From the IMG/VR virus record IMGVR_UViG_3300027969_000124, positions 1 to 56,324 of that record: a stretch of 56,324 nt of DNA. The stretch is one strand, 5' to 3'. Below the pieces are notes generated by a model. The model had not been told where the DNA came from. It did no database searches and saw only the letters and a list, made by a program, of their open reading frames with translations. Source of the stretch: a virus. Of the stretch, positions 1 through 56,324 are shown piece after piece. How positions within the stretch are numbered: the stretch's first letter is position 1; every line of letters starts with the position of its first letter. Position numbers and translations under genes: made by a program.

Positions 1-1001
1 GTATCCAAGGCTTAGATGTTCTATATCGTGCGATGTCTGGTCAGATGGGTACGGTAGATGCCAAGAAGATTCAGAAGGCATTCTTCGTCAGGGGCGCATC
101 CATCATGGCAATGTCTATGGTCTATTGGTTCTTGACCCACGACGATGATGAGTACAAGAAGCAAGAGCAAGAGACTAGGGACAACTATTGGTTGATCCCA
201 AGCATGGGCATTAAGATCCCTATCCCGTTCGAGGTTGGTGTGATCTTTAAGGTTATCCCTGAGCGTATTGCTGAGTACTTCTTTGGCAACGATACGGGCA
301 AGGACTTCGCAGACTCCATGAAGCGCAACTTCCAAAGCACCTTCATGTTTAACCTAATCCCACAGACAGTATTGCCTTTTTACGAGGCTAAGACTAATTA
401 CTCATTCTTCACTGGAAGAAACATCATTGGGGCTGGATTAGAGGGTGTAGCGCCAGAGTATCAGGTCGGGCCAAATACATCTCAGTTAGCGGCATGGCTT
501 GGTAAACAGACAGGGTATTCCCCTATGCTGATAGACCACGTCATTGGCGGGTACACAGGAACGTTTGGCTCCTACGCAGTGGATGTTGTAGATTCAATAG
601 CATTTGCCAACTCAGATGTTCAGAGACCATCTAAACGCTTCGAGCAGTTGCCAGTGTTTAAACGCTTCCTGCTGGATCCGCAGGCCAAGGGTAACGTGAC
701 TGCGTACTACGACCTCAAGAACTCCGTGGACGAGGCGGTGAGAACCTCCAACTTCCTAGAGAAGACTTCCAACTTCGAGGATATGGGCAAGTACAACGAG
801 GAAACTCTTAGGGTACTGGCATCAAAAGATTTCATCAGCGACATGGAGAAGGACATGAAGGAGTACCGTGAGTTTGCAACTTACGTAAGAACCTCCACCA
901 TGAATCCTGATGACAAGCGGGATGTATTGAGGTCTATCACCGACGCTGAGAATGCCATGACGGCTAACGTCAAGTACCTCAGAAAGTTAATGGATCAGTA
1001 G
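1..1001 (+). CDS. C-terminal part of large virion (polyvalent-type) protein, 5' truncated by window edge
   Basis: The frame beginning at base 3 is open to the left edge, so this is only the C-terminal ~333 residues; the first ATG at 33 is internal. The region has a hydrophobic segment (near FFVRGASIMAMSMVYWFL), a moderately hydrophobic middle and a charged helical C-terminus. It resembles the terminal domain of phage large polyvalent proteins (LPD38-like), by recollection and not by search. Such proteins are usually ejected or internal virion proteins. It follows the direction of the late operon. One base is left over in the reading frame of the gene open at the right edge, which makes the two ends frame-compatible. 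It overlaps the convergent HNH-type gene by 15 bases. Confidence 0.7.
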   Translation, partial: IQGLDVLYRAMSGQMGTVDAKKIQKAFFVRGASIMAMSMVYWFLTHDDDEYKKQEQETRDNYWLIPSMGIKIPIPFEVGVIFKVIPERIAEYFFGNDTGKDFADSMKRNFQSTFMFNLIPQTVLPFYEAKTNYSFFTGRNIIGAGLEGVAPEYQVGPNTSQLAAWLGKQTGYSPMLIDHVIGGYTGTFGSYAVDVVDSIAFANSDVQRPSKRFEQLPVFKRFLLDPQAKGNVTAYYDLKNSVDEAVRTSNFLEKTSNFEDMGKYNEETLRVLASKDFISDMEKDMKEYREFATYVRTSTMNPDDKRDVLRSITDAENAMTANVKYLRKLMDQ

Positions 1002-1274
1002 ATGATCCCCCTCAAAGAGCCAGCCTATGGTTCTTCGGTGGGCTTCATCCCATGCGTTTAAACGCTCTTGTTTAGACATCTTGTTGCCTTGGTCTATCTC
1101 GGTGTGGCAGGTGAAGCAGAGGGCGGCAATCCTATAGTCATGCGCTTTAAGCCCTCGGCCTTTGCCATCCTTTAATTGATTGGAATGGGCGGCAACAATC
1201 GTCCCATTCTGTATCCCGCATATCTGACAGGGTGACTCCCGTACTATCTCTAGGAGTTTCTTATTCCTGTACAT
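987..1274 (-). CDS. HNH/YbcO-like (DUF1364-type) nuclease
   Basis: A 95-residue protein when started at the ATG at 1274. The longer frame upstream reads through the neighbouring gene and is not needed. It has a CxxC pair (C16, C19), H30, a second CxxCH (C53, C56, H57) and the GKGxGLKAHD motif typical of YbcO/DUF1364 small phage nucleases. These cysteines and histidines probably bind zinc. The role is probably nicking or cleaving DNA in recombination or packaging. It is the last gene of the leftward early operon, overlaps the upstream gene by 14 bases and converges with the large virion protein gene. Confidence 0.75.
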   Translation of the reverse strand: MYRNKKLLEIVRESPCQICGIQNGTIVAAHSNQLKDGKGRGLKAHDYRIAALCFTCHTEIDQGNKMSKQERLNAWDEAHRRTIGWLFEGDHLLIH

Positions 1275-1500
1275 GGTGACGGATGATGTAAGCCACCTCG
1301 TTGCCGTGGAAAGATATACCGTCTTCGTGTTTAAACTTCTTTTCCACGCAGGTAAGAGCGGCGTTCCATGCTGCCTGCCAAACTTCGTAAGACCAGCCAC
1401 CGTCGTCCTCAAAGGCTTTATCCCCCACAAAGTCACAGAATAACTGTTTACACACAGGTTCTATGAGCGGCAGCGTAACCAAGTCGTTTGGATCTATCAT
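1261..1500 (-). CDS. Hypothetical small early protein
   Basis: A 79-residue acidic protein with an aromatic patch (GGWSYEVWQAAWNAAL) and a C-terminal NEVAYIIRHHVQE. I do not recognise the family. Its ATG overlaps the stop of the upstream gene (ATGA) and its end overlaps the HNH-type gene, so it is translated as part of a coupled operon. Confidence 0.75.
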   Translation of the reverse strand: MIDPNDLVTLPLIEPVCKQLFCDFVGDKAFEDDGGWSYEVWQAAWNAALTCVEKKFKHEDGISFHGNEVAYIIRHHVQE

Positions 1501-1844
1501 TTTCGTAACTCCAAGTTATGTTCAGCAAGAATCTTGATTAGGGTTTTTACTGAATCCTTGCCAATGTTTGGCACCTTAGTTTGCCAGTAAGGCTCCTTTG
1601 AATGGAGCAACTTAGCCATCGTATCCATCTTTTGGGAGAGCATCGCACGTGACAGTCTTGTAGGTAGGCTAAGGTAGTCATTAGGATGCCTAAAGAGCCA
1701 CTCTGTTTTGCTTGGCTTTATTCTGCTTTCCAGCATCTCATCGGCTATCTCATAGGCGGTGTCGGTTAGATTTAATCTTTCATGCTTTGTAATTATTAGT
1801 GCGGTCAAGGCTGACATTGCTAGTTCGTCTCTAAATTCTTTCAT
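1497..1844 (-). CDS. Hypothetical early protein with helix-hairpin-helix-like C-terminus
   Basis: A 115-residue, largely helical protein. The C-terminal VPNIGKDSVKTLIKIL looks like a helix-hairpin-helix of the kind found in RNA polymerase alpha CTD and other nucleic-acid-binding proteins. The N-terminus (DELAMSALTALI) is seen in small phage early proteins. Both ends overlap neighbours by 4 bases. A DNA or RNA polymerase-binding role is possible but inferred only from this motif. Confidence 0.75.
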   Translation of the reverse strand: MKEFRDELAMSALTALIITKHERLNLTDTAYEIADEMLESRIKPSKTEWLFRHPNDYLSLPTRLSRAMLSQKMDTMAKLLHSKEPYWQTKVPNIGKDSVKTLIKILAEHNLELRK

Positions 1845-2059
1845 TTGGGTTTCCTCATCATCTCCATTGGCTTAACTGATACCACTTCGGTGGATATGCC
1901 AAACAGCGTGCCATGTGCGGGGTTTACCTTGCGCTGTCTCTCTACAAAGGAAGCCATCTTTAAGCTACTTTGCTTTTCTTTATTCTGTACATGCCAACTG
2001 ATCTTGCCCGTTACGGGGCATTCAAAGTTGCGCCAGTCAAATGCGTTTACAACCTTCAT
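1841..2059 (-). CDS. Hypothetical small early protein
   Basis: A 72-residue basic protein beginning MKVVNAFDWRNF. I chose the ATG at 2059 because AAGGAGATC lies just upstream and because it makes a 4-base overlap with the preceding gene. A longer frame to 2092 lacks such a site. Family not recognised. Confidence 0.7.
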   Translation of the reverse strand: MKVVNAFDWRNFECPVTGKISWHVQNKEKQSSLKMASFVERQRKVNPAHGTLFGISTEVVSVKPMEMMRKPK

Positions 2060-2289
2060 TCGATCTCCTTTAGTTTGTCTATTGCTTTCCAAAAATCCTT
2101 CGTGTCTGCTTCGCCGCCATCATCTATGCGTTTACACACATCAGTCGCATGCTCAACGATATCCGTGAGTTGGATATAAGCCCTAGAACCATATTCAAAG
2201 CCCATCTCGTATGCGTTAATCATGGCGGTGACAGTGTTCTCGTCGCACCCAACACTGCGTAGGAGGGTGATCATCTCTTCTTTTTTCAT
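2056..2289 (-). CDS. Hypothetical small helical early protein
   Basis: A 77-residue mostly helical acidic protein. It is coupled by ATGA overlap both to the small membrane protein upstream (stop 2286-2288) and to the gene downstream. No domain recognised. Confidence 0.75.
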   Translation of the reverse strand: MKKEEMITLLRSVGCDENTVTAMINAYEMGFEYGSRAYIQLTDIVEHATDVCKRIDDGGEADTKDFWKAIDKLKEIE

Positions 2290-2387
2290 TGGTCGCTACT
2301 TATCATCAGAATTGCTACACCGACAATCACAACGATTGCCCCTCCTATACACATAAGAAAAACTGCCCATGCAATTGTTTCAAGCAT
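2286..2387 (-). CDS. Small single-pass membrane protein (33 aa)
   Basis: A 33-residue frame starting at ATG 2387, with AGGAGG a few bases upstream, and ending in a TGA that overlaps the next ATG (ATGA). It encodes a short acidic N-terminus, one hydrophobic helix of about 23 residues (MCIGGAIVVIVGVAILMI) and the tail SSDQ. Perfect coupling on both sides and the strong ribosome site argue that it is real. Function unknown; phage micro-membrane proteins of this type often target host membrane functions. Confidence 0.75.
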   Translation of the reverse strand: MLETIAWAVFLMCIGGAIVVIVGVAILMISSDQ

Positions 2388-2595
2388 CTTTGCCTCCTAT
2401 TTCTTTAAGTTTCTCCTCAAGTCTACGGATGCGTTGACGGTTGTACTCGACAACGCTAGTCGCATACTCAAGGGATTTCTCTGCGTGCATCTTGCATAGA
2501 TATGCATCACGCATCTCAATGTCAATAAGTTCTTTTAATGTTCTTGGACGTAGCATATCTCTAAGAAAAGCTACCAATGTTTCTCGTTTAGTCAT
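2380..2595 (-). CDS. Hypothetical coiled-coil early protein
   Basis: A 71-residue protein, basic N-terminally, with a long C-terminal helix (ATSVVEYNRQRIRRLEEKLKE) likely to form a coiled coil. It overlaps the stop of the upstream 47-residue gene (ATGA) and the start of the membrane microprotein. No family recognised. Confidence 0.75.
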   Translation of the reverse strand: MTKRETLVAFLRDMLRPRTLKELIDIEMRDAYLCKMHAEKSLEYATSVVEYNRQRIRRLEEKLKEIGGKDA

Positions 2596-2735
2596 GTGTT
2601 GAGTTCCTTTAATTTCTTTTCCACTATTCTGACAACATATTTGTAGTTATCAAGGTCTAGTGCTTTGATGTCCTCATCCGTCAACCCAACCCAAGGCTTC
2701 TTGTACTCTTGGATGTCATCGTCTTCTTCAGTCAT
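2592..2735 (-). CDS. Small early protein with PWVGLTD motif (47 aa)
   Basis: A 47-residue acidic frame from ATG 2735 to the TGA at 2592-2594, with ATGA overlaps at both ends. It contains KPWVGLTDEDI, also present in the gene at 3108-3464 (KPWVGLTDREM). This motif recurs in small proteins of other phages, by recollection. The shared motif plus perfect coupling supports translation. Function unknown. Confidence 0.75.
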   Translation of the reverse strand: MTEEDDDIQEYKKPWVGLTDEDIKALDLDNYKYVVRIVEKKLKELNT

Positions 2736-2953
2736 GCTTGTCCCCTTGCTCTGATTAAATCAGCAAGATGTTTCAAAAGTGATTCATCTTCCAGCGTTAT
2801 GTCATCACGACCTGCGTACTCAAAAATAATATTCCAGCACGCCTCACGCTCGGCTTCTATTGCGGGCTTGATCATATCTATTGCTGTTTCATGCAACTTT
2901 TGTTGTATCTCTAACATCGCTATTAACTTGGCAATCTGTTCTTCGTGTGTCAT
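2732..2953 (-). CDS. Hypothetical small helical early protein
   Basis: A 73-residue acidic helical protein (MTHEEQIAKLIAML start). The central part, with paired aromatic residues and a DDITLEDESLL stretch, suggests a small helical bundle. Coupled by 4-base overlaps to both neighbours. No family recognised. Confidence 0.75.
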   Translation of the reverse strand: MTHEEQIAKLIAMLEIQQKLHETAIDMIKPAIEAEREACWNIIFEYAGRDDITLEDESLLKHLADLIRARGQA

Positions 2954-3111
2954 ATGTTCTTCTCCTTTAATGCTTGTTCAATGAACTCACGCAGTTCATC
3001 TATTTCTTCATGTAACCGCTGTTGAATCATTGAGTTAGTAATCATTCCGCTTTGATGGTCGGGGTGTTCTTCACAGCGTTCGCTAAATCCTTTAATGTCT
3101 TCGTATTTCAT
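2950..3111 (-). CDS. Hypothetical small early protein (53 aa)
   Basis: A 53-residue frame from ATG 3111 to the TGA at 2950-2952. It overlaps the preceding stop (3108-3110) and the following ATG (2953) as ATGA. It is highly charged and helical, with the C-terminus EFIEQALKEKNI resembling the C-terminus of its neighbour (KIEQALKERNT), which hints at local duplication. Function unknown. Confidence 0.7.
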   Translation of the reverse strand: MKYEDIKGFSERCEEHPDHQSGMITNSMIQQRLHEEIDELREFIEQALKEKNI

Positions 3112-3464
3112 GTGTTGCGCTCCTTTAATGCTTGTTCTATCTTGCGCCCCATCTCCATTGGCGTGTCATCCAAACTTATGGCATCCATCATTTCTCTATC
3201 CGTCAGCCCTACCCAAGGTTTCTCCAACTTAGACAGTCGGTCACCCAGCTCGCGTATACATACCCTAGCGATTGCTAGTTCGTCCATCAGCCTACGCACA
3301 TGGTCTTGGTGTGATGCAATCATGCGGTTGTTTGCTGGCACTTCATAAACGGCAGGACGGCTTATCTTTTCCTCGCGTGTGGTCTTACGCATAGCCCTGA
3401 TGTACTCTTGCTTGATGCGAGACTCCATCTCTATGCGGTTGAACTCTTCATCTTCCGGTGTCAT
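3108..3464 (-). CDS. Hypothetical early protein with PWVGLTD motif
   Basis: A 118-residue, highly charged, mostly helical protein. Residues about 45-80 look like a coiled coil, followed by KPWVGLTDREMMDA and a short helical tail. The same motif occurs in the 47-residue protein at 2592-2735. It overlaps the zinc-finger gene upstream by 17 bases and the next gene by 4. Function unknown; early location suggests host takeover or regulation. Confidence 0.75.
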   Translation of the reverse strand: MTPEDEEFNRIEMESRIKQEYIRAMRKTTREEKISRPAVYEVPANNRMIASHQDHVRRLMDELAIARVCIRELGDRLSKLEKPWVGLTDREMMDAISLDDTPMEMGRKIEQALKERNT

Positions 3465-3684
3465 GCAGACTCCTTAGTAAATTTGTGTTTTTTTTCCTAA
3501 TCCAAAAACCTGTTTCGTTTAAACACATTTTTTTTGCCTCCATCTCTTTGGTCGTCATGCAGCGACGCTCCTTGGTTCCCATTTCTCCCGTGCGATGTTT
3601 ATCAAATGCACTGGTGCTGTTGAAATATTTATGGCATGTTGGGCATTGATTTCTATCCCCAGAACGTATAGTCAATCTACCCAT
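3448..3684 (-). CDS. Small phage zinc-finger protein (C2H2-like)
   Basis: A 78-residue protein with one clear zinc-finger-like unit, CPTCHKYFNSTSAFDKHR (residues ~14-31), followed by a conserved RRCMTTKEM...GFWIRK tail. By recollection this layout is shared by small zinc-finger proteins of many phages. Probably a DNA-binding or adaptor protein. Its start follows the stop of the RHH gene by a short overlap. Confidence 0.8.
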   Translation of the reverse strand: MGRLTIRSGDRNQCPTCHKYFNSTSAFDKHRTGEMGTKERRCMTTKEMEAKKMCLNETGFWIRKKNTNLLRSLHDTGR

Positions 3685-3982
3685 TATTCACCTCTAGTAT
3701 CTTGGCGTTTAGAAGATCCATCTCCATCAACTCGGCAAATGAACTGCCCGATGGGAACCTCATCTGTGATGCCTTGTTCTTCTTGATGATGTTAATGCTC
3801 TCCTCTACCCCTGCATTGAACCCTGCGTTGTATGGATCTCCCTCGTCAGACATCCTAGCGTTGAGCGCTTCACGGATAACCTGAGACATGGTGATCTTCT
3901 TTTTCTTAGCGAACTTCTGTAGCCTTGTTATGCTGTCCGGTTCAAGGTACGTCATAAATGGCTTCACTTTAGAAGGGATCAT
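3677..3982 (-). CDS. Ribbon-helix-helix (CopG/Arc-like) DNA-binding protein
   Basis: A 101-residue protein. Residues ~5-40 fit a ribbon-helix-helix fold: a short beta strand (FMTYLEPDSITRLQKFA) then two helices with ITMSQVIREAL. The C-terminal part may mediate oligomerisation. Probably a regulator of early genes. A GTTTAAAC palindrome (3984-3991) ends one base before its start codon. Confidence 0.75.
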   Translation of the reverse strand: MIPSKVKPFMTYLEPDSITRLQKFAKKKKITMSQVIREALNARMSDEGDPYNAGFNAGVEESINIIKKNKASQMRFPSGSSFAELMEMDLLNAKILEVNNG

Positions 3983-4361
3983 TGTTTAAACTCCATTGTT
4001 CATATTCTTTTACTAGGTCGTCAAAGGCCATCTGTGCCATGCTGTTGCCGTGCAACTCCGTTCTGGAGGCAATGCCACAGCGTTTACACAGTGATGCCGC
4101 AGCATCGTCTTCAGAGTTTGCTTCTACAAAATCTTGGAACATGGGCAGTCGGCAAAGCATTCCCGCCTTGGATACCCTGTTGACGTATGGCGTGGGAGAT
4201 TCATCATCTTGGATGCGAACCAACGCACAGCCATATCTAGACCCAACGAAATCCCGCAGTAACTCCTCTGGGATCTCGTCAGGGTGGATAGAGACAGTCA
4301 GGACGTAACCCGTCCTGTCCTGTTTCAAAGCAACTTTACGGGCTTCAAACTGTAGCGCCAT
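3969..4361 (-). CDS. Conserved hypothetical phage protein
   Basis: A 130-residue protein started at ATG 4361 (MALQFEARKVAL), which gives a 17-base overlap with the upstream gene; an upstream ATG at 4394 is less likely. The core VLTVSIHPDEIPEELL and GSRYGCALVRI recurs in replication/recombination gene clusters of other phages, by recollection, without known function. Two CxxC-like cysteines (CKRC) near residue 95 may bind metal. Confidence 0.75.
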   Translation of the reverse strand: MALQFEARKVALKQDRTGYVLTVSIHPDEIPEELLRDFVGSRYGCALVRIQDDESPTPYVNRVSKAGMLCRLPMFQDFVEANSEDDAAASLCKRCGIASRTELHGNSMAQMAFDDLVKEYEQWSLNNDPF

Positions 4362-4743
4362 GATTAGTGCGACGTAAGTTAAGTTGCCACTCAAGGAAGT
4401 CGATCACGGCTCTGTAACCGACAGCCTGATGTTCAAGGCTTTTGATTTTTGCTCTCAGTTGTTCGTTCTCTTTAACAAGAATTTCGTTAGTAATTCCACT
4501 GGTATATCTATCAAGAACATCAAATGCCTTCTTCTTGACCTTCAGAACCTTTGGCTCAACCTTCTTCTCAATGGTTTTCTTTCTGTACGTGCGTGGTGGT
4601 TTGGTTTCCTTCTTTATGGCGCTCCTAACCTGATACACGTTAGCCAACGTGGCATCGCACGCTGCTGCAACTTCTTTGACGGTTGCATTGGGATTAACAT
4701 TTAAACATGCACGAATGCGCTGGGCTTTGGTAGTTGTCTTCAT
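4345..4743 (-). CDS. HTH plus coiled-coil DNA-binding protein
   Basis: A 132-residue basic protein. The N-terminal ~45 residues form a helix-turn-helix-like unit (ATVKEVAAACDATLANVYQV). A lysine-rich linker and a C-terminal coiled coil (LVKENEQLRAKIKSLEHQ) follow, suggesting a dimeric regulator or nucleoid-type protein. It lies between the SSB-like gene and the small early genes. Confidence 0.75.
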   Translation of the reverse strand: MKTTTKAQRIRACLNVNPNATVKEVAAACDATLANVYQVRSAIKKETKPPRTYRKKTIEKKVEPKVLKVKKKAFDVLDRYTSGITNEILVKENEQLRAKIKSLEHQAVGYRAVIDFLEWQLNLRRTNHGATV

Positions 4744-4752
4744 GCTGTCTCC

Positions 4753-5046
4753 TTAAAATGGAATATCTTCGTCAGGCAAGTCGTTACTAGGTGCGCTCTG
4801 TGTCGCATCCTTAGACTTGGGAACGAAACGGTCAACGGTGATAGAGAGATAGGTCTTACCGCTCTTGGCTTGTCGTTTCCAACCGCCTAGTTTAAAGATG
4901 TGCAAGCCATCCTCAACACGCACGTTGGTGGATAGATCCTTTAGGTTGATAGCAATCTCACCAAAATAGTCGGGTGACTTCTCGTGCATCTTGCTTGTGG
5001 TTGCGTGGAGGTTGCCTGAGTCGGCACGGGGTTTAAACTGTTCCAT
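4753..5046 (-). CDS. Putative single-stranded DNA-binding protein
   Basis: A 97-residue protein with a beta-rich core (FGEIAINLKDL, LHIFKLGGWKRQ, KTYLSITVDRF) and an acidic C-terminal tip DEDIPF. That tip is the hallmark of SSB proteins, which use it to dock partners. Its place directly after the annealing protein and exonuclease in the same operon supports a role in recombination or replication. The OB fold is inferred, not seen directly. GTTTAAAC lies in its first codons. Confidence 0.75.
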   Translation of the reverse strand: MEQFKPRADSGNLHATTSKMHEKSPDYFGEIAINLKDLSTNVRVEDGLHIFKLGGWKRQAKSGKTYLSITVDRFVPKSKDATQSAPSNDLPDEDIPF

Positions 5047-5048
5047 GA

Positions 5049-5708
5049 TTAGTCTTTCTTAAAGTTAGCTTTGGCCTCTGTGAAACGTGCAAGCACGGTC
5101 GTATAGAGGGTTTTATCGAATGCCTTCAATGTCTCAAGTTGAGGATGGTTGGCTTTCCAATATGATTTCAGTGCGTCTTCATTCTCACAAATGCCAACGA
5201 ACTGGATCATTGAGTCAGCAAACAATTGCATGTTCGCTGTATCTACTTCAACCTCTGCGATTGCTGTAGGTGTTTCTATCTTGACGATCTTCTTCTCAGG
5301 CTCTTCCGTCCTTACCTCGTCAGGGGGTGTGTCTTCACCCGCATAGATGTACAAGCCTAAACCATGCAGACTCAAAGCCTTTGTCATACAACGCATGATG
5401 GCTGTATTAACTGCAAATGCATCAGGATTTAGTATTGCTTTGTTGCGATAGTCCATCACAGGTAATTGGCAAGTCATTGGTTTGCCAAACAATGTGACTG
5501 TTACAAACACCATTGCTGTGCCATTGATGTCTATATAACAGGATTTTTTCCCGCCCTCATATTCTTCAAACATTTCTATCTTGAATGTGGCTTCAGGATC
5601 AGCCTTTAAAGCCTCTGCCCAAGCCCAAGCCCAAGACAGGTAGGTAAGACCATTCTTCTTTTCCGTGTGGTCATTGACGTTAATCTTCAGTAAATCAAGC
5701 GGGGACAT
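5049..5708 (-). CDS. Sak-type single-strand annealing protein (DUF1071)
   Basis: A 219-residue protein started at ATG 5708, preceded by AAGGAGAG; a longer frame to 5798 runs through the exonuclease gene. The N-terminal motif LTYLSWAWAWAEALK and the following beta-rich core (FKIEMFEEYEG, YIDINGTAMVFVTVT, NTAIMRCMTKALSLHGLG) match the DUF1071 family, a Rad52-superfamily annealase. It anneals complementary single strands left by the exonuclease encoded just upstream. The C-terminal ~80 residues are variable and helical. The gene overlaps the exonuclease by 14 bases. Confidence 0.88.
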   Translation of the reverse strand: MSPLDLLKINVNDHTEKKNGLTYLSWAWAWAEALKADPEATFKIEMFEEYEGGKKSCYIDINGTAMVFVTVTLFGKPMTCQLPVMDYRNKAILNPDAFAVNTAIMRCMTKALSLHGLGLYIYAGEDTPPDEVRTEEPEKKIVKIETPTAIAEVEVDTANMQLFADSMIQFVGICENEDALKSYWKANHPQLETLKAFDKTLYTTVLARFTEAKANFKKD

Positions 5709-6561
5709 TGATCTCTCCTTGATATTGTTCGCACCACTGGGCAACTCCGCAGAAGTTTCCTGTGCAACGCTTGGGTTCTCCAAGTCTCGTTTCGACATAG
5801 CCTTTCTCCTTCACTGATAGTTCATTGGCTTCTTCTATTGATTTAAACACTCGGATCGCAGTCTTGCGTCCTTCGCGCTTTACAGCGTAGGTGGTCTCTG
5901 ATTGCCACCTGTCTTGATCGGAGCAAGGTGGTAAGTCCTCTCCGAAATCGGCAGACACCTTAGCGTTACGGTGCAACTCCAAGCGCTCCCGTACGTAAGC
6001 CTCAGTCTTAACTGAGTCCCACATCGGGATATCTACCATGTGGATGGGGCTAGTGGGATAGCCCTCTTTTGTTTCGTGCCGATTGAAGTCACGCACCAAG
6101 GCGCAGATCTGAAGACCCACCACCTTCTTGCGCTTGACCACCTCAACCAACCATTTATAGACATTCAGCTGTTCTTGCCATTCCTCTTTCTCTTGCATCA
6201 CAGCCCATGCTGAGGTGAACTTGTAGTCAATGATGACCACACCCCCCTCGGTATCGTGCTGTAGGTCTATAGCGCCACTGATAGTGACCCCGTCCACCTC
6301 GTGGAACAGACGCTCCTCCATCGTCCACCCCTCTGTATCGCCCCTCTCCATGACCACGTGCAGTGCAGAGCCAAGCATGCTCCACAACATATCTGATACG
6401 TCTTGCTCTATGTTTTCGTTGTACTGTTCACGTAACCTTTTAATTTTCGGGGGTGACATTAATTCTGTTACGCTATAGGAAGACTTGCCCTTGCTGTAGT
6501 ATTCTCTAGTGGCAAGCGTTACCAGTGGGTCTGGAACGTTATGCTTGTTTGTGATGATCAA
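5695..6561 (-). CDS. PD-(D/E)XK exonuclease (RecB/Cas4-like)
   Basis: A 288-residue nuclease and the first gene of the leftward early operon. Motifs: GSALHVVME (motif I), GAIDLQ (acidic residue of motif II) and IIDYKF (D-x-K core). The C-terminal RCTGNFCGVAQWC has three cysteines that could support an iron-sulphur or zinc site, as in Cas4/AddB-like nucleases. I favour the TTG at 6561 as start because GGAGAG sits 4-5 bases upstream and the protein then starts with ITNKHNVP, as I recall for relatives; the TTG at 6573 has no such site. It probably resects DNA ends for the annealing protein. Confidence 0.85.
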   Translation of the reverse strand: MIITNKHNVPDPLVTLATREYYSKGKSSYSVTELMSPPKIKRLREQYNENIEQDVSDMLWSMLGSALHVVMERGDTEGWTMEERLFHEVDGVTISGAIDLQHDTEGGVVIIDYKFTSAWAVMQEKEEWQEQLNVYKWLVEVVKRKKVVGLQICALVRDFNRHETKEGYPTSPIHMVDIPMWDSVKTEAYVRERLELHRNAKVSADFGEDLPPCSDQDRWQSETTYAVKREGRKTAIRVFKSIEEANELSVKEKGYVETRLGEPKRCTGNFCGVAQWCEQYQGEINVPA

Positions 6562-6580
6562 TTTTCTCTCCAAGGTTTTT

Positions 6581-7009
6581 ATGATGAAACATTATGATAG
6601 TGCTATTGTGGATGAATTGCAAGTGCTTTCATTATTTATTTTAGGTGAGCCTGCAAGTAAAGCAAATTCCCGTAGGGTTGTTAAGTTTGGGAACATGTCC
6701 AGACTGATCAAGTCTCAGAAGGCGCTTAACTACTCTGATACGTTCCGTCTGCAATGCCCACCACTGGCTAAATTAATGACTGGTGATCTAAGGGTAAGTA
6801 TGCGTATCTATTACGCAACAAGACGACCCGACTTGGATGAGAGTTTGATCCTAGACCTGATGCAAGGGTTGGTATATGAGAATGATCGTCAGGTAAAAGA
6901 GCGCCATACATACTGGGGGCTAGACGCAGAGAACCCTAGATCAGAGATCATCATCGAGCAGATGCCTGAAGTGGTAGCCAAAAAAAAGCCCCGAACTAAG
7001 CGGGGCTGA
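6581..7009 (+). CDS. RusA-like Holliday junction resolvase
   Basis: A 142-residue protein from ATG 6581 (or the adjacent 6584), with CAAGG shortly upstream. The signature RRPDLDESLILDLMQGLVYENDRQV matches RusA/DUF-type resolvases, which use conserved aspartates to cut four-way junctions (KxRDLDN...DGL...DD in the family). It is transcribed divergently from the exonuclease/annealing operon and completes a recombination set. Its last codons are part of a GC-rich hairpin whose U-run lies on the opposite strand. Confidence 0.85.
   Translation: MMKHYDSAIVDELQVLSLFILGEPASKANSRRVVKFGNMSRLIKSQKALNYSDTFRLQCPPLAKLMTGDLRVSMRIYYATRRPDLDESLILDLMQGLVYENDRQVKERHTYWGLDAENPRSEIIIEQMPEVVAKKKPRTKRG
6594..6622 (-). 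promoter_or_regulatory. Candidate sigma70 promoter of the early leftward operon
   Basis: On the minus strand TTGCAA (6617-6622) is followed after exactly 17 bases by TATCAT (6594-6599). This would start RNA near 6587, about 26 bases before the exonuclease start. It lies inside the 5' end of the divergent RusA gene. The match is 4/6 and 5/6 to consensus. Confidence 0.4.
6980..7007 (-). terminator. Rho-independent terminator on the minus strand
   Basis: AGCCCCG (6987-6993) pairs with CGGGGCT (7001-7007) around a 7-base loop, and on the minus strand the stem is followed by eight U residues (A-run 6980-6987). It would stop leftward transcription entering from the gene-free region and insulate the early operon promoter. 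On the plus strand it has no U-run. Confidence 0.65.
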
Positions 7010-7392
7010 AGGAGAGAGACAACTGCGCTCCTGCAAGCCCAGTGTCTATAGTTTAAACCATTTTCCCCTGATACCCCAGATACCCCTTAGCCAACAGCAG
7101 GCTCATGGCGTGAGCTTCCCACCCCTTCCCACCCCCTGTTTAAACACATAAATGCTGATCCCGGCGGCCAGCAGCGGCCTAAAACAAGCGTTTAAACATA
7201 GAAAAGCTGATCCCGGAGCTAGGTATCGTAGCAATCGTAGCAAAAGCGGCAATAAGTACTTCCTACCTGTGCCATGTCCTGCATGTCCTAAACATAGCGT
7301 TTAAACGCATATACCGCAAACCCCCGTCTTTGGGTTCCGAAAACATAACCATAAGTCCTCGGTAGTGTTGCTAAATAAAAATTTCTAGGGTG
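7010..7392. other. Gene-free region with repeats (candidate replication or regulatory locus)
   Basis: No coding frame of any length is supported. The region holds four GTTTAAAC palindromes (7051, 7138, 7190, 7299), a two-copy 27-bp repeat, and a short tandem ATCGTAGCA pair near 7227. The density of repeats resembles iteron-type origins or operator arrays. Confidence 0.5.
7138..7216 (+). repeat. Two-copy 27-bp direct repeat (GTTTAAAC + GCTGATCCCGG)
   Basis: Copies at 7138-7164 and 7190-7216 agree at 24 of 27 positions. Each starts with GTTTAAACA and ends with GCTGATCCCGG, with start-to-start spacing of 52 bases (about five helical turns). The regular phasing suggests binding of one protein on the same DNA face. 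Confidence 0.7.
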
Positions 7393-7423
7393 TTGACAAA
7401 CTAATAAATAGTGTGTGTATAAT
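7393..7423 (+). promoter_or_regulatory. Sigma70-type promoter
   Basis: Perfect hexamers TTGACA (7393-7398) and TATAAT (7418-7423) are separated by a long 19-base AT-rich spacer. The start would fall near 7430, at the beginning of a structured RNA. It could also feed the rightward replication genes by read-through. Confidence 0.7.
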
Positions 7424-7525
7424 CCAAACCGTTGTCGTAGTGGTCAACAGTTGGAAAGCCATTTACTCATGCCTCGCCCCGTAAAAAAGGGGAACCACTA
7501 CGGGGCAGTAGTAAGTGGCTTTTTT
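7424..7525 (+). ncRNA. Structured small RNA or leader ending in a terminator
   Basis: Downstream of the promoter come three nested structures. A 5' hairpin: CCAA 7424-7427 with TTGG 7451-7454, and GTTG 7431-7434 with CAAC 7445-7448. A long stem: AAAGCCATTTACT 7455-7467 with AGTAAGTGGCTTT 7510-7522. An inner stem: GCCCCGTA 7476-7483 with TACGGGGC 7499-7506. The long stem is followed by U residues, giving a terminator. The loop of the first hairpin (CGTAGTGGT, 7436-7444) is exactly complementary to 7494-7502, so an alternative or pseudoknotted fold is possible. No coding frame fits. It may be an sRNA or an attenuator. Confidence 0.55.
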
Positions 7526-7766
7526 ATTGCCTACGCACAACCGTACTCCAAACGTTATTAAGAGTTCAGCCTGACTGCGTGGAATAAAAGGGCTACACGG
7601 TACGTCTAAGACTAGGGGGCAGTTCCCGAACAATCCGTGCGACTGGTCGAATCATCAAGTCGAGGGGCTTAACGAAAGTTAGCATGATGATGCCGTAGGC
7701 GGTGAAACACCTTCTCCTTCCGTCTCCACGTCCGTGGGGTAGGGGGGTCTTTGGGTGAAATTTAGT
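7526..7766. other. Gene-free stretch downstream of the structured RNA
   Basis: No frame or recognisable tRNA/tmRNA is seen. The stretch is GC-richer than its neighbours and contains short complementary segments, so it could be part of a longer structured RNA or an untranslated leader of the following operon. Confidence 0.35.
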
Positions 7767-7786
7767 AAAAAGCCCCGCAAAGGGGC
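7767..7786 (-). terminator. Small minus-strand terminator hairpin
   Basis: GCCCC (7772-7776) pairs with GGGGC (7782-7786), with five U residues following on the minus strand. Like the hairpin at 6980-7007 it faces left, so the gene-free region between them is shielded from leftward transcripts. Confidence 0.45.
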
Positions 7787-7805
7787 ATTAACAAAGGAGA
7801 GAGAG

Positions 7806-8126
7806 ATGGATGATAGAGAACTGAGAAAGATGTACAGGCGAGATGCTATGGACACATCTATTGATGCGGCTATAAGCGTTTACCCTGAGTTAAAGAAGTT
7901 ACAAAGCGAGGTCATGGCTTATGCTGAGACAAGACCATTAGGCTTTACTGATGAGCAGATGAATATATATTTCAATACCCATCGGTCAACCTATCGTGCG
8001 AGGCGGTCAGAGTTAATGCACATGGGTCTTATCGTGGACAGCGGGGTTCGTCAAAAGATGCTTAACGGGCGCAATGCTACGGTTTGGATTCTTATTAAGT
8101 TTGTGAAGATCAAACATGCTGAGTAA
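7806..8126 (+). CDS. Winged-helix DNA-binding protein
   Basis: A 106-residue protein started at ATG 7806, with AAGGAGAG eight bases upstream. The C-terminal half (LGFTDEQM...STYRARRSELMHMGLIVDSG...GRNATVWIL) has the helix-turn-helix and wing pattern common in phage replication-region regulators (arrangement TxRxRRxEL then GLI). First gene of the rightward replication operon; overlaps the next gene by 11 bases. Confidence 0.75.
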   Translation: MDDRELRKMYRRDAMDTSIDAAISVYPELKKLQSEVMAYAETRPLGFTDEQMNIYFNTHRSTYRARRSELMHMGLIVDSGVRQKMLNGRNATVWILIKFVKIKHAE

Positions 8127-8637
8127 TACAGAAGACAAACTGGCTTGGTGTAAACACGGGGCAGACAAGGAAGATGGGTTTTCCCAGAATAGATTGTTTG
8201 ACCTTGGCTTGGCGGGGCATGTAAACCTAGCCAAAAAGACTGACCCATACACGCACGATTTATTTGTGCAGTTCCCATCGGATCTCAAGTCAGTCACTAC
8301 GCCTTTATTTAAATCAAAGGAGTTGTATGGGCTTGATCCCCAATACACTGTTACCTTCAACCAAAAAGATGCGACTAGGTACAAGGAGAAGTACCCCAAC
8401 ATCATCGTCATGTTTGATGTGAACTGGGAAACTCTCAAAAAAGATATCAATGGCATCGTTTATCAGGTTGACCCCATGCACGTAACTGTGGCAGGATTTC
8501 TGTCTGACATAAGTAGAGCAGTTAAACGCTCAGGCATGCATAAGATTGAGTACAAGAACCGAGTTGACGATGTTGCTGGTAATGCGAAAGAAAGCTGGGT
8601 TTTTGATCTGCGTTTTTTACACACATTGAAAGGCTGA
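8116..8637 (+). CDS. Conserved hypothetical phage protein, possible nuclease-like fold
   Basis: A 173-residue protein. The middle region (FPSDLKSVTTPLF, then YKEKYPNIIVMFDVNWE) alternates acidic and lysine residues in beta-like strands, somewhat like a PD-(D/E)XK core, but I cannot assign the family firmly. It overlaps both neighbours (TGATG with the HNH-like gene), so it is co-translated with replication genes. Confidence 0.7.
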   Translation: MLSNTEDKLAWCKHGADKEDGFSQNRLFDLGLAGHVNLAKKTDPYTHDLFVQFPSDLKSVTTPLFKSKELYGLDPQYTVTFNQKDATRYKEKYPNIIVMFDVNWETLKKDINGIVYQVDPMHVTVAGFLSDISRAVKRSGMHKIEYKNRVDDVAGNAKESWVFDLRFLHTLKG

Positions 8638-8876
8638 TGATGAGAGACTATAAACAAGAATACAAGACACAAGTAAAGAGAGATGAGTTACCCAACCGCA
8701 TGGAGCGTCAGAAAGCGAGGAGGAAGCTGGACGCTGACGGTGTAAACAGAAAAGGCAAAGACGTGGCGCACGTCAAAGCATTGAGCAAGGGAGGCTCTAA
8801 TGCTACTGGCATCAAATTGCAAGCCCCATCGAAGAACCGCAGTTTCAAGCGTAATTCCGATGGGAGCATGAAATGA
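8637..8876 (+). CDS. Small HNH-like endonuclease family protein
   Basis: A 79-residue basic protein. The C-terminal KGKDVAHVKALSKGGS then PSKNRSFKR matches the short HNH-like proteins of phages (usually DxDH...N...N/H). Here the first acidic/His pair reads DVAH, so activity is uncertain. It could start at 8637 or at the adjacent ATG 8640. Overlaps the next gene by 4 bases. Confidence 0.7.
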   Translation: MMRDYKQEYKTQVKRDELPNRMERQKARRKLDADGVNRKGKDVAHVKALSKGGSNATGIKLQAPSKNRSFKRNSDGSMK

Positions 8877-9127
8877 CCCGACACGAAATAGCAGAAGAAT
8901 TCGGTGATGAACTTCTTTTCATTGACCCCGAGAACCTAGACAAGTGCATCATTGGGGTAGCGACCCGCTGTGGCATGCCACCCGTCACGGTTTATGACAG
9001 GGATCAGTTAATCCTAGCCTTCATGGAAGATGGCATGACGGACGAGGAAGCATCCGAATACATCGCGTTTAACATCGAAAGCGCGTATGTTGGCGAAGCA
9101 ACACCGATGGTGATGGTGAGGGTTTAA
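8873..9127 (+). CDS. Hypothetical acidic protein
   Basis: An 84-residue acidic protein with DPENLDKCIIGVATRCG and DGMTDEEASEYIAFNIESAY. Its stop codon TAA lies inside a GTTTAAAC palindrome (9122-9129) that directly abuts the primase-helicase ATG. By recollection similar proteins sit upstream of phage primases; function unknown. Confidence 0.75.
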   Translation: MTRHEIAEEFGDELLFIDPENLDKCIIGVATRCGMPPVTVYDRDQLILAFMEDGMTDEEASEYIAFNIESAYVGEATPMVMVRV

Positions 9128-9129
9128 AC

Positions 9130-10815
9130 ATGAATCTGGATCACGTCGCCTTCAACGACCACGCACGTATAGCCTGTCCCGAATGCTCGGACGATAGGAA
9201 GAAATCCAACTCTAAAGACATGACGCTGACCCGCAAGCCTGACGGTGCGGTCATCTATCACTGTCACCACTGCCTCACAAGCGGTCTTCTACAACCTAAA
9301 AACGAAACACACAGGGAGAGTAAATTGTCCGCAGTACCAAACATTGCCATAGTGAACAACAAACTGCAAGACCATCACTATGCATGGCTGTCTAAACGGG
9401 GTATTTCCCAACAGACAGCAGATAAGATGAAACTTTTCGCTGCCGATAAGTTTTTTAGCAAACTGGGCAAGACCTCCGAAGCAATCGGATTCCCTTATTA
9501 CCGAAGCGGTGCGTTGGTGGCAGTCAAGTACAGATCATTCCCTGAGAAAGATTTCACCCAAGACTCAGGCGGGGCGCACGACTTCTTTGGCATTGATCTA
9601 GTAGAGAAGGGTAAACCCCTAGTCATTGTTGAGGGTGAGATAGATGCGCTGACGGCTATGGAATGCGGGATAGAGAATGTAGTGTCAGTGCCAAGCGGTG
9701 CGCCTATCAAGGTGGCAGATGGCAAAGTGCTACCCAGCGAGGATAAGAAGTTTTCCTACGTGTGGAACGCACGAGACATTATTGAGTCAGCCCCGTATAT
9801 CGTCCTAGCCACAGACCAAGACACAGCGGGTCAGGCATTGGCAGAAGAACTAGCCAGAAGGATCGGCAAAGATAAATGTCGCATCGCCAAGTTCAGCAAG
9901 AAAGATTTAAACGAAGTCTTACTCGATGACCCAGCACGGCATAGCGCAGTCAAAGACATCATCGAAGGCGCAACCCCGTACCCCATCGCAGGTCTCTCGG
10001 ATGCGGGCATTTACTTTGACCGTTTAAACGACCTATACCAGAAAGGAACGGGGAAAGGATTTTCAACGGGGTACGCCTCGGTTGATAGCGTTTACACGGT
10101 TGCTCCTAGCCAACTCACTGTTGTTACTGGGTATCCCTCATCAGGAAAATCCAACTTCATCGATCAGGTCATGGTCAATCTCGCACGTGGAGCAGACTGG
10201 AAGTTCGCAGTGTGTTCGTTTGAGAATCAGCCTGAGATCCACATCTCCCGCCTGATGGAGATTTACACCAAGAAAAGATTCTTTGATGGCAAGGATCGCA
10301 TGACGGAGGAAGAAAAAGAACATGCGTTTAAATGGGTACAGGATCATTTCTTGTTCATCGATACCAACGGAGAAGAACCGTCAACACTGGAGTCCATCTT
10401 GGATCGGGCGAGGGTAGCGGTTAAACGCATGGGGGTGCGGGGTATGGTCATCGATCCATACAACTACATAGAGTTAGACAAGACCAACTCGACAGAGACT
10501 GAGGCGATAAGTTCCATGCTGACCAAGGTGCAGAAGTTCGTCAAAGCCCATGACGTGCATTGTTGGTTCATCGCTCACCCATCCAAGATCAACCGCTCAG
10601 GGGTGGAGCAACCTCGACCCGACGGTATGTCAATCAGTGGATCGATGGCATGGTGGGCTAAGACCGACTGTGGTATCACCGTCCACAGGGCAGAGCAATG
10701 CGTTGAAATCGCAGTGTGGAAGTGTAGATATCGGTGGGTGGGTACGCAAGGTGAAACGACCCTTCTCTATAACAAGACAGCGGGTACGTACTCAGAGAAT
10801 CTAGATCAGTTCTAG
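9130..10815 (+). CDS. Bifunctional primase-helicase (T7 gp4-like)
   Basis: A 561-residue replication protein. The N-terminal zinc-binding domain has C16xxC19 and C45xxC48. A TOPRIM-like domain has VIVEGEIDAL (E168/E170) and ATDQDTAGQ (D229/D231). The C-terminal SF4 (DnaB-type) helicase has Walker A GYPSSGKS (334-341), a GMVIDPYNYI Walker B and a WFIAHPSK motif. It makes primers and unwinds DNA at the fork. No phage DNA polymerase is visible here, so it probably works with the host replicase. Last gene of the rightward replication operon, converging with the second leftward operon. Confidence 0.93.
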   Translation: MNLDHVAFNDHARIACPECSDDRKKSNSKDMTLTRKPDGAVIYHCHHCLTSGLLQPKNETHRESKLSAVPNIAIVNNKLQDHHYAWLSKRGISQQTADKMKLFAADKFFSKLGKTSEAIGFPYYRSGALVAVKYRSFPEKDFTQDSGGAHDFFGIDLVEKGKPLVIVEGEIDALTAMECGIENVVSVPSGAPIKVADGKVLPSEDKKFSYVWNARDIIESAPYIVLATDQDTAGQALAEELARRIGKDKCRIAKFSKKDLNEVLLDDPARHSAVKDIIEGATPYPIAGLSDAGIYFDRLNDLYQKGTGKGFSTGYASVDSVYTVAPSQLTVVTGYPSSGKSNFIDQVMVNLARGADWKFAVCSFENQPEIHISRLMEIYTKKRFFDGKDRMTEEEKEHAFKWVQDHFLFIDTNGEEPSTLESILDRARVAVKRMGVRGMVIDPYNYIELDKTNSTETEAISSMLTKVQKFVKAHDVHCWFIAHPSKINRSGVEQPRPDGMSISGSMAWWAKTDCGITVHRAEQCVEIAVWKCRYRWVGTQGETTLLYNKTAGTYSENLDQF

Positions 10816-11041
10816 AGGGGTGGGGGGTTGGGTGATTCGTAGCATGCCCCCCTTCATGCCTTCAAAAGTCCCCTTGGCGAATACGTACAAAAACCAAGGG
10901 GGTCAGGTATCAGTCACATCACCCACGCTAGATACCCGACTACATAAATAATCTTACCTGCACATAAGAATTTTTCTGCGGCAGCAGGAAGATATGCGTT
11001 TAAACGTACCAGCAGCCAGCCGCAGCGGGATAAATGTAGGT
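10816..11041. other. Convergent intergenic region with inverted repeats
   Basis: No gene. CCCCTTGG (10870-10877) and CCAAGGGG (10894-10901) form a hairpin that may end transcripts from either side, though without a good U-run. CTGCGGC (10976-10982) and GCCGCAG (11019-11025) form a second inverted repeat with GTTTAAAC (10998-11005) in its loop. A further GTTTAAAC lies at 11040-11047. Confidence 0.45.
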
Positions 11042-11281
11042 TTAAACATTTAATCTTGCCCTGAAAACTGCACGAGGAAGAGAAGCAAAACGACCACACA
11101 GGCGAGGGACTCGACCCTTGGTCATCTTATAAACATTCCATATGCCATCGTAAGCAATGTATTTTTCACCCACGCTAATAAACCGCTCGTCATTCTGTAG
11201 GTTGACAAGGTTGTCGTGTTTGTAAGCGGTTTGTAGGAACATGGGGTTGCGGTTGGTTATGGTTTTAATCTTCTGTAACAT
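11042..11281 (-). CDS. Hypothetical small basic protein
   Basis: A 79-residue basic protein from ATG 11281. The longer frame to 11431 has an N-terminus antisense-like in composition and overlaps the neighbouring gene almost completely, so I reject it. Contains ISVGEKYIAYDGIWNVYKM and an arginine-rich end. Last gene of the second leftward operon; overlaps the preceding gene by 17 bases. Function unknown. Confidence 0.6.
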   Translation of the reverse strand: MLQKIKTITNRNPMFLQTAYKHDNLVNLQNDERFISVGEKYIAYDGIWNVYKMTKGRVPRLCGRFASLPRAVFRARLNV

Positions 11282-11441
11282 CGATAACATCATTCTCAAC
11301 ATCACAATCAAGAGACCCATATTCAAAGTCCAACGAACTAGCCAAGACCACGGCTTTTTGGTAAGCCTCTTCCTTGGTGTTAGCCTCGACCTCGAATGAA
11401 TGATGGGACGTGTAAACCATATGCACTTCAAATGCTCTCAT
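11265..11441 (-). CDS. Hypothetical small acidic protein (58 aa)
   Basis: A 58-residue frame from ATG 11441 to the TAA at 11265, preceded by a strong AAGGAGATC site. It begins MRAFEVHMVYTSHHSFEVEA, contains ANTKEEAYQKAV and ends in an acidic tail. The beta-strand plus EEA-helix layout resembles the 59-residue protein at 18097-18276. Function unknown. Confidence 0.75.
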   Translation of the reverse strand: MRAFEVHMVYTSHHSFEVEANTKEEAYQKAVVLASSLDFEYGSLDCDVENDVIDVTED

Positions 11442-11614
11442 TTGATCTCCTTAAAACCCGCCACACACAGGATTACTTCCTCGCACTCAGGATCAAATCC
11501 ATACTGCTCCGCAACAAGATCCCACTCGGGGATGGTCTCAGGATCAATGGCGAACCACGCACCTTTTGGCAAGACGGTGTAACCCGCCTTCTTCATTTTT
11601 GATTCTGTAATCAT
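11438..11614 (-). CDS. Hypothetical small protein
   Basis: A 58-residue protein starting at ATG 11614, which overlaps the upstream stop as ATGA and has GGGAG upstream; the ATG at 11626 is the alternative. Sequence MITESKMKKAGYTVLPKG then an acidic, aromatic C-terminus. Not recognised. Confidence 0.65.
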   Translation of the reverse strand: MITESKMKKAGYTVLPKGAWFAIDPETIPEWDLVAEQYGFDPECEEVILCVAGFKEIK

Positions 11615-11955
11615 GCCGACTCCCATTCCGCCAGCACCGCCAGCAAACTGTTTAAACGGTCAGTGAAGTCTTCGTCGTCTATCATGTCAGGTGCGTTCTC
11701 CTGTGCCAACCTGATAGCACTCTTCAACGCAGAAACCAAATCGTTGGTATACATCTCAAAATGAGAACGTGTGTTATGAATAAATTCAGAAACTTGTTCG
11801 AGCGTGTGATTCTCCACAACTTCCCAAACGCTGATATCAGGGTGAGACCACTGCTCTTCGGGATCGGTTAATATCGCCATGACTTCCTCGTAAGACTTAT
11901 CGTCATCAAAGTGTGTAAGCCATTCAGCCAAAGCAAATCGTTCAGATAGTTTCAT
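11611..11955 (-). CDS. Hypothetical acidic helical protein
   Basis: A 114-residue acidic protein, largely helical, with no recognised motif. Coupled by 4-base overlap to both neighbours. It could be a small inhibitor-type protein, but nothing in the sequence proves it. Confidence 0.75.
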   Translation of the reverse strand: MKLSERFALAEWLTHFDDDKSYEEVMAILTDPEEQWSHPDISVWEVVENHTLEQVSEFIHNTRSHFEMYTNDLVSALKSAIRLAQENAPDMIDDEDFTDRLNSLLAVLAEWESA

Positions 11956-12203
11956 ATTGTTTCTCCTTTAGTTATAAAAAGTCTTTTGTATTGCAAGGCT
12001 AAATGCGCTATGGATTCAGCATCGCCCTCTTCAACTGCATCAAACATATTGATGATTGCCTCTTGCATGCGTGCTATGGTCATCAATTTTTGAGCCTCAC
12101 GTTCTGAGTCAAACAAGTTGTCTCCATGCTCATCACTGATAGGGTCACCAGTGTATTTATCAACCACCATGAACCCATCTTTGGTTTTAGTTACTTTGTA
12201 CAT
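11952..12203 (-). CDS. Hypothetical small protein
   Basis: An 83-residue protein. The N-terminal beta hairpin-like part (MYKVTKTKDGFMVVDKYTG) is followed by an acidic helical part (FDAVEEGDAESIAHLALQYKRLF). Not recognised. Its stop overlaps the next start. Confidence 0.75.
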   Translation of the reverse strand: MYKVTKTKDGFMVVDKYTGDPISDEHGDNLFDSEREAQKLMTIARMQEAIINMFDAVEEGDAESIAHLALQYKRLFITKGETI

Positions 12204-12205
12204 CT

Positions 12206-12622
12206 TTACTCCTTTTGTGCGTTTAAACGATTAACTGCGTCTTCTAAATACTGGATAGCGTCACCTTGACGTTTCCATGTTTCACCGTCATTTTCATCAC
12301 CCTCAACATAAGCGTAGTAGTGGTTTGCTCCCACCTCAACCATCCCCTCGCTCTTTATCGTTGGAAAATAGAAGTGGTAGTGTTGACACCACAGTAAATC
12401 CATTTCAGATTCGGGATGCTCCAATGCCCACTCAACTTTCGTCAGCACCGCCATACCCTTCGGTAAACGGTCAACAATGCTTTGTGCAAACTCCTTGTCG
12501 GGTTCAACATCGGGCGGTGTGTTTCTAAATTGCTCAAACAAAACTTGCGCCTTGTCTTCGCCATGCTCTTCGATCAAGTCATCTAAATCTACATAGGGTG
12601 TATTCAGTATCGATATGTTCAT
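12206..12622 (-). CDS. Hypothetical acidic protein
   Basis: A 138-residue acidic protein with a helical N-terminus and an aromatic, probably beta-rich centre (LLWCQHYHFYFPTIKSEG, NHYYAYVEGDEND). Not recognised. Two bases separate it from the next gene, and GTTTAAAC (12221-12228) lies at its 3' end, upstream of the next ribosome site. Confidence 0.75.
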   Translation of the reverse strand: MNISILNTPYVDLDDLIEEHGEDKAQVLFEQFRNTPPDVEPDKEFAQSIVDRLPKGMAVLTKVEWALEHPESEMDLLWCQHYHFYFPTIKSEGMVEVGANHYYAYVEGDENDGETWKRQGDAIQYLEDAVNRLNAQKE

Positions 12623-12825
12623 TTGCCACCTCCATAAAAATATTTAAGTTCTGCTTTCAAATTGTCAATCTCTATTTGTTTGCTGTCTCCTTCGGTTGCA
12701 ACTTGCCACAAGTCATCGGCAAAGTTTATTAAATTCGTACTCAGTAAGAGGTCATGTTTTTCTGCAAGCGCATCCAACATTTCTTCCACCTCACTCCACG
12801 GTTTGTTGTTTAAATCACTGATCAT
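12619..12825 (-). CDS. Hypothetical small helical protein
   Basis: A 68-residue acidic helical protein (MISDLNNKPWSEVEEMLDAL start) with the C-terminal YFYGGGK. Four-base overlap with the next gene and 11-base overlap with the one before. Not recognised. Confidence 0.7.
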   Translation of the reverse strand: MISDLNNKPWSEVEEMLDALAEKHDLLLSTNLINFADDLWQVATEGDSKQIEIDNLKAELKYFYGGGK

Positions 12826-12994
12826 TTTTTACTCCTTCTTGAACATAAACATCATCGACCCAACATGCCGTTGCACCGTAGTTACCACGCATTTCCTCAC
12901 AATCTTTTGTGATGACGTTGGTGATAACGTCGGACATCGCACTGTCGGGATCGGTGATCCCTTCGAACTCAAACACAACTACAACTCGTAACAT
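12815..12994 (-). CDS. Hypothetical small protein (59 aa)
   Basis: Started at ATG 12994 because AAGGAGAAG lies just upstream; GTTTAAAC (13007-13014) sits directly before that site. Begins MLRVVVVFEFEGITD, a short beta strand followed by a helical part and a VDDVYVQEG strand. Not recognised. Confidence 0.7.
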   Translation of the reverse strand: MLRVVVVFEFEGITDPDSAMSDVITNVITKDCEEMRGNYGATACWVDDVYVQEGVKNDQ

Positions 12995-13016
12995 ATCTTC
13001 TCCTTTGTTTAAACGT

Positions 13017-13247
13017 TTAATCTTGTGCGGGTTCAAACTTTGATGCAGTCCACCCACTACCATCCAATGCTTTCAAGGTTGCTATGGGGATAAACCTCTC
13101 AAGCACAACCTCGCCATTTTTGTCAAAGACATACAAGGCTAAGTCTTCCTTACCCAAATAAGCCTCAACATACCCGCTAGTCTTTCCGACATTGATAACA
13201 GCACTCTTGACCTTGTTGTCAAGCAATTCAACTGAAAGTTTCATCAT
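13017..13247 (-). CDS. Hypothetical small beta-rich protein
   Basis: A 76-residue protein (or 75 from ATG 13244) preceded by AGGAG, with GTTTAAAC (13260-13267) abutting that site upstream. Predicted to be mainly beta strands (VKSAVINVG, VEAYLGKEDLALYVF). Not recognised. Confidence 0.75.
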   Translation of the reverse strand: MMKLSVELLDNKVKSAVINVGKTSGYVEAYLGKEDLALYVFDKNGEVVLERFIPIATLKALDGSGWTASKFEPAQD

Positions 13248-13268
13248 TTGTTTTCTCCTGTTTAAACG

Positions 13269-13499
13269 TTAATGCATTTCTTTTGATTCGGGATGGAAGA
13301 ACTTTTCAAAGTTCCACGCATACCCCACTTGGTCTAGGAAGTCCTGACGCTCCAAACGATTTAACGCATGTAGCACCGCCAACTTGATCAGGACAGCATC
13401 GATAGCGGGATCGGTTATTCCCGCATCACTTATCGTTGACGCTAACTCTGTGAAGAGTCGCATCATTCTTTTTTCTTCTTCCTCGTCATCCATACGCAT
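13269..13499 (-). CDS. Hypothetical small acidic protein
   Basis: A 76-residue protein with a run of glutamates near the N-terminus and a helical centre (AIDAVLIKLAVLHALNRL). The start could be ATG 13499 or 13493; neither has a strong ribosome site, and it may rely on coupling to the membrane microprotein upstream. Not recognised. Confidence 0.65.
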   Translation of the reverse strand: MRMDDEEEEKRMMRLFTELASTISDAGITDPAIDAVLIKLAVLHALNRLERQDFLDQVGYAWNFEKFFHPESKEMH

Positions 13500-13569
13500 G
13501 CCAAACGAAAAGATCCAACACGATCACGGCAATTGCGACCGTGTATACGAACGTAATTACTTTATTCAC
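13486..13569 (-). CDS. Small single-pass membrane protein (27 aa)
   Basis: A 27-residue frame with a GTG start at 13569 preceded by AAAGGATG, and a TGA overlapping the next gene's start. The product is MNKVITFVYTVAIAVIVLDL followed by FVWHAYG: a single hydrophobic helix with a basic N-terminal end. It overlaps the upstream gene by 8 bases. Real coding is likely but not certain at this length. Confidence 0.55.
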   Translation of the reverse strand: MNKVITFVYTVAIAVIVLDLFVWHAYG

Positions 13570-13837
13570 GTTGCATCCTTTCCATCAAAAACTTAACGCT
13601 CTTGCGTGCGTGACTGTCATAGCCACGCTTGGCGATATCCTCGATGACCAACAGCATGTCAGGCGCAAACGTGATTAGCCGTGCGTTAGCCCTCTGAGTA
13701 CCTACTGGCATCGCTTTGCTAGAGCAGTCAGCAACAATCATCGACCCCCCTGTGGGGTCTTGCGTCCACACGGTATTGCCCTTTGACCCAACGACGGAGG
13801 GGACGAACCAATGACCCCCTGCTATATGTTTAAACAT
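13562..13837 (-). CDS. Conserved phage hypothetical protein
   Basis: A 91-residue protein from ATG 13837, whose first codons are ATG TTT AAA CAT within a GTTTAAAC palindrome. It contains GGHWFVPSVVGSKG and the C-terminal RANARLITFAPDMLLVIEDIA. That pattern (ANARLI..APDLL) is widespread in small phage proteins of unknown function. The longer frame to 13984 overlaps the neighbouring gene and is rejected. Confidence 0.75.
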   Translation of the reverse strand: MFKHIAGGHWFVPSVVGSKGNTVWTQDPTGGSMIVADCSSKAMPVGTQRANARLITFAPDMLLVIEDIAKRGYDSHARKSVKFLMERMQRE

Positions 13838-14018
13838 GGTTAACCTCCAAGTAACGGAGACCCGCTTGTGCGTGCGTGAGTTGATTGGAGCAGTCTTCCT
13901 CATCGATAAAGGTGTAGGTCTCCTCGTACATCTGCTCCCAGTCACCGTCGATGCATTCCCATATCTCCCATTGCCCAGTGCCATTGGGGAATTTGTAGAG
14001 TCTGATTTCGTATTTCAT
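13830..14018 (-). CDS. Hypothetical small protein
   Basis: A 62-residue protein with a tryptophan-rich beta part (YKFPNGTGQWEIWECIDGDW) and a C-terminal helix. Overlaps the next gene by 8 bases and the preceding one by 4. Not recognised. Confidence 0.7.
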   Translation of the reverse strand: MKYEIRLYKFPNGTGQWEIWECIDGDWEQMYEETYTFIDEEDCSNQLTHAQAGLRYLEVNHV

Positions 14019-14200
14019 TTTCTCTTCTCCTCAACTTTTACAATTAAAACTTTGCCATCGATATCGCCATACTTATCAGCAATCCCTTTGCGCCAAGTGA
14101 TGACCGCTTCATAAACATCCGATGCATGTAGCACCGCACGGCTATACCCAAAATTTTCTTTCCAATAAAGTATTTCGTAATTTGTACTGGTAGGTTTCAC
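14015..14200 (-). CDS. Hypothetical small protein, GTG start
   Basis: A 61-residue protein. I chose GTG at 14200 because AAGGGG lies 6 bases upstream and the frame then starts 11 bases after the VWA gene ends; the ATG at 14251 would overlap that gene. Contains YEILYWKENFGYSRAVLHAS, consistent with a small alpha/beta fold. Not recognised. Confidence 0.65.
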   Translation of the reverse strand: MKPTSTNYEILYWKENFGYSRAVLHASDVYEAVITWRKGIADKYGDIDGKVLIVKVEEKRK

Positions 14201-14210
14201 GTTGTTCCCC

Positions 14211-15920
14211 TTATGCGACCAATTTAATTTTGTTGAATGCGATAGCACCAAGGTCTTCTACCTTGCGAACGATCACCGAATTTTTGTAGATGTCTGTCAC
14301 GTCAGACATGATGCCGACACCTATCGTTGTGATGCCCAGTGACTCACCCGCTTTGACCTGATCACGCACGGCAGAGGGGTTGCCACGTCCATCGGTGATC
14401 ACAAAGCAGATCTTGCGTTGTGCATCTGTACCGTGCAACATCTCATGGGCATAACGCACTGCAAAAAAGTCATTAGTTCCACCGCCTGAGATAACGTTGG
14501 GCATGACAGCCAATGCCTTCTTGGCGGGTAAGGCGAACGGTTTCAGCACTGCTGTCTCGCATCCAAATGTCAGCACTGCCGTCTGCACTTGTGCAGAGTT
14601 AAGCGCATCGACCAGTGATGCACAGGCATTGAGACCCGCTTGGATGGGGGATAACTTGCGCTTGAAGTTGAACATCGAACCCGATACATCCAACACGATC
14701 ACGACAGCGGAGTCGATACCATCGACATCTAATCTACGTTTAAACAGGCGATCATTGCCCGATGGAATTGTGTGCAAGGTACGCACGTTGACCGACCCCG
14801 ACTTGCGTCCGACTTGGTGATCGCTTGTGCCTGTGTTATCGAACAAGCGACGAACCTCGAACCGTAACTTGGCAGAGACGTTCACGTCAGCGTTCAGTTC
14901 ATAGTGACGTTGATTGCGGTAGTGCGACTCAGTGAGACCGCTCGACTTGGAGTACGTACCGTCAGCACCCGCACCATCGGGTGCTTGGTTAGTTGGCTCG
15001 ACCTCACGTGCGTAGGGGAGATTACCCTCGTTGTCAGTTGGGTTTTGAGCGTCACCCACTGGAGCGTCCGAACCATCGGATGCACCCTCACCCTCACCCT
15101 CGTTCTGATCGGGGCTTGTAGACCCCTTCTCGCCCTTCCCTGACCCCTCGCCCTGACCCTCGCAAGGTTGACCTTCTGTAGGTTGACCCTCGCCCTTGCC
15201 CTTGCCCTGACCTTTGCCCTGACCGTCACCTTGTGGCTTAGGGTTGGGGTTGGGTTTAATGCTCTTCAATTGATCGGCAACCCACAGGGCGATAGCCAAG
15301 GTGTCTTCACTGGTTTTAGCGGTAGCAAGGCGGTCACGTGCCACGTCAAATATTGGCTTGAGACCGTTAGCCAATGGCACTTTGCGAGTCGCATGTTTAC
15401 GTGCATAGACAGCCAACACAAAGGGGTACTGCTCAGGGCTAGACCAATCGACAGGTTGTGTGAAAGATTCAGCGACCATACCATCGACCAGTGAGGAGAG
15501 GAGACCCTCAGCATTGCCGACTAACTTCTCGTCGATACAACGGTGTTCGATCATTGCGTCTTCCAGTGCGTTGTGCAGTGAGCGGACATAGTGAACCTCA
15601 GTGCGTCCGACTTGGAAGTCGGTGTACTTACGGTGCAACAACTCATGCAAGATGAACCCAACATAACGCTCGAATACTGGGCGGGTGATCACTGCATTGT
15701 CGGCAACGTTATGCAAGACGATGTCACCGTGATTGTTGATCTTGGCAGTGGGTGTCCATGCGTCCCATGCCACGGTCACTGGGGCAAGGGCTAACTCCTT
15801 GCAGATTTTGTGGGTAGCCTGTTCGATGGCTTTGCGAAACTCGACCCCGTTTAAACGGCTACGTGAAAACACTACGCATTTGTCACCACCAACGATGACG
15901 TGTTTTGTTTGTTGTTGCAT
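14211..15920 (-). CDS. VWA-domain metallopeptidase-like protein (CobT/DUF2201-like)
   Basis: A 569-residue protein. The N-terminal domain carries HELLH (92-96) and ALEDAMIE (118-125), matching the zinc site of VWA-associated peptidase-like domains. Residues ~222-330 are a low-complexity linker rich in G, Q, E and K. The C-terminal VWA domain has the MIDAS motif DVSGSM (411-416) and GGGTNDFF. Encoded next to a MoxR-type AAA+ ATPase, the usual partner of such proteins. The pair resembles CobS/CobT in layout, but no other cobalamin gene is present, so a chaperone or remodelling role is likelier. AAGGAG precedes the ATG. Confidence 0.85.
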   Translation of the reverse strand: MQQQTKHVIVGGDKCVVFSRSRLNGVEFRKAIEQATHKICKELALAPVTVAWDAWTPTAKINNHGDIVLHNVADNAVITRPVFERYVGFILHELLHRKYTDFQVGRTEVHYVRSLHNALEDAMIEHRCIDEKLVGNAEGLLSSLVDGMVAESFTQPVDWSSPEQYPFVLAVYARKHATRKVPLANGLKPIFDVARDRLATAKTSEDTLAIALWVADQLKSIKPNPNPKPQGDGQGKGQGKGKGEGQPTEGQPCEGQGEGSGKGEKGSTSPDQNEGEGEGASDGSDAPVGDAQNPTDNEGNLPYAREVEPTNQAPDGAGADGTYSKSSGLTESHYRNQRHYELNADVNVSAKLRFEVRRLFDNTGTSDHQVGRKSGSVNVRTLHTIPSGNDRLFKRRLDVDGIDSAVVIVLDVSGSMFNFKRKLSPIQAGLNACASLVDALNSAQVQTAVLTFGCETAVLKPFALPAKKALAVMPNVISGGGTNDFFAVRYAHEMLHGTDAQRKICFVITDGRGNPSAVRDQVKAGESLGITTIGVGIMSDVTDIYKNSVIVRKVEDLGAIAFNKIKLVA

Positions 15921-15932
15921 GTTGTCTACTCC

Positions 15933-17417
15933 TTAGATGTTGTTAGAAATAAATGTCTCGTCGATGCATGCCACACGGATCGCTTCCAGTGCGGTAGCCG
16001 ACTCTGAGGGTTGGCGGTTGGCGATAGTCGCATCCCACGCATCCTTCACAGGCAAGACCTTCAATGCTTTGATGAATGCCACGACAGAGCGGATGCTAGG
16101 TGCGTCCACGATATCGGCACTCTGTACCTTCTGACGTGCCACACGCACCGACTTGAGTACGTGCTTGGCTAGATCCTTGGTGCATCCAGTGTGACGCACG
16201 ACAGCGTCGATCTCAGCGTCGATGGGTAGGTAATCCATGCGGATCACCTGTGCAAAGCGGTCAATGAATGCAGAGTTCATCGCCTTTGTACCCGCATAGC
16301 GTCCGCTCTCATCGCCCGAACCAAGGGTGTTATCAGCACCGAACACTAGCACCCCAGTGGCACGCTTATGCACCTGACCGCCATAAGACACCGCACTATT
16401 GGGTTCGAGGAAACCGTTCAAGATCGCCAAGATGGCGGGGTCTAGGTTGCTTGGCTCGTCCAAGAGGATGACAGTGGATGGATGGGCATAACCCATTAAG
16501 AAATCTTTCTTCTCAAAGTAAGTACCTTTGACAGGGTCATAGCCTGTCGCACCGATGAAGTCTTCCACTTGCGTTTGCTTGGTAAAGTTTATGCGTTTAA
16601 ACGCACGACCTGTGTAGCCCGCAAAGTTGCGAGCGGACTCGCTCTTGCCTGTACCCTTGTCACCGCCCATCCATACTGGGGACTCTGTCACGTCAGCCAA
16701 GAGGAAGTGACGCAAGACCTTCTCAGTCCACACAAAGTAGGGATCGATGGCGGGGGCAGAGGGGTCATTCCAAATGCGAACCATTACAGGGTTGCCCTTG
16801 GGGTCTAGCACCTCGACACCGAACACGTCCAGTGCGGTCTTGGTATCGGTCACGTAGACACTCGCAATGTCAGCGACAGTGGTTTGTACACCCGCTGTCT
16901 CGACTGCCGTCTTGAACGGTGCGAATGCGTCAGCGACTACCTTGTTGACGGCACGTGTGATGGAGTCTTCATCGATGTTGACTGCCCCGATGGCGGTCTC
17001 TGCCTTGTCGAGTCGGTTTGCAACACCGCTTGCGAACTTGGCGGTTGAAACGATGGAGTCGCTGAGACCCTCTATTTTTTTGAGCAGATCAACTTGAACA
17101 GCGTTAGCCCTTTGCAGTGCGTCGAGGGCGGTTGTCTCTGCACGTGATGCGACAGCGGACGTTGCGTCCAGTTGTGCGCCTAGAGCGGGGTCAGTGCCTT
17201 GCGGAGCGGATTGGTAGGGGGTTGACTTGCGGATCGCTTCGATACCAATGTCGGGTGAATGACTGTAGTTGTCGATCACGTAAAGGGTGAGGGTATCGAT
17301 CTCTTCGATCGGGTTGAGGTTCGTGCCATGACCTAGCACGTGCAATGCACCCTTGCGGACAGCAGAGGGGATGCGTGAAATTTCGGTGCGAATTACGGTG
17401 CGTGTGGATGCGGACAT
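15933..17417 (-). CDS. MoxR/CobS-type AAA+ ATPase
   Basis: A 494-residue protein started at ATG 17417, where AGGAG is 8 bases upstream; the ATG at 17423 is too close to that site. Walker A GGDKGTGKS (251-259), Walker B VILLDEPSN (~316-324), a pore-loop-like region and a sensor FGADN are visible. The N-terminal ~190 residues include a coiled-coil (RAETTALDALQRAN...LLKKIEGL) not typical of MoxR. It likely drives the VWA protein encoded 12 bases downstream, and the SprT-like protease gene is just upstream. Confidence 0.87.
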   Translation of the reverse strand: MSASTRTVIRTEISRIPSAVRKGALHVLGHGTNLNPIEEIDTLTLYVIDNYSHSPDIGIEAIRKSTPYQSAPQGTDPALGAQLDATSAVASRAETTALDALQRANAVQVDLLKKIEGLSDSIVSTAKFASGVANRLDKAETAIGAVNIDEDSITRAVNKVVADAFAPFKTAVETAGVQTTVADIASVYVTDTKTALDVFGVEVLDPKGNPVMVRIWNDPSAPAIDPYFVWTEKVLRHFLLADVTESPVWMGGDKGTGKSESARNFAGYTGRAFKRINFTKQTQVEDFIGATGYDPVKGTYFEKKDFLMGYAHPSTVILLDEPSNLDPAILAILNGFLEPNSAVSYGGQVHKRATGVLVFGADNTLGSGDESGRYAGTKAMNSAFIDRFAQVIRMDYLPIDAEIDAVVRHTGCTKDLAKHVLKSVRVARQKVQSADIVDAPSIRSVVAFIKALKVLPVKDAWDATIANRQPSESATALEAIRVACIDETFISNNI

Positions 17418-17434
17418 TGTCATTACTCCTATGT

Positions 17435-18031
17435 TTAAACGGTGAAGAGATCGCCATCGACTGGGCATGTAGGCAGTCCATAGGATGCCCATTTTGAGGT
17501 CAGTCGCACGGTGTAGCCACATGATGGGCAGTAGGCTTTCAGCATGCGAGTGCCTTGTTTTTTCTTACGCTGTCCCACTGTCAGTGAGCCATGTGGGTAT
17601 GCACCCAGTGATTCGATAATTGCACCGTAGGTCTGAGCAAACCCACTAGCACCACGTGTAGCACCCCACGGTTCTCTACGTGTGGGGTCTATTGGTTCGA
17701 GCATCATTGCCGATGCGATTTTTTGGAAGTTGATACCGTGGTTAAAACCCCCCTTGGCGGTATGGCACAACTCATGCACCACTACCTCGAATACCTCGCT
17801 TGGACTAGCCAACTTGGGGTGTATGAAGATCTCATGGTGACCGTCCGCAGATGCGGTATCGATCCAACACTCGCCAATGGCATTGGAGCGGAGTGCGTTA
17901 GAGGGAAGACCGCACGTCAGGCGAACCCTCTCAGGTAATTTAGAACCCGCAACCTCAAAGGCGGGACGTAACTCTTGGAATGCTTGGGTGAGCCATTGCT
18001 CACGTGTGGCATGGATGGTAGGCAGTGTCAT
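17435..18031 (-). CDS. SprT-like zinc metallopeptidase
   Basis: A 198-residue protein with HELCH (86-90), a third histidine in FNHG (H98) and a C-terminal zinc ribbon (CPSCGY, TCPVDG). This is the SprT/Spartan arrangement, implicated elsewhere in cleaving DNA-protein crosslinks. Its stop codon is inside a GTTTAAAC palindrome 16 bases before the ATPase start, so the three genes form one transcript. It is preceded by a duplicated two-hairpin leader (18051-18089). Confidence 0.85.
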   Translation of the reverse strand: MTLPTIHATREQWLTQAFQELRPAFEVAGSKLPERVRLTCGLPSNALRSNAIGECWIDTASADGHHEIFIHPKLASPSEVFEVVVHELCHTAKGGFNHGINFQKIASAMMLEPIDPTRREPWGATRGASGFAQTYGAIIESLGAYPHGSLTVGQRKKKQGTRMLKAYCPSCGYTVRLTSKWASYGLPTCPVDGDLFTV

Positions 18032-18050
18032 AGGAATGATCTCCGATTAA

Positions 18051-18089
18051 GTAGCAAAATTACTACTCCAATGCCCCCGCAAGGGGCAT
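18051..18089 (-). promoter_or_regulatory. Two-hairpin leader A upstream of the SprT-like gene
   Basis: On the minus strand ATGCCCC/GGGGCAT (18071-18077 with 18083-18089) is followed by GTAG/CTAC around an AT-rich loop (18051-18066), then a GGAG ribosome site. Nearly the same module precedes the next gene upstream (18294-18333), with paired base changes that keep both stems. Confidence 0.6.
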
Positions 18090-18096
18090 CAGGGTA

Positions 18097-18276
18097 TTAA
18101 CTTAAGTCTTCTGGCTCTGCGTATGCAACGTTTTCCACTTCAAAATACCCGCTCTCAAAGTCCGCACAATGTGCCACTTCATCTAGCGCAATTTGTTCCG
18201 CATCATCAGCGTTACCCGCTTCAATTTCATAAGTGTGCCGTCCTACGTATGTCATAGTTACTTTGAATGTTGCCAT
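18097..18276 (-). CDS. Hypothetical small protein (59 aa)
   Basis: Started at ATG 18276 because GGAG lies 6-7 bases upstream; the longer frame runs through the leader hairpins. Begins MATFKVTMTYVGRHTYEIEA and contains NADDAEQIALDEVAHCADFE: a beta strand plus EEA-type helix, similar in layout to the 58-residue protein at 11265-11441. Function unknown. Confidence 0.75.
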   Translation of the reverse strand: MATFKVTMTYVGRHTYEIEAGNADDAEQIALDEVAHCADFESGYFEVENVAYAEPEDLS

Positions 18277-18293
18277 GTTGATACTCCAATTAC

Positions 18294-18333
18294 GTGGCGA
18301 AATTACCACTGCAAAGCCCCCACAAAGGGGCTT
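18294..18333 (-). promoter_or_regulatory. Two-hairpin leader B, paralogue of leader A
   Basis: AAGCCCC/GGGGCTT (18314-18320 with 18327-18333) and GTGG/CCAC (18294-18309) in the same order and spacing as leader A, again just upstream of a GGAG site. Relative to A, stem pairs change T-A to A-T and A-T to G-C, preserving pairing. Confidence 0.6.
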
Positions 18334-18346
18334 CACGGTATTAACT

Positions 18347-18589
18347 TCAAACGTCATATTCGTGGTGAACGATAGCGACCACTTGGCTATCGGTTTTTTG
18401 CATGACCGTCACACGCTTGCAGAAGTAACCTCCCGCTTCTTGGTAGGTCTCATGGTAGACCTGTGGCAAGAGCCACTCATGTGCCTGATCTTCTGTCAGG
18501 TTGTCATCACTACATGACAGCAAGAGGTATTGGTCTGAACCATCTATACCGTGCTGAATGCGACCTATGTTGGTGACTTTGATTTCCAT
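18347..18589 (-). CDS. Hypothetical protein, first gene of the second leftward operon
   Basis: An 80-residue protein with MEIKVTNIGRIQHG, CSDDNLTEDQAHEWLLPQ and FCKRVTVMQKTDSQVVAIVH; probably mixed alpha/beta. AAGGA precedes the ATG, and a small TTGGC/GCCAA hairpin (18612-18627) lies upstream, similar in loop sequence to leader B. Not recognised. Confidence 0.75.
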   Translation of the reverse strand: MEIKVTNIGRIQHGIDGSDQYLLLSCSDDNLTEDQAHEWLLPQVYHETYQEAGGYFCKRVTVMQKTDSQVVAIVHHEYDV

Positions 18590-18611
18590 GTTGTCAATCC
18601 TTTTTTACTGT

Positions 18612-18627
18612 TTGGCGAAAGTGCCAA
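18612..18627 (-). promoter_or_regulatory. Leader hairpin C
   Basis: TTGGC (18612-18616) pairs with GCCAA (18623-18627) around a 6-base loop, about 20 bases before the first start codon of the operon. It shares the TTTCGCCA segment with leader B on the minus strand. Confidence 0.4.
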
Positions 18628-18902
18628 GTTGGATTGTAATACTGTTTGTAAAGACCTTGCAATAGTTACCTGAGTAAAGTGTAGGGTTATTAGTAAGACG
18701 GTCAGTAAGGGTGTTTTTAACCGCTCTTATTAGTAGTAGACAACAGTAATGCTAAAGCAATCAAAACACAGAATGAATACTATAGTTACACCGACCGATT
18801 TAAAGGCTCAGGAAGGGGTCTAAAGTGATTTAGGCGGGGTAGGTATAGGCAAGGAAAATTAGGGGGCTTCCTGACAATCTGTAAACGTTTAGTATTAATA
18901 AG
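18628..18902. other. AT-rich divergent intergenic region
   Basis: No gene is seen between the leftward operon and the DnaA-box cluster. The sequence is AT-rich with several TATAAT-like hexamers on both strands, so the promoter of the leftward operon must lie here, but I cannot single one out. Confidence 0.4.
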
Positions 18903-19010
18903 TTATCCACGCAATCCACAGAATGCCTGTGGACAACTTTACTTATCCACAATTCTTTGACTGCCTGTGGATAACTGTTATAGTGCTGTTTATGCGAACA
19001 GTGTGGACAA
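18903..19010. other. DnaA-box cluster, candidate replication origin
   Basis: Five sites match TTATNCACA at 8 or 9 of 9 positions: 18903-18911, 18928-18936 (reverse), 18943-18951 (perfect), 18966-18974 (reverse, perfect) and 19002-19010 (reverse). A weaker sixth lies at 18912-18920. They sit in an AT-rich intergenic region between divergent operons. This is the arrangement of a DnaA-dependent origin, or of DnaA-mediated control of the late promoter. Confidence 0.6.
18957..18984 (+). promoter_or_regulatory. Candidate promoter of the late (terminase) operon
   Basis: TTGACT (18957-18962), a 16-base spacer and TATAGT (18979-18984): 5/6 and 5/6 to the sigma70 consensus. A perfect DnaA box (18966-18974) fills the spacer, so DnaA binding would compete with RNA polymerase. 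The start would be near 18991, 74 bases before terS. Confidence 0.5.
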
Positions 19011-19064
19011 AACAACAGTCTGTATGTTTAGTCAGGTTGCAAGTTAACAACAGGGGGATCGACT

Positions 19065-19685
19065 ATGGAAAAGACAACGAGGGATGAGTACCTAAAGGCA
19101 TTGGAGGAGACCGACGATGCTGATCAAATTGATAACGATGAAAACCCCGAACTGAGCGTAGCGGAACGGCTGGCACTCCAAGCAGACGCACCAAGACGTA
19201 GAGTAGATGGAGGAGTGGTAACAAGTGATAGATATAGACCATTGACAGCATCACAGACAGCATTTGTCTATGGAGTTGTACAGGGGAAGACACTAAAGCA
19301 AGCATACAAGGATGCGTACCCAAACGACAACAGCACAGACCAAGGGATCAGTGCAAATGCTAATAGGCTGTTTAAACATCCCAAGGTGCAAGACATGTTG
19401 CAAGACGCATGGGGCGAGATCGCAGAAAACCTTGTGGAGGATATGACAGCGACGAAAAGATATGTAATGAAACAACTACTCGAACAGAGTAAGACAGCCA
19501 AGCAAGAGGGATCGAAAATAAAGTGCCTAGAGTTACTGGGCAAAGCATCGGGTCTCTTCACCCAAGCAGAGGTCAAAGACGATAAGACCGTCAGTGCTGA
19601 TCAACTCAAAGGCGAACTAGCCAAGTACCTACGCACGCTGAAGAGGACAACTGGCATCAGTGACGTGGAGAGCAGATCTGTTTAA
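19065..19685 (+). CDS. terS: Terminase small subunit
   Basis: A 206-residue protein. The centre (RPLTASQTAFVYGVVQGKTLKQAYKDAYP) is the helix-turn-helix pattern of phage terminase small subunits, which recognise the packaging site. An acidic N-terminus and helical C-terminus flank it. First late gene, 250 bases before the LexA-like gene and upstream of terL. Its TAA stop is inside a GTTTAAAC palindrome. Confidence 0.85.
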   Translation: MEKTTRDEYLKALEETDDADQIDNDENPELSVAERLALQADAPRRRVDGGVVTSDRYRPLTASQTAFVYGVVQGKTLKQAYKDAYPNDNSTDQGISANANRLFKHPKVQDMLQDAWGEIAENLVEDMTATKRYVMKQLLEQSKTAKQEGSKIKCLELLGKASGLFTQAEVKDDKTVSADQLKGELAKYLRTLKRTTGISDVESRSV

Positions 19686-19935
19686 ACGCTAGGGGTGCTT
19701 GTGTGTTTAAACGGCATCAGAGTTCACCCACCGTCCCGCCACACCCCGCTGTGCATGAGCGACCACCCGCCTGCGCTTACGCTCTAATTCACACATCCCC
19801 TCACTTGTCCCTCGCCATTAGAACGTTCTCACCAGAAACACCCCCCCCTATGCTTTTCAATTTGGCTACCCCGGGGGTATATATATTTTCTAAAAAGGTC
19901 TTGCGAACGTTCGTATATGCGTTTAAACTACCTCT
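19686..19935. promoter_or_regulatory. Intergenic control region with two GAACGTTC palindromes
   Basis: No gene. Palindromes AGAACGTTCT (19820-19829) and CGAACGTTCG (19904-19913) resemble the Gram-positive-type LexA box core. GTTTAAAC occurs at 19705 and 19921. A GC-rich CCCCGGGGG followed by TATATATA lies at 19869-19885. Because the next gene encodes a LexA-like DNA-binding domain, autoregulation is plausible. Confidence 0.5.
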
Positions 19936-20166
19936 ATGACAAAGCGCAGTGAGTTAGTTCTGGACTTTATAAAGGCATACATGAGGATTCATGGTGTGCC
20001 TCCTTCCTATGAGGTAATAGCCAAGGGTCTAGGCTTAAAGGCTAAATCTAATATCCACAGGATTGTCCACAGGCTACAGGACGACGGGCTTATCCAGATG
20101 AAGCCTTATAAGTTCCACTCCATTAGGCTTGTTGATAAGTCAGCCAGAGAGATGGCTTCCCTCTAA
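19936..20166 (+). CDS. LexA-like DNA-binding protein without peptidase domain
   Basis: A 76-residue protein equal to the N-terminal winged-helix domain of LexA: VLDFIKAYMRIHGVPPSYEVIAKGLGL then KSNIHRIVHRLQDDGLI. The S24 autoprotease domain is absent, so it could not be inactivated by RecA-stimulated self-cleavage. Placed between terS and terL and fused to terL by a TAATG overlap. It may repress host SOS genes or time late expression through the palindromes upstream. Confidence 0.85.
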   Translation: MTKRSELVLDFIKAYMRIHGVPPSYEVIAKGLGLKAKSNIHRIVHRLQDDGLIQMKPYKFHSIRLVDKSAREMASL

Positions 20167-21659
20167 TGCTCACATCCGTAGAGATTGAAGAGTATTTACA
20201 GATAGCCGACTCGGTCTCCGAGAAAGACCGCAAGAAGATCATCCGCCTTTTAGAGGCGGATAGAGACAATAGATGTAGAGACTCCTTCATAGCCTTTGTG
20301 GAACACATGTGGCCTGTCTTTATATCGGGTAAGCACCACAAGATAATGTCTGATGCTTTCGAGAGGGTGGCTAGGGGAGAGTTAAAGAGGCTAATCATCA
20401 ACATGCCTCCCCGCCACACTAAGTCTGAGTTTGCGTCTTATTTGCTTCCGGCGTGGTTTCTGGGTAAGTTCCCGCATAAGAAGATCATCCAGACCGCACA
20501 CACTGCCGAATTGGCCGTGGGGTTTGGCCGTAAGGTTAGGAATCTAGTCTCCTCTGACGCATACGCACGTGTATTCACGACAGTTCTATCGTCTGACTCA
20601 AAGGCCGCAGGACGCTGGAATACTGACGTAGGCGGAGATTACTTCGCTATCGGTGTCGGAGGGGCGGTAACGGGTAAGGGTGCTGATCTATTGATCATCG
20701 ATGACCCGCATTCTGAGCAGGAAGCCAAGCAAGGCAACCCTGCTGTCTATGACAACGTCTATGAGTGGTATACATCTGGCCCTCGTCAGCGTTTACAGCC
20801 GGGCGGAGCCATCATTATTGTGATGACACGCTGGTCTAAGAGGGACTTAACGGGGCAAATCCTTAAGAATTCCTCTAAAGACGGCGTAGATGAGTGGGAG
20901 GTTATCGATTTCCCTGCCATTCTCCCGTCAGGAACGCCTTTGTGGCCTGCTTTTTGGAAAAAGGAAGAGTTAGAAGCCCTAAAAGCCGAGCTTCCAGTCT
21001 CTAAATGGGAAGCACAGTACCAACAGAACCCAACTTCAGAAGAAGGCGCGATCATTAAGCGTGATCAGTGGAGGATTTGGGAGCAAGAAGATGCTCCGTC
21101 CTGTGAATACATCATCCAGTCTTGGGATACAGCCTTTGAAAAACACAACCGCGCCGACTATTCAGCATGCACGACATGGGGAGTGTTCTATCATGCGGAC
21201 AGTAATGGGGAATCCAAGCCAAACATTATTGTTTTAGACTCGTTTAAACAACGCATGGAGTTTCCAGAGCTAAAGCAAAAGGCGATGGAGATGTGGAAGC
21301 AGTGGAACCCAGATACGCTTATTGTGGAGAAGAAAGCCGCTGGCGCTCCACTTATCTACGAGCTAAGGAAAATAGGAATTCCTCTATCGGAGTATACGCC
21401 GAGCAAAGGAAACGATAAGATAGCGCGTGTAAACGCAATTTCTGACCTGTTTGCGTCTGGCATCGTATGGTGTCCTGAGACCCGCTGGGCTGACGAGTTA
21501 ATTGAAGAATTAGCATCATTCCCCAACGGAGATCACGACGACCTTGTTGACTCGGCCTCTCAGGCATTACTGCGTTTCAGGCAAGGTGGATTCATAAGCA
21601 TCGACTCAGACGAACAAGATGAACCCGTCTACCGTAACCGCAGAGCGGTCTATTACTAA
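20166..21659 (+). CDS. terL: Terminase large subunit
   Basis: A 497-residue packaging motor. ATPase: Walker A-like PPRHTKSE (81-88) and Walker B LLIIDDPH (175-182). RNase H-like nuclease: D321 in QSWDTAFE, and a distal acidic cluster near DHDDLVDS. It pumps DNA into the prohead and cuts it. Length is normal for the family. Confidence 0.95.
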   Translation: MLTSVEIEEYLQIADSVSEKDRKKIIRLLEADRDNRCRDSFIAFVEHMWPVFISGKHHKIMSDAFERVARGELKRLIINMPPRHTKSEFASYLLPAWFLGKFPHKKIIQTAHTAELAVGFGRKVRNLVSSDAYARVFTTVLSSDSKAAGRWNTDVGGDYFAIGVGGAVTGKGADLLIIDDPHSEQEAKQGNPAVYDNVYEWYTSGPRQRLQPGGAIIIVMTRWSKRDLTGQILKNSSKDGVDEWEVIDFPAILPSGTPLWPAFWKKEELEALKAELPVSKWEAQYQQNPTSEEGAIIKRDQWRIWEQEDAPSCEYIIQSWDTAFEKHNRADYSACTTWGVFYHADSNGESKPNIIVLDSFKQRMEFPELKQKAMEMWKQWNPDTLIVEKKAAGAPLIYELRKIGIPLSEYTPSKGNDKIARVNAISDLFASGIVWCPETRWADELIEELASFPNGDHDDLVDSASQALLRFRQGGFISIDSDEQDEPVYRNRRAVYY

Positions 21660-21667
21660 GGATAAAC

Positions 21668-24070
21668 ATGGCAACCAATTCAATGGATAAGGGTTTCTAT
21701 CAAGCCCCTGCGGGTATTGAGGAAGAGGGCAGCGTCTTAGAAATTGATATCGAGAATCCAGACTCAGTCACCCTGAGCGACGGATCAATAGAGATCGTCA
21801 TTGAGCCAGATGATGATTTGGATGATGAATTCAACGCCAACCTCGCCGAAGAAATGGACGAGGGACAACTCAACGACCTCTCAGGAGAATTGATTGAGTT
21901 AGTAGAAGCCGACATCATGTCCAGAAAAGAATGGGCAGATACATTCGTCAAGGGACTCGAAGTACTCGGCATGAAGTATGAAGAACGCACGGAACCTTGG
22001 AATGGTGCGTGTGGGGTGTTCTCGACGATCCTGACAGAGGCAGCGATTAGATTCCAAGCCGAATCTATTATGGAGACATTCCCAGCCGCTGGGCCAGTTA
22101 AAACTGAGATCATCGGCGCTATCGACAAGATGAAGGAAGATGCAGCCGAGCGTGTCAGAGATGACATGAATTACAAGCTCACAGAGGAAATGCCAGAGTA
22201 CCGCCCAGAGCATGAGCGTCTTCTCTATTCCCTTGGACTTGCAGGCTCTGCCTTTAAGAAGGTCTACTACGACCCAGCCTTAGAGCGACAAGTCGCCATC
22301 TTTGTAACCGCAGAAGACTTGATCGTGCCTTACGGTGCATCTAATCTGAACATGGCCGAGCGTGTTACCCATGTCATGCGTAAGACCAAGAATGAGATGC
22401 GGAAACTCCAAGTCTCTGGTTTTTATAGAGACATAGAACTTGGCGAACCCGTATTCATCCAGACGGACATTGAGAAACACAAAGCCGACCAGCAAGGCTA
22501 CAAAGTTAGCGATGATGACCGCTACCAAATCCTAGAAATCCACGCAGACCTAGACATTGAGGGCTACGAAGATTTAGGTGAGGACGGCGAACCCACAGGC
22601 ATCGCACTCCCCTATGTTGTCACCATTGAGCGTGGCACGGGCGAGGTTCTGGCTATCCGTAGAAACTACGACCCAGAAGACCATAAGAAACTAAAGCGCC
22701 AGCATTTTGTAGATTACATCTATATCCCCGGATTTGGCTTCTACGGCATGGGATTGATCCACATCATCGGTGGATATGCAAGAGCAGGCACGTCCATAAT
22801 CCGCCAGTTGGTGGACGCAGGAACACTGTCTAATCTGCCCGGTGGTCTCAAATCCCGTGGCATGAGGATCAAAGGGGACGATACCCCCATCCAACCGGGT
22901 GAGTTTAGGGATGTTGACGTGCCTTCCGGTGGTATCAAAGACAACGTAATGACGCTTCCCTACAAGGAGCCAAGTAACGTTCTATTGACCCTTTTAGACC
23001 GAATTACCAACGAAGGACGCAGATTAGGCTCTATTTCGGACATGAATATCTCCGATATGAGCGCTAACGCCCCCGTAGGGACAACGTTGGCTCTCCTAGA
23101 ACGCACGTTAAAGACAATGGGTGCGGTGCAGGCACGTGTTCATTATTCAATGAAGCAAGAGTTCAAACTCTTAAAGAACATCATTCGGGACTACACCCCG
23201 AAAGAATATGACTACGAGCCACAAGATGGCGACCGTAAAGCCAAGCAAGGCGACTACGACATCGTTGAGGTCATCCCAGTCAGCGATCCTAATAGCTCCA
23301 CAATGGCGCAACGGATCATGCAGTATCAGGCAGTGATTCAGTTGGCAGCGCAAGCCCCACAGATATACGATCTGCCCCAGTTGCACCGCCAGATGATTGA
23401 GGTTTTGGGAATTAAGAACGCAGACAAGTTAGTGCCGACAACGGATGATCAAACACCCCGTGATCCAGTCAGCGAGAACATGGCATTCCTCAACGGTAAA
23501 CCTACCAGAGCGTTCATCTACCAAGACCACGAAGCCCACATCGCCTCGCATACCTCGTTTATGCAGGATCCAACAATCGCTGCCCAGATTGGTCAAAACC
23601 CTCTAGCGCAAAAGATTCAATCCTCTGTGATGGCACACATTGCAGAGCATTTAGCGTTCCAATACCGTCGTCAGGTAGAAGAACAACTGGGAGTGCCGTT
23701 GCCAGCGCCGGATTCGGAACTACCAGAAGATTTGGAAGTCGAGTTGTCTCGCCTCGTCGCAGAGGGTTCGGCACAGGTACTCCAAGCCAACAAGGCCAAA
23801 GCCTCCCAAAAGCAGGCAGAGCAAGCCGCCCAAGATCCCCTTGTGCAGATCCAGCAAGCAGAACTCCAGATCAAAGGACAAGAAGCCGCGACCAAAGCGA
23901 AAAAGGTCGATGCAGACATCCAAAAAGATATGGCTAACTTGCAGCTTCAGACACAGAAAGCACAAGACCAGAAAGAGATTGAACTAGCACGTATCCAAAC
24001 GCAGGATAAGCAAAACAATCAAAAGATTCAGGTTGACCTGTTTAAAAAGGGTGTAAATGGAAGAACTTAA
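21668..24070 (+). CDS. Portal protein
   Basis: An 800-residue protein. It has an acidic N-terminal arm, then the typical portal core (ERTEPWNGACGVFSTILTEA, MPEYRPEHERLLYSLGLAGS, FYGMGLIHIIGGYARAGTSI), and a long C-terminal coiled-coil barrel region rich in Gln and Lys (~690-795). It forms the dodecameric DNA channel at the head vertex. The size fits P22-type podophage portals with barrel. Confidence 0.88.
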   Translation: MATNSMDKGFYQAPAGIEEEGSVLEIDIENPDSVTLSDGSIEIVIEPDDDLDDEFNANLAEEMDEGQLNDLSGELIELVEADIMSRKEWADTFVKGLEVLGMKYEERTEPWNGACGVFSTILTEAAIRFQAESIMETFPAAGPVKTEIIGAIDKMKEDAAERVRDDMNYKLTEEMPEYRPEHERLLYSLGLAGSAFKKVYYDPALERQVAIFVTAEDLIVPYGASNLNMAERVTHVMRKTKNEMRKLQVSGFYRDIELGEPVFIQTDIEKHKADQQGYKVSDDDRYQILEIHADLDIEGYEDLGEDGEPTGIALPYVVTIERGTGEVLAIRRNYDPEDHKKLKRQHFVDYIYIPGFGFYGMGLIHIIGGYARAGTSIIRQLVDAGTLSNLPGGLKSRGMRIKGDDTPIQPGEFRDVDVPSGGIKDNVMTLPYKEPSNVLLTLLDRITNEGRRLGSISDMNISDMSANAPVGTTLALLERTLKTMGAVQARVHYSMKQEFKLLKNIIRDYTPKEYDYEPQDGDRKAKQGDYDIVEVIPVSDPNSSTMAQRIMQYQAVIQLAAQAPQIYDLPQLHRQMIEVLGIKNADKLVPTTDDQTPRDPVSENMAFLNGKPTRAFIYQDHEAHIASHTSFMQDPTIAAQIGQNPLAQKIQSSVMAHIAEHLAFQYRRQVEEQLGVPLPAPDSELPEDLEVELSRLVAEGSAQVLQANKAKASQKQAEQAAQDPLVQIQQAELQIKGQEAATKAKKVDADIQKDMANLQLQTQKAQDQKEIELARIQTQDKQNNQKIQVDLFKKGVNGRT

Positions 24071-24257
24071 ACTTTTAAATCATCTAATTTCAGAGTTAAA
24101 GGAGCGGGAACGATCCCTGCTCCAGAGTCTTGGTGACGGTGCAGCAACGGACTACGCCGCCTACCGGGAGGTTTGCGGCAACATTAGAGGTCTGTTGTTC
24201 GCACAAAGCCTAATCGCAGACCTTGCGCGTAAATTGGAGAAATTAAATAATGAGTGA
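24057..24257 (+). CDS. Hypothetical small helical protein
   Basis: A 66-residue, mostly helical protein overlapping the portal gene by 14 bases and the GroES-like gene by 8. Similar small genes occur next to portals in related phages; function unknown. Confidence 0.75.
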   Translation: MEELKLLNHLISELKERERSLLQSLGDGAATDYAAYREVCGNIRGLLFAQSLIADLARKLEKLNNE

Positions 24258-24675
24258 ACTTAACATGCCAGAGCTTCAAATAGCTCAGACGCTGAACCCG
24301 CAAGGGCCAGTATCAGTTCTCCCAGCAACGGCTGAGGAGAAGGCACGACAAATACCAGACCCCGCCACGTACTACTTGTTGTGTGTCCTCCCAGACATTG
24401 ACGATGAGTATGAAAGCGGGCTGGTAAAAGCAAGCCAAACCATGCACTACGAGGAAGTACTGTCGCCAGTCCTTTTTGTCGTAAAAATGGGGCCAGATGC
24501 TTACAAAGACGAGAAGCGTTTTCCGTCTGGGCCTTCATGCAAAGTAGGAGATTTCATCCTTGTTCGCCCCAACACTGGGACGCGAATCAAGATTCATGGC
24601 AAAGAATTTAGGCTAATAAACGATGACAGCGTTGAAGGTGTCGTTCAGGATCCTAGAGGAATTACACGAGCATAA
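24250..24675 (+). CDS. GroES-like co-chaperonin
   Basis: A 141-residue protein with the Cpn10 beta-barrel pattern: YYLLCVLPDIDDEYESG, VVKMGPDAYKDEKRFP, CKVGDFILVRPNTGTRIKI, FRLINDDSVEGVV. Phage co-chaperonins such as T4 gp31 pair with host GroEL to fold the capsid protein. Its position between portal and scaffold/capsid genes supports that role. No GroEL gene is seen in the window. Confidence 0.8.
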   Translation: MSELNMPELQIAQTLNPQGPVSVLPATAEEKARQIPDPATYYLLCVLPDIDDEYESGLVKASQTMHYEEVLSPVLFVVKMGPDAYKDEKRFPSGPSCKVGDFILVRPNTGTRIKIHGKEFRLINDDSVEGVVQDPRGITRA

Positions 24676-24686
24676 AGGAGTAAACC

Positions 24687-25625
24687 ATGCCTGAATTTGA
24701 AAAAACCGAGTTTGAGTTCCCAGATGAAAAATCTGAGGTCAAAGTAGAAGTCTCGGAAAACTTTGACGACATTGAAATAGAGGTCGTTGACGACACTCCG
24801 GAGGAAGACCGTGGCCGCAAGCCTATGGAAACCCCGCCAGAGGATCCAACAGACGAAGAGTTAGCCTCTTATAAGCCAAAGGAACGTAACAAGATACGTG
24901 AGTTCCACAGGGCATACCATGATGAACGCAGGGCAAAAGAAGCTGCGTCCAAAGAAAAAGAGGAAGCACTTCTCTTTGCTAAAGCGGTGATGGAAGAAAA
25001 CAACAAGCTCAAGGGCAGCGTTGACGAAAGCCACTCCGCTCTTCTTGAGCAGGCTAAGAAAAATCTTGCCACAGAACTGCTGGATGCCAAGAAGAAGTAC
25101 AAGGAAGCATTTGAATCTGGTGACTCCGACGCAATGGTCGAAGCGCAGGATTTGATGACCTCAACCAAACTAAAGTCTGAACGTTTAAATAATTTTAAGC
25201 CAAAGCCTTTACAAGAGGAAGAAAATCAGCTACAAACCAGTTTAAACGCGAAAACTGACTTTGTGGATCACAAAGCCGAGAATTGGAAACGTGCTAATTC
25301 TTGGTGGGGTCAGGATCGCGAGATGACCGGATTCGCTCTTGCACTGCATGAGAAATTGGTTGTCGAGGATGGCGTTAGCCCTCAAAGCGACGAATACTAC
25401 CAACGCATAGACGGTAGGTTGCGCCAAGTGTTTCCAGAGAAGTTTGCATCTGAGAAGCCCGCTGAAACGAGTCAGCGCCCTAAAGCAAATGTAGTTGCTT
25501 CTGCGACACGTAGCGTTTCAGCGAAGAAAATTACGTTGTCACCAAGAGAAGTAAACATCGCCAAGCGGCTTGGAGTTCCAGTGGAACTTTATGCTCGTAA
25601 GGTTGCGGAATTAAGGAGAAACTAA
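24687..25625 (+). CDS. Scaffold protein
   Basis: A 312-residue, highly charged protein. It has an acidic N-terminus, a long helical/coiled-coil centre (~70-180) and a basic C-terminal domain (LSPREVNIAKRLGVPVELYARKVAEL) that could contact the capsid shell. Position between the GroES-like and capsid genes is the usual scaffold place. Confidence 0.75.
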   Translation: MPEFEKTEFEFPDEKSEVKVEVSENFDDIEIEVVDDTPEEDRGRKPMETPPEDPTDEELASYKPKERNKIREFHRAYHDERRAKEAASKEKEEALLFAKAVMEENNKLKGSVDESHSALLEQAKKNLATELLDAKKKYKEAFESGDSDAMVEAQDLMTSTKLKSERLNNFKPKPLQEEENQLQTSLNAKTDFVDHKAENWKRANSWWGQDREMTGFALALHEKLVVEDGVSPQSDEYYQRIDGRLRQVFPEKFASEKPAETSQRPKANVVASATRSVSAKKITLSPREVNIAKRLGVPVELYARKVAELRRN

Positions 25626-26077
25626 TGACAAATCAGAAACGTGAATCGAGAGAACTTGAGAGTCGGGCAGAAATGGAAAGACCCAAACGTTGGATGCCTC
25701 CATCATTATTGCCAGATCCAGAGCCACAGGACGGCTATGCCTTCCGTTGGATTCGTCTCAGTACTCTAAATAACCCTGATCCAGTCAATATTTCTACGAA
25801 ACTACGCGAGGGTTGGGAACCTGTAAAGGCAATAGATCAGCCTAAATTACGTTTGATAAGTAACCCTAACGGTCGCTTTCCAGACGGAATTGAAGTGGGT
25901 GGTTTACTACTTTGCAAAACCCCGGTCGAGTTCACACAGCAACGTGACGAGTATTACCAAGAACAGGCTAATGCTCAGATGTCGTCAGTGGACAACACCT
26001 ATATGCGCGAGAGCGATCCTCGGATGCCTATGTTTAAAGAACGTAGCACCAAGGTAACTTTCGGAAAAGGTCTTTAA
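25625..26077 (+). CDS. Conserved structural or assembly protein
   Basis: A 150-residue protein (WMPPSLLPDPEPQDGYAFRWIRLS, LREGWEPVKAIDQPKL, IEVGGLLLCKTPVEF). By recollection this conserved protein lies next to scaffold and capsid genes in many podophages. Function unproven. Its start overlaps the scaffold stop. Confidence 0.75.
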   Translation: MTNQKRESRELESRAEMERPKRWMPPSLLPDPEPQDGYAFRWIRLSTLNNPDPVNISTKLREGWEPVKAIDQPKLRLISNPNGRFPDGIEVGGLLLCKTPVEFTQQRDEYYQEQANAQMSSVDNTYMRESDPRMPMFKERSTKVTFGKGL

Positions 26078-26097
26078 TTTTTTTGGAGCTTTAAAAC

Positions 26098-26694
26098 ATG
26101 GCTTACCCCACTGTCTCGGCACCATATGGTCTAAAACCCGTCAATTCTATTGATGGAAAGCCATACGCAGGTGCATTTCGGCAGATTCCCGTTGCTGCTT
26201 CTTTTGGCACTGCTATCTTCTTTGGAGATACAGTTCAAATCGACAGCACTGGATATCTGATTAAATCAACTACTACTAACTCTGGCACTATTGTCGGTGT
26301 CTGTGTGGGCGGTCAATATGTAAACTCTAGCGGCCAAACCGTTCAGAGCCAATATATTCCCGCATCTGTCAGCACAACCACCAATTATGCTTATGCGTAT
26401 GTTGTAGATGACCAGCAAGCACTTTTCAAAGTAGCCGTTGTTACCTCCGGTACAACTATGGGTACTGCGGCTCGCGCTGATGTTGGTTCTAACGTGGCAT
26501 TGGTTCTCAACGCTGGTAGCACTACCACTGGTGATTCTGCCTTTGCTGTAACTTTAACGGGTGCTGGTACTACTGCCACTATCCCAATTCGTGTGATTGA
26601 TGTCGTGCCTGAGACCGCTACTGCGGCTGACACTTACACCGAGTTGTTGGTGAAAATCAACACACATCAGTACAACAGCACCACTGGTGTTTAA
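26098..26694 (+). CDS. Putative capsid decoration or minor capsid protein
   Basis: A 198-residue protein beginning AYPTVSAPYGLKPVN, with FGDTVQIDSTGYLI and long Thr/Ser/Ala-rich beta segments. It directly precedes the major capsid gene. The beginning matches a family of capsid-adjacent proteins I recall from aquatic phages. Confidence 0.7.
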   Translation: MAYPTVSAPYGLKPVNSIDGKPYAGAFRQIPVAASFGTAIFFGDTVQIDSTGYLIKSTTTNSGTIVGVCVGGQYVNSSGQTVQSQYIPASVSTTTNYAYAYVVDDQQALFKVAVVTSGTTMGTAARADVGSNVALVLNAGSTTTGDSAFAVTLTGAGTTATIPIRVIDVVPETATAADTYTELLVKINTHQYNSTTGV

Positions 26695-26704
26695 GGAGTA
26701 AGAA

Positions 26705-27616
26705 ATGGCAATTTCACGCGCACAACTACTCAAAGAACTGCTCCCCGGTTTAAACGCTCTGTTTGGCCTTGAGTATGCTCGTTACGGTGAAGAACATAAA
26801 GAAATTTATGAAACTGAAACCTCTGAGCGTTCTTTTGAAGAAGAAACAAAACTGTCTGGTTTCTCAGCAGCACCTGTCAAAAACGAAGGCTCTGCGCTTT
26901 CTTATGACAATGCTCAAGAGGCATGGACAGCACGCTACAACCACGAAACCATCGCTATGGGCTTCTCCATCACTGAAGAAGCAGTGGAAGACAACTTGTA
27001 TGACTCGTTGTCAAGCCGCTATACCAAGGCTTTGGCCCGTGGAATGGCTTACACCAAGCAGGTCAAGGCCGCTTATGTGTTGAACAATGCGTTCACCACT
27101 GGCGTTACCTACGGTGACGGCGTTGTGCTTTGCTCAACAGCCCATCCATTGATTTCTGGTGGCACCAACAGCAATCGTCCTACTACTGGCGCTGACTTGA
27201 ATGAAACATCGTTGGAAAACGCTGTTATTCAAATCGCTGGTTGGACAGACGAGCGCGGACTCTTGATCGCTGCAAAGCCCAAGAAATTGATTGTTCCTCC
27301 ATCATTGATGTTCGTTGCTACTCGCCTCTTAGAGACTGAGTTGCGCGTCGGTACTACCGATAACGACATCAACGCATTGAAGAACAACGGTTCAATACCA
27401 CAGGGTTACACAGTTAACCACTATTTGACCGACACCAACGCTTGGTTCTTGATGACTGATGTACCTAACGGTCTGAAGCACTTTGTCCGTACCCCATTGC
27501 AAAATGGCATGGATGGAGACTTCGACACTGGTAACGTCCGTTACAAGGCTCGTGAGCGTTATAGCTTCGGCGTGTCAGACCCACTAGGTATCTTCGGATC
27601 ACCCGGTTCGTCTTAA
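26705..27616 (+). CDS. Major capsid protein
   Basis: A 303-residue protein resembling the Mu-type (HK97-fold) major head subunit: MAISRAQLLKELLPGLN at the N-terminus, then AMGFSITEEAVEDNLYDSLS, VVLCSTAHPLISGG, ADLNETSLENAVIQI and PNGLKHFVRTPLQ. It is followed by a strong terminator, as expected for the most highly expressed gene. GTTTAAAC is in codons 15-18. Confidence 0.9.
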   Translation: MAISRAQLLKELLPGLNALFGLEYARYGEEHKEIYETETSERSFEEETKLSGFSAAPVKNEGSALSYDNAQEAWTARYNHETIAMGFSITEEAVEDNLYDSLSSRYTKALARGMAYTKQVKAAYVLNNAFTTGVTYGDGVVLCSTAHPLISGGTNSNRPTTGADLNETSLENAVIQIAGWTDERGLLIAAKPKKLIVPPSLMFVATRLLETELRVGTTDNDINALKNNGSIPQGYTVNHYLTDTNAWFLMTDVPNGLKHFVRTPLQNGMDGDFDTGNVRYKARERYSFGVSDPLGIFGSPGSS

Positions 27617-27625
27617 TAAAGAAGT

Positions 27626-27655
27626 AAAAAAAGGGGGCCACAAGCTCCCTTTTTT
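27626..27655 (+). terminator. Rho-independent terminator after the major capsid gene
   Basis: A-run plus GGG(GGC) pairs with (GCT)CCC plus U-run (27626-27655), with a 5-base CACAA loop. Symmetrical A and U runs make it bidirectional. It would set a high capsid-to-tail expression ratio. Confidence 0.85.
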
Positions 27656-27656
27656 C

Positions 27657-27685
27657 TTGCCTATGTTTAAACATCATGGTATAAA
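27657..27685 (+). promoter_or_regulatory. Candidate promoter with GTTTAAAC in the spacer
   Basis: TTGCCT (27657-27662), a 17-base spacer that contains GTTTAAAC (27665-27672), then TATAAA (27680-27685). It directly follows the capsid terminator and could restart transcription for the tail genes. Confidence 0.4.
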
Positions 27686-27773
27686 TAGGCATTCCGGAAA
27701 ACCCGGTGTATCAAACAGATCCGGCTGACTTCATGCAGATTGATACGCTATAACGCATGTATAGGAGATCCTC

Positions 27774-28271
27774 ATGGGATTCGCAACACACCTTGGCCCT
27801 TGGTTATTGGGTACAGTCAAAAACACCACTGGCACTACCGCTGGAACTATTCGTAACATGGGTGCAACTACTGTTGCCCAGACTTATACAGCTCCTACTT
27901 CCGTAATTTTGGCAAGCCCCGCAGCACAACAGATGTTTACTCTGCCCGCTGGCGCTAAGATTCTTCGCTTTGGTCTTGAGGTTAATGTTGCCCTAACTGG
28001 CGCAACTAACTGCGGCGTTACTATTGGTAGCGCTGGCACGGCTAACCTGTACATGACTTCGGTCAACACCGGAACTTCGGCGGTTCAAACTTCTCCAGCC
28101 ACAATTGCAGCGGCCACTTCCGGTTTTTATGACAGCATCGGCACAACTGATGCAATCATTTACGGTACTTTTACCGCAGCCACTGCTGACGCTACCGCTG
28201 GTACGATCACTGTTACTGTTGAGTACATCGTTCGTGATTCAGACGGCTCTGCTAACCCAAGCCAAGCTTAA
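27774..28271 (+). CDS. Virion surface or structural protein
   Basis: A 165-residue Thr/Ala/Gly-rich, probably all-beta protein (MGFATHLGPWLLGTVKNTTG start). AGGAG precedes the ATG. Located between the capsid and a second beta protein, so a head fibre or decoration role is likely. Not recognised. Confidence 0.7.
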   Translation: MGFATHLGPWLLGTVKNTTGTTAGTIRNMGATTVAQTYTAPTSVILASPAAQQMFTLPAGAKILRFGLEVNVALTGATNCGVTIGSAGTANLYMTSVNTGTSAVQTSPATIAAATSGFYDSIGTTDAIIYGTFTAATADATAGTITVTVEYIVRDSDGSANPSQA

Positions 28272-28318
28272 TTAATCTCAGGGGCTTCGGCTCCTATGTT
28301 TAAACAAGGAGATTAATT
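28270..28318 (+). promoter_or_regulatory. Hairpin able to mask a ribosome binding site
   Basis: AATTAATCTC (28270-28279) is perfectly complementary to GAGATTAATT (28309-28318), which includes part of the AAGGAG site of the next gene (GTG start 28319). An inner stem AGGGGC/GCTCCT closes a TTCG tetraloop (28280-28295). GTTTAAAC (28298-28305) lies in the internal loop. Confidence 0.6.
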
Positions 28319-28825
28319 GTGAATCAGACTAATGTAAAACAAGCACACCTAAACGGTAGTGGTTTTTTGGTTCTTGGACGCAATCGTGTAAGAGGCATTT
28401 CTTTTACTGGTTCAGCTACGGCTGGATTTGTTGCGTTATTTGATACTACTACCGCACCCGTAACTACTGCTACTTATGGTCGTTCTGGAACTACCGTAAC
28501 CGTCACTCAATCCGCGCATGGACTTGCAAATGGTGATGTTATTGGTATTGACTTTGCCGCAGGAACAGGCGGTACAGCTACCAATGGCAACTATGTGGTA
28601 ACAGTCACTAATTCAAGCACGTTTACGGTTACAGACATTAACTCTGGAACTATTACTGCTTCTCCAGCAATGGTGTATTCAAGCCGCTGGTTGATGACAT
28701 ATGATGTGGCGGCTAGTGATACTTTTAACAATGCTCCGCTTATTCCAGAAGACGGCGTATTAGCTGTAAACGGCATCTATGCATATATGTCTAACGTAGT
28801 AGCTTGCAATGTTTTCTATGGCTGA
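28319..28825 (+). CDS. Virion structural protein with FCCH-like domain, GTG start
   Basis: A 168-residue protein with GTG start preceded by AAGGAG. Residues ~60-105 (VTQSAHGLANGDVIGIDFAAGTG...NGNYVVTV) match the short beta domain known from the E1 FCCH family that is common in phage virion proteins. Probably decorates the head or neck. Start possibly controlled by the masking hairpin upstream. Confidence 0.75.
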   Translation: MNQTNVKQAHLNGSGFLVLGRNRVRGISFTGSATAGFVALFDTTTAPVTTATYGRSGTTVTVTQSAHGLANGDVIGIDFAAGTGGTATNGNYVVTVTNSSTFTVTDINSGTITASPAMVYSSRWLMTYDVAASDTFNNAPLIPEDGVLAVNGIYAYMSNVVACNVFYG

Positions 28826-29561
28826 TAAAAGTTTTAACTTAATTGGTCGCAAGCTAATGATTGCGATCCCTTGTTACGATGGCAAAGTAAACATCAGAAC
28901 TGCTTTTGCCATTGCTGAACTCGTGCCTAAGTTAGACAAGATGGGTGTACGACTAAGCCTCGTACACATATCTGGCTGTTCAATCATTACTAAAGCACGG
29001 AACAAATTAGTCCGTAACTTTATGGAATCAGATTGCACAGACTTCTTATTTGTAGATGCTGATGTAGTGATTAACACAGATGCTGTTACTCGTCTACTAG
29101 CTTTGGCAACAGACAAAGATGTTGTAGCTGGATCGTATCCACGCAGAGCAAAAGATGCTAAGTTCTTCCTTGACTTCCATCTAGATGAGAATGGTCAGTT
29201 AGAGTTTGATGAGAATGGTTTGATGAGAGTGGAAAGCGTTTCCACAGGATTCATGCTTATCCGCCGTCATGTCTTTGAATACATGATTGAGAAGCATCCA
29301 GAATGGGAATACAAAGGCGATGGTGACGGCGAAATAGAACACGCCATATTCGACTTTATGATTCTTGATGGTCAATACATTGGCGAAGATTATGCTTTCT
29401 GTTTGAGAGCAAGGACTGAAGGATTTAAGATTTACTTAGACCCAATGATCAGTCTGCCGCACATTGGCACAGAAGAATTCACTAGAGACTTTGAGAAAGA
29501 TGTTTTGCGTCCTTTGTTAAAGGAGCATGCAAAGCCTCAACTGAAAGTTGCAAATGGCTAG
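28818..29561 (+). CDS. Glycosyltransferase (GT-A, family 2-like)
   Basis: A 247-residue enzyme started at ATG 28818 (8-base overlap); ATG 28809 is the alternative. IAIPCYDGKVNIRTAF at the N-terminus and the metal-binding FVDADVV (D80xD82) identify a GT-A fold, followed by GSYPRRAKDAKF and IGEDYAFCLRARTEG. It may glycosylate virion proteins (the adjacent Ser/Thr-rich ones are candidates) or surface polymers. A phage enzyme among structural genes is unusual but known. Confidence 0.85.
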   Translation: MADKSFNLIGRKLMIAIPCYDGKVNIRTAFAIAELVPKLDKMGVRLSLVHISGCSIITKARNKLVRNFMESDCTDFLFVDADVVINTDAVTRLLALATDKDVVAGSYPRRAKDAKFFLDFHLDENGQLEFDENGLMRVESVSTGFMLIRRHVFEYMIEKHPEWEYKGDGDGEIEHAIFDFMILDGQYIGEDYAFCLRARTEGFKIYLDPMISLPHIGTEEFTRDFEKDVLRPLLKEHAKPQLKVANG

Positions 29562-29865
29562 TCCCGCATGGCAGAGAGCAGAAGGAAAGAATCCGAATGG
29601 CGGTTTAAACGCCAAGGGCCGAGCCTCTGCGAAGAAAGAAGGCATGAACTTGAAACCGCCTCAACCAGAAGGCGGCTCAAGGCGCGACTCTTTCTGTGCA
29701 AGGATGAGTGGGATGAAAAAGAAACTGACATCCGCAAAAACAGCGAACGACCCGAACTCTAGGATCAATAAGAGCCTAAAGGCATGGAACTGCGCTGAAG
29801 GCGGTTTTATAAAGGCTGCTGATGGAATTGCCCAAAGAGGTAAGACCAAAGGGAGAATTTGTTAA
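29554..29865 (+). CDS. Small basic late protein with conserved C-terminal tag
   Basis: A 103-residue basic protein starting at ATG 29554 (MASPAWQRAEGKNPNGGLNAKG). It ends in ADGIAQRGKTKGRIC, a peptide nearly identical to the ends of the proteins at 30602-31147 and 32597-32950. GTTTAAAC is in codons ~17-19. Role unknown, presumably virion assembly. Confidence 0.8.
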   Translation: MASPAWQRAEGKNPNGGLNAKGRASAKKEGMNLKPPQPEGGSRRDSFCARMSGMKKKLTSAKTANDPNSRINKSLKAWNCAEGGFIKAADGIAQRGKTKGRIC

Positions 29866-30125
29866 TGGATGCAAACCTTATTTGGTCGGCAGTTTTATCC
29901 ATTTTGATGGGAGCGTTTGGCTTCTTCATGCGGGAGAAACTCAGTCAAGTAAAGGATATGGGCGAGGACATTAAGCGTGTCGAGCGCCTTTTAAACATAA
30001 CCCGTGAGGAGGTAGCCCGTGATTACGTTACTCAAACAGAAATTCAGCGCATTACTGACCACATTGACCAGCGCTTCAATCGCCTTGAAGCAAAGATTGA
30101 TCAACTTATTCAGGCGGGAAGATAA
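29865..30125 (+). CDS. Membrane-anchored coiled-coil protein
   Basis: An 86-residue protein from ATG 29865, overlapping the previous stop. One N-terminal membrane helix (IWSAVLSILMGAFGFFM), then a long coiled coil (MGEDIKRVERLLNI ... RFNRLEAKIDQLIQ). Similar to small phage lysis-accessory or head-neck proteins; exact role unknown. Confidence 0.75.
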   Translation: MDANLIWSAVLSILMGAFGFFMREKLSQVKDMGEDIKRVERLLNITREEVARDYVTQTEIQRITDHIDQRFNRLEAKIDQLIQAGR

Positions 30126-30592
30126 TGCCAAGCACTAGCAAGAAGCAACACAATTTCATGGAAGCGGTGGCTCACAACCCAGCGTTCGCCAAGAAAGCAG
30201 GCGTTTCCCAATCCGTTGGGAAAGACTTCAGTAACGCCGATAAAGGCAAAACGTTTAAACAAGGTGGAGATATGGCAAGCAAAATGAACCCCGGATTTAT
30301 GGCAATGATGGCTAAAAAGAAGCCTAGCAAGATGGGCATGTTTGAAAAATCTGGCAAAGATGTTGAGAAAAAGGGCATGAAAGAAGGCTCTAAGGCTGAG
30401 ATGGCTATGGACAAATCCCAAATGATGAAAAAGGGTGGCCCAGCCGTGAAGAAAATGGCGACTGGCGGTTTGGCCGCTGGTCACAAGTCTGCTAATGGTA
30501 TTGCTACCAAAGGCAAAACTAAAGGCAAACAGATCTCTATGCCCGGAAACAAAGGCATGAAATCTGGTGGCATGGCTAAGAAATACTGTTAA
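30125..30592 (+). CDS. DUF3008-like lysine-rich late protein
   Basis: A 155-residue very basic protein. The N-terminus (MPSTSKKQHNFMEAVAHNP, FAKKAGVSQSVGKDFSNADKG) matches DUF3008. The rest is Lys/Met/Gly-rich, with an internal SANGIATKGKTKGKQI related to the C-terminal tag of neighbours. It may bind DNA in the virion. Contains GTTTAAAC at 30253. Confidence 0.8.
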   Translation: MPSTSKKQHNFMEAVAHNPAFAKKAGVSQSVGKDFSNADKGKTFKQGGDMASKMNPGFMAMMAKKKPSKMGMFEKSGKDVEKKGMKEGSKAEMAMDKSQMMKKGGPAVKKMATGGLAAGHKSANGIATKGKTKGKQISMPGNKGMKSGGMAKKYC

Positions 30593-30601
30593 GGAGTTAC
30601 C

Positions 30602-31147
30602 ATGAAAAAGATGAAACGTTATGAAGCTGGTGGAGACATTGATCCATTAGAGGCTGCAAACAAGTCTGAGGAATCTCAGTCTATTGCTGATGAAGCCAAG
30701 GGTGAAGCAATGCTCAAATCGATGCGCGATAAGGCATCTGCACCAAAGCCAAAAGCAAAACCAGCAATGCCAGCGCTTGAGATGAGCGTTCCTCCCTCAA
30801 AGCCCAAATCGACCCAGTATGGAGCAAGTGTTCCATCCCTTGGCGCTTCTGGCACTTATGGTGGCGGTTTAGGACGTAGATCTAATCCTGAGTATCCAGA
30901 GGATGCTTCTAAGGCTATGGCCGACATGAAGAAAACCTCTTCTCCTGATGTGACCAAGATGTCTTTGGCTGAACGTATGAAGGAAAGCCGTGAAAAATCT
31001 AGATCAGGTAGCGGTAAAACCGATACCCGCTCTGTGAATGAGCGTTTCCGTTCTGCCCTTGGTTTTGCTAAAGGCGGTTCTGTTAATGCATCTAAACGTG
31101 CTGATGGTATTGCCCAGCGCGGCAAGACCAAAGGCCGCATCATCTAA
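30602..31147 (+). CDS. Basic late protein with conserved C-terminal tag
   Basis: A 181-residue hydrophilic, low-complexity protein (Lys, Ser, Pro-rich) ending in FAKGGSVNASKRADGIAQ then RGKTKGRII. The tag is separated from the body by a GG-containing linker, as in the proteins at 29554 and 32597. Function unknown. Confidence 0.75.
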   Translation: MKKMKRYEAGGDIDPLEAANKSEESQSIADEAKGEAMLKSMRDKASAPKPKAKPAMPALEMSVPPSKPKSTQYGASVPSLGASGTYGGGLGRRSNPEYPEDASKAMADMKKTSSPDVTKMSLAERMKESREKSRSGSGKTDTRSVNERFRSALGFAKGGSVNASKRADGIAQRGKTKGRII

Positions 31148-31156
31148 GGAATAGAT

Positions 31157-31432
31157 ATGATGGCAAGCCGAGGAATGGGGGCTGTTAGCCCCTCCAAAAT
31201 GCCCGGCCCGAAGCGTAAGGCTAGACGGGACAATACCGACTTCACGGAGTATGCTGAAGGCGGTAAGGTCAATGCTGCCGGAAATTACACAAAACCTAGT
31301 CTGCGTAAGCGGATTGTGTCTCAAGTAAAAGCAGCAGCGACCCAAGGCACTGGCGCAGGTCAGTGGTCAGCCCGTAAAGCCCAACTTGTAGCCAAGAAGT
31401 ACAAGGCGGCAGGTGGAGGCTATCGAGATTGA
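31157..31432 (+). CDS. Conserved basic late protein (GQWSARKAQ family)
   Basis: A 91-residue basic protein with EYAEGGKVNAAGNYTKP, then LRKRIVSQVKAAATQG and GQWSARKAQLVAKKYKAAGGGYRD. By recollection the end matches a conserved phage/bacterial protein family of unknown function. The start could be 31157 or the next ATG. Coupled to the next gene through overlapping TTG/TGA. Confidence 0.75.
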   Translation: MMASRGMGAVSPSKMPGPKRKARRDNTDFTEYAEGGKVNAAGNYTKPSLRKRIVSQVKAAATQGTGAGQWSARKAQLVAKKYKAAGGGYRD

Positions 31433-31662
31433 AAGCTCCTCAGCAATCCCTTAAAAACTGGGGCGATCAGAAATGGCGTACCAAGTCGGGAAAGCCGTCG
31501 TCAAAAACTGGTGAGCGTTACTTGCCAGAAGCAGCAATTAAGTCTTTAAGTTCTAAAGAGTATGCGGCAACTACCAAGGCAAAGCGTGCAGGTAAAGCCA
31601 AGGGCAAACAGTTTGTGGCTCAACCCAAGGGTATAGCAAAGAAAACAGCAGGATTTAGATAA
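31429..31662 (+). CDS. DUF5872-like basic late protein, TTG start
   Basis: A 77-residue basic protein whose only sensible start is the TTG at 31429 (TTGA overlap with the previous stop). QQSLKNWGDQKWRTKSGKPS then KTGERYLPEAAIKSLSSKEYAA match the DUF5872 pattern. Likely a DNA-binding virion protein; function unknown. Confidence 0.75.
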   Translation: MKAPQQSLKNWGDQKWRTKSGKPSSKTGERYLPEAAIKSLSSKEYAATTKAKRAGKAKGKQFVAQPKGIAKKTAGFR

Positions 31663-32597
31663 TGGCATATACCTCCGGCAGTACCGCATTTAACCTTGAC
31701 TTCACCGAATTAGCGGAAGAAGCGTGGGAACGCGCTGGACGGGAAATGCGTTCAGGATATGACCTAAGAACCGCACGCAGATCAATGAACCTGTTAACCA
31801 TTGAGTGGCAAAACAGGGGGATCAACATGTGGACGATTGAGCAAGGCTCCATCGATCTGGTTGCAGGTTTAAACACGTATCCAACCCCGACAGATACCAT
31901 TGACCTAATGGATCACGTAATCCGTACTGGGGCTAACAGCGCCAGCACACAGTCAGATTTAACGATCACTCGCATTAGTTCTTCGACCTATGCCACGATC
32001 CCCAATAAATTACAGCAGGCTCGTCCTATCCAGATCTTTGTTCAAAGGAACTCTGGCGAGACAAACCCTGCTAATTCAACGCTAAGTACAACCATCACCG
32101 CCACAAGCACAGAGATAACTCTCAGCACAACGGTTGGATTGGCTGCGGCTGGGTATATAAAATTAGATAATGAGACAATCTACTATCAATACATCACAGG
32201 GAATACCTTATATGTATGTTCAAGGGCGCAGAACGACACGACGGCAGCAGCCCATACAGCGGGCATCTCGGTGTATGTTCCTCAACTTCCTGCTGTGACC
32301 GTCTGGCCTACCCCAGATAACTCAACCCCATATCAATTGATCTATTGGCGGCTACGGCGCGTGCAAGATGCTGGGGCTGGTATACAGACTGGCGATATGA
32401 ATTTTCGCTTCCTACCCGCCGCTGCGGCAGGATTAGCCTATCAAATTGCAGCCAAGGTTCCTGAACTGATGCCACGGGTGCAAATGCTTAAAGATATGTA
32501 TGACGAGCAATTCAATCTTGCCGCTGGTGAAGACCGAGAGAAGGCAGCGATTAGGTTTGTTCCTCGTCAATCATTCATTGGAGGAGGTAGCGCTTAA
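31662..32597 (+). CDS. Head-tail connector/adaptor protein with inserted beta domain
   Basis: A 311-residue protein. The N-terminus (LDFTELAEEAWERAGREMRSGYDLRTARRSMNLL) and C-terminus (FRFLPAAAAGLAYQIAAKVPEL...LKDMYDEQFNLA) form the helical connector pattern of P22 gp4/T7 gp11-like proteins. Residues ~140-205 are an inserted Ser/Thr-rich beta domain. Lies upstream of a second, simpler connector gene at 33809. Confidence 0.75.
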   Translation: MAYTSGSTAFNLDFTELAEEAWERAGREMRSGYDLRTARRSMNLLTIEWQNRGINMWTIEQGSIDLVAGLNTYPTPTDTIDLMDHVIRTGANSASTQSDLTITRISSSTYATIPNKLQQARPIQIFVQRNSGETNPANSTLSTTITATSTEITLSTTVGLAAAGYIKLDNETIYYQYITGNTLYVCSRAQNDTTAAAHTAGISVYVPQLPAVTVWPTPDNSTPYQLIYWRLRRVQDAGAGIQTGDMNFRFLPAAAAGLAYQIAAKVPELMPRVQMLKDMYDEQFNLAAGEDREKAAIRFVPRQSFIGGGSA

Positions 32598-32950
32598 TGG
32601 CTGGGTTATTTGATCCAGAGGGTAAAGATTTTGATTATGAAACAGCCCTCGCTTACAAAATGCAGCCAAAGAAAAAGGGCGAACATTGGGGTTCTGTTGC
32701 CCCAACATCAGACGATGAGCGCATAGCCAATGATTTACCAGAAGATAGCTATGTTTTGTTAAAGGGTAGGGGTCACCAAACTTTTAACAAAGCAGAAGCG
32801 GCAGAAAATGAGCGTGGATCAAAGATTGTAAAACGTGGCGAAAGATATTATTCTGTGCCAAAAGGGTTTAAAAAAGGCGGGATGGTTTCAGCCTCTAGCC
32901 GTGCGGATGGTGTAGCCCAAAGGGGTAAAACCAAGGGAAGGATTTTGTAA
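32597..32950 (+). CDS. Late protein with conserved C-terminal tag
   Basis: A 117-residue basic protein ending in FKKGGMVSASSRADGVAQ then RGKTKGRIL. The middle has DDERIANDLPEDSYVLLKGRG. Same tag arrangement as 29554 and 30602. Its start overlaps the connector stop and its end the next start. Confidence 0.8.
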   Translation: MAGLFDPEGKDFDYETALAYKMQPKKKGEHWGSVAPTSDDERIANDLPEDSYVLLKGRGHQTFNKAEAAENERGSKIVKRGERYYSVPKGFKKGGMVSASSRADGVAQRGKTKGRIL

Positions 32951-33363
32951 TGGGCAATAGATTTGCTTCTGGCAAATACAGTATTGCCATGTGCGACCGT
33001 TGTGGTCAGCGCTACAAACTCAAGGAGTTAAAGAAGGAAATCATCAAGACAAAGCGGTACGACCTTAAAGTTTGTCCTGAGTGCTGGGATCCAGATCAGC
33101 CTCAGTTGCAACTAGGTATGTATCCAGTTGATGATCCGCAGGCTGTGATGGAGCCACGTAATGACGGCACATACGTCACTGCTGGTGTGAATGGATTGCA
33201 GGACAACCTATCTGGTTTTGGTGGTTATCCAACCGGAGGTTCTAGGGACATCCAGTGGGGCTGGTATCCAGTAGGTGGATCGAGTGAATTTGATGTGCCT
33301 TTAACACCAAATAACTTGGTGGGAACGACAAGTGTTGGTACAGTAACGGTTAGCGTAACTTAG
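32950..33363 (+). CDS. Zinc-ribbon virion protein
   Basis: A 137-residue protein with an N-terminal zinc ribbon (CDRCGQRY, then VCPECWD) and a Gly/Thr-rich C-terminal half. Similar zinc-ribbon proteins sit among connector genes in aquatic podophages. Probably structural; function unproven. Confidence 0.75.
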   Translation: MGNRFASGKYSIAMCDRCGQRYKLKELKKEIIKTKRYDLKVCPECWDPDQPQLQLGMYPVDDPQAVMEPRNDGTYVTAGVNGLQDNLSGFGGYPTGGSRDIQWGWYPVGGSSEFDVPLTPNNLVGTTSVGTVTVSVT

Positions 33364-33372
33364 GAGCGAAAA

Positions 33373-33564
33373 ATGGATAAAGCGGACTTAAAACAAGATA
33401 AGAAAATGATTGCTGGTGCTGTGCATAAGCATGAGAAAAAGCTGCACCCCGGTCAGCCTATGACTAAATTTGCCAAGGGCGGCAAGACCAATATGCAAAT
33501 GCGTAAATTGGGTCGTGGCATGGCTAAGGTTGCCAACCAGATGAAATCTTCAAGGGGAAAATAA
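33373..33564 (+). CDS. Small lysine-rich late protein
   Basis: A 63-residue very basic protein with KFAKGGKTNMQMRKLGRG. The FAKGG motif is shared with several neighbours. Probably nucleic-acid-binding; function unknown. Confidence 0.7.
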   Translation: MDKADLKQDKKMIAGAVHKHEKKLHPGQPMTKFAKGGKTNMQMRKLGRGMAKVANQMKSSRGK

Positions 33565-33812
33565 TGGGATTTTCTAAAAAAGTAATGGGTAAGGAAGTTG
33601 GCGATGCCAGCGTCTATGCCAAACCGCACACTATGGATGGTAAGGCTGGTGTAAAGATGCGCGACAAAGCGCCTATGCCCCGCAAGAAGGATTGGACTCC
33701 AATGGATGGCGTAAGCATCGGCACTAACGATGAAGTTAAAACTACTGGCATCAAAATCCGTGGAACAGGCGCTGCCACCAAAGGCGTGATGGCTAGAGGC
33801 CCGATGGCATGA
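33564..33812 (+). CDS. Small basic late protein
   Basis: An 82-residue basic protein overlapping its neighbours by 1 and 4 bases. Not recognised; it belongs to the run of small Lys/Gly-rich late genes. Confidence 0.7.
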   Translation: MGFSKKVMGKEVGDASVYAKPHTMDGKAGVKMRDKAPMPRKKDWTPMDGVSIGTNDEVKTTGIKIRGTGAATKGVMARGPMA

Positions 33813-34462
33813 CATACAACGAATTAGTCACTGCTGTTCAAGATTACTGTGAGAACACGTTTCCCACGGTAGATATGAACACGATGATTAAGCAGGCGGA
33901 GCAACGCATCTATAACACGGTGCAGATTGCCAACCTTCGCAAGAACGTTACCGGAACTATTGTCTCCGGTAACAAGTATTTATCTGCGCCTGATGATTTC
34001 TTGTCTACGTACTCCTTGGCTGTATATCCAAGCGCAGGCGGTGACTACCTCTATTTGTTAAACAAAGATGTTAACTTTATGAGAGATGCGTATCCCAATC
34101 CTGCGGATACGGGAAAACCCAAGCACTATGCTATTTTTGGCCCACAGTCTTCAAATGTAAAAGAATTGTCTTTTATTCTTGGCCCAACGCCAGATGTAAC
34201 GTACTCCGCTGAGTTGCATTATTACTATTACCCTGAGTCAATTGTGACTGCCAGCCAGACTTGGCTAGGAGATAACTTTGATTCTGCTCTTCTTAATGGA
34301 ACGATGGTCGAGGCTATCCGTTATATGAAGGGTGAGAAAGATTTGGTTGATTTGTACAACCAGATGTATGTTCAGTCTATCTCTCTACTCAAGAACTTGG
34401 GAGATGGCAAACAACGCATGGATGCTTATCGTGATGGGCAGGTTAGGAATCCGGTGAGTTAA
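33809..34462 (+). CDS. Head-tail connector (gp4/gp11-like)
   Basis: A 217-residue protein. MTYNELVTAVQDYCENTFP, MIKQAEQRIYNTVQIANLRK and YYPESIVTASQTWLGDNF...LNGTMVEAIRYMKGEKDLVD match the adaptor ring proteins between portal and tail in podophages. Ends with ATG overlap to the next gene. Confidence 0.8.
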   Translation: MTYNELVTAVQDYCENTFPTVDMNTMIKQAEQRIYNTVQIANLRKNVTGTIVSGNKYLSAPDDFLSTYSLAVYPSAGGDYLYLLNKDVNFMRDAYPNPADTGKPKHYAIFGPQSSNVKELSFILGPTPDVTYSAELHYYYYPESIVTASQTWLGDNFDSALLNGTMVEAIRYMKGEKDLVDLYNQMYVQSISLLKNLGDGKQRMDAYRDGQVRNPVS

Positions 34463-34881
34463 TGTCTATTATCCAAACCCAGACCACCAGCTTCAAAAAG
34501 GAGCTATATCAAGGTATACACGATCTATCTACGGATACCATCAAGATAGCCTTGTATACGGCCAATGCTGATTTAAATGAAAACACAACTGTGTATTCAA
34601 GCAATAATGAAGTGGCCGCCACTGGAACTTATGTAGCTGGAGGGGCGCAACTTACCCCGATTACTGTGAGTTCTTCTGGTTATACGGCGTATGTGGGCTT
34701 CCCAAACATATCTTGGACGGGTGCAATCACAGCAAGATGCGCGTTAATTTATAACGCAACGCAGGGAAACAAGTCTATCGCTGTTTTGGATTTTGGTGCT
34801 GACAAAACTTCCACTACAACATTTACAATCACTATGCCAGCCAACACTTCGACAGCGGCGCTTATTAGGAGTTCAAATTGA
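34462..34881 (+). CDS. Tail-associated beta protein (paralogue A)
   Basis: A 139-residue beta-rich protein. Its C-terminal half (RCALIYNATQGNKSIAVLDFG, FTITMPANTSTAALIR) is clearly related to the protein at 35076-35561. Probably a tail or neck surface protein arising by duplication. Confidence 0.75.
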   Translation: MSIIQTQTTSFKKELYQGIHDLSTDTIKIALYTANADLNENTTVYSSNNEVAATGTYVAGGAQLTPITVSSSGYTAYVGFPNISWTGAITARCALIYNATQGNKSIAVLDFGADKTSTTTFTITMPANTSTAALIRSSN

Positions 34882-35066
34882 TAGTTACAACAACTAGAGG
34901 CGATATGGATGACTCTTTGCTAGAGAAGCGAGAGGGTGATGTTGATAACAATAACGAAACAACCACATGGACAGAATACTGGTTAGAGGGTGAGCTTGTT
35001 CACCGTTCTGTTCATGTAACTTTGAAGAAAATGCCGCCTATAGGTGGTGAAACTGGTACTTTTTAA
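34878..35066 (+). CDS. Hypothetical small protein
   Basis: A 62-residue acidic protein with TTWTEYWLEGELVHRSVHV, probably a small beta fold. Sits between the two paralogous tail proteins. Not recognised. Confidence 0.7.
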   Translation: MIVTTTRGDMDDSLLEKREGDVDNNNETTTWTEYWLEGELVHRSVHVTLKKMPPIGGETGTF

Positions 35067-35075
35067 GGAACTACT

Positions 35076-35561
35076 ATGGCAAATACCGCATCAATGTGTA
35101 CCTCCTTTATGGGAGAAGTACTGACGGCAACACATAACTTTGGTACTGCGCCTATTCGTGCGGTTACAACTGCTGACACGTTTAAAGCCGCTTTGTACTT
35201 TACTTCGGCAACGATTAATGCCGCTACCACTGCATATGGCACTACTGGAGAAGTAACAAACACTTCTGGTTCTGGCTATACGGCGGGCGGTGTAACAGTT
35301 ACCAATGGAACAGCTCCTATTGCAACCAACAGTTCATCGACTGCTGGTGTAGCTTACTGGACTCCAACGGCTAGTTTCTCTTGGTCTGCATTGACTGTTA
35401 CCACTGCTTTCAACGCAGTTTTGGTATACAACTCAAGCCAGTCAAACAAATCTGTAGCGGTGTATACGTTTGGCGATCAAACAATTACCGCTGGTACGTT
35501 TACTTTAACGATGCCATCAAACACTACAACAACTGGTTTGCTACGAATCGCAACCACCTAA
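35076..35561 (+). CDS. Tail-associated beta protein (paralogue B)
   Basis: A 161-residue Thr/Ala-rich beta protein. FNAVLVYNSSQSNKSVAVYTFG and FTLTMPSNTTTTGLLR align with the protein at 34462-34881. Likely virion surface or tail. Confidence 0.75.
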   Translation: MANTASMCTSFMGEVLTATHNFGTAPIRAVTTADTFKAALYFTSATINAATTAYGTTGEVTNTSGSGYTAGGVTVTNGTAPIATNSSSTAGVAYWTPTASFSWSALTVTTAFNAVLVYNSSQSNKSVAVYTFGDQTITAGTFTLTMPSNTTTTGLLRIATT

Positions 35562-35570
35562 AGGGTAAGT

Positions 35571-36236
35571 ATGTCTCTCGGCTGGGGCTACCAAACGTGG
35601 GGGGCAAACGGCTGGGGTGGCACTCTTGACTCGACAGGAGATGTAGCAACAGGAGCCGTAGGAACAACTACGCCTGTTATTTCGATTGCTTTAACTGGCA
35701 ATTCAACAACAGGTTCTGTTGGCTCTCTGACCGCAAGCGTTTTTGTTGGGTCAGGTGATACAGCAACGGGTTCTGTAGGAACTCTGGGGGTTACACAAAC
35801 AGTTGCATTGGCGGGTGTATCGGCTTCTGGAGAAGTTGGAACATTAACCAGAGGCGCTACATCTGCCCTGACAGGGGTATCTGCAAGCGGTTTGGTTGGG
35901 TCGGTCACTCCTACTAACGCAGAGGAATTGACGGGCGTTGAGGGCATGGCTAATTTGGGACAAGTAATTGTTCCGTTGTTACCGGACTCGGCGGTAGGTG
36001 AAATTGGAACACTTGGCTTAGATAGGACAGTTTCTTTAACTGGAGTATCTGCAAGCGGAGTGCTTGGAACAATTGGTCTTGGGACTAGAAGTTTTGCACT
36101 TGTTGGCAATTCTGCTTCTGGTCAAATTGGAACGGTATTTGCTGTTTATTGGAAGTTAATTGATGACAGTCAGGACGCAAACTGGCAAAATATCAGCAAC
36201 TCTCAAACAGCAGACTGGGCAGAAGTAATAACGTGA
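35571..36236 (+). CDS. Tandem-repeat tail protein
   Basis: A 221-residue protein. It begins MSLGWGYQTWGANGWGG and then carries about eight repeats of ~17-24 residues following GVSASGxVGTL (for example ALAGVSASGEVGTL, SLTGVSASGVLGTI). It ends in two W-containing units (WKLIDDSQDANWQNI, SQTADWAEVIT). Regular repeats suggest a beta solenoid fibre or spacer. Confidence 0.75.
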   Translation: MSLGWGYQTWGANGWGGTLDSTGDVATGAVGTTTPVISIALTGNSTTGSVGSLTASVFVGSGDTATGSVGTLGVTQTVALAGVSASGEVGTLTRGATSALTGVSASGLVGSVTPTNAEELTGVEGMANLGQVIVPLLPDSAVGEIGTLGLDRTVSLTGVSASGVLGTIGLGTRSFALVGNSASGQIGTVFAVYWKLIDDSQDANWQNISNSQTADWAEVIT

Positions 36237-36246
36237 GGTTAAACAT

Positions 36247-37563
36247 ATGACAACAGCGGCAACATCCCTTTTAGGTCTTGCGCTCCCTGTTACTGGAGAG
36301 TTATCAGGAACATGGGGCGATACTGTAAATAACAGCATTACTTCTTTGGTTGATTCGGCAATCGCTGGCACAACAACCATTAGTTCTGATGCTGACGTAA
36401 CCCTAACTACCACAACTCTAGCGGCAAATACTGCCCGTGAAGCCATCCTCTTATGGACAGCAAGTGGAACAGTAACCCGAAACATTACCGCCCCAGCCCA
36501 GAGTAAGGCATACATTGTCATCAACGCAACTGGGAGTACTCAGTCAATCGTTCTGCGAGGCGCTGGCCCAACGACAGGCGTGACTATCGTAGCGGGTGAA
36601 AAAGCTCTTTGCGCTTGGAATGGTTCAGACTTTGTAAAGATTGCCACATCTGTTGCAGACGGTGTTACGACAATCACATTTGGCTCCACTGGGCTGACTC
36701 CTTCCACAGCGACAAGCGGCGCGGTTACTGTTGCTGGCACATTGGCTGTTGCTAATGGCGGTACAGGTCTTACGGCAGGAACATCTGGTGGTGTTCTAGC
36801 TTACACCGCCTCTGGAACTTTGGCATCGTCCACGGCACTAGCCGCAAGCGCCCTAGTCATCGGTGGCGGGGCTGGCGTGGCTCCAAGCACCACAACCACA
36901 GGCACGGGCGTTGTGACTGCTCTAGGGGTGAATACAGGCTCCGCAGGTGCATTTGTGGTCAATGGAGGGGCATTGGGTACACCTTCTAGCGGTACTGCAA
37001 CCAATGTCACAGGTCTACCTTTGACCACGGGTGTAACAGGAACACTACCTATCGCTAACGGTGGTACAGGCGCATCTACTTTGGCGGGAGCAAATATTGC
37101 TCTAATCAATACAGCACAGACATTTACGGCAACCCAGACGTTCAATGGAACAACTGCGACTTCGGCTGTAAAGACTCTGAACATTGCCGAACCAGCTAAC
37201 GTAGTGGCATCAGCCCCATCTGCAACGACTAACTTCTATGTCAACAGTGGAGCAGTTCAGTACTACACAACCAACGCCGCCAACAACTGGACATTGAATA
37301 TTGCTTTCTCGTCAGGCACTTCGCTCAATACGGCGATGGCTACGAACGATTCAATCTCAATCACCATGTTGGCAACAAATAGTACAACGGCTTACTACAA
37401 CTCTGCTGTGACGATTGACGGCACATCTGTCACCCCTAAGTGGCAAGGCGGAACAGCACCTACGAGTGGTAACGCAAGTTCTATTGATAGTTACACATAT
37501 GTAATTTTGAAGACAGCATCTGCAACATATACCGTTCTTGCTTCTCAGACCAAGTTCGCATAA
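36247..37563 (+). CDS. Tail fibre protein with NGGTG repeats
   Basis: A 438-residue protein. The N-terminus (LALPVTGELSGTWGDTVNNSI) is a phage fibre attachment pattern; the centre has VANGGTGLTAGT and IANGGTGASTLAG repeats typical of trimeric fibres. C-terminal region beta-rich and Ser/Thr-rich. Precedes the giant glycine-rich fibre. Confidence 0.8.
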   Translation: MTTAATSLLGLALPVTGELSGTWGDTVNNSITSLVDSAIAGTTTISSDADVTLTTTTLAANTAREAILLWTASGTVTRNITAPAQSKAYIVINATGSTQSIVLRGAGPTTGVTIVAGEKALCAWNGSDFVKIATSVADGVTTITFGSTGLTPSTATSGAVTVAGTLAVANGGTGLTAGTSGGVLAYTASGTLASSTALAASALVIGGGAGVAPSTTTTGTGVVTALGVNTGSAGAFVVNGGALGTPSSGTATNVTGLPLTTGVTGTLPIANGGTGASTLAGANIALINTAQTFTATQTFNGTTATSAVKTLNIAEPANVVASAPSATTNFYVNSGAVQYYTTNAANNWTLNIAFSSGTSLNTAMATNDSISITMLATNSTTAYYNSAVTIDGTSVTPKWQGGTAPTSGNASSIDSYTYVILKTASATYTVLASQTKFA

Positions 37564-37572
37564 GGATAACTA

Positions 37573-40500
37573 ATGCCTCGTTTATCCAAGATTGGAGCCG
37601 CCGCACTAGCCGCCTTTGGGTGGACTGGTCTTGCATCAGTATCTGCTAGTTACCTTGTGGTCGCTGGTGGTGGTGGGGGGGGAGGTATTCTTACCAATGG
37701 TTCTGGAGGCGGTGGTGGAGCAGGTGGATTACTCAGTGGAACAACATCTTTAAAACCAACTCTGTCTTATACAGTTACTGTTGGCGCTGGTGGTACTGCA
37801 TCGGTATCAGGCTCAAATTCAATATTTAACGCTATTACATCTACTGGTGGTGGCGGTGGTGCTGAATCTGGTGGCAACAATGCTTACACAGGTGGTTCTG
37901 GTGGCGGAGGAGCAGGCACTAACACATCACCAAATAATGCTGGAGCGGCTGGTACATCGGGTCAAGGTAACACTGGTGGCACTGGTGGTCTTCTTTTTGG
38001 AACAACTCGTGGAGGCGGAGGCGGAGGCGGAGCATCTGCCGTTGGTGCAAATCAAAATAGTGGAACAGGCGCGGCAGGTGCTGGTGGAGCAGGAACAGAA
38101 TGGCCTACTAGTTCTGGCGTTTTCTACGCAGGAGGCGGTGGTGGAGGCGGCACTACAGGCGGCGCAGGTGGTACAGGCGGTGGAGCAAATGGTGCAAGTT
38201 CTGGAACTAGCCCCGCCCCTTCTGGTACTGCCAACAAAGGTGGTGGAGGAGGTGGTGGTGACCAAACATCTGCCAATCGCTACGGAGGTTCTGGCGGTTC
38301 TGGCGTAGTCATCATTTCATATCCTGCCCCACAACAGTTTGGTGGTGGAGTAGTCACTACAAGTGGCTCTAATGTTATTCACACATTCAATACATCAGGA
38401 ACACTATCTCCTTTGTCTTCTGTAACAGCAAGTTATTTAGTTGTTGCTGGTGGCGGTTCTGGTGGTGATGGTTATGGCGGAGGTGGTGGAGCAGGCGGTT
38501 TGCTCTCAGGTACTGGGTTAACTATTGATACTAATTCAGTTTATGTTGTAACTGTCGGTGCTGGAGGAACGGCTTCTACTGGTGGTAATAACCGAGGAAA
38601 CCAAGGAACTAACTCTACATTTAGTGCAGTTGCAACTGCCGCAGTAGGCGGTGGTGGTGGTGCTGGATTTGTTCTTGGACAAACTGCACAATCAGGTGGT
38701 TCTGGTGGTGGTGGAATGTATAGTGCTCTTGGGGGTTATGGAAACCCAACAGGCGGCTCTGCTACATCAGGTCAAGGCTATGCGGGTGGCACACCATCTG
38801 GAACGGGCGGTTATTTTGGTGGCGGTGGTGGTGGTGCTGGTGCGGTAGGTGCAACGGGTAGTGGAACTTCTAGTGGAACTTCTACTGGTGGTGCTGGTGG
38901 TGTAGGCATAGCAAATCCAATCACAGGCTCAACTGCGGGACAACTTGTTTCTTCTACCTATTATTTGGCTGGTGGTGGTGGTGGTGGAGCCTATAACGCA
39001 GGTGCTTCTGCGGGTGCTGGTGGCAATGGCGGTGGTGGCGCTGGTAGCAAAACAACGGGAGTTCTTGGAACTGCTGGCACGGCTAATACTGGCGGTGGTG
39101 GCGGTGGCTCTTGTGATGGAGTCGCATCTTCAGCAATAGGTGGCTCTGGCGTTGTAATCATCTCTTACGCAGGTTCTACACAGCAAATGGCTGGTGGTAC
39201 TGTGACTATCACTGGTGGTAATGTCATTCACACATTCACATCAAGCGGATACCTGACACCAATCAAATATGTAAACAACTCTTTGCGTTTCCGTTCTAGT
39301 GCTAGTGCTTATTTGAATAGGACTCCTGCAACAGCATCCAATCGTCAAACATGGACATGGAGTGCTTGGATTAAGCGTGGAACATTAAGTTCTGGCTACC
39401 CCGTTTTATTTCAAGGCGGTACAACTTCATCTGACACAGGTTCAACGGCTATTGCTTTTGGCGCTGATGATAAATTATATGTTCAAGGGTATTCTACAAA
39501 TTGGATTGTTACCAATGCTGTTTATCGTGACCCATCGGCTTGGTATCACATTGTTTTGGCAATGGATAGTACTCAAGCAACAGGAAGTAATAGATTTAAA
39601 TTGTATGTAAATGGTTCTGAAGTATCTTATGGAACTTACAACAATTTAACTCAAAATACTAATTACGGAATAAATCAAGCCGCAAGTCATGTTCTCGCAC
39701 AATCAATAGCATCTTTTGGTGGAAATTATTTTGACGGCTACATGACCGAAGTCAACTTTGTTGATGGTCAACAGTTAACACCAAACAGTTTTGGAACAAT
39801 CAATTCTTATGGTGTATGGCAACCCATCACCTATGGTGGTTCGTATGGTACTAACGGCTTCTACTTGCCTTTTAACCGTGGCAATGATAGTTATGCTGGT
39901 TCTTTCACTAATAGTGCAAGCCAGTATTTAACAGCAACTTTGCCAGCAACATTGACAGGCGCTTTTACTATTGAAGCCTATTGCTATAGAAGCACGACAA
40001 CAACAAATTCTATTTTTACCTTGGGTGATTCAAACACAAGTACTGGTATTGAATACTATATAGGCACTAGCGGAACTGTAAACAATGTTTACTCTAATGG
40101 CGCTCAAATCACTACTTCTAGCAATGTTCCAGTGGTAGGCGGATGGAGCCATGTTGCAGTTACTAGAGACTCTAGTAATGTTGTTCGTTTGTTTATAAAC
40201 GGGCAACAAACAGGCGGTACATGGACAACTACTGCCGCATTCTCTAGCACATTAAGAATTGGTACTGAGTATTACGCTAGTGCGGCAAGCGCATATTGGA
40301 ATGGTAATATTTCCAATTTCCGAATAGTCAACGGCACTGCTTTATATACAACAAGCAGTTTTGCACCTCCAACTTCTGCATTAACTGCGGTGTCTGGTAC
40401 ATCAATACTGACTTTGCAAAGTTCAACTATTATTGATAACAGCGGAAATTCTTTGTCAATCACCAACACAAACGGTGTCAACATGAACCAGAACTATCCA

Positions 40501-41880
40501 TTTAGTTTTGGCATATTTAACGACCAAGGCCCATCGGGTAACAACTGGACAGGTAACAACATTACGTTGAGTACAAATCCAGTTACAACATCTACATTTA
40601 CAGCGGTTACATCGACAACTTGGGTTGCACCTGCTGGTGTTACATCTGTTAACTACCTTGTAGTGGCAGGTGGCGGTGGTGGTGATGGCGGCGGTGGTGG
40701 CGGCGGTGGTTTCCGTTATGGAAGTCTAGGCGTAACGCCCGGCACTTCCTACACAGTTACTGTTGGTGGCGGAGGCCCTTTAGGAGGCAACGGCAGTAAT
40801 TCAGTCTTTTCAACCATTACATCTGCTGGTGGTGGAGGTGGTGGCCCTTATTACGCAAACGCAAGCAACGGTGGATCTGGTGGCGGTAGTGCCGCAGGTT
40901 ACACCCGTGGGCTTGGTAACACGCCTTCTGTAAGCCCATCGCAAGGCAATAACGGTGGAACTGGTGGTAGCACATCTGGCGGTGGCGGCGGAGGCGCTGG
41001 TGCGACTGGTTCAGATGGTTCTGGTGGCTCTGGAGGCGCAGGAGGTAATGGCGCAGTCTGGTCTGTAAATGGCGTTACTTACGCTGGTGGCGGCGGTGGC
41101 GGTGGAACAAGTTCTGGTGGTGCTGGAGGTTCTGGTGGCGGAGGCGCTGGTTCTTCATACACATCAACTGCTGGAACTCCTAATACAGGTGGCGGTGGTG
41201 GCGGTAGTTATTACGTTGGCCCACCCGGAGGTGGCTCTGGTATTGTTATCTTGTCTTACACACAGGCATCAACATCTACCTACGACAGCATGACCGATGT
41301 ACCAACACTAACAAGTGCGACAGCGGCTAACTTCTGTACATTGAACCCATTGAACGGCTCAGGCTCCATTACAAATGGTAATTTGACTCATGCAGGAAGT
41401 GGCGCAAACTGGTACTCTGCATCGTCAACCATTGCGTTTGATGCGTCTGCAAACTACTATGCCGAAGTAACCATTATTTCTAATAACTCTGTTAGCAACG
41501 GCATTCAGTTAGGAGTTATTGGTTCAGCACAAGCGTTGTCTGGAAACACTTCAACATTAGGAACCTATGCAACTGGTTATTCATGGCAAAGTTATGCAAG
41601 TGGTTCGGCAAATAAATTCAACAATGGGACTGGTAGTAATTACAACAGTCTTGCAACCTATACAACAGGTGATGTCATTGGTGTCCAATTAAGTGCAGGA
41701 ACTCTAAATTTCTATAAAAATGGAGTGAGCCAAGGTTCTGCATATACTGGATTGAGTGGTAGTTTTTGTTTTGGTGGAAGCCCTTACAACGGAGATACTG
41801 TTGCTTGGAACTTTGGTCAACAGCCATTTGTCTATACGCCTCCTACAGGCGCATTAAGACTCAACACCTATAACCTATAA
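37573..41880 (+). CDS. Giant glycine-rich tail fibre with LamG and SPRY-like domains
   Basis: A 1435-residue candidate receptor-binding protein. It has three glycine-rich lattice domains, each opened by YLVVAGGGG-type strands (~26-270, ~285-555, ~1025-1235). Two concanavalin/LamG-like domains lie between them (~565-760 and ~770-985; WTWSAWIKRG, WSHVAVTRDSSNVVRLFING). The C-terminal SPRY-like domain (~1240-1435) ends GQQPFVYTPPTG...LNTYNL. The repeated domains suggest duplication and exchange, as expected of adhesins. No GTTTAAAC palindrome occurs here. Confidence 0.88.
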   Translation: MPRLSKIGAAALAAFGWTGLASVSASYLVVAGGGGGGGILTNGSGGGGGAGGLLSGTTSLKPTLSYTVTVGAGGTASVSGSNSIFNAITSTGGGGGAESGGNNAYTGGSGGGGAGTNTSPNNAGAAGTSGQGNTGGTGGLLFGTTRGGGGGGGASAVGANQNSGTGAAGAGGAGTEWPTSSGVFYAGGGGGGGTTGGAGGTGGGANGASSGTSPAPSGTANKGGGGGGGDQTSANRYGGSGGSGVVIISYPAPQQFGGGVVTTSGSNVIHTFNTSGTLSPLSSVTASYLVVAGGGSGGDGYGGGGGAGGLLSGTGLTIDTNSVYVVTVGAGGTASTGGNNRGNQGTNSTFSAVATAAVGGGGGAGFVLGQTAQSGGSGGGGMYSALGGYGNPTGGSATSGQGYAGGTPSGTGGYFGGGGGGAGAVGATGSGTSSGTSTGGAGGVGIANPITGSTAGQLVSSTYYLAGGGGGGAYNAGASAGAGGNGGGGAGSKTTGVLGTAGTANTGGGGGGSCDGVASSAIGGSGVVIISYAGSTQQMAGGTVTITGGNVIHTFTSSGYLTPIKYVNNSLRFRSSASAYLNRTPATASNRQTWTWSAWIKRGTLSSGYPVLFQGGTTSSDTGSTAIAFGADDKLYVQGYSTNWIVTNAVYRDPSAWYHIVLAMDSTQATGSNRFKLYVNGSEVSYGTYNNLTQNTNYGINQAASHVLAQSIASFGGNYFDGYMTEVNFVDGQQLTPNSFGTINSYGVWQPITYGGSYGTNGFYLPFNRGNDSYAGSFTNSASQYLTATLPATLTGAFTIEAYCYRSTTTTNSIFTLGDSNTSTGIEYYIGTSGTVNNVYSNGAQITTSSNVPVVGGWSHVAVTRDSSNVVRLFINGQQTGGTWTTTAAFSSTLRIGTEYYASAASAYWNGNISNFRIVNGTALYTTSSFAPPTSALTAVSGTSILTLQSSTIIDNSGNSLSITNTNGVNMNQNYPFSFGIFNDQGPSGNNWTGNNITLSTNPVTTSTFTAVTSTTWVAPAGVTSVNYLVVAGGGGGDGGGGGGGGFRYGSLGVTPGTSYTVTVGGGGPLGGNGSNSVFSTITSAGGGGGGPYYANASNGGSGGGSAAGYTRGLGNTPSVSPSQGNNGGTGGSTSGGGGGGAGATGSDGSGGSGGAGGNGAVWSVNGVTYAGGGGGGGTSSGGAGGSGGGGAGSSYTSTAGTPNTGGGGGGSYYVGPPGGGSGIVILSYTQASTSTYDSMTDVPTLTSATAANFCTLNPLNGSGSITNGNLTHAGSGANWYSASSTIAFDASANYYAEVTIISNNSVSNGIQLGVIGSAQALSGNTSTLGTYATGYSWQSYASGSANKFNNGTGSNYNSLATYTTGDVIGVQLSAGTLNFYKNGVSQGSAYTGLSGSFCFGGSPYNGDTVAWNFGQQPFVYTPPTGALRLNTYNL

Positions 41881-41889
41881 GGAATAGAA

Positions 41890-42867
41890 ATGCCAACAAC
41901 ATATGCAATTCCTGATGGTCGTACTGTGATGGCGGCTACGACTTATACGGGTACAGGGTCTAGCCTAACAGTTAGTAACGCAGTAAATGGAGTCAGTTTT
42001 CAACCTGATTTTGTTTGGATTAAAAGGCGAGATGGCGGACAATCGCATCAACTTTACGATGTAATTCGTGGCGTTAACAAAGCGGTATATTCAAACCTAA
42101 CAAGTGCTGAAGCAACAGAAGCAAATGGATTATCTGCGTTTACATCTAGCGGATTTACTGTTATTTCTGACATTGGCGTAAACACATCTGGTGGCACTTA
42201 TGTTGGATGGAATTGGAAAGAAGGAGCAACTCAAGGTTTTGACATTGTTTCTCAAACACTTGGCACAACAGGTATTAACACTATTACTCATAATCTTGGT
42301 GTTGTTCCAACAATGGTGCTTGCTAAGAAAACTAGCGCAGGTGCTGAACAATGGTTGGTGTATCACGCATCAGGCACAACGCAATCTCAATATCTTGGGT
42401 TAAACACGACAGCGGGCGCATCAACAAGCGCAAATATATGGGGTTCATCTGCGTTTACAACAACTCAGATTTACTTTAGCGGAACATCTGGTAACACTTA
42501 TGTGTTTTACATATTTGCCCCAGTAGCAGGGTATTCAGCCTTTGGTTCGTACACGGGTAACGGGGTTGCTGATGGGCCTTTTGTTTACCTTGGATTTAGA
42601 CCTCGGTTTGTAATGATAAAAGCAAGCAATACAACTGGAGGCTGGTCAATGACAGATACTTCTAGAGACCCGTATAACTTAACAACTAACAAAATTGAAG
42701 CAAATACGGCTTTATCAGAACCATCAAATGCAGGTTTATATCAATTTGATATTTTGTCAAATGGTTTCAAAATTAGGCAAGGCACAGGTTACGGAATAAA
42801 TAATTCTGCTGATTACATCTATATGGCATTTGCCGAAAACCCATTCAAATACGCTAACGCTCGATAA
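41890..42867 (+). CDS. Tail protein, duplicated DUF7483-like domain
   Basis: A 325-residue protein with FQPDFVWIKRRDGGQSHQLYD...RG and later FRPRFVMIKASNTTGGWSMTDTSRDPYN, two copies of a beta-sandwich pattern seen in phage tail proteins that follow SPRY-tipped fibres. Likely a second adhesin or fibre cap. Confidence 0.75.
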   Translation: MPTTYAIPDGRTVMAATTYTGTGSSLTVSNAVNGVSFQPDFVWIKRRDGGQSHQLYDVIRGVNKAVYSNLTSAEATEANGLSAFTSSGFTVISDIGVNTSGGTYVGWNWKEGATQGFDIVSQTLGTTGINTITHNLGVVPTMVLAKKTSAGAEQWLVYHASGTTQSQYLGLNTTAGASTSANIWGSSAFTTTQIYFSGTSGNTYVFYIFAPVAGYSAFGSYTGNGVADGPFVYLGFRPRFVMIKASNTTGGWSMTDTSRDPYNLTTNKIEANTALSEPSNAGLYQFDILSNGFKIRQGTGYGINNSADYIYMAFAENPFKYANAR

Positions 42868-42876
42868 GGAGAAAAC

Positions 42877-43224
42877 ATGAGTCACTATGCAAAAGTAGAA
42901 AACGGAATCGTCACTCAGGTGATTGTTGCCGAGGAAGACTTCATTCAAACAGGCGCTTTAGGCGACCCTGCTGGATGGATTCAAACTTCGTATAACACTC
43001 ACGGAGGACAACACCCAGAGGATAGACCACTGCGTAAGAACTATGCAGGTATTGGTTACACCTATGACACAGGACGGGATGCTTTTATTCCTCCACAGCC
43101 CTACCCATCATGGACTATGAGCGATGACACTTGTCTGTGGAATGCTCCTGTGGCTATGCCTACAGAGGGTGGCCCATTCACTTGGAATGAAGCAAATCAA
43201 TCTTGGGACGCTGTTCAAGCGTAA
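42877..43224 (+). CDS. Conserved tail-associated phage protein
   Basis: A 115-residue protein: MSHYAKVENGIVTQVIVAEE, WIQTSYNTHGGQH, LRKNYAGIGYTYD, FIPPQPYPSW. I recognise the family as widespread in aquatic phages (often next to fibres), function unknown. Confidence 0.8.
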   Translation: MSHYAKVENGIVTQVIVAEEDFIQTGALGDPAGWIQTSYNTHGGQHPEDRPLRKNYAGIGYTYDTGRDAFIPPQPYPSWTMSDDTCLWNAPVAMPTEGGPFTWNEANQSWDAVQA

Positions 43225-43251
43225 TAAGCCATTGACCCATTCTCCCTACTT

Positions 43252-43938
43252 ATGGCGGCGCAAGCCGCTGTTGGCTTTATTAAGCAGGGATGTTCTATGC
43301 TCCATGAGGGGCGTATGGAGCTTGAGGGCGCAAAGAAGACAGTCGAGGGAGTCATCTCAGATGTCAAGGCTATTAGAGGTATCTTTAACTGGTTCGTTGG
43401 TCTGTTTGTTAGTAAGCCAGCCGCAGAAGCAAAGCCTGTGGCGCAAAAGAAAGCCAAAGCAAAACAACAACAATCCTACGAAGACCTTGAACTTAAACTC
43501 ATCAGCGAGATTGGGGCAAACCTCGGAGTCCTCTTTGACACACAGCAACAGATTACAAACCATTACCTTGAACTAGAGGAGACAAGCAAAACCAACTATG
43601 ACCCAGCGCAAAACACCAGTCAAAAAGCCATAGAGCGGGCATTGATTGAGTTGCAATTGGAGAAGTTGATGGAGCAGACTAGGGAGGCAATGGTCTACGC
43701 CCCGCCTGAGTTAAAGGACTTGTATAGCAGATTCCTCAAGATGCACCAAAAGATTGAGCGGGAACAAGAATGGGCTAGGGCAGAGACAATTCGCAAGACT
43801 AGGTTGGCAAGGTGGAAACAGGAGCAAGAAGAAATTGAGTTGATTGGGCTGATAAGTAGTGGGGTCGCAGTTGTGTTTATATCTATGTTTTTTGGATGGT
43901 TCATGTGGCAACTACGAAGCTGGTCTACTGGATATTGA
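43252..43938 (+). CDS. Membrane-anchored coiled-coil protein near lysis genes
   Basis: A 228-residue protein. Helical throughout, with an amphipathic segment near residues 35-55, a Lys/Ala-rich linker, coiled coils (~75-190) and one C-terminal membrane helix (LIGLISSGVAVVFISMFFGWFMW). Resembles a lysis or membrane-associated virion protein; role not certain. The start at 43252 lacks a strong ribosome site; ATG 43297 is an alternative. Confidence 0.7.
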   Translation: MAAQAAVGFIKQGCSMLHEGRMELEGAKKTVEGVISDVKAIRGIFNWFVGLFVSKPAAEAKPVAQKKAKAKQQQSYEDLELKLISEIGANLGVLFDTQQQITNHYLELEETSKTNYDPAQNTSQKAIERALIELQLEKLMEQTREAMVYAPPELKDLYSRFLKMHQKIEREQEWARAETIRKTRLARWKQEQEEIELIGLISSGVAVVFISMFFGWFMWQLRSWSTGY

Positions 43939-44072
43939 TAGGAGTGGCAATATGCGTAATTGTTGGAGTGACCTCAATGGCATATGTAGAAACCTTGTAT
44001 ATGCGAGCGCAACTCAAGCAAGAGATAAAAGAGTTGCGTAAGTTGAAACGTGAATTAAAGGAGCAGAAATGA
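43896..44072 (+). CDS. Small membrane plus coiled-coil protein, spanin-like (58 aa)
   Basis: A 58-residue frame from ATG 43896 that ends in TGA at 44070-44072, overlapping the next ATG (ATGA). It has one membrane helix (YWILIGVAICVIVGVTSMAY) and a charged coiled coil (LKQEIKELRKLKRELKEQ), the build of a small inner-membrane spanin or holin accessory. It overlaps the previous gene by 43 bases in another frame. The exact start is uncertain. Confidence 0.65.
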   Translation: MVHVATTKLVYWILIGVAICVIVGVTSMAYVETLYMRAQLKQEIKELRKLKRELKEQK

Positions 44073-44341
44073 ATTGGGCAGATGTATTAAAAGCGGTCAT
44101 ACCCATTATTGTGGCTTCCCTTGCTTGGCTCTTGGGTCAGGTCAACGATTTCTCCACGCGCTTGACGCGAATTGAAGGCGCTATGCCTGCATTGATTACC
44201 AAAGAGGGCATCCCAACGGACAGCCCAATTTCTACGGAGAAACGAGCCATTATGAAGGAGCATTTGATGAACCACATCAACGAGTTGCAAGTCAAAGTCA
44301 GGTTGCTTGAAGAACGTGAAAAAATGGGAGTTAAAAAATGA
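44069..44341 (+). CDS. Single-TM lysis-region protein
   Basis: A 90-residue protein with one N-terminal membrane helix (VLKAVIPIIVASLAWLLG) and an amphipathic helical tail. Found between the spanin-like and holin-like genes, so a lysis accessory role is likely. Coupled by ATGA overlaps. Confidence 0.7.
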   Translation: MNWADVLKAVIPIIVASLAWLLGQVNDFSTRLTRIEGAMPALITKEGIPTDSPISTEKRAIMKEHLMNHINELQVKVRLLEEREKMGVKK

Positions 44342-44844
44342 TGACACTATTCTCAACCCTACTGTCTTTCCTGATGGGCGGGTTACCAAAACTGATGGAC
44401 TTCTTCCAAGACCGTGCAGACAAGTCGCATGAACTAGCCTTGGCGCAGATGCAGACTGAGCGCGAGTTGACCCTGAAGAAGGCTGGCTTAGAGGTTCAAG
44501 AAAAGATTGAGCATATCCAGACCGAGCAGATTCAGATTAACGCTGAGGTGACCAACGCACAGACAGCCATGCAAGAGCGTCAAGCCCTGTATGCCCACGA
44601 CATTGCTATCGGTCAGGGTTCTAGTCAGTGGGTGATTAACGCCCGTGCTATGGTGCGCCCCGCCATAACTTATGGCTTGTTTGTCTTGTTTGCTTTTGTG
44701 GAAATCTTCGGCTTCTGGTTTGCCTATCACAAGGAAGTGCCATTTGATGTGGCTTTAGACCTACTGTGGGACAACGAGACTCAGATCATTTGGGCAAGCG
44801 TAGTGTCGTTCTGGTTTGGTACACAAGCATTTGGCAAGAAATGA
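44338..44844 (+). CDS. Holin-like membrane protein (GTA-holin-type)
   Basis: A 168-residue protein. A short N-terminal hydrophobic segment, a long charged helix (~25-90), then NARAMVRPAITYGLFVLFAFVEIFGFWFAY and a second membrane helix near the C-terminus. The (R/W)xxxRPxxxxxLF pattern matches 3-TM holins of gene-transfer-agent type. It sits three genes before the endolysin. Confidence 0.75.
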   Translation: MMTLFSTLLSFLMGGLPKLMDFFQDRADKSHELALAQMQTERELTLKKAGLEVQEKIEHIQTEQIQINAEVTNAQTAMQERQALYAHDIAIGQGSSQWVINARAMVRPAITYGLFVLFAFVEIFGFWFAYHKEVPFDVALDLLWDNETQIIWASVVSFWFGTQAFGKK

Positions 44845-45002
44845 TATTAAATCAAGGCAAAGTGGCTGGCGGTTTGGTAGACGAACTGCTTGAAGTCATA
44901 CACAAGTACGATGAAACTTTGTACATGGCAACAGTTATTGGTGCTTTGGAATTGGTTAAGCAACAACTAATCCAAGAGAGCATTGAGGAAGAAGACGAAT
45001 GA
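44841..45002 (+). CDS. Hypothetical small acidic protein (53 aa)
   Basis: Started at ATG 44841, giving ATGA overlaps with the holin-like gene and with the endolysin gene. Helical, acidic C-terminus (QESIEEEDE). Not recognised. Confidence 0.7.
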   Translation: MILNQGKVAGGLVDELLEVIHKYDETLYMATVIGALELVKQQLIQESIEEEDE

Positions 45003-45475
45003 ACCTGTCAGATAAAGCCCTCAAGATGATTAAGCACCATGAAGGGGTGCGTCAGAAGCCTTACCGTTGCCCAGCCAAGTTGTGGACGGTGGGGGTGGGG
45101 CATGTCTTGTACCCAGAGCAGGGCAAGATGAAGATTGAGGAGCGTGATGGGTTTGGCCTCAAGGACGCAGACAACCGCACATTCAGCATGGAAGAAGTTG
45201 ATGGAATTCTTAAAGCAGATTTGGCTAGGTTTGAGCGAGGTGTGGTTCAGTTCTGTCCTGTTCCCCTCACTCAAGGTCAGTACGATGCTCTCATATCTTT
45301 TAGTTTCAATGTTGGTCTGGGAACACTACAGCGTTCAACCCTCCGTCAGAAGGTTCTGCGCGGAGATATGGAAGGGGCGGCAGAAGAACTCTTGAAGTAT
45401 TGCAAGGCGGGTGGCAAAATACTCAAAGGGTTGGAAAACCGCCGTAAAGACGAGCGTTCCCTGTTCTTAGGATAA
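44999..45475 (+). CDS. Endolysin (GH24 muramidase)
   Basis: A 158-residue lysozyme: KMIKHHEGVRQKPYRCP (catalytic E15), LWTVGVGHVLYP, and SFSFNVGLGTLQRSTLRQKV. T4-lysozyme-like family that cuts peptidoglycan for lysis. No signal peptide, so it needs the upstream holin-like proteins. Slight insertion between motifs compared with short relatives. Confidence 0.92.
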   Translation: MNLSDKALKMIKHHEGVRQKPYRCPAKLWTVGVGHVLYPEQGKMKIEERDGFGLKDADNRTFSMEEVDGILKADLARFERGVVQFCPVPLTQGQYDALISFSFNVGLGTLQRSTLRQKVLRGDMEGAAEELLKYCKAGGKILKGLENRRKDERSLFLG

Positions 45476-45478
45476 GAA

Positions 45479-47584
45479 ATGCCACTAAAAAAATTAGCTC
45501 TAAGGCCGGGGGTCAACAAAGAGAACACTCGCTATACCAATGAAAACGGCTGGTATGACTGCGACAAAATCCGATTCCGTCAAGGTACACCTGAGAAGAT
45601 CGGTGGGTGGCAACGCATCTCAGCCAATACGTTTGTTGGTATTTGCCGTTCTTTGTGGACTTGGGTAACTCTTGGCTCTCAAAGGCTAATTGGAGTAGGC
45701 ACTAACTTAAAGTTCTATATTAGTTCTGGTGGCGCTTATTACGATATAACACCTACGCAATTTGTTCATACGCTGACAAATCCATTTGCTACGCAAAGCG
45801 GCTCCACTACCGTTACCGTGACTGACGCTACTGGTGGATACATCAACAACAACTTTGTAACATTTAGTGGCGCTACAGCTGTAGGCGGTATCACCATCTC
45901 TGGCGAGTATCAGCTTACTTACGCAAGCGCTACCACTTATACGATTACAGCTGCGTCGGCAGCTTCATCAAATGCAACAGGCGGCGGTACTGTTTATGCT
46001 GTATACCAAATCAATGTAGGCCCAGCTTACGCAGTCCCGTTAGTTGGATGGGGTGCTGGTACATGGGGAAGCGGAACATGGGGCGTTGGTACAACATCAA
46101 ATGATGCCATGCGCTTATGGAGTCAGAGTAATTTTGGCGAAGACTTAATCTACGGGCCAAGGGGTGGGCCGATTTACTACTGGGATGCTGGAATTGGTTA
46201 TCAAGACTCCACAATCACCATGACCATAGCCACTCCTTGTGTTGTATCGTCTACTATTATTTTGCCTAATTTGTCGGCAATTATTTTTCAAACAACAGGC
46301 GCATTGCCTACGGGCTTATTGGTTGGAACAATTTACTACACAAGGTATGTCTCATCTACAACATTTAATTTATCACTAACCCCTACAGGCGCTTTGATAA
46401 ATACTACAGGCAGTCAGTCTGGAGTTCATTCCATATCCCCAAGAGGCATGGATATTACGACTTTTGCGGCGGCTTCTAACTGCCCAATCATCCAAAACTA
46501 CATCCTTGTTTCAGATATAAGCAGGTATGTATTTGCATTTGGCTGTAATGCCCTTGGCTCAACCACTCAAGACCCAATGCAGATTCGCTGGTCAGATCAA
46601 GAATCTGTGGTTGAGTGGACTCCTGCCGCCACTAATACGGCTGGTGATCTGCGTTTGTCTCACGGTTCTAAAATCGTTACAGCCATGCAGGCTCGCCAAG
46701 AAATATTGGTCTGGACTGACTCATCTCTTTATTCTCTCCAGTACGTTGGCGCTCCTGTGGTCTGGGGTTCTCAGTTGGTGGGAGACAACATATCTATCGC
46801 TGGAGAAAATGCTGTTGGTTACGCTAACGGTGTAGCTTATTGGATGGGTGTGGATAAGTTCTATAAATATGATGGACGCACACAAACACAATCTTGCGAT
46901 CTGCGACAGTTTGTATTTGAGAATATTAACAAATCCCAGTTTGACCAAGTTATGTGCGGAACAAACGAGGGCTTCAATGAGGTGTGGTGGTTCTATGTCA
47001 GCAATGACAGCGTGGACTCCAAGATTGATAGTTATGTGGTTTACAACTACCTTGAGCCAGACGGCAAAGGCGGAACTGGCGTTTGGTACTACGGCTCTAT
47101 GGGTAGAACGGCGTGGCTTGATTCTGGTTTAAGAGACTATCCAATTGCTGCCACTTATAACTACAACATTGTTGACCATGAGATTGGCGTGGATGACAAA
47201 GCCACCGCTACTACAGTTCCTATTGAGGCTTACATCACATCTGCGGAATTTGACATTGATGACGGCGATAGGTTTGGTTTTATATGGCGTGTAGTACCAG
47301 ACATTACATTCCGTGGATCTACGGCGGCAAGCCCGCAAGTTACGATGTATCTCAAACCTATGCAGAACTCAGGCTCTGGATATAACGACCCAGCATCTGT
47401 GGGAGGTGAGTCTTCAGCCACTATCACCCGCACGGCAGTTCTTCCTATTGAAGCATTTACAGGGCAGATCTATACAAGGGTTAGAGGCCGTCAGATGGCT
47501 ATGGAAGTAAGGTCTACGGCAGAGGGTGTAACTTGGCAACTAGGATCCCCCCGCCTAGACATTAGACAGGACGGCAGACGATGA
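45479..47584 (+). CDS. Tail hub protein (P22 gp10-like)
   Basis: A 701-residue protein. The start LKKLALRPGVNKENTRYTNENGWYDCDKIRFRQGTPEKIGGWQ is a pattern of podophage tail hub/DNA-stabilisation proteins. The body is beta-rich with an inserted Ser/Thr domain (~100-175) and WSDQESVVEWTPAATNTAGDLRL. It likely closes the connector below the adaptor rings. Confidence 0.8.
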   Translation: MPLKKLALRPGVNKENTRYTNENGWYDCDKIRFRQGTPEKIGGWQRISANTFVGICRSLWTWVTLGSQRLIGVGTNLKFYISSGGAYYDITPTQFVHTLTNPFATQSGSTTVTVTDATGGYINNNFVTFSGATAVGGITISGEYQLTYASATTYTITAASAASSNATGGGTVYAVYQINVGPAYAVPLVGWGAGTWGSGTWGVGTTSNDAMRLWSQSNFGEDLIYGPRGGPIYYWDAGIGYQDSTITMTIATPCVVSSTIILPNLSAIIFQTTGALPTGLLVGTIYYTRYVSSTTFNLSLTPTGALINTTGSQSGVHSISPRGMDITTFAAASNCPIIQNYILVSDISRYVFAFGCNALGSTTQDPMQIRWSDQESVVEWTPAATNTAGDLRLSHGSKIVTAMQARQEILVWTDSSLYSLQYVGAPVVWGSQLVGDNISIAGENAVGYANGVAYWMGVDKFYKYDGRTQTQSCDLRQFVFENINKSQFDQVMCGTNEGFNEVWWFYVSNDSVDSKIDSYVVYNYLEPDGKGGTGVWYYGSMGRTAWLDSGLRDYPIAATYNYNIVDHEIGVDDKATATTVPIEAYITSAEFDIDDGDRFGFIWRVVPDITFRGSTAASPQVTMYLKPMQNSGSGYNDPASVGGESSATITRTAVLPIEAFTGQIYTRVRGRQMAMEVRSTAEGVTWQLGSPRLDIRQDGRR

Positions 47585-47931
47585 CATTCATTATTACCTC
47601 TGAGTCTGATCTCAATAGGATTGCCGCTCCAGCGCTTCCATCACCCACACAAAGTTATTCTGACGTATATCAAAACCAGTTTAATAATGTTTTGCGTTTG
47701 TATTTCAATCGTATACAGGGCATATTAGACCAACTAAATACAGATAGCGGCATAATCCCAGCCCTTACTGTTTACACGGTTGCAACGTTGCCAAGCGCAG
47801 TTACATCTAGCGTTGGCGCTAGAGCGTTTGTGTCAGATGCAACAGTAACAACTTTTGCCTCCACGGTTGCTGGAGGAGGAGCCAATAAAGTACCTGTATA
47901 TTCCGATGGAACAAACTGGAAAATTGGATGA
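47581..47931 (+). CDS. Conserved small tail protein
   Basis: A 116-residue protein: a helical N-terminus and C-terminal VGARAFVSDATVTTFASTVAGGG...VPVYSDGTNWKIG, a pattern found at the ends of phage tail proteins. Overlaps both neighbours by 4 bases. Confidence 0.75.
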   Translation: MTFIITSESDLNRIAAPALPSPTQSYSDVYQNQFNNVLRLYFNRIQGILDQLNTDSGIIPALTVYTVATLPSAVTSSVGARAFVSDATVTTFASTVAGGGANKVPVYSDGTNWKIG

Positions 47932-48209
47932 ACTTTATTGAACTTCTTAACAAGGTAGCCAGAGTCGCCCGTCCGGCTCACCATGAGTTTGTCCCTATTG
48001 AGCGGATGGACGAGAGGTTTGAGGAAACTTGTTTTGACTCTCTAGACATGCTGATGATTGGCATGTTCATGGGCATGATCTACGACATAGATGACGAGAT
48101 ATCCAAAGAGTTCCAGCCTGAGACCGTGCAGGAACTTTATGACTTTATACAGTTAAACAAAAAGCATGATCCTGTATCTATAGAGTGGGCGCTGGAGCAG
48201 ATTAAATGA
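47928..48209 (+). CDS. Acyl carrier protein-like protein
   Basis: A 93-residue protein with the ACP signature: the phosphopantetheine attachment site FDSLD (S38), following helix DMLMIGMFMGMIYDIDDEIS and the C-terminal TVQELYDFIQLNKKHD. Its length and acidity fit ACPs; the N-terminus is longer than usual. The stop overlaps the start of the ketosynthase gene (ATGA), linking the two functionally. Loading would need a host phosphopantetheinyl transferase, as none is seen. Confidence 0.8.
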   Translation: MNFIELLNKVARVARPAHHEFVPIERMDERFEETCFDSLDMLMIGMFMGMIYDIDDEISKEFQPETVQELYDFIQLNKKHDPVSIEWALEQIK

Positions 48210-49309
48210 TCCACCTAACGCACTACCGCACGGCATATTCAACTACGGTGGAGTTGATGGAGGGTGTCTTCCCCCAGAAAGTTCACTGGTTTCCAGAGAC
48301 ATATGCGCGTGTAAACAGTGGGATGTTCTACGTTCCCCACCGTGTTGCTGACAAAGTACTTGACCCAGTCCTAGCCAAAGAACTAAGGGAAAACCCTGTG
48401 GGTAAGACTGCATTTATTCTTGCTGGTGGAAACTCTCACTTTGCAGGAATTAACCCCCGATCCAAGGATCCTACAAGGCTGTCTTATGAATATAAGTTCC
48501 TACCATTTACTCTTACTCAAGTGTATGCAGGAAGAACAGCCCAAGCCTTGGGTGCTACGGATCATGTTGTTACCGATGCCACAGCCTGCGCCTCCAGTCT
48601 TAAAGCGCTGATGGATGTACAGACCCTAATTAACTTTTATGGGTTTAAACGTGTAATTGTCCTGACGGTAGAGGATGCTGTTACCAACTCAGTCCTTGAG
48701 TTCTTTGGAGAAGCCAAGGCATCTCTTACCAAGAAAGAGGAAGATTTAGGTGTTAAGCCATCTGCCTTTGATGAGACAAACTACGGGTTCTTTGTGGGTC
48801 AAGGCGCGGCTCTGGCGGTGTTTGAGTCCAGCGACGTATCAGAGAACCCTATAGCCATTCTCAAGGGAGCCTATACAGCCAGCGAAGATCACTCGAACGC
48901 TATCGGCCAGCGAGAGGATGGGCAAGGGTTCATTCGTGCGATTGAGGGGGTTCTAGACATAGCCCGTACCCCCGCCGAGCATATAAGCATTGTCAAAACG
49001 CACGGTACTGGAACAAAGTCCAACAACGTGGCTGAAAAAGCGGCTTTGGCGTACACGTTAGACCAATATGTCGCCACCTCGTACAAGCAAAAGATAGGTC
49101 ATACGATGGGTGCCAGCGGTCTATTGGAAACTCTATTATTAATAGATAATATCCTCTCTGATGAGATAGTTCCCTGTATCGCTAACAGGACTGCCTATGA
49201 CGAAGTATTTCTGTCGGAAGATGTCAAAGTGCCACAGGGCGATATATTGACTCTTGCGGCGGGTATGGGCAATGTGTACTCGGCGGCTGTGCTGTCGTTG
49301 GAGATATAA
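48206..49309 (+). CDS. Beta-ketoacyl-ACP synthase-like protein (KAS I/II fold)
   Basis: A 367-residue condensing enzyme. The triad is complete by pattern: C128 in DATACASSL, H266 in KTHGTGTKSN, and H299 in KIGHTMGASG with lysine K294 five residues before it as in FabF. C-terminal AAGMGNVYSAAV matches the usual glycine-rich GFGG-like end but lacks the classic FGFGGxN form. It is ~45 residues shorter than FabF, mainly at the N-terminus. It sits between tail and internal virion genes and is coupled to an ACP gene. It probably condenses acyl chains, or transfers an acyl group to a virion protein. Confidence 0.87.
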   Translation: MIHLTHYRTAYSTTVELMEGVFPQKVHWFPETYARVNSGMFYVPHRVADKVLDPVLAKELRENPVGKTAFILAGGNSHFAGINPRSKDPTRLSYEYKFLPFTLTQVYAGRTAQALGATDHVVTDATACASSLKALMDVQTLINFYGFKRVIVLTVEDAVTNSVLEFFGEAKASLTKKEEDLGVKPSAFDETNYGFFVGQGAALAVFESSDVSENPIAILKGAYTASEDHSNAIGQREDGQGFIRAIEGVLDIARTPAEHISIVKTHGTGTKSNNVAEKAALAYTLDQYVATSYKQKIGHTMGASGLLETLLLIDNILSDEIVPCIANRTAYDEVFLSEDVKVPQGDILTLAAGMGNVYSAAVLSLEI

Positions 49310-49747
49310 ATGTCAAAGATGATAGACAGTAACAAGCAAAAACTGGATTTTGCGCAAATTGTTGTAATTGCGCTGGAAAACACACGCTCAAATTATCCAA
49401 TTAAAGCGGCTCTTCCGGCCATTTTGACTGAGGTTACTCAGCCAAATACAGATGTAAAGCAGATGGGCAACACCGTATTTATTTTGCATGATGGAAATGA
49501 TGGACAAGCAGTTTTTAAGGCTTTAAACGCAGACATTCCAAGAAACTTTTTGCAAAGTGCTAGAAAATATGTGGTGTACGCAAAGAATGAATTGGGTATG
49601 GATGTATTGATTACTGAATTTTCCGATCCAGCAATTAGCACATTATTTCATGCAATTTCTAAAAATCCGCCTATGGAGGGTATGGGGTTCAAAGAGTACA
49701 AAACCGCCAAAGGTGCGTACCGCATTGTTTTGAATTTAGGACATTGA
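49310..49747 (+). CDS. Conserved late hypothetical protein
   Basis: A 145-residue protein: N-terminal helix, then TDVKQMGNTVFILHDGNDG and the C-terminal GMGFKEYKTAKGAYRIVLNLG. The end matches a family of phage proteins next to internal virion genes. Directly follows the ketosynthase gene, so a shared function is possible but unproven. Confidence 0.7.
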   Translation: MSKMIDSNKQKLDFAQIVVIALENTRSNYPIKAALPAILTEVTQPNTDVKQMGNTVFILHDGNDGQAVFKALNADIPRNFLQSARKYVVYAKNELGMDVLITEFSDPAISTLFHAISKNPPMEGMGFKEYKTAKGAYRIVLNLGH

Positions 49748-49748
49748 T

Positions 49749-51065
49749 ATGAGCGCAGTATCAGATTCATTAGCCGATTTCGATGACTCAGTGCGCGAAG
49801 AAGTTTCTTCTGTTGGAGAAACTATTCAAGACACGGGTCAGGCGGTTATTGATACCGCTGTTACACCTGTAGTAAAGGCCGTTCAAAACACCTACGATGC
49901 ATTTGAAAAAGACCCTGTAGGAACGACTTTAAAACTAGCGGCTGCTGCGTCTGGAGACCCGACGCTCATCATGGCGACAAATACAGCCGTCAATGTGGCT
50001 CAAGGTCAAGACATTAATGATGCGTTAGAAAATGCGGCAAAACAAACCGCCGTGACTTATGCCTCTATTGAAGCGGGTAAATACGCGGCAAGTGAATTTG
50101 GAACTCCAACCGCAGAGCCTATTGTTGACATAGAGGCTGGCCCAACACCGACTATTGAAACAGCAGCCCCAGCGCCATCCGCGCCTGTAACCAACACAAT
50201 TATTAAATCAGGAACTCAAGGCGCTACTAGCGCGGCTTTGCAGGGCAAAGATCCAATTGAAGGCGCTACGTCAGGCATAGTATCTTCTGGCGTTAGCTCA
50301 GGCATTAACGCAGGAACAAGCGCAGCCTCAAAAGAAGTATCTGATGCGGATTTTGAAAAATGGTCTCAAGAACAAGCAGAAAAATCTTACGAGAACGCAC
50401 CTAGCCCAACAGAGTTGGAGGTGATGGCGGCTGACAATACAGTTGCTTTGCCGCCTGCAACAACCACGACAGAGACTGGGCCGGGTTATTACAACGAGGC
50501 TACGGGTCAATTTGTGCCAAGCGAAACTGGCACGGCTCCTTTAGACAATACCTCCGGAACTAATCTGGATAGTATGAAGGACTACACCTATGACACTGCG
50601 ACCAATACTTGGACTTCCCCTGATGGCGAGGTAATCAGTTTAAACGACTTATCTAACACACAGACTCCGTTAGACACTGAGTCAGTTCTACCGCCTCCTT
50701 CTGTTGCAGATCCAGAGGCATACAACCCATTGAATGTTAAGCCTGCGCTGGACTATGCGGCAAAGGCTGCGTTACAAAAGGCTGCGGCAGATAAAGCAGC
50801 AGCGGCAAGAGCGGCGGCAGCTAAGGCGGCTCAAGCAAATGCGGGGCAGACAACGCAGTCAAATAACCTTCTGGGATTGCTTGCGTTGCTAGATACCAAA
50901 GCGCCACAAGCCCCTGTTCAAAATCAATCAAACGACATAAAATACTTCTATGACATTATGGGCAATGAGATATTGCCGCCCGCCCCCGAAAAGACCGCAA
51001 AACCTGTGTTTGATTTTGCCGAAGGCGGGACGATAGAAGACCTAATCCGAATGCTGAGGAGTTAA
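49749..51065 (+). CDS. Putative internal virion protein
   Basis: A 438-residue Ala/Thr/Pro-rich protein. The N-terminal ~110 residues are helical, followed by low complexity (EPIVDIEAGPTP ... AAAKAAQANAG) and a C-terminal FDFAEGGTIEDLIRMLRS. The FAEGG motif recurs in other late proteins. Likely packaged or tail-associated. Confidence 0.7.
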   Translation: MSAVSDSLADFDDSVREEVSSVGETIQDTGQAVIDTAVTPVVKAVQNTYDAFEKDPVGTTLKLAAAASGDPTLIMATNTAVNVAQGQDINDALENAAKQTAVTYASIEAGKYAASEFGTPTAEPIVDIEAGPTPTIETAAPAPSAPVTNTIIKSGTQGATSAALQGKDPIEGATSGIVSSGVSSGINAGTSAASKEVSDADFEKWSQEQAEKSYENAPSPTELEVMAADNTVALPPATTTTETGPGYYNEATGQFVPSETGTAPLDNTSGTNLDSMKDYTYDTATNTWTSPDGEVISLNDLSNTQTPLDTESVLPPPSVADPEAYNPLNVKPALDYAAKAALQKAAADKAAAARAAAAKAAQANAGQTTQSNNLLGLLALLDTKAPQAPVQNQSNDIKYFYDIMGNEILPPAPEKTAKPVFDFAEGGTIEDLIRMLRS

Positions 51066-51066
51066 T

Positions 51067-52839
51067 ATGGCTTTAATTGTTTCTGGGTACGATTCAAACG
51101 GAGACCCCGTATATACGGATGATGGAAATGGGCCAGAATTTTCAACCTCTGGCGGAAATGACAGTCAATATGTAAACCAAGATTTGACTGAGGGTAACAG
51201 TGGGTATGTAGATACGACAGAAGAAATCCCAGAATGGATGAATTTAGAAAATTCTGGAAATGTAGCCAATATGGATGGTTGGAAGGCTTCCGGCGGAGTG
51301 TGGACGGATCCTGCTGGCAAAACTTACGATATGTCGTACTTAAATGCCCAGCCCGGACTAATGAGTTCCATCTCTAGTTTTTTCAAGAAACCTGACGGTA
51401 GTTACGACTTTGGAAAGATGGCTGCTCTTGGAACTGGTCTGGCAGCAATGACGGGTTTAAACAAAGCAGGAAAAACACCCGTAGGTTTTCAAGGTAGTAT
51501 CCCTAAATACACCGCATTACAGCAACAAATTCCTAGACAGGCCGATCCTAGCCGTGTCCCCGGATCTGCTGGGCAACGCTATTTCACCGATGTGCAGTAT
51601 GCCGCTCCAGCGGATGTTGCCGCTAAACAAGGCATTATGAGTCAACAAGCACAAACCCTAGCCCAACCTATGGCAACTGGAGGTTTAACCGCTCTTGCCT
51701 CTGGTAAATACTTACGTGGTCATACCGATGGCATGGCTGATGAAATCCCAGCCCAGATTGGTAAAGACCAACCAGCCAAACTTAGCCACGGGGAATTCGT
51801 TATCCCTGCCGATGTTGTCTCTCACCTTGGAAACGGTAACTCGGATGCAGGCGCTAATGTTTTATACGCCATGATGGCTAAGGTACGCAAAGCACGTACA
51901 GGCACAGATAAGCAGGGTAAGAAGATTAACCCTGAGAAGTTCACCCCCGGAGGCGGTATCAAAGGTTTTGCTGTTGGTGGCTCTACAGGAGTTACGGGTG
52001 TTGGAAGTGCGGCATCTTCAGGCGTTGCTGGCACTGAATCTAACCTCTCTAACTGGGCAGGCCCATACGTAACGGATATGCTTGGCAAAGGTCAGGCTTT
52101 GTCTGAGACCCCATACCAAGCCTATACAGGCCCACTGACCGCTGGCGCATCTGAACTTCAAACTCAGTCGTTTGGCAATGCCGCCAATTTAAACGTGCCA
52201 ACTGGAATGGGTGGGTACACCCCCGGAACGTTTGATACAACCCAAGCAAACAAGTACATGAATCCGTATCTGTCTGCCGCCCTAGACCCTGTTATGGAAG
52301 AACAGCGCAGGCAAGCAGAAATAGGCAGAGTCAATGAAGCCGCACGCTATACCAAGGCAGGCGCTTACGGCGGCGGTCGTCAAGCAATTGCAGACACTGA
52401 GAACACACGTAACCTTGGAACTCTCCAGAACAAGACATTGACCGAAGGCTATAAGACAGCCTATGACAAGGCAATGGATCAATTTAATAGAGAACAAGGA
52501 CTTGGACTACAAGCCCAAGACCTCACCAACAAGTACGGACTTGCCGCTATTGAAGAGCAAGCCAAATTGGGCGGAACTCAAAGAGACATCACATCCCAAG
52601 GCATTGCCGCAGACAAAGCGCAGTTTGAGGAAGAGCGTGCTGATCCATTTAAGAAGGTTCAGTTCCAGCAATCATTACTACAAGGCTTGCCCACAGCGGC
52701 ACAGTCTTACACACCAGCACAGACTAGCGCTCTACAAGACCTTATGTCAACTGGCGCAATGTCTACGGCTCTGTATAAGCAACTCCAAGACCTTGGTGTT
52801 ATTGCTAAAGACCCCACTACAACCCCTCCGAAAGCGTAA
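51067..52839 (+). CDS. Internal virion/structural protein with GRTDGMAD-like motif
   Basis: A 590-residue protein. The centre has MATGGLTALASGKYLRGHTD, GMADEIPAQIG, LSHGEFVIPADVVSHLGNGN and GANVLYAMMAKVRKART, a conserved phage virion pattern. The C-terminal half is helical (AALDPVMEEQRRQAEIGRVN, YDKAMDQFNREQGL). Upstream of further internal proteins; GTTTAAAC at 51455. Confidence 0.78.
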   Translation: MALIVSGYDSNGDPVYTDDGNGPEFSTSGGNDSQYVNQDLTEGNSGYVDTTEEIPEWMNLENSGNVANMDGWKASGGVWTDPAGKTYDMSYLNAQPGLMSSISSFFKKPDGSYDFGKMAALGTGLAAMTGLNKAGKTPVGFQGSIPKYTALQQQIPRQADPSRVPGSAGQRYFTDVQYAAPADVAAKQGIMSQQAQTLAQPMATGGLTALASGKYLRGHTDGMADEIPAQIGKDQPAKLSHGEFVIPADVVSHLGNGNSDAGANVLYAMMAKVRKARTGTDKQGKKINPEKFTPGGGIKGFAVGGSTGVTGVGSAASSGVAGTESNLSNWAGPYVTDMLGKGQALSETPYQAYTGPLTAGASELQTQSFGNAANLNVPTGMGGYTPGTFDTTQANKYMNPYLSAALDPVMEEQRRQAEIGRVNEAARYTKAGAYGGGRQAIADTENTRNLGTLQNKTLTEGYKTAYDKAMDQFNREQGLGLQAQDLTNKYGLAAIEEQAKLGGTQRDITSQGIAADKAQFEEERADPFKKVQFQQSLLQGLPTAAQSYTPAQTSALQDLMSTGAMSTALYKQLQDLGVIAKDPTTTPPKA

Positions 52840-52841
52840 GT

Positions 52842-54497
52842 ATGAATTTAATTCAAACTCAATATCATTTACGTGATCTTCCCAATGAGCAGGTAAAGGC
52901 TTTTGCTAACGGAAGAGATCCATCCGCAGTGCCGGAATGGTTAGCCGCCGCTGAAATGCAGCGTCGTGAGCGGGTAGAGATGGCTAGTAGCAAAGCTCCC
53001 GACAAGTCGGTCAAAGAACGCCTTGAAGAGACTATGGGTCTAAAGGCTTTACAAGCCCAGCGTCAACAAATGGCTGGTCAAAAGATGGGTGAGCAGGCTA
53101 TGGCTATGCCCACCATACCTGAGAACGTACCTCAGCCAGAAGAACAACCTGAAGTGCAAGCTGCGGCATCAGGTGGTTTGATGCGTGGTATCGCTCAATT
53201 GCCTGTGGAGATGTTCCACCAAGCAGCCTATGCAGGCGGTGGAATTGTTGCTTTTGAATCTGGTGGAAAAACTGCCTATAAACCACCTAAAGAAGAAATG
53301 CCTTATTACGGTCTTATTGCTGATCAAGAAAATCAGTCAGATGCAGAACGTATGCGTTTACTTAGGGCGGAGCAAGCAGCTCGCGAAAAAGCTGGTAAAC
53401 CTTGGTATGAAGACGCTGGAACTACTTTGGTTAACTTGCCGACGGATCAAACACCAGCTCCTAAAACTGCTCCACCAAAACCCGGATCATATGAGGCTGC
53501 ACTTGCCATGATTCGTAATTCTTCTAATAGCTCACCAGCATATGAAGAGTTAATGAGGAGGATTAAAGAGCCAGAAGAAGCAATTGAAACTCCAGAACAA
53601 CTAATTGCCAAACGCAAAGCCCTTTTGGAAAAACAAGGGGTTCGTCCTGCTGGTGAGGGCCAAGAAAAACGCATACAAGAGCGTGACGTAGCGTATGAAC
53701 AAGAGAAAAAAGATCGTGCTTTAAACAATCTCATTGCTTCTATGTCCGCCTTTGGCCGTCCAAACATTCAAGGCAGAGGTCTTGGGTCAGAATACGCCAA
53801 TACAGCCGTTCAAGGATTTGAGGCTGGCAGGGCGGAAGATGCTAAATTTAGGGATGCCCAAGACAAACTGCGCGATGCTATTGAAACGCAACGCAGGGCA
53901 GAGTTAATTGGAGATGTTGATACGGCTCAAAAAGCCAACCAAGAAGCGACAAAGTTAAGAGCAGAAATGCGTAGGGCTACGCTTACCGCTGCGGGGCAGG
54001 CTGCACAGACAGATATAACAGCTCGTGGTCAAGGTTTGCAATATCTCACAGACCAAGAAAGGATTGCGGCAACAAGGGAAGCAAACAGAATCCAAGCCGC
54101 GCAGTTGGCAAAAGACCCAGATGCTATTCGTGGCGCTAGGGCTTTGATGAAAGATGCCAAAGATGCAGGTAAAGAACTAACCCTAGAGCAAGCCCTTATT
54201 ATTTACGGGCAGTCAAGTGCTGGATATTTAAGTCGTGAAGCAAGTATCGAGCAACAAAAAGAAAAATTGATTCAAGACAAGTATGAGAAAGCCCGTCCAT
54301 ATCCAGAATCAATGATTGCTATGACAAGGCAAAAAGATTCCGCCAAGGCTGATGAATATGAAGCGGCTAATAAGGCTGTTAAAGACAAGATTCGCAAAGA
54401 AGTTATGGGTGATAATGCACCATCTGATCAGGGCGGCAGTTCAAGCGGAGGAACTTCCAGCGCTGGTTGGGGCGAAGCTAAAAAAGTCACAAAATAA
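52842..54497 (+). CDS. Internal virion protein
   Basis: A 551-residue protein, helical and highly charged, with AAASGGLMRGIAQLPVEMFH, YAGGGIVAFESGGK and a long C-terminal helical region rich in Ala/Arg/Gln. Probably an ejected core protein. Starts two bases after the previous stop. Confidence 0.75.
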   Translation: MNLIQTQYHLRDLPNEQVKAFANGRDPSAVPEWLAAAEMQRRERVEMASSKAPDKSVKERLEETMGLKALQAQRQQMAGQKMGEQAMAMPTIPENVPQPEEQPEVQAAASGGLMRGIAQLPVEMFHQAAYAGGGIVAFESGGKTAYKPPKEEMPYYGLIADQENQSDAERMRLLRAEQAAREKAGKPWYEDAGTTLVNLPTDQTPAPKTAPPKPGSYEAALAMIRNSSNSSPAYEELMRRIKEPEEAIETPEQLIAKRKALLEKQGVRPAGEGQEKRIQERDVAYEQEKKDRALNNLIASMSAFGRPNIQGRGLGSEYANTAVQGFEAGRAEDAKFRDAQDKLRDAIETQRRAELIGDVDTAQKANQEATKLRAEMRRATLTAAGQAAQTDITARGQGLQYLTDQERIAATREANRIQAAQLAKDPDAIRGARALMKDAKDAGKELTLEQALIIYGQSSAGYLSREASIEQQKEKLIQDKYEKARPYPESMIAMTRQKDSAKADEYEAANKAVKDKIRKEVMGDNAPSDQGGSSSGGTSSAGWGEAKKVTK

Positions 54498-54511
54498 CTT
54501 GGTAGTAGTAC

Positions 54512-56324
54512 ATGCCAACCTATGAAATCAGTGCGCCTGACGGTAATAAATACCAAATTGAAGGGCCGGAGGGGGCTACCCAAGATCAAATCATTAGAGA
54601 GGTTGTAAGGCAGAATCCTTTTGCTGGGAAGACTACGGAAGAGTTAAAGAAAGTTCCGTCCGCCCCGTCAACTTTTAGAGATATAAATGAAACTGCCGCC
54701 ATGTCTTTGGCTGGTGGTCTTAAAAGCCTGACTGATTTATTTGGCGCAGACAACGCCGTCTCTAGAAACCTTGCCGAGAAACAAGAAACTGCTCTCAAGC
54801 AGATGACTCCTGCGCGACTAAAAGAGTTGCAAATTGAAGAGGAGTTGGCTAACCGAGCGGAAGGCAAAACTGGCGAGGAAATTTCTACAGCGGCAAGATC
54901 GTTTTTTAGATCGCCATTACAGGGATTGACTAGCGGTGCCTTTAGTTCTGTTCCAATCATTGCCGCAACCGCGCTTGCGCCTGAAGTTACCCTGCCTGCG
55001 GGGATAGCACGCCTACTAGGAACGGGTGTTGCTGGGAAAGTTGGACAGAAGGTTGCTGGCGCATCTCCGGGAATGGCGGTTGGTACAGCAATGGGAGTTG
55101 GCTCCCAAAAGGGTCAAGACTACGAAGCCGTCAAAGATGCCATGTTGAAGCGTGGCGCTACGGAAGAAGAGGCTGAAGCCGCCGCACAGAAAGCCGCTGA
55201 ATACTCTAGAGAGAATGCCGCTAGACAAGCCGCATCAGGGGTTGCTGGTGGCGCAGAAGCCGTTCTGGGCGTTGAGAGTGTATTGGGTCGCATGGGAAGA
55301 GCTGGAAAAGCGCCAGCCACCGCTCCAACAAGGATAGGAACGGCAGTAAAGTCTACTGTGGGCGAGGCTGTCCCAGAAGCAATACAAAGCGTTACAGGCG
55401 GAGTAGGCACCAACATTGCCCTGCAACAGGCTGGTTTTGAGCGTGACTTGATGGCGGGTGTTGCTGGTCAAGCCACTACAGAGGCTTTAACTGGAGCCTT
55501 ACTTGGCACGGCAGTGTCTCCTCTTCAATATAGAAGTCTGCAAAATGATTTCTTGCGTCAACAAAACGAAGAAGCCAACAAGAAACAAGAAGAGTTCCAA
55601 AAGCAACGGGAAGAGTTTGTACAAAAATACCAGCAGCAGCAGGAAGAAACCAAGAAAAATCTAGGTTTAAACATGCTTGCGCTGCCCGCTCCGGCGACTA
55701 CAGCAGAAGAGAAATACAGAAACCCCGCAGCCACCATCACCAGACAGGAGTTGGGAGAGCAAGAAGTAAACGGGAAAAAAATAAAGTCTGAAGTGCTTCA
55801 GTACTTGGATGACTACCGCAAGGCTAATAACTTGCCTGCCCTCAAGGCGTATTCCATCGAAGACATCAAAGATGCGATGCCCGGTTTAAACCCAGAAGGC
55901 GAGAAAGGAATTCTTGATTCCATCCTTGCTGGTAAGTATGGGTATAAACCCGTAGATGAGACTACCGGAAATGAGATCAAGTACACATCCGATGACATCA
56001 TGGCATTGGCTGAGGAAGAGAAGAACATTGCCACAGGCACGCAGGGCTTTAAAGACTTCCTCACTAGCGTCACAGGAACTGACAACGTTGGCGAAATGTC
56101 TCAACCTCAACTGCATGCCGCATACTCTGCGCTACAGAAGTTTGAGCCATCCGAAGAAACAAGAATCCTCCCTGAAGGTACAGCCGCTACTCGTTTCAGC
56201 CAGAAGCAATATGACAATGCTCTCAAGGTTGTTAACGTTGAATTTGCCAGTGTTGACAATAAGCCTTTAGACCCCAAAGTCATAGCCAAAGAGATTAAAG
56301 AAGCGACAGGCTTAGAGAACGACA
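54512..56324 (+). CDS. Large internal/ejection protein, 3' truncated by window edge
   Basis: 604 residues are visible before the window ends, with no stop. It begins MPTYEISAPDGNKYQIEGPE then GATQDQIIREVV, a short N-terminal beta motif common in phage ejection and internal proteins. A hydrophobic Gly/Ala-rich segment follows (~135-190, ~215-330), then a Gln/Glu coiled coil (~355-395) and a helical C-terminal part. The frame leaves one base, compatible with the frame open at the left edge, so the two may be one protein of ~937 residues if the molecule is circular or permuted. Confidence 0.75.
   Translation, partial: MPTYEISAPDGNKYQIEGPEGATQDQIIREVVRQNPFAGKTTEELKKVPSAPSTFRDINETAAMSLAGGLKSLTDLFGADNAVSRNLAEKQETALKQMTPARLKELQIEEELANRAEGKTGEEISTAARSFFRSPLQGLTSGAFSSVPIIAATALAPEVTLPAGIARLLGTGVAGKVGQKVAGASPGMAVGTAMGVGSQKGQDYEAVKDAMLKRGATEEEAEAAAQKAAEYSRENAARQAASGVAGGAEAVLGVESVLGRMGRAGKAPATAPTRIGTAVKSTVGEAVPEAIQSVTGGVGTNIALQQAGFERDLMAGVAGQATTEALTGALLGTAVSPLQYRSLQNDFLRQQNEEANKKQEEFQKQREEFVQKYQQQQEETKKNLGLNMLALPAPATTAEEKYRNPAATITRQELGEQEVNGKKIKSEVLQYLDDYRKANNLPALKAYSIEDIKDAMPGLNPEGEKGILDSILAGKYGYKPVDETTGNEIKYTSDDIMALAEEEKNIATGTQGFKDFLTSVTGTDNVGEMSQPQLHAAYSALQKFEPSEETRILPEGTAATRFSQKQYDNALKVVNVEFASVDNKPLDPKVIAKEIKEATGLEND

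Follow-up and report, generated by a model that had tools for sequence, protein, structure and literature searches.

MoxR/VWA machines are known chiefly as chaperones for metal insertion or assembly. In phages, a MoxR AAA+ ATPase paired with a metallopeptidase-vWA protein is known from the group 2.2 jumbo phages (Iyer et al. 2021, PMC7824862), and a viral cobST two-gene cluster, including the cobS/'peptidase' genes of a cyanophage, has been described (Liu et al. 2021, PMC8651126). MoxR/zincin-VWA phage pairs as such are already published.

Gene layout and the SprT-like protease

The window analysed here is a 56,324-nt stretch of viral DNA (IMG/VR record IMGVR_UViG_3300027969_000124), in which the first-pass annotation had placed a SprT-type protease, a MoxR-type ATPase and a VWA protein in consecutive genes at 14211-18031. 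The three ORFs were present on the minus strand at these positions, complete, and each with a Shine-Dalgarno sequence and conserved active-site motifs. Judging from the (near-)invariance of these motifs in 24 SprT, 31 ATPase, 37 zincin and 32 VWA relatives, they are not a product of chance. Two small genes (18097-18589, minus strand) precede the SprT-like gene in the same operon and were kept in 1/19 and 0/19 relatives. Terminator and promoter scans of the locus gave signals no higher than those of shuffled sequences.

The first gene (17435-18031, minus strand, 198 aa) was assigned by PHROG, Pfam and motif alignment to the SprT-like zinc metalloproteases. The proposed HELCH (residues 86-90; 17762-17776), third histidine H98 (17738-17740) and C-terminal zinc ribbon (about 17465-17530) were all found, although the ribbon of the window subclade has three of the usual four cysteines (CPSC...CPVDG); most relatives have CPC and four cysteines. 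H86, E87, H90, H98 and F102 were invariant (n = 24 sequences), which corresponds to the family motif of HExxH plus a downstream HGxxF-type histidine ligand. The protein matched PHROG 6361 with an E-value of 2.8e-40 and the Pfam family PF10263 with 1.5e-4. The latter score (22.0 bits) is below the gathering cut-off of 25.6, and we therefore named the protein SprT-like rather than SprT; an annotated SprT-like actinophage protein scores even lower (18.6 bits). No match was obtained for the SprT profile among PDB sequences.

The ATPase and the CobT-like protein

The second gene (15933-17417, minus strand) encodes a MoxR/CobS-type AAA+ ATPase of 494 aa. The 529-aa ORF, extending to 17522, is probably over-extended, because an AGGAG at 17426-17430 points to the ATG at 17417, 17 nt past the SprT stop codon, as the start. 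Walker A, Walker B, sensor 1, the arginine finger and sensor 2 are all present, and together with the AAA_5 domain (E 5e-11) they define the family membership; PHROG 249 was matched with an E-value of 9e-35. Among single-domain PDB matches, CobS ranked first (1e-33) and NorQ second. The module did not qualify as a MoxR-vWA-beta-propeller ternary conflict system, since the ATPase scored 19.7 bits against bpMoxR, below the cut-off of 27, and no beta-propeller partner was found within the module.

The third gene (14211-15920, minus strand, 569 aa) encodes a CobT-like zincin-linker-VWA protein, as assigned by Pfam and PDB matches. The HELLH, the low-complexity G/Q/E/K linker and the DVSGSM site proposed earlier were all recovered. 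The HELLH (residues 92-96; 15633-15647) lies in a predicted gluzincin-like metallopeptidase domain (15246-15857), confidently modelled by AlphaFold2 (mean pLDDT 95.7). The HExxH is borne on a helix, the following helix (N-x-x-E-D-x-x-I-E) carries an acidic residue, E120, as the probable third zinc ligand, and the protease residues were invariant in 37 relatives. The predicted zincin fold is nearest to the solved structures of selecase, jannalysin, abylysin and M1 aminopeptidases; the structural matches were middling (best Z 6.9), with zincins at the top, and the zincin profile found no match among PDB sequences.

The VWA domain (14214-14879), located by Pfam, MIDAS alignment and PDB matches, contains the DVSGSM MIDAS (residues 411-416; 14673-14690) in a DxSxS-T-D pattern. 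D64, S66, S68 and D163 of this domain were invariant in 32 relatives, and T135 was nearly so. Pfam matches were VWA_2 (E 3e-10) and CobT_C (E 5e-8; 33.4 bits against a cut-off of 21). CobT was the best PDB match (3e-29), followed among MoxR partners by NorD, so that the suggested MoxR-type ATPase/VWA pair was borne out as one of the CobS-NorQ and CobT/NorD kind.

With CobS and CobT as the nearest solved relatives, the pair might act in auxiliary metabolism as a viral cobaltochelatase that cooperates with host CobN in vitamin B12 synthesis, as proposed for viral CobST (PMC8651126), the SprT-like protease being unrelated. However, the scores fell far short of the curated equivalog cut-offs (51 versus 558.6 bits for CobS; 13.7 versus 759 bits for CobT). 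Moreover, CobN-family and ribonucleotide reductase genes were found in 0/16 phage records in which positive controls were detected, which makes cobalt chelation unlikely, although host CobN could still serve. This role also leaves the conserved protease site and SprT unexplained, and we consider it very improbable.

Linkage across phages and a second phage group

The trio is almost certainly a real conserved module. In ATPase-anchored IMG/VR contigs, SprT was directly upstream in 79/79, and among the closest SprT relatives in IMG/VR the ATPase was downstream in 75/75. An independent, terminase-anchored sample had SprT, ATPase and zincin at the same locus in all 24 contigs with sufficient sequence (24/24). 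The order SprT, ATPase, third gene was maintained, SprT and the ATPase shared a strand in 187/187 pairs, and the zincin and VWA domains were split into separate genes at 48 of the 118 loci showing both. Among cellular genome contigs, a sole Burkholderiales MAG contig was matched, in which SprT immediately precedes the ATPase; Burkholderiales are thus a first, tentative candidate for the hosts. Since every sampled genome of this large group of uncultivated phages carries the module, its importance to them is probable.

Outside this group the picture differs. The SprT family matched 163 isolate phage records, and in 11 whole isolate genomes with SprT the ATPase profile found nothing beyond two 45-residue P-loop matches. 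Conversely, SprT was not found in eleven phage genomes with SprT-less CobS/CobT-like pairs. The first-pass annotation had suggested a distinct phage module, to be judged by co-occurrence: the strict linkage held in this group, but SprT in the examined isolates mostly stands alone and pairs without it exist. Because of these solo genes and SprT-less pairs, SprT is best described as an add-on that two phage groups have made obligatory.

In the second of these groups, the trio consists of SprT, ATPase and DUF7192. The predicted fold of DUF7192 (mean pLDDT 79) had VWA-type top matches, led by the Rea1/Midasin MIDAS, NorD and MDN1 (Z ≤ 7.6), suggesting a VWA fold, whereas hhalign gave only 20% against the CobT-like VWA. 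SprT would thus have been joined to a MoxR-VWA-like motor on two occasions, or the pairing spans a deep split; in the tree, a single origin of the link was neither favoured nor rejected (AU p 0.53). Literature searches, mostly outside subscription journals, found nothing on DUF7192, whose function is so far unassigned.

The three genes might simply share an operon and act separately, the SprT protease working on DNA and the MoxR/VWA chaperone having nothing to do with it. Each half occurs alone in other phages, and the partial distance correlations given TerL (SprT-ATPase 0.54; SprT-VWA 0.47) barely exceed the 0.43 obtained for SprT and TerS, an unrelated neighbour, and so do not establish co-evolution beyond linkage. 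The initially strong SprT signal was removed by this control and was dropped as proof of a complex. On the other hand, the linkage is complete in both phage groups, although their third partners differ, and the trio was kept in 19/19 relatives while the surrounding small genes turned over (0-1/19; one gene 8/19). Separate action is therefore highly unlikely.

A possible proteolytic machine and its replication context

In our preferred reading, the three proteins work together as a single ATP-driven machine for remodelling and proteolysis. By analogy with relatives, the ATPase would assemble into a MoxR-type hexameric ring and use ATP, and the VWA domain would dock on it as adaptor and substrate receptor, as in CobT/CobS and NorD/NorQ. 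The gluzincin-like domain, joined to the VWA domain through the flexible linker, and the SprT-like protein, a polypeptide of its own that we guess joins the complex, would be two zinc protease heads cutting substrates opened by the motor. That the trio works as one machine is supported by the strict order and linkage, the CobS/NorQ and CobT/NorD relatives, the invariant protease residues and the retention of the trio amid gene turnover, and we think it probable. SprT homologues in isolates without the motor, motors without SprT, and the twisting mechanism for metal insertion, with no proteolysis, proposed for NorQD (PMC13036017) count against it.

The strand and neighbours of the module suggest early operon timing. 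Between its operon and the divergent packaging operon lies a conserved cluster of DnaA-box-like 9-mers (TTATCCACA and one-mismatch forms; 18903-19010), a putative origin. Additionally, the DUF7192-type trio precedes exonuclease and DNA polymerase genes, solo SprT genes are near DNA polymerase or SSB genes, and SprT-less CobST pairs are near Pol III alpha, ligase or primase genes. The mammalian SprT relative SPRTN is reported to resolve DNA-protein crosslinks (PMC5127644). Based on these contexts, the machine may be active early, in the replication phase, and our guess is that its likeliest substrates are tightly DNA-bound host or phage proteins. A DNA-bound or replication-linked substrate is a tentative assignment. 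For the whole proposal, with one early machine, two protease heads and DNA-bound substrates, we estimate a probability of about 0.4.

The core module adjoins the packaging operon in 13/13 long records, consistent with a role in virion assembly, in which MoxR/VWA is a capsid or tail assembly chaperone and both protease domains process structural proteins. This was put forward by Iyer et al. for the group 2.2 pair, and the same paper cites a need for MoxR-vWA in archaeal virus tail assembly (PMC7824862). However, the module lies on the strand opposite to the packaging/structural operon and its transcription runs away from that operon, the DUF7192-type trio sits in a replication region, and the median identity of the trio to the window is 42-53%, versus 92% for MCP and 81% for TerL, although TerS is equally variable. 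An assembly role is possible but doubtful.

The faster divergence of the trio than of MCP and TerL, the early-type operon with its rapidly changing small genes, and the host targets suggested for jumbo-phage SprT-like proteases (PMC7824862) would also fit host takeover or counter-defence, with specific host proteins of transcription, the nucleoid or defence as targets for unfolding and degradation. The divergence was dropped as proof of a host-facing role because of the equally variable TerS. For counter-defence genes, a fixed locus and universal presence are unusual, and a search of a defence-system library gave no convincing family match for the module. We regard this role as unlikely.

If the one-machine reading is true, a MoxR/VWA engine would be shown able to drive proteolysis, phage CobS/CobT genes now filed under vitamin B12 metabolism would gain a function, and DUF7192 would become a VWA-type partner. 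A bolder version, a previously undescribed AAA+ protease class with a MoxR ring, a VWA adaptor and SprT and CobT-type gluzincin heads, with which a large phage group clears proteins from DNA beside a DnaA-box origin, is a rather unlikely one.

Comparison with known systems

Three features appear to be new: the obligatory linkage to SprT, the trio variant with DUF7192 and the conserved DnaA-box cluster next to the module. This novelty is provisional, as the literature searched for a phage SprT-MoxR combination was mostly outside subscription journals, and PMC7824862 was the only relevant match. The group 2.2 jumbo-phage pair likewise has a MoxR ATPase beside a protein with an N-terminal metallopeptidase and a C-terminal vWA. 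However, SprT is mentioned separately there and is the obligatory first gene here; the module phages are about 55-64 kb, and their zincin and VWA are often separate genes. The viral cobST clusters share the CobS/CobT-like pair and the MIDAS, and a split cobT is known in HHTV-2, whose predicted protein R4T663 matches the zincin domain. HExxH is retained in S-CRM01, CRP-810 and ICP2 proteins but lost from the pairs of phages ANB28 and ZY21, and the eleven genomes tested lack SprT.

NorQ/NorD, CobS/CobT and Rea1/Midasin, the best structural relatives of the ATPase, VWA and DUF7192, also combine a MoxR or dynein-like ring with a VWA adaptor, but they insert metal or remodel complexes, whereas the module has attached intact protease motifs. 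The SprT/SPRTN/Wss1 crosslink proteases share the HExxH, the HGxxF-type third ligand and the C-terminal zinc ribbon; the module protein falls slightly below the Pfam SprT cut-off. Finally, the solo SprT-like proteases of Arthrobacter, Microbacterium and Streptomyces phages belong to the same PHROG 6361 (about 30-42% identity), but in the genomes tested MoxR/VWA genes are absent both nearby and elsewhere.

Operon layout and the adjacent DnaA-box cluster

The three consecutive genes reported by the first-pass annotation were all found on the minus strand, each preceded by a Shine-Dalgarno sequence: a SprT-like gene (17435-18031; GGAG ahead of ATG 18031), an ATPase gene (15933-17417; AGGAG ahead of ATG 17417) and a zincin-VWA gene (14211-15920; AAGGAG ahead of ATG 15920). 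The 529-aa ATPase ORF proposed there probably started too far upstream and was shortened to the AGGAG-backed ATG. Together with small genes, the module forms a minus-strand operon that runs down from 18589 in the 56,324-base window. On one side of it are the packaging and structural genes (terminase subunits, portal and major head protein), which occupy the plus strand beginning near 19 kb; on the other are an exonuclease and a Sak-like annealing protein (5-6.5 kb, minus strand) and a primase/helicase (9130-10815, plus strand). For window positions 33-1001, matches were confined to the C-terminal ends of very large phage proteins (1636-2118 residues), so the window may start inside a gene of this kind.

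An intergenic element consisting of a G/C-rich hairpin, a second small hairpin and a Shine-Dalgarno sequence is present in two copies (about 18245-18330 and 18010-18086), one directly preceding SprT and the other directly preceding its upstream neighbour; one further copy each was found in loci L020 and L009.

A conserved DnaA-box cluster lies between the module operon and the packaging operon, at 18903-19010 in the window and in the same interval of loci L225-L300. Exact TTATCCACA occurred 86 times in 61.5 kb of operon-to-packaging intervals from 27 genomes; shuffled sequence gave 0.5 on average and never more than 3, and the remaining 338 kb contained 3. The cluster is likely a host-DnaA-dependent origin or regulatory site.

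Linkage among relatives of the window

Profiles for SprT, the ATPase, the zincin, VWA and DUF7192 were built, and every fetched locus was scanned. Tallies were pooled from scans anchored on different genes; these overlapping scans partly share contigs, so the tallies are not mutually independent, and because all samples were best matches to the window, the counts describe its relatives. Among these, the co-occurrence check found the trio linked: all 79 contigs that were anchored on the ATPase and extended 900 bp or more upstream carried SprT, and the ATPase was present in 75 of 75 of the closest SprT relatives that had 600 bp or more of downstream sequence. The fairest test was the scan anchored on the terminase large subunit gene (TerL), because terminase is outside the module. 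All 32 contigs reaching 3.3 kb or more beyond TerL on its upstream side carried SprT on the opposite strand, and in all 24 reaching 4.9 kb or more SprT, ATPase and zincin occurred together. In 13 long records (window included; 55.5-63.5 kb), only a few kb separated the ATPase from TerL, the two being on opposite strands. Where zincin and VWA were both visible, they were fused in 70 loci and encoded by separate adjoining genes in 48.

Predicted domains and the DUF7192 group

The window SprT carries HELCH, H98 and a C-terminal ribbon, and its protease-site zinc-ligand residues did not vary across 24 homologues, drawn from phages with the trio and phages with solo SprT. The zinc-ribbon cysteines are missing in the homologues of Bordetella CN1, annotated as an antirestriction protein, and Pseudomonas PSA20 (L064 and L067, both 5974-6579). 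The ATPase has an AAA_5 domain, and across 31 relatives there was no or almost no variation in Walker A, Walker B, sensor 1, Arg finger and sensor 2; CobS and then NorQ were its best single-domain PDB matches.

In the third protein, a long linker separates the N-terminal domain from a VWA domain with a conserved MIDAS, for which CobT was closest and NorD also among the best matches. The HELLH noted in the first pass is predicted to be a genuine zincin site rather than a chance motif, because HExxH and an N-x-x-E-D-x-x-I-E helix were invariant in 37 relatives, the AlphaFold2 model of the N-terminal domain was confident (mean pLDDT 95.7), the nearest solved folds were minigluzincins (selecase, jannalysin and abylysin) and M1 aminopeptidases, with Z reaching 6.9 over 100 residues, and viral models of CobT-like proteins matched with query-normalised TM-scores of about 0.6-0.8. 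A second HE..H of this protein, inside the VWA domain, was not retained by the split relatives. Phage CobT-like proteins vary, the zinc-protease motif being kept as HEVGH, HEAGH or HECYH, or lost (L304 2463-4709, L302 3681-5642, L004 4972-6729; L303, L305). The site survives in ICP2, CRP-810 and cyanophage S-CRM01, but ANB28 and ZY21 have lost it; some of these proteins may therefore be proteases and others not, and the early labelling of cyanophage genes as 'peptidase' may be correct after all.

Using the third gene of more distant SprT-ATPase loci as scan query revealed DUF7192 (PF23822, PHROG 1909; genes in L056, L057, L058, L060, L062 and L070-L097); of 20 loci that were long enough, 19 showed the order SprT, ATPase, DUF7192. 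The predicted structure of DUF7192 (mean pLDDT 79) best matched the Rea1/Midasin MIDAS and NorD VWA domains, and in many members an N-x-S-A-S stretch takes the expected MIDAS place, from which we infer a VWA-type partner. In phages of Staphylococcus, Mycobacterium, Rhizobium and Tunturiibacter, DUF7192 accompanied the ATPase but SprT was absent. The DUF7192 gene came directly after that of a MoxR/CobS-like ATPase in Kayvirus phages of Staphylococcus, in Mycobacterium cluster L phages, in Tunturiibacter phages and in uncultivated ones; in a Rhizobium phage it lay close behind.

Origin, proposed working and known systems

The SprT family matched 163 isolate records, mainly Arthrobacter and Microbacterium. 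Across 11 whole genomes from solo-SprT groups, the ATPase profile gave only two 45-residue P-loop matches, and another 11 genomes, each carrying an ATPase-VWA or an ATPase-DUF7192 pair, lacked SprT. The earlier suggestion of a distinct three-gene module thus holds for the window's relatives, but SprT stands alone in the tested isolates and the pairs also occur without it. Each of the two trio types formed its own clade of the SprT tree (100/99 and 95/79), compatible with either a shared or a separate origin. Solo SprT, SprT-less pairs and the two clades indicate that SprT joined such motors once or twice and was then retained. Distance correlations between SprT and the pair revealed no co-evolution beyond linkage.

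NorQ is a hexamer whose pore is entered by the VWA finger of NorD, and the proposal is that the linker of NorD is twisted and stretched by ATP turnover (PMC13036017). The module's ATPase and VWA are of the same kind, and its third protein likewise has a long linker. In the simplest reading, the VWA and the gluzincin-like head would hold the substrate on which the ring acts, and SprT would cleave what is exposed; the linkage suggests that SprT may be part of the complex. Strand, turnover of the surrounding small genes, the adjacent DnaA-box cluster and the location of the DUF7192-type trio, ahead of methyltransferase, exonuclease and DNA polymerase, suggest early or replication-phase timing. 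Replication genes are also often close to solo SprT genes and to CobST pairs that lack SprT, and this shared replication-side location would favour DNA-bound substrates.

No description of the obligatory SprT gene, the DUF7192 variant or the adjacent DnaA-box cluster was found in the literature, of which coverage was incomplete. The cobST genes of many tailed viruses have been proposed to have a vitamin B12 role (PMC8651126); neither CobN nor ribonucleotide reductase was found in the 16 records searched here, and the module proteins fall far short of curated cobaltochelatase cut-offs. A MoxR and metallopeptidase-vWA pair is known from jumbo phages, with a proposed role in virion assembly (PMC7824862).

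Follow-up and report, generated by a model that had tools for sequence, protein, structure and literature searches.

A conserved C-terminal peptide on unrelated late proteins of aquatic podovirus-like phages, a candidate virion-targeting tag

Introduction

The locus described here raises the question of why late phage proteins with dissimilar bodies should end in the same short peptide. The window, by which we mean the whole stretch of DNA analyzed, comprises 56,324 nt (IMG/VR record IMGVR_UViG_3300027969_000124, positions 1-56,324). A preliminary description of this DNA had noted the peptide and suggested that it could be a virion-targeting tag or a motif binding DNA or the portal. The observation is real, and the phenomenon is far larger than was first noticed.

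Results

Three unrelated late proteins of the window terminate in GG-x(2-3)-SASKRADGIAQRGKTKGR-x-x-COOH. Tagged protein 1 (29554..29865, + strand), with the C-terminus ...EGGFIKAADGIAQRGKTKGRIC, has 103 aa and consists of a stand-alone conserved DUF6321 domain of 80 aa (Pfam PF19846, E 5.9e-19; 42-sequence alignment) followed by the tag GGFIKAADGIAQRGKTKGRIC (29800..29862, +; tag profile E 3.7e-11). Tagged protein 2 (30602..31147, +) is a basic, disorder-prone orphan of 181 aa ending in ...KGGSVNASKRADGIAQRGKTKGRII, its tag GGSVNASKRADGIAQRGKTKGRII lying at 31073..31144 (+; tag profile E 7.8e-15), and tagged protein 3 (32597..32950, +) is an orphan of 117 aa ending in ...KGGMVSASSRADGVAQRGKTKGRIL, with the tag GGMVSASSRADGVAQRGKTKGRIL at 32876..32947 (+; tag profile E 1.9e-14); no family was found for either of these two. 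The protein at 30125..30592 (+) carries an internal, long variant (...HKSANGIATKGKTKGKQISMPGNKG...) with its core NGIATKGKTKGK at 30494..30529 (+; tag profile E 2.3e-5). The translations thus bear out the three C-terminal copies after GG and the internal variant that had been described, as well as the unlikeness of the four bodies, each of which falls into a different body cluster; the element 'RAD' ascribed to the shared peptide is not exact in protein 29554, which reads 'AAD'. A degenerate DNA pattern of the core matched three times in the window and not once in 100 dinucleotide-preserving shuffles, which rules out a chance origin of the tag.

Comparison of codons indicates that the peptide is maintained at the protein level. 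Over 13 codons (ADGIAQRGKTKGR), copies 1 and 2 differ at 6 codons, all synonymously, and copies 1 and 3 at 8, of which 7 are synonymous and one exchanges I for V, in agreement with the earlier statement that the differences are mostly synonymous. Across 67 multi-tag contigs, the synonymous codon identity of tags was only 0.45 within the same contig compared to 0.41 between contigs. The tags of one contig are therefore not fresh duplicates, being nearly as codon-diverged as tags of different contigs, and the earlier claim of selection rather than fresh duplication holds. These data also bear on the possibility that the conserved entity is a nucleotide-level element, either an embedded ribosome-binding site or the translated end of a mobile or recombining DNA. 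The codons for KG[KR] do often resemble a Shine-Dalgarno sequence where an overlapping start follows, but such forms are favored only where the next start overlaps the stop, whereas genes followed by a start at a distance of 9 nt or more encode the same peptide. Furthermore, third positions vary freely, the greater part of the conserved peptide is located too far upstream to serve as a ribosome-binding site, and there was no Rfam match. A nucleotide-level element appears largely refuted by the codon data, and we consider it very improbable.

The preliminary description would have been contradicted by a lack of conservation in related phages; the tag is instead conserved widely in IMG/VR. A pattern scan of viral contigs gave at least 120 hits, and among the matches listed 272 cores of 12 residues were parsed, of which 189 are followed by exactly 2 residues. 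From IMG/VR, 527 tagged ORFs were parsed, with a median length of 137 aa and about 167 body clusters. Bacterial and archaeal genomes, 257 Gb in all, yielded only 17 matches to the same pattern, among which one contig, with 4 tags, was a genuine case. The carriers are a group of abundant aquatic, podovirus-like phages. Of 21 long tag-bearing records, 20 encode the type of major capsid protein that accompanies the tag (26705..27616, + in the window; phrog_371, PF25209), with identities of 77-96%. When loci were sampled by the capsid protein alone, the tag was present in 46 of the 52 having at least 5 kb of downstream sequence, usually in 1-4 copies, and 3 of the 6 tagless loci show decayed or variant tags. 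When every locus with the capsid gene is taken together, all but one of 319 tags (318) are found downstream of that gene, at a median of 2.7 kb and nearly all at 1.6-4.6 kb. Searches of annotated phages by tblastn with the bare 24-aa and 40-aa peptides, queries that are too short for the purpose, gave no match; the tag profile matched no Pfam family and nothing in the PDB at E 10, and its hits in PHROGs either fell on the end of DUF6321 in individual members or had E values of 0.13 and above. A cultivated phage of Planktothrix, Pag-Yong1, encodes one tagged protein (UMO75986), and Pra-JY27 and MinM2 look nearly identical to this phage. In a search of open-access papers, we found no published description of the peptide and no mention of DUF6321 or Pag-Yong1.

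The tag comprises 16-24 residues after a GG linker, with 16-18 conserved residues, and its distance to the free C-terminus is fixed. It occurs in two versions, type II (KVRGAGIARKGVRPAKMR-COOH) agreeing both in register and in its fixed end with type I, the version of the window. In 242 of 390 type I ORFs, GKT[KR]G is followed by 3 residues before the stop, and in 126 of 137 type II ORFs their pattern is followed by 5. Features of the tag are an invariant D-G-[IC]-A, hydrophobic last residues, and 6-7 basic residues per 18, with several K/R between glycines. AlphaFold predicted only a weak helix for the tag alone (76 sequences, pLDDT 58) and gave low confidence for DUF6321 plus tag. A reading of GIAQRGKT as a P-loop (Walker A, GxxxxGK[ST]) was rejected because the lysine is not kept: R, H, L or F may stand in its place, and in type II the position is taken by V. 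No fold was predicted with confidence. A sortase- or exosortase-type sorting signal was likewise rejected, the tag consensus being without a hydrophobic (transmembrane) stretch.

Judged by its occurrence on different proteins, the tag is a separable C-terminal module. Most DUF6321 homologues in the 42-sequence alignment end at WxC, just before the tag position, and have no tag, and L017 has a tagged homologue of the window protein at 33373, which is itself untagged. The tagged bodies are disorder-prone and basic, with a median pI of 9.8 compared to 5.7 for their neighbors (p 2e-41). Practically no known domains were found in 142 tagged proteins by use of Pfam and PHROGs, and no adhesion or Ig-like domain. 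Between phages with 90-95% capsid identity, 12% of tagged bodies had a homologue in the other phage compared to 36% of untagged ORFs, and body turnover is about three times faster than that of neighboring genes. Protein 30125 belongs to a family that occurs in about 100 type I loci. Its N-terminal ~42 aa match PHIKZ165.1 as well as the N-terminus of CBB_322, for which 30 unique peptides were detected in purified virions (PMC5259590); this domain is different from the tag and belongs to this one family only.

The two versions are distributed by phage lineage. Contigs carried type I only (171), type II only (119) or both (4), and the type II carriers form a sister lineage with near-identical capsids. 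Tags resemble each other more within a genome than between genomes (0.761 v 0.700; 0 of 1000 permutations). On trees of neighboring genes the version changes only 2-6 times, and since both versions thus follow the phage lineage, the finding of one version per genome is in part due to common descent. Three body clusters hold both versions, each according to lineage; such a switch of homologous bodies to the version of their own lineage would be anticipated if each lineage had its own reader of the tag.

The tagged genes belong to late operons of phages, which also contain TerL and portal genes, and they have several notable neighbors in the head module. A scaffold-like protein between the portal and capsid genes (24687..25625, +; phrog_28737, of unknown function) is a candidate reader based on its position and charged sequence. 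The small protein adjoining tagged gene 3 (32950..33363, +), with two CxxC motifs, is conserved in both tag lineages and is a candidate partner; its tree has only 2 tag-type changes among 200 labelled loci. An SU10-type adaptor-like protein lies between tagged genes (31662..32597, +; PF24175 E 3e-6), and an SU10-type head-tail adaptor is predicted at 33809..34462 (+; PF24175 E 2e-21). The tree-based search did not single out a reader, as every conserved head protein distinguishes the two versions to about the same extent, and no clear candidate emerged among genes confined to tagged phages. Profile searches of the window recognized no stand-alone protease family between the portal and capsid genes.

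Discussion

We put at about even the chance that the peptide is a C-terminal virion-targeting tag by which a variable set of small basic proteins is brought into the phage head. A phage-encoded head or assembly-core protein, such as the scaffold, the portal/adaptor complex or the inner face of the capsid, would recognize the tag during prohead assembly, and small, basic, largely disordered proteins would in this way be loaded into the assembling head. The basic bodies would then lie with the DNA, and some may be ejected into the host along with it. Because only the tag would have to be kept, bodies could be replaced or diverge quickly. Of the roles originally suggested, virion targeting has gained partial support from the selection on the peptide, from its presence on unrelated late proteins of the head module, from its separability, and from its behavior as an address tag, with a fixed end, one version per lineage and exchanged bodies; a simple DNA-binding tail accounts less well for such an end and for versions that differ by lineage, and the data speak neither for nor against a portal-binding role. 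Head assembly as such does not depend on the tag, because close relatives without tags (HTVC023P, HTVC027P, CRP-902 and DSL-LC04) have the same head gene set. A more elaborate proposal, which we advance only tentatively, is a dedicated system for loading cargo in which pairs of tag and reader, of type I or type II, are exchangeable, and by which the phages would carry and inject fast-changing effector or counter-defense proteins sharing only the C-terminal label.

Other roles have to be weighed against loading into the head. The tag could act on the outside, docking accessory proteins on the finished capsid, neck or adaptor complex such that decoration or host-contact bodies face the environment. 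It would agree with this that the tagged genes are interspersed with SU10-type adaptor genes and follow possible decoration genes, and fast turnover also suits surface-exposed proteins, but bodies that are basic, disorder-prone, almost without Pfam or PHROGs families and devoid of adhesion or Ig-like domains make such an external anchor rather unlikely. The virion link of CBB_322 does not discriminate between inside and outside. We regard it as unlikely that the tag is a nucleic-acid-binding tail that condenses packaged DNA or binds RNA and needs no protein reader. Its basic residues and the basic bodies are what such a tail would have, but electrostatics alone requires neither an exact end, as seen in most type I and nearly all type II ORFs, nor the invariant D-G-[IC]-A and hydrophobic last residues, and gives no reason for all tags of a lineage to have changed together to a single other version. 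Less probable still is a signal that acts within the cell and has nothing to do with the virion, either a degron recognized by a protease of the host or the phage, or a signal for localization to a replication or assembly site. The C-terminal position and hydrophobic last residues are consistent with such a signal; the tight placement after the capsid gene speaks against it, and a host degron would not be expected in two versions across phages with nearly the same capsid unless their hosts differ.

If the tag is a packaging signal, virion cargo could be read straight from sequence, and hundreds of orphan proteins of an abundant aquatic phage clade would become predicted virion cargo and a rich hunting ground for injected counter-defense proteins. 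The tag would also offer a compact label that is genetically encoded and available in two versions, with which proteins could be directed into phage heads. The general question of how phages select small proteins for the head thereby becomes testable.

Among known systems, HTVC023P-type pelagiphages share the gene order TerL-portal-GroES-scaffold-capsid-adaptors and have a capsid protein 64-66% identical, but gave no match to the tag profile. Two HTVC023P proteins end in RGxGAAxRG peptides, the relation of which to the tag is unclear. In giant phages such as SPN3US, many different ejection (E) proteins are loaded in the head with the DNA (PMC7411985), similar to the role proposed here; the head is processed by a prohead protease, and the description of these proteins, as far as consulted, mentions no common C-terminal peptide. 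The capsid targeting sequence (CTS) of T4 is an N-terminal sequence on the internal proteins IPI-III and Alt that is removed by the prohead protease gp21 (PMC7411985). Like the tag, with its 167 body clusters among 527 tagged ORFs, the T4 CTS is one short conserved peptide on highly diverse phage proteins, a constant label on variable cargo. The tag differs in being C-terminal, most often ending 2 residues after the core, and no prohead protease was recognized beside the capsid gene; packaging has been shown for T4 and is proposed for the tag. The cargo-loading peptides of encapsulins are short and C-terminal, on proteins bound for an HK97-type shell (PMC8346489), and follow a flexible linker, as the tag follows its GG-containing linker. 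Their cargo, however, consists of enzymes and iron-storage proteins in a cellular compartment, whereas the tagged bodies are disorder-prone orphans of phage late operons and not enzymatic cargo in an encapsulin operon. By analogy, the tag would work like the T4 CTS or the encapsulin cargo-loading peptides while being a member of neither group.

Tagged proteins of the window

In the 56,324-base IMG/VR virus record, the terminase gene is followed in order by portal, GroES, scaffold-like, capsid and adaptor genes, with about 12 small genes lying between the capsid gene (26705-27616) and an adaptor gene (33809-34462). The preliminary description had reported a peptide common to the C-termini of several late proteins, and three products of this region (ORF starts being set mechanically) indeed end in such a peptide, here called the type I tag: 29554-29865 (...GGFIKAADGIAQRGKTKGRIC), 30602-31147 (...GGSVNASKRADGIAQRGKTKGRII) and 32597-32950 (...GGMVSASSRADGVAQRGKTKGRIL). 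A fourth, 30125-30592, carries an internal variant, NGIATKGKTKGK, followed by about 20 further residues. The 12-residue core pattern matched three times in the window and not at all in 100 shuffles.

Several neighbors of these genes were recorded. A glycosyltransferase-like gene (28809-29561) lies directly upstream of the tagged genes and was found in 35 type I loci and in 0 loci with the type II tag described below. The small basic proteins encoded at 31157-31432 and 31429-31662 are 61-77% identical to counterparts in HMO-2011 and roseophage CRP-13, two phages in which the tag was not found. A second shared motif, M-K-K-x-K-R-Y-x-E-G-G, starts many tagged proteins in the slot of window 30602-30650, including many type I carriers. 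At 33564-33812 a further conserved C-terminal peptide, RGTGAATKGxMARGPMA-COOH, was seen chiefly in a single protein family (52 loci) and also ends several small ORFs that are unrelated; judging by G-x-A-x-[KR]-G, it may be distantly related to the tag.

Breadth and consensus of the tag

A degenerate DNA pattern scan of viral contigs recovered at least 272 cores in at least 120 loci, at least 189 of the cores ending exactly two residues before the stop, all of these counts being lower bounds biased towards the pattern used. The consensus of these 189 is GG-x(2-3)-S-S-A-S-[KSR]-R-[AG]-D-G-[IC]-A-Q-[RK]-G-K-T-[KR]-G-[KR]-[MIFY]-[VCIL]-COOH, in which D, G, A, G, T and G were imposed by the scan pattern and the remaining positions were free or partly constrained. 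In an alternative ending the core is kept and about 9-14 residues are added, rich in M, K and GG and often with a C-terminal C. Searched against 257 Gb of sequence from bacteria and archaea, the type I pattern gave 17 matches; among these, a single contig, with four tags and from an uncultured gammaproteobacterium bin, is a real case. In a search for C-terminal 6-mers shared among 3,847 ORFs (916 clusters) the tag ranked first, AQRGKT occurring in 76 clusters.

Bodies of the tagged proteins

Among the matches listed, the 272 instances fell into 114 clusters of bodies (the proteins minus the tag), 86 of them singletons. The final set of at least 527 tagged ORFs (median 137 aa, longest 481) gave 167 body clusters, one being a large single-linkage group of 263, and BLAST clustering of such low-complexity proteins may split as well as merge families. 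A Pfam and PHROGs scan of 142 body representatives returned almost no matches. Compared with other nearby ORFs, the tag-trimmed bodies are basic (median pI 9.8 vs 5.7, p 2e-41) and enriched in disorder-promoting residues.

Bodies were less often shared between phages than untagged ORFs: at 90-95% capsid identity, the other phage's region held a homologue for 12% of tagged bodies and for 36% of untagged ORFs, the phage pairs not being independent. The ratio was similar at lower capsid identities and the contrast smaller at 95-99.5% (29% vs 49%). The real contrast may be larger, because some of the untagged ORFs are spurious.

The N-terminal domain of the 30125 protein (30125-30250, MPSxSKKQHNFMxAVAxxxxFAKKxGVxQSVGKDF) is 74% identical over about 42 residues to PHIKZ165.1 of phage phiKZ, and it also starts structural proteins of jumbo phages, including CBB_322. 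Mass spectrometry of purified virions detected CBB_322 through 30 unique peptides, at a coverage of 44% (PMC5259590). Through this shared domain, CBB_322 would be the sole, indirect link of the tagged set to the virion.

Association with one capsid type

A capsid protein of the window type (77-96% identity) was present in 20 of 21 long tag-bearing viral records, the window counted. When loci were picked by capsid protein alone, at least one tag was found in 46 of the 52 whose downstream sequence reached 5 kb. The tag withstood the refuting check named in the preliminary description, a lack of conservation in related phages. The remaining six of the 52 comprise L264, L173 and L261, whose tags are variant or decayed; L257 and L177, in which no tag was found; and L156, with no tag among its few called downstream ORFs. 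Of the 319 tags on capsid-bearing loci as a whole, 318 are downstream of the capsid gene, at 1.6-4.6 kb (5th to 95th percentile).

Among cultivated phages, capsid identity reached 74% only in the Planktothrix and Synechococcus phages Pag-Yong1, Pra-JY27 and MinM2, with records of 65,014 bases each. A single tag was found in Pag-Yong1 (profile E 4.4e-8), on UMO75986, a 308-aa proline-rich protein whose gene lies between those of the minor capsid protein and the portal adaptor; the DUF6321 protein of this phage carries none. The cyanophage records OL906435, PP438419 and OQ594354 each have 65,014 bases and identical match scores under different host names, and may represent a single phage that was repeatedly isolated or carried over. 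Profile searches of the whole records of the more distant relatives HTVC023P, CRP-902 and DSL-LC04 found no tag. In HTVC023P, a Pelagibacter phage, the different proteins gp32 and gp51 end in RGVGAAIRGHKFIGVK and RGGGAAVRGMGFKGVF, pointing to an additional C-terminal tag type in pelagiphages.

A second tag version follows phage lineage

The first lead to a type II tag came from two loci whose bodies are homologous to tagged ones but are followed by KVRGWGIARGARKAKMR or a peptide close to it. The type II tag, K-V-R-G-A-G-I-A-[RK]-K-G-V-R-P-[AC]-K-M-R-COOH, shares with type I the register R-x-x-G-I-A-x-[RK]-G-x-x-x-x-[KR]-[MI]-x and the same fixed end. In this sister lineage KVRGAGIARKGVRPAKMR-COOH occurs often twice, and up to four times, per contig (L279-L396, L231, L235, L251), and a long variant ends in ...KMVTMKGA. 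On type II contigs the capsid type is unchanged (median 83% identity to the window), as are the portal and adaptors.

Of the labelled contigs, 171 carry type I only, 119 type II only and 4 both. Trees of six neighboring genes require 2 to 6 changes of tag version, the split tracking phage lineage, and both versions occur within 3 body clusters; the version therefore belongs to the phage rather than to the body. Type I tags are also more alike within a genome (0.761) than between genomes (0.700; 0 of 1000 permutations), most strongly at position -10. One version per lineage is expected if every lineage has its own reader, a hypothetical phage protein recognizing the tag; common descent accounts for part of the pattern. 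Agreement of neighboring gene trees with tag version singled out no candidate reader.

Selection on the peptide and possible function

In the alignment of DUF6321 (PF19846; window 29554-29793), homologues end at WxC and the window copy runs on into the tag; 3 of the 62 homologues counted in the clade are tagged. Elsewhere DUF6321 makes up the C-terminal portion of larger proteins from cyanomyoviruses, for example gp114 of P-SSM2, whose gene is flanked by those for the tail sheath stabiliser and gp16. In another viral locus, L017, a homologue of window protein 33373-33564 is tagged; the window protein itself is untagged. Judged from the sequences, the tag is a separable module selected at the protein level. 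A cause at the nucleotide level has one point of contact with the codons: where the next gene overlaps the stop, KG[KR] favors GGA/GGG-AGG/AAG, which can act as a ribosome-binding site. With at least 9 nt to the next start, GGC/GGT are favored and the peptide is unchanged; such a cause of the conservation is nearly excluded. The peptide stays constant while synonymous positions vary, in agreement with the earlier claim that it is kept by selection. That it is no fresh duplication also held, since synonymous codon sharing was just 45% for tags of the same genome and 41% for tags of different genomes, so that the former are not recent copies.

Of the alternatives that had been put forward, a targeting tag for the virion or a DNA- or portal-binding motif, the data favor the first over a DNA-binding tail. 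The most economical account, to which we give about an even chance, is a sorting tag that would be recognized by a phage head or assembly protein, so that a variable set of basic proteins would be loaded into the head. An exact end, invariant residues that are not basic and versions that hold lineage-wide all speak against a pure DNA-binding tail, which fits less well and is improbable. Somewhat less doubtful, if still unlikely, is that the peptide serves as an outward-facing anchor instead of a label for head loading. Structure prediction for the tag gave no usable model.

Two known kinds of signal invite comparison with the proposed sorting tag. The T4 signal is N-terminal and cleaved (PMC7411985), whereas the tag here is C-terminal. 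Encapsulin cargo consists of enzymes and iron-storage proteins, unlike the tagged bodies here. By the position of the signal in T4, and by the kind of cargo in encapsulins, the tag is a member of neither class.

What the first reader, a model, noticed from the sequence alone, without database searches (positions are those of the whole stretch)
47928..49309. Phage-encoded acyl carrier protein coupled to a beta-ketoacyl-ACP synthase inside the virion gene block
An ACP-like protein (S38 in FDSLD) is translationally coupled by ATGA to a KAS I/II-type enzyme with a complete C128/H266/H299 triad and the supporting lysine K294. No other fatty-acid gene is nearby, and the pair sits between a tail hub gene and internal virion genes rather than among metabolic genes. 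The enzyme is shorter than FabF at the N-terminus and its C-terminal glycine loop differs, so its substrate may differ. Ideas: remodelling of host acyl chains, acylation of a virion protein, or a lipid-derived signal. The following gene at 49310 may belong to the set.
Basis: partly seen in the sequence, partly recalled or inferred. Interest (0 to 1): 0.9.

Follow-up and report, generated by a model that had tools for sequence, protein, structure and literature searches.

The report
Phage-borne fatty-acyl carrier and condensing enzyme
A large group of uncultured phages carries its own fatty-acid carrier protein and a matching, apparently intact chain-extending enzyme, usually followed by a third protein shaped like an acyl-transferring enzyme, so these viruses probably make their own acylated product during infection, though which one is unknown.

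Summary
ORF 47928-48209 has an acyl carrier protein (ACP) fold with an invariant D37-S38-x-D40 (169/169 sequences). ORF 48206-49309, coupled by ATGA, is a beta-ketoacyl-ACP synthase (KAS) with C128, H266, K294 and H299 in 172/172 distinct sequences. All three genes studied are under strong purifying selection. ACP-KAS-D1 occurs in that order in 139 distinct loci and moves as a block: close cassette relatives sit beside tail proteins only about 25% identical. It is a cargo cassette, because many close relatives lack it. Two limits: D1-like proteins occur alone in five relatives, and two lineages carry ACP-KAS without D1 among early genes, so a purely virion-tied role is unlikely to be general. 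Most likely the pair makes a dedicated acyl-ACP (probably 3-oxoacyl) that D1 transfers in most of these phages. Substrate and product are not shown. I found no published description. It is a new variant of a known kind (phage lipid-metabolism genes).

The parts
47928..48209 (+). Phage acyl carrier protein (93 aa), predicted phosphopantetheine site S38 in FDSLD
   Evidence: AF2 pLDDT 93.8; ACP/PCP structures dominate the fold matches; profile match to PDB ACPs; D37/S38/D40 in 169/169; median dN/dS 0.07
48206..49309 (+). Beta-ketoacyl-ACP synthase of the decarboxylating KAS I/II type (367 aa), C128/H266/K294/H299
   Evidence: Pfam PF00109/PF02801; NCBIfam FabF 99 bits, below cut-off; PDB KAS matches to E 1e-19; 172/172 invariant; median dN/dS 0.09
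48206..48209 (+). ATGA overlap coupling ACP stop and KAS start
   Evidence: Sequence; same -4 spacing in 73/81 loci
49310..49747 (+). D1: GNAT-fold protein (145 aa) without the CoA pyrophosphate loop (NADT/I at the loop) and with Phe at position 113; probable acyl-ACP-dependent acyltransferase (inferred)
   Evidence: AF2 pLDDT 91.8; Foldseek/VIA matches are GNATs, Z 12.4; loop and residue counts; follows KAS in 139 distinct loci
49749..51065 (+). D2: probable internal virion (ejection-type) protein; its N-terminal domain is the constant right-hand neighbour of the cassette
   Evidence: Same family downstream in 108 of 115 trio loci; N-terminus M[S/G/A][A/G]V in most, no conserved lysine
45479..47584 (+). 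P22 gp10-like packaged-DNA stabilisation / tail hub protein, left context; not part of the mobile cassette
   Evidence: phrog_3287 virion structural protein E 1.5e-54; relatives annotated 'stabilization protein'; not co-inherited with the cassette
47581..47931 (+). U1: small virion-block gene between gp10-like gene and ACP; its family precedes ACP in only 24 of 138 trio loci

Best explanation
The cassette is a phage-owned acyl-ACP system. Host holo-ACP synthase attaches phosphopantetheine to S38 of the phage ACP (inferred). The phage KAS, which keeps the full Cys-His-His plus Lys machinery, condenses an acyl primer with malonyl-ACP (supplied by the host, or the phage ACP itself malonylated) to give a 3-oxoacyl-ACP, or otherwise loads the dedicated ACP (activity inferred from complete conservation). 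In most of these phages the acyl group is then moved from ACP to an amine acceptor by D1, a GNAT-fold protein that lacks the CoA-binding loop; acyl-ACP-dependent RtxC enzymes likewise lack CoA-contacting elements (inferred from fold and linkage). The unit is cargo that moves between phage lineages and acts in the infected cell. The acceptor, a small amine or a protein, is unknown. Shown here: gene identities, invariant catalytic residues, purifying selection, conserved coupling, co-movement of the three genes. Inferred: every chemical step.
For: KAS and ACP identity. 172/172 KAS keep C128/H266/K294/H299 and 169/169 ACPs keep D37/S38/D40. dN/dS 0.07-0.10 for all three genes. ATGA coupling conserved. 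ACP-KAS-D1 in fixed order in 139 distinct loci. Pairwise distances agree better among ACP, KAS and D1 (Spearman 0.72-0.78) than with gp10 (0.50-0.60), and L004/L005/L006/L007/L044 share KAS at 86-91% with gp10 at 25-26%. D1 is a GNAT fold with no Gx[GA] in the CoA loop region in any of 155 sequences. Precedent: ApxIC, an RtxC enzyme, has a GNAT fold and lacks the CoA-contacting elements, and RtxC enzymes use acyl-ACP (PMC8339906). LuxI-type synthases are structurally similar to GNATs and some take 3-oxoacyl-ACP (PMC8188788). D1s linked to KAS keep D6/S7, E41 and M125/G126, which the solo D1-like proteins lack.
Against: No biochemistry. D1-like proteins occur without ACP/KAS in five relatives, and two lineages have ACP-KAS without D1, so D1 is not obligatory. 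GNAT-type genes sit next to internal virion genes in related phages that lack ACP/KAS (CRP-902, MW202675), so D1's position alone proves nothing. D1 has no sequence-level match to HlyC or LuxI, and these were not among the listed fold matches. The KAS C-terminal loop (GMGNxY) differs from the usual GFGGTN-type loop (known FabF sequence, own knowledge), and its N-terminal ~90 residues have no Pfam match, so its reaction may differ.
Confidence: 0.45

Rival explanations
1. Host fatty-acid synthesis modulation: the phage KAS and ACP plug into the host FAS II cycle, with host FabG/FabZ/FabI finishing the chain, to raise or alter membrane lipids during infection. D1 is then unrelated.
For: The pair is the minimal elongation unit; no reductase or dehydratase was found in the window ORFs scanned, and the host has them. 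Two lineages carry the pair alone, in the early region, without D1. acpP/fabF AMGs were reported in roseobacter prophages, where fabG-acpP-fabF keeps the bacterial order (PMC8224337).
Against: A dedicated, very divergent ACP is unnecessary for boosting FAS. The KAS is far from cellular FabF (best cellular hit about 31%; 99 bits against a 494 cut-off). D1 accompanies the pair in nearly all loci. Most copies lie in the virion block, expected to be expressed late, which is late for lipid supply (inference).
Confidence: 0.25
2. Virion protein acylation: D1 puts the ACP-borne acyl group on an internal virion protein, e.g. the N-terminus of D2, to help it enter the host membrane.
For: D2 is the constant neighbour (108/115) and its N-terminus starts M-[S/G/A] followed by A/G and usually V in most of 113, small residues exposed after Met removal. 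D1's closest folds include N-alpha-acetyltransferases such as RimI and Ard1.
Against: No conserved lysine in the D2 N-terminal domain. D2-like domains occur in phages without the cassette. Small second residues are common anyway (several trio-less D2 counterparts also start MS/MA/MG). Two lineages have the pair in the early region without D1.
Confidence: 0.12
3. D1 is a T7 gp13-like GNAT-fold morphogenesis factor that belongs to the internal virion genes and has nothing to do with ACP-KAS; its linkage is inherited synteny.
For: Related phages have ordinary GNAT genes in the same slot. D1-like solo genes occur there too. A cobavirus GNAT beside internal virion genes was likened to T7 gp13 with a proposed morphogenesis role (PMC6775973).
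Against: D1 travels with ACP-KAS across lineages whose gp10 differ. Solo relatives lack residues invariant in linked D1s. The ordinary GNATs are not found by the D1 profile.
Confidence: 0.3
4. Signal or antagonist: the trio makes a small 3-oxoacyl amide (like an N-acyl amino acid or acyl-homoserine-lactone-type compound) that affects the host population or competitors. This is a special case of the best explanation.
For: KAS with no reductase predicts a 3-oxoacyl product. LuxI enzymes are structurally GNAT-like and some use 3-oxoacyl-ACP. In lineage L400 the pair lies near an Asn_synthase-like ATP-pyrophosphatase and a SAM methyltransferase.
Against: D1 shows no sequence similarity to LuxI; no receptor or regulator was identified; host reductases could reduce the product.
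Confidence: 0.15

Closest known systems
KAS I/II condensing enzymes (FabB/FabF; PF00109 + PF02801)
   Same: Cys-His-His triad plus active-site Lys, HGTGT and GHxxGxxG motifs, adjacent ACP gene
   Different: About 367 aa with a shortened or divergent N-terminal part, GMGNxY instead of the usual GFGGTN-type C-terminal loop, far below the FabF equivalog cut-off; known only from phage contigs in the scans made here
acpP/fabF auxiliary metabolic genes in roseobacter prophages (PMC8224337)
   Same: Phage-region ACP next to a KAS
   Different: Those keep the bacterial fabG-acpP-fabF order; here there is no fabG, the proteins are highly divergent and a GNAT-fold gene follows
RtxC/HlyC toxin-activating acyltransferases (ApxIC structure)
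   Same: GNAT fold that lacks CoA-contacting elements; acyl-ACP donor in RtxC
   Different: D1 has no sequence match and no shown activity; no RTX-type substrate was seen
T7 gp13-type GNAT proteins beside internal virion genes (cobavirus pc40, PMC6775973)
   Same: GNAT fold, position next to internal virion genes
   Different: D1 lacks the CoA loop and is tied to ACP-KAS in 139 distinct loci
Caudoviricetes sp. ctpbd312 (MW202545, Manatee Spring)
   Same: Same ACP-KAS-D1-D2 order; KAS 66%, ACP 52%, D1 49% identical; KAS annotated as 3-oxoacyl-ACP synthase
   Different: gp10 only 25% identical; the ACP and D1 are annotated as hypothetical

Membership tests
Decarboxylating KAS I/II (thiolase superfamily) | Cys nucleophile, two His, active-site Lys | tested here: met
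   C128, H266, H299, K294 in 172/172
Decarboxylating KAS I/II (thiolase superfamily) | Pfam N- and C-domain match above cut-off | tested here: met
   PF00109 40.1 and PF02801 56.8 bits, cut-off 20.8; N-domain matched only from profile position 139
Decarboxylating KAS I/II (thiolase superfamily) | Condensing activity with malonyl-ACP | not testable with these tools
   Needs enzyme assay
Decarboxylating KAS I/II (thiolase superfamily) | Complete thiolase fold, N-terminal half included | not tested
FabF equivalog (TIGR03150) | Score above curated cut-off | tested here: not met
   99.3 against 493.75 bits
Type II acyl carrier protein | Four-helix ACP fold with DSL serine at start of helix II | tested here: met
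   AF2 model with helix starting at residue 38; ACP/PCP matches; D37/S38 invariant
Type II acyl carrier protein | Carries 4'-phosphopantetheine | not testable with these tools
   Needs mass spectrometry
GNAT superfamily (for D1) | GNAT fold | tested here: met
   pLDDT 91.8; Z 12.4 and 12.0 to HP0935 and RimI
CoA-dependent GNAT acetyltransferase (for D1) | Q/R-x-x-G-x-G/A pyrophosphate loop | tested here: not met
   No Gx[GA] in loop region 72-82 of any of 155 sequences
RtxC/HlyC acyltransferase (for D1) | Sequence or listed structural match to RtxC | tested here: inconclusive
   No Pfam or PDB sequence match; not among the 50 listed fold matches, which does not exclude it
T7 gp13-type virion GNAT (for D1) | Sequence match to T7 gp13 family, presence in virions | tested here: inconclusive
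   No Pfam match; virion content not testable

The most novel reading that the evidence does not exclude
A virus-evolved, self-contained acyl-ACP pathway: phage ACP and a phage-specific KAS make a 3-oxoacyl-ACP that a CoA-independent GNAT-fold enzyme transfers to an amine, giving a new virus-made lipid amide or a lipidated phage or host protein.
Probability: 0.3. Interest if true: 0.9.

Novelty: new variant of a known kind. Interest (0 to 1): 0.72.

Why it matters
Phage lipid-metabolism genes are usually single host-derived genes (AMGs; own knowledge). Here a distinct phage-owned carrier-plus-enzyme family is kept intact across at least 172 distinct sequences and moves as a cassette, mostly in the virion block. 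If active, it would be a new way for viruses to make an acylated product, and the three small proteins can be expressed and assayed directly in laboratory E. coli.

Tried and rejected
Chance or mis-called ORFs: rejected (homology, dN/dS 0.07-0.10, conserved coupling). Ordinary host FabF pickup: rejected as a simple recent acquisition (best cellular hit about 31%; FabF equivalog cut-off not met). Prophage route to the host: a pattern scan of 84,980 species genomes gave one close hit, a phage-like contig in a Balneolaceae MAG (L083; other matches in that genome score at host-KAS level); binning could be wrong, so no host was assigned. ACP and D1 against PDB by sequence: D1 profile found nothing; ACP single sequence found only unrelated PPE proteins, the profile found ACPs. 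D1 against Pfam: only chance-level hits. A conserved lysine in D2 as acylation site: none found. H60 of D1 as a catalytic histidine: not invariant (143/155). Hits in 'Listeria', 'Enterococcus' and 'Staphylococcus phage' records (24-30% identity, unannotated) look like host KAS contamination and were not pursued. LuxI and RtxC were not among the listed fold matches. I did not model the KAS or complexes (the two structure jobs went to ACP and D1).

Full report
Observation. The larger is a beta-ketoacyl synthase by Pfam (PF02801 E 2.7e-15, PF00109 E 4.1e-10), NCBIfam (FabF best, 99 bits, far below the equivalog cut-off) and PDB sequences (E to 1e-19). PHROGs already holds families for both proteins, phrog_35856 (E 4.2e-42) and phrog_28189 (E 9.4e-6), both 'unknown function'. 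The smaller ORF is weak alone, but its family profile aligns the serine with plant and other ACPs, and its AlphaFold2 model (pLDDT 93.8) matches almost only ACP and PCP structures.

Conservation. A scan of IMG/VR gave 221 KAS relatives; further scans with D1, ACP and divergent KAS seeds brought the set to 172 distinct KAS sequences including the window. C128, H266, K294, H299, E277 and the C-terminal GMG are invariant in all 172; D37, S38 and D40 in all 169 ACPs. Median dN/dS is 0.07 (ACP), 0.09 (KAS) and 0.10 (D1). ATGA coupling holds in 73 of 81 loci. These facts argue for an enzyme under selection for catalysis.

The third gene. 49310-49747 (D1) directly follows KAS; ACP-KAS-D1 occurs in that order in 139 distinct loci (in the D1 scan, 64 of 70 new loci had all three and the other six begin inside KAS). 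D1 had no Pfam or PDB sequence match. Its model (pLDDT 91.8) is a GNAT: Foldseek's best PDB matches are GNATs and VIA-align gives Z 12.4 to HP0935 and 12.0 to RimI. The CoA pyrophosphate loop is missing: the loop reads NAD[T/I/V/S/K] and none of 155 sequences has Gx[GA] there; position 113, where I would expect the usual GNAT tyrosine by motif position (inference, not superposed residue by residue), is Phe in 152. A review states that the RtxC enzyme ApxIC has a GNAT fold and lacks the elements that contact CoA, and that RtxC proteins use acyl-ACP (PMC8339906). LuxI-type synthases are described as structurally similar to GNATs, some using 3-oxoacyl-ACP (PMC8188788). That makes D1 a plausible acyl-ACP-dependent transferase, by inference only.

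Cargo and mobility. The site lies between a P22 gp10-like gene and internal virion genes. Among 76 further loci whose gp10 is 62-80% identical to the window's, 70 show none of the three genes (many contigs are short, but eight inspected ones run straight from gp10 through a small gene into internal virion genes); five have a D1-like gene only and one an ACP cut by the contig end. Conversely, L004, L005, L006, L007 and L044 share ACP 85-90%, KAS 86-91% and D1 66-74% with the window but gp10 only 25-26%. The gene left of ACP belongs to four unrelated groups; the gene to the right is one family, D2, in 108 of 115. So ACP-KAS-D1, with the D2 N-terminus, behaves as a transferable block. Named relatives by TerL and gp10 (HTVC027P, HTVC023P, DSL-LC04, Pag-Yong1, CRP-902) lack it in the region examined; MW202545 has it.

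Two checks that limit interpretation. First, D1-like genes without ACP/KAS occur in five relatives, and ordinary GNAT genes sit in the same slot in CRP-902 and MW202675, so a virion-morphogenesis role like that proposed for T7 gp13 (PMC6775973) is a live rival for D1. The solo forms lack D6/S7, E41 and M125/G126. Second, two lineages, L400/L415 and L472/L480, carry ACP-KAS without D1 among early-type genes (DNA methylase, and by my reading of the sequences exonuclease-like and helicase-like proteins). The pair therefore persists without D1 and outside the virion block in those phages.

Mechanism. The best-supported reading is a dedicated acyl-ACP system: phage ACP modified by the host, phage KAS elongating or loading it, and in most phages D1 transferring the acyl group. 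Host FAS modulation is the main alternative for the pair. Virion protein acylation is possible, since D2 starts M-[S/G/A] followed by A/G and usually V in most, but there is no conserved lysine and the early-region lineages do not fit. No acyl acceptor, chain length or host is known.

Literature. Searches of the open PMC library found no paper describing this cassette. The nearest report is fabG-acpP-fabF in three roseobacter prophages, in bacterial operon order (PMC8224337). Absence from an open-access subset is not proof of absence.

Noticed in passing
window 14211-17522 (-): Adjacent VWA (CobT-like) and AAA (CobS/MoxR-like) genes, with a SprT-like gene next to them at 17435-18031; PHROGs labels them cobaltochelatase and porphyrin biosynthesis.
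   Followed up: no
window 28809-29561 (+): Weak glycosyltransferase-like protein inside the head/packaging block; named relatives HTVC023P and HTVC027P carry a glycosyltransferase in the gp10-to-internal-virion slot instead.
   Followed up: no
window 33-1001 (+): LPD38 domain typical of large polyvalent (injected) phage proteins; the ORF lies at the record's start and may be the end of a larger gene.
   Followed up: no
L328:9015-10342: A D1-like gene sits next to a PF10118 'predicted metal-dependent hydrolase' (E 1.4e-42) in the gp10-to-internal-virion slot, with no ACP or KAS: possibly another enzyme partner for a D1-like protein.
   Followed up: partly
L400:277-2709: Near an early-region ACP-KAS pair lie a C5 DNA methylase, an Asn_synthase/QueC-like ATP pyrophosphatase and a SAM methyltransferase; could be a larger biosynthetic set.
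   Followed up: partly
L083 (37.6 kb contig in a Balneolaceae MAG): Only close hit in the genome-contig scan; the stretch read looks like phage DNA, so the host link may be a binning error.
   Followed up: partly
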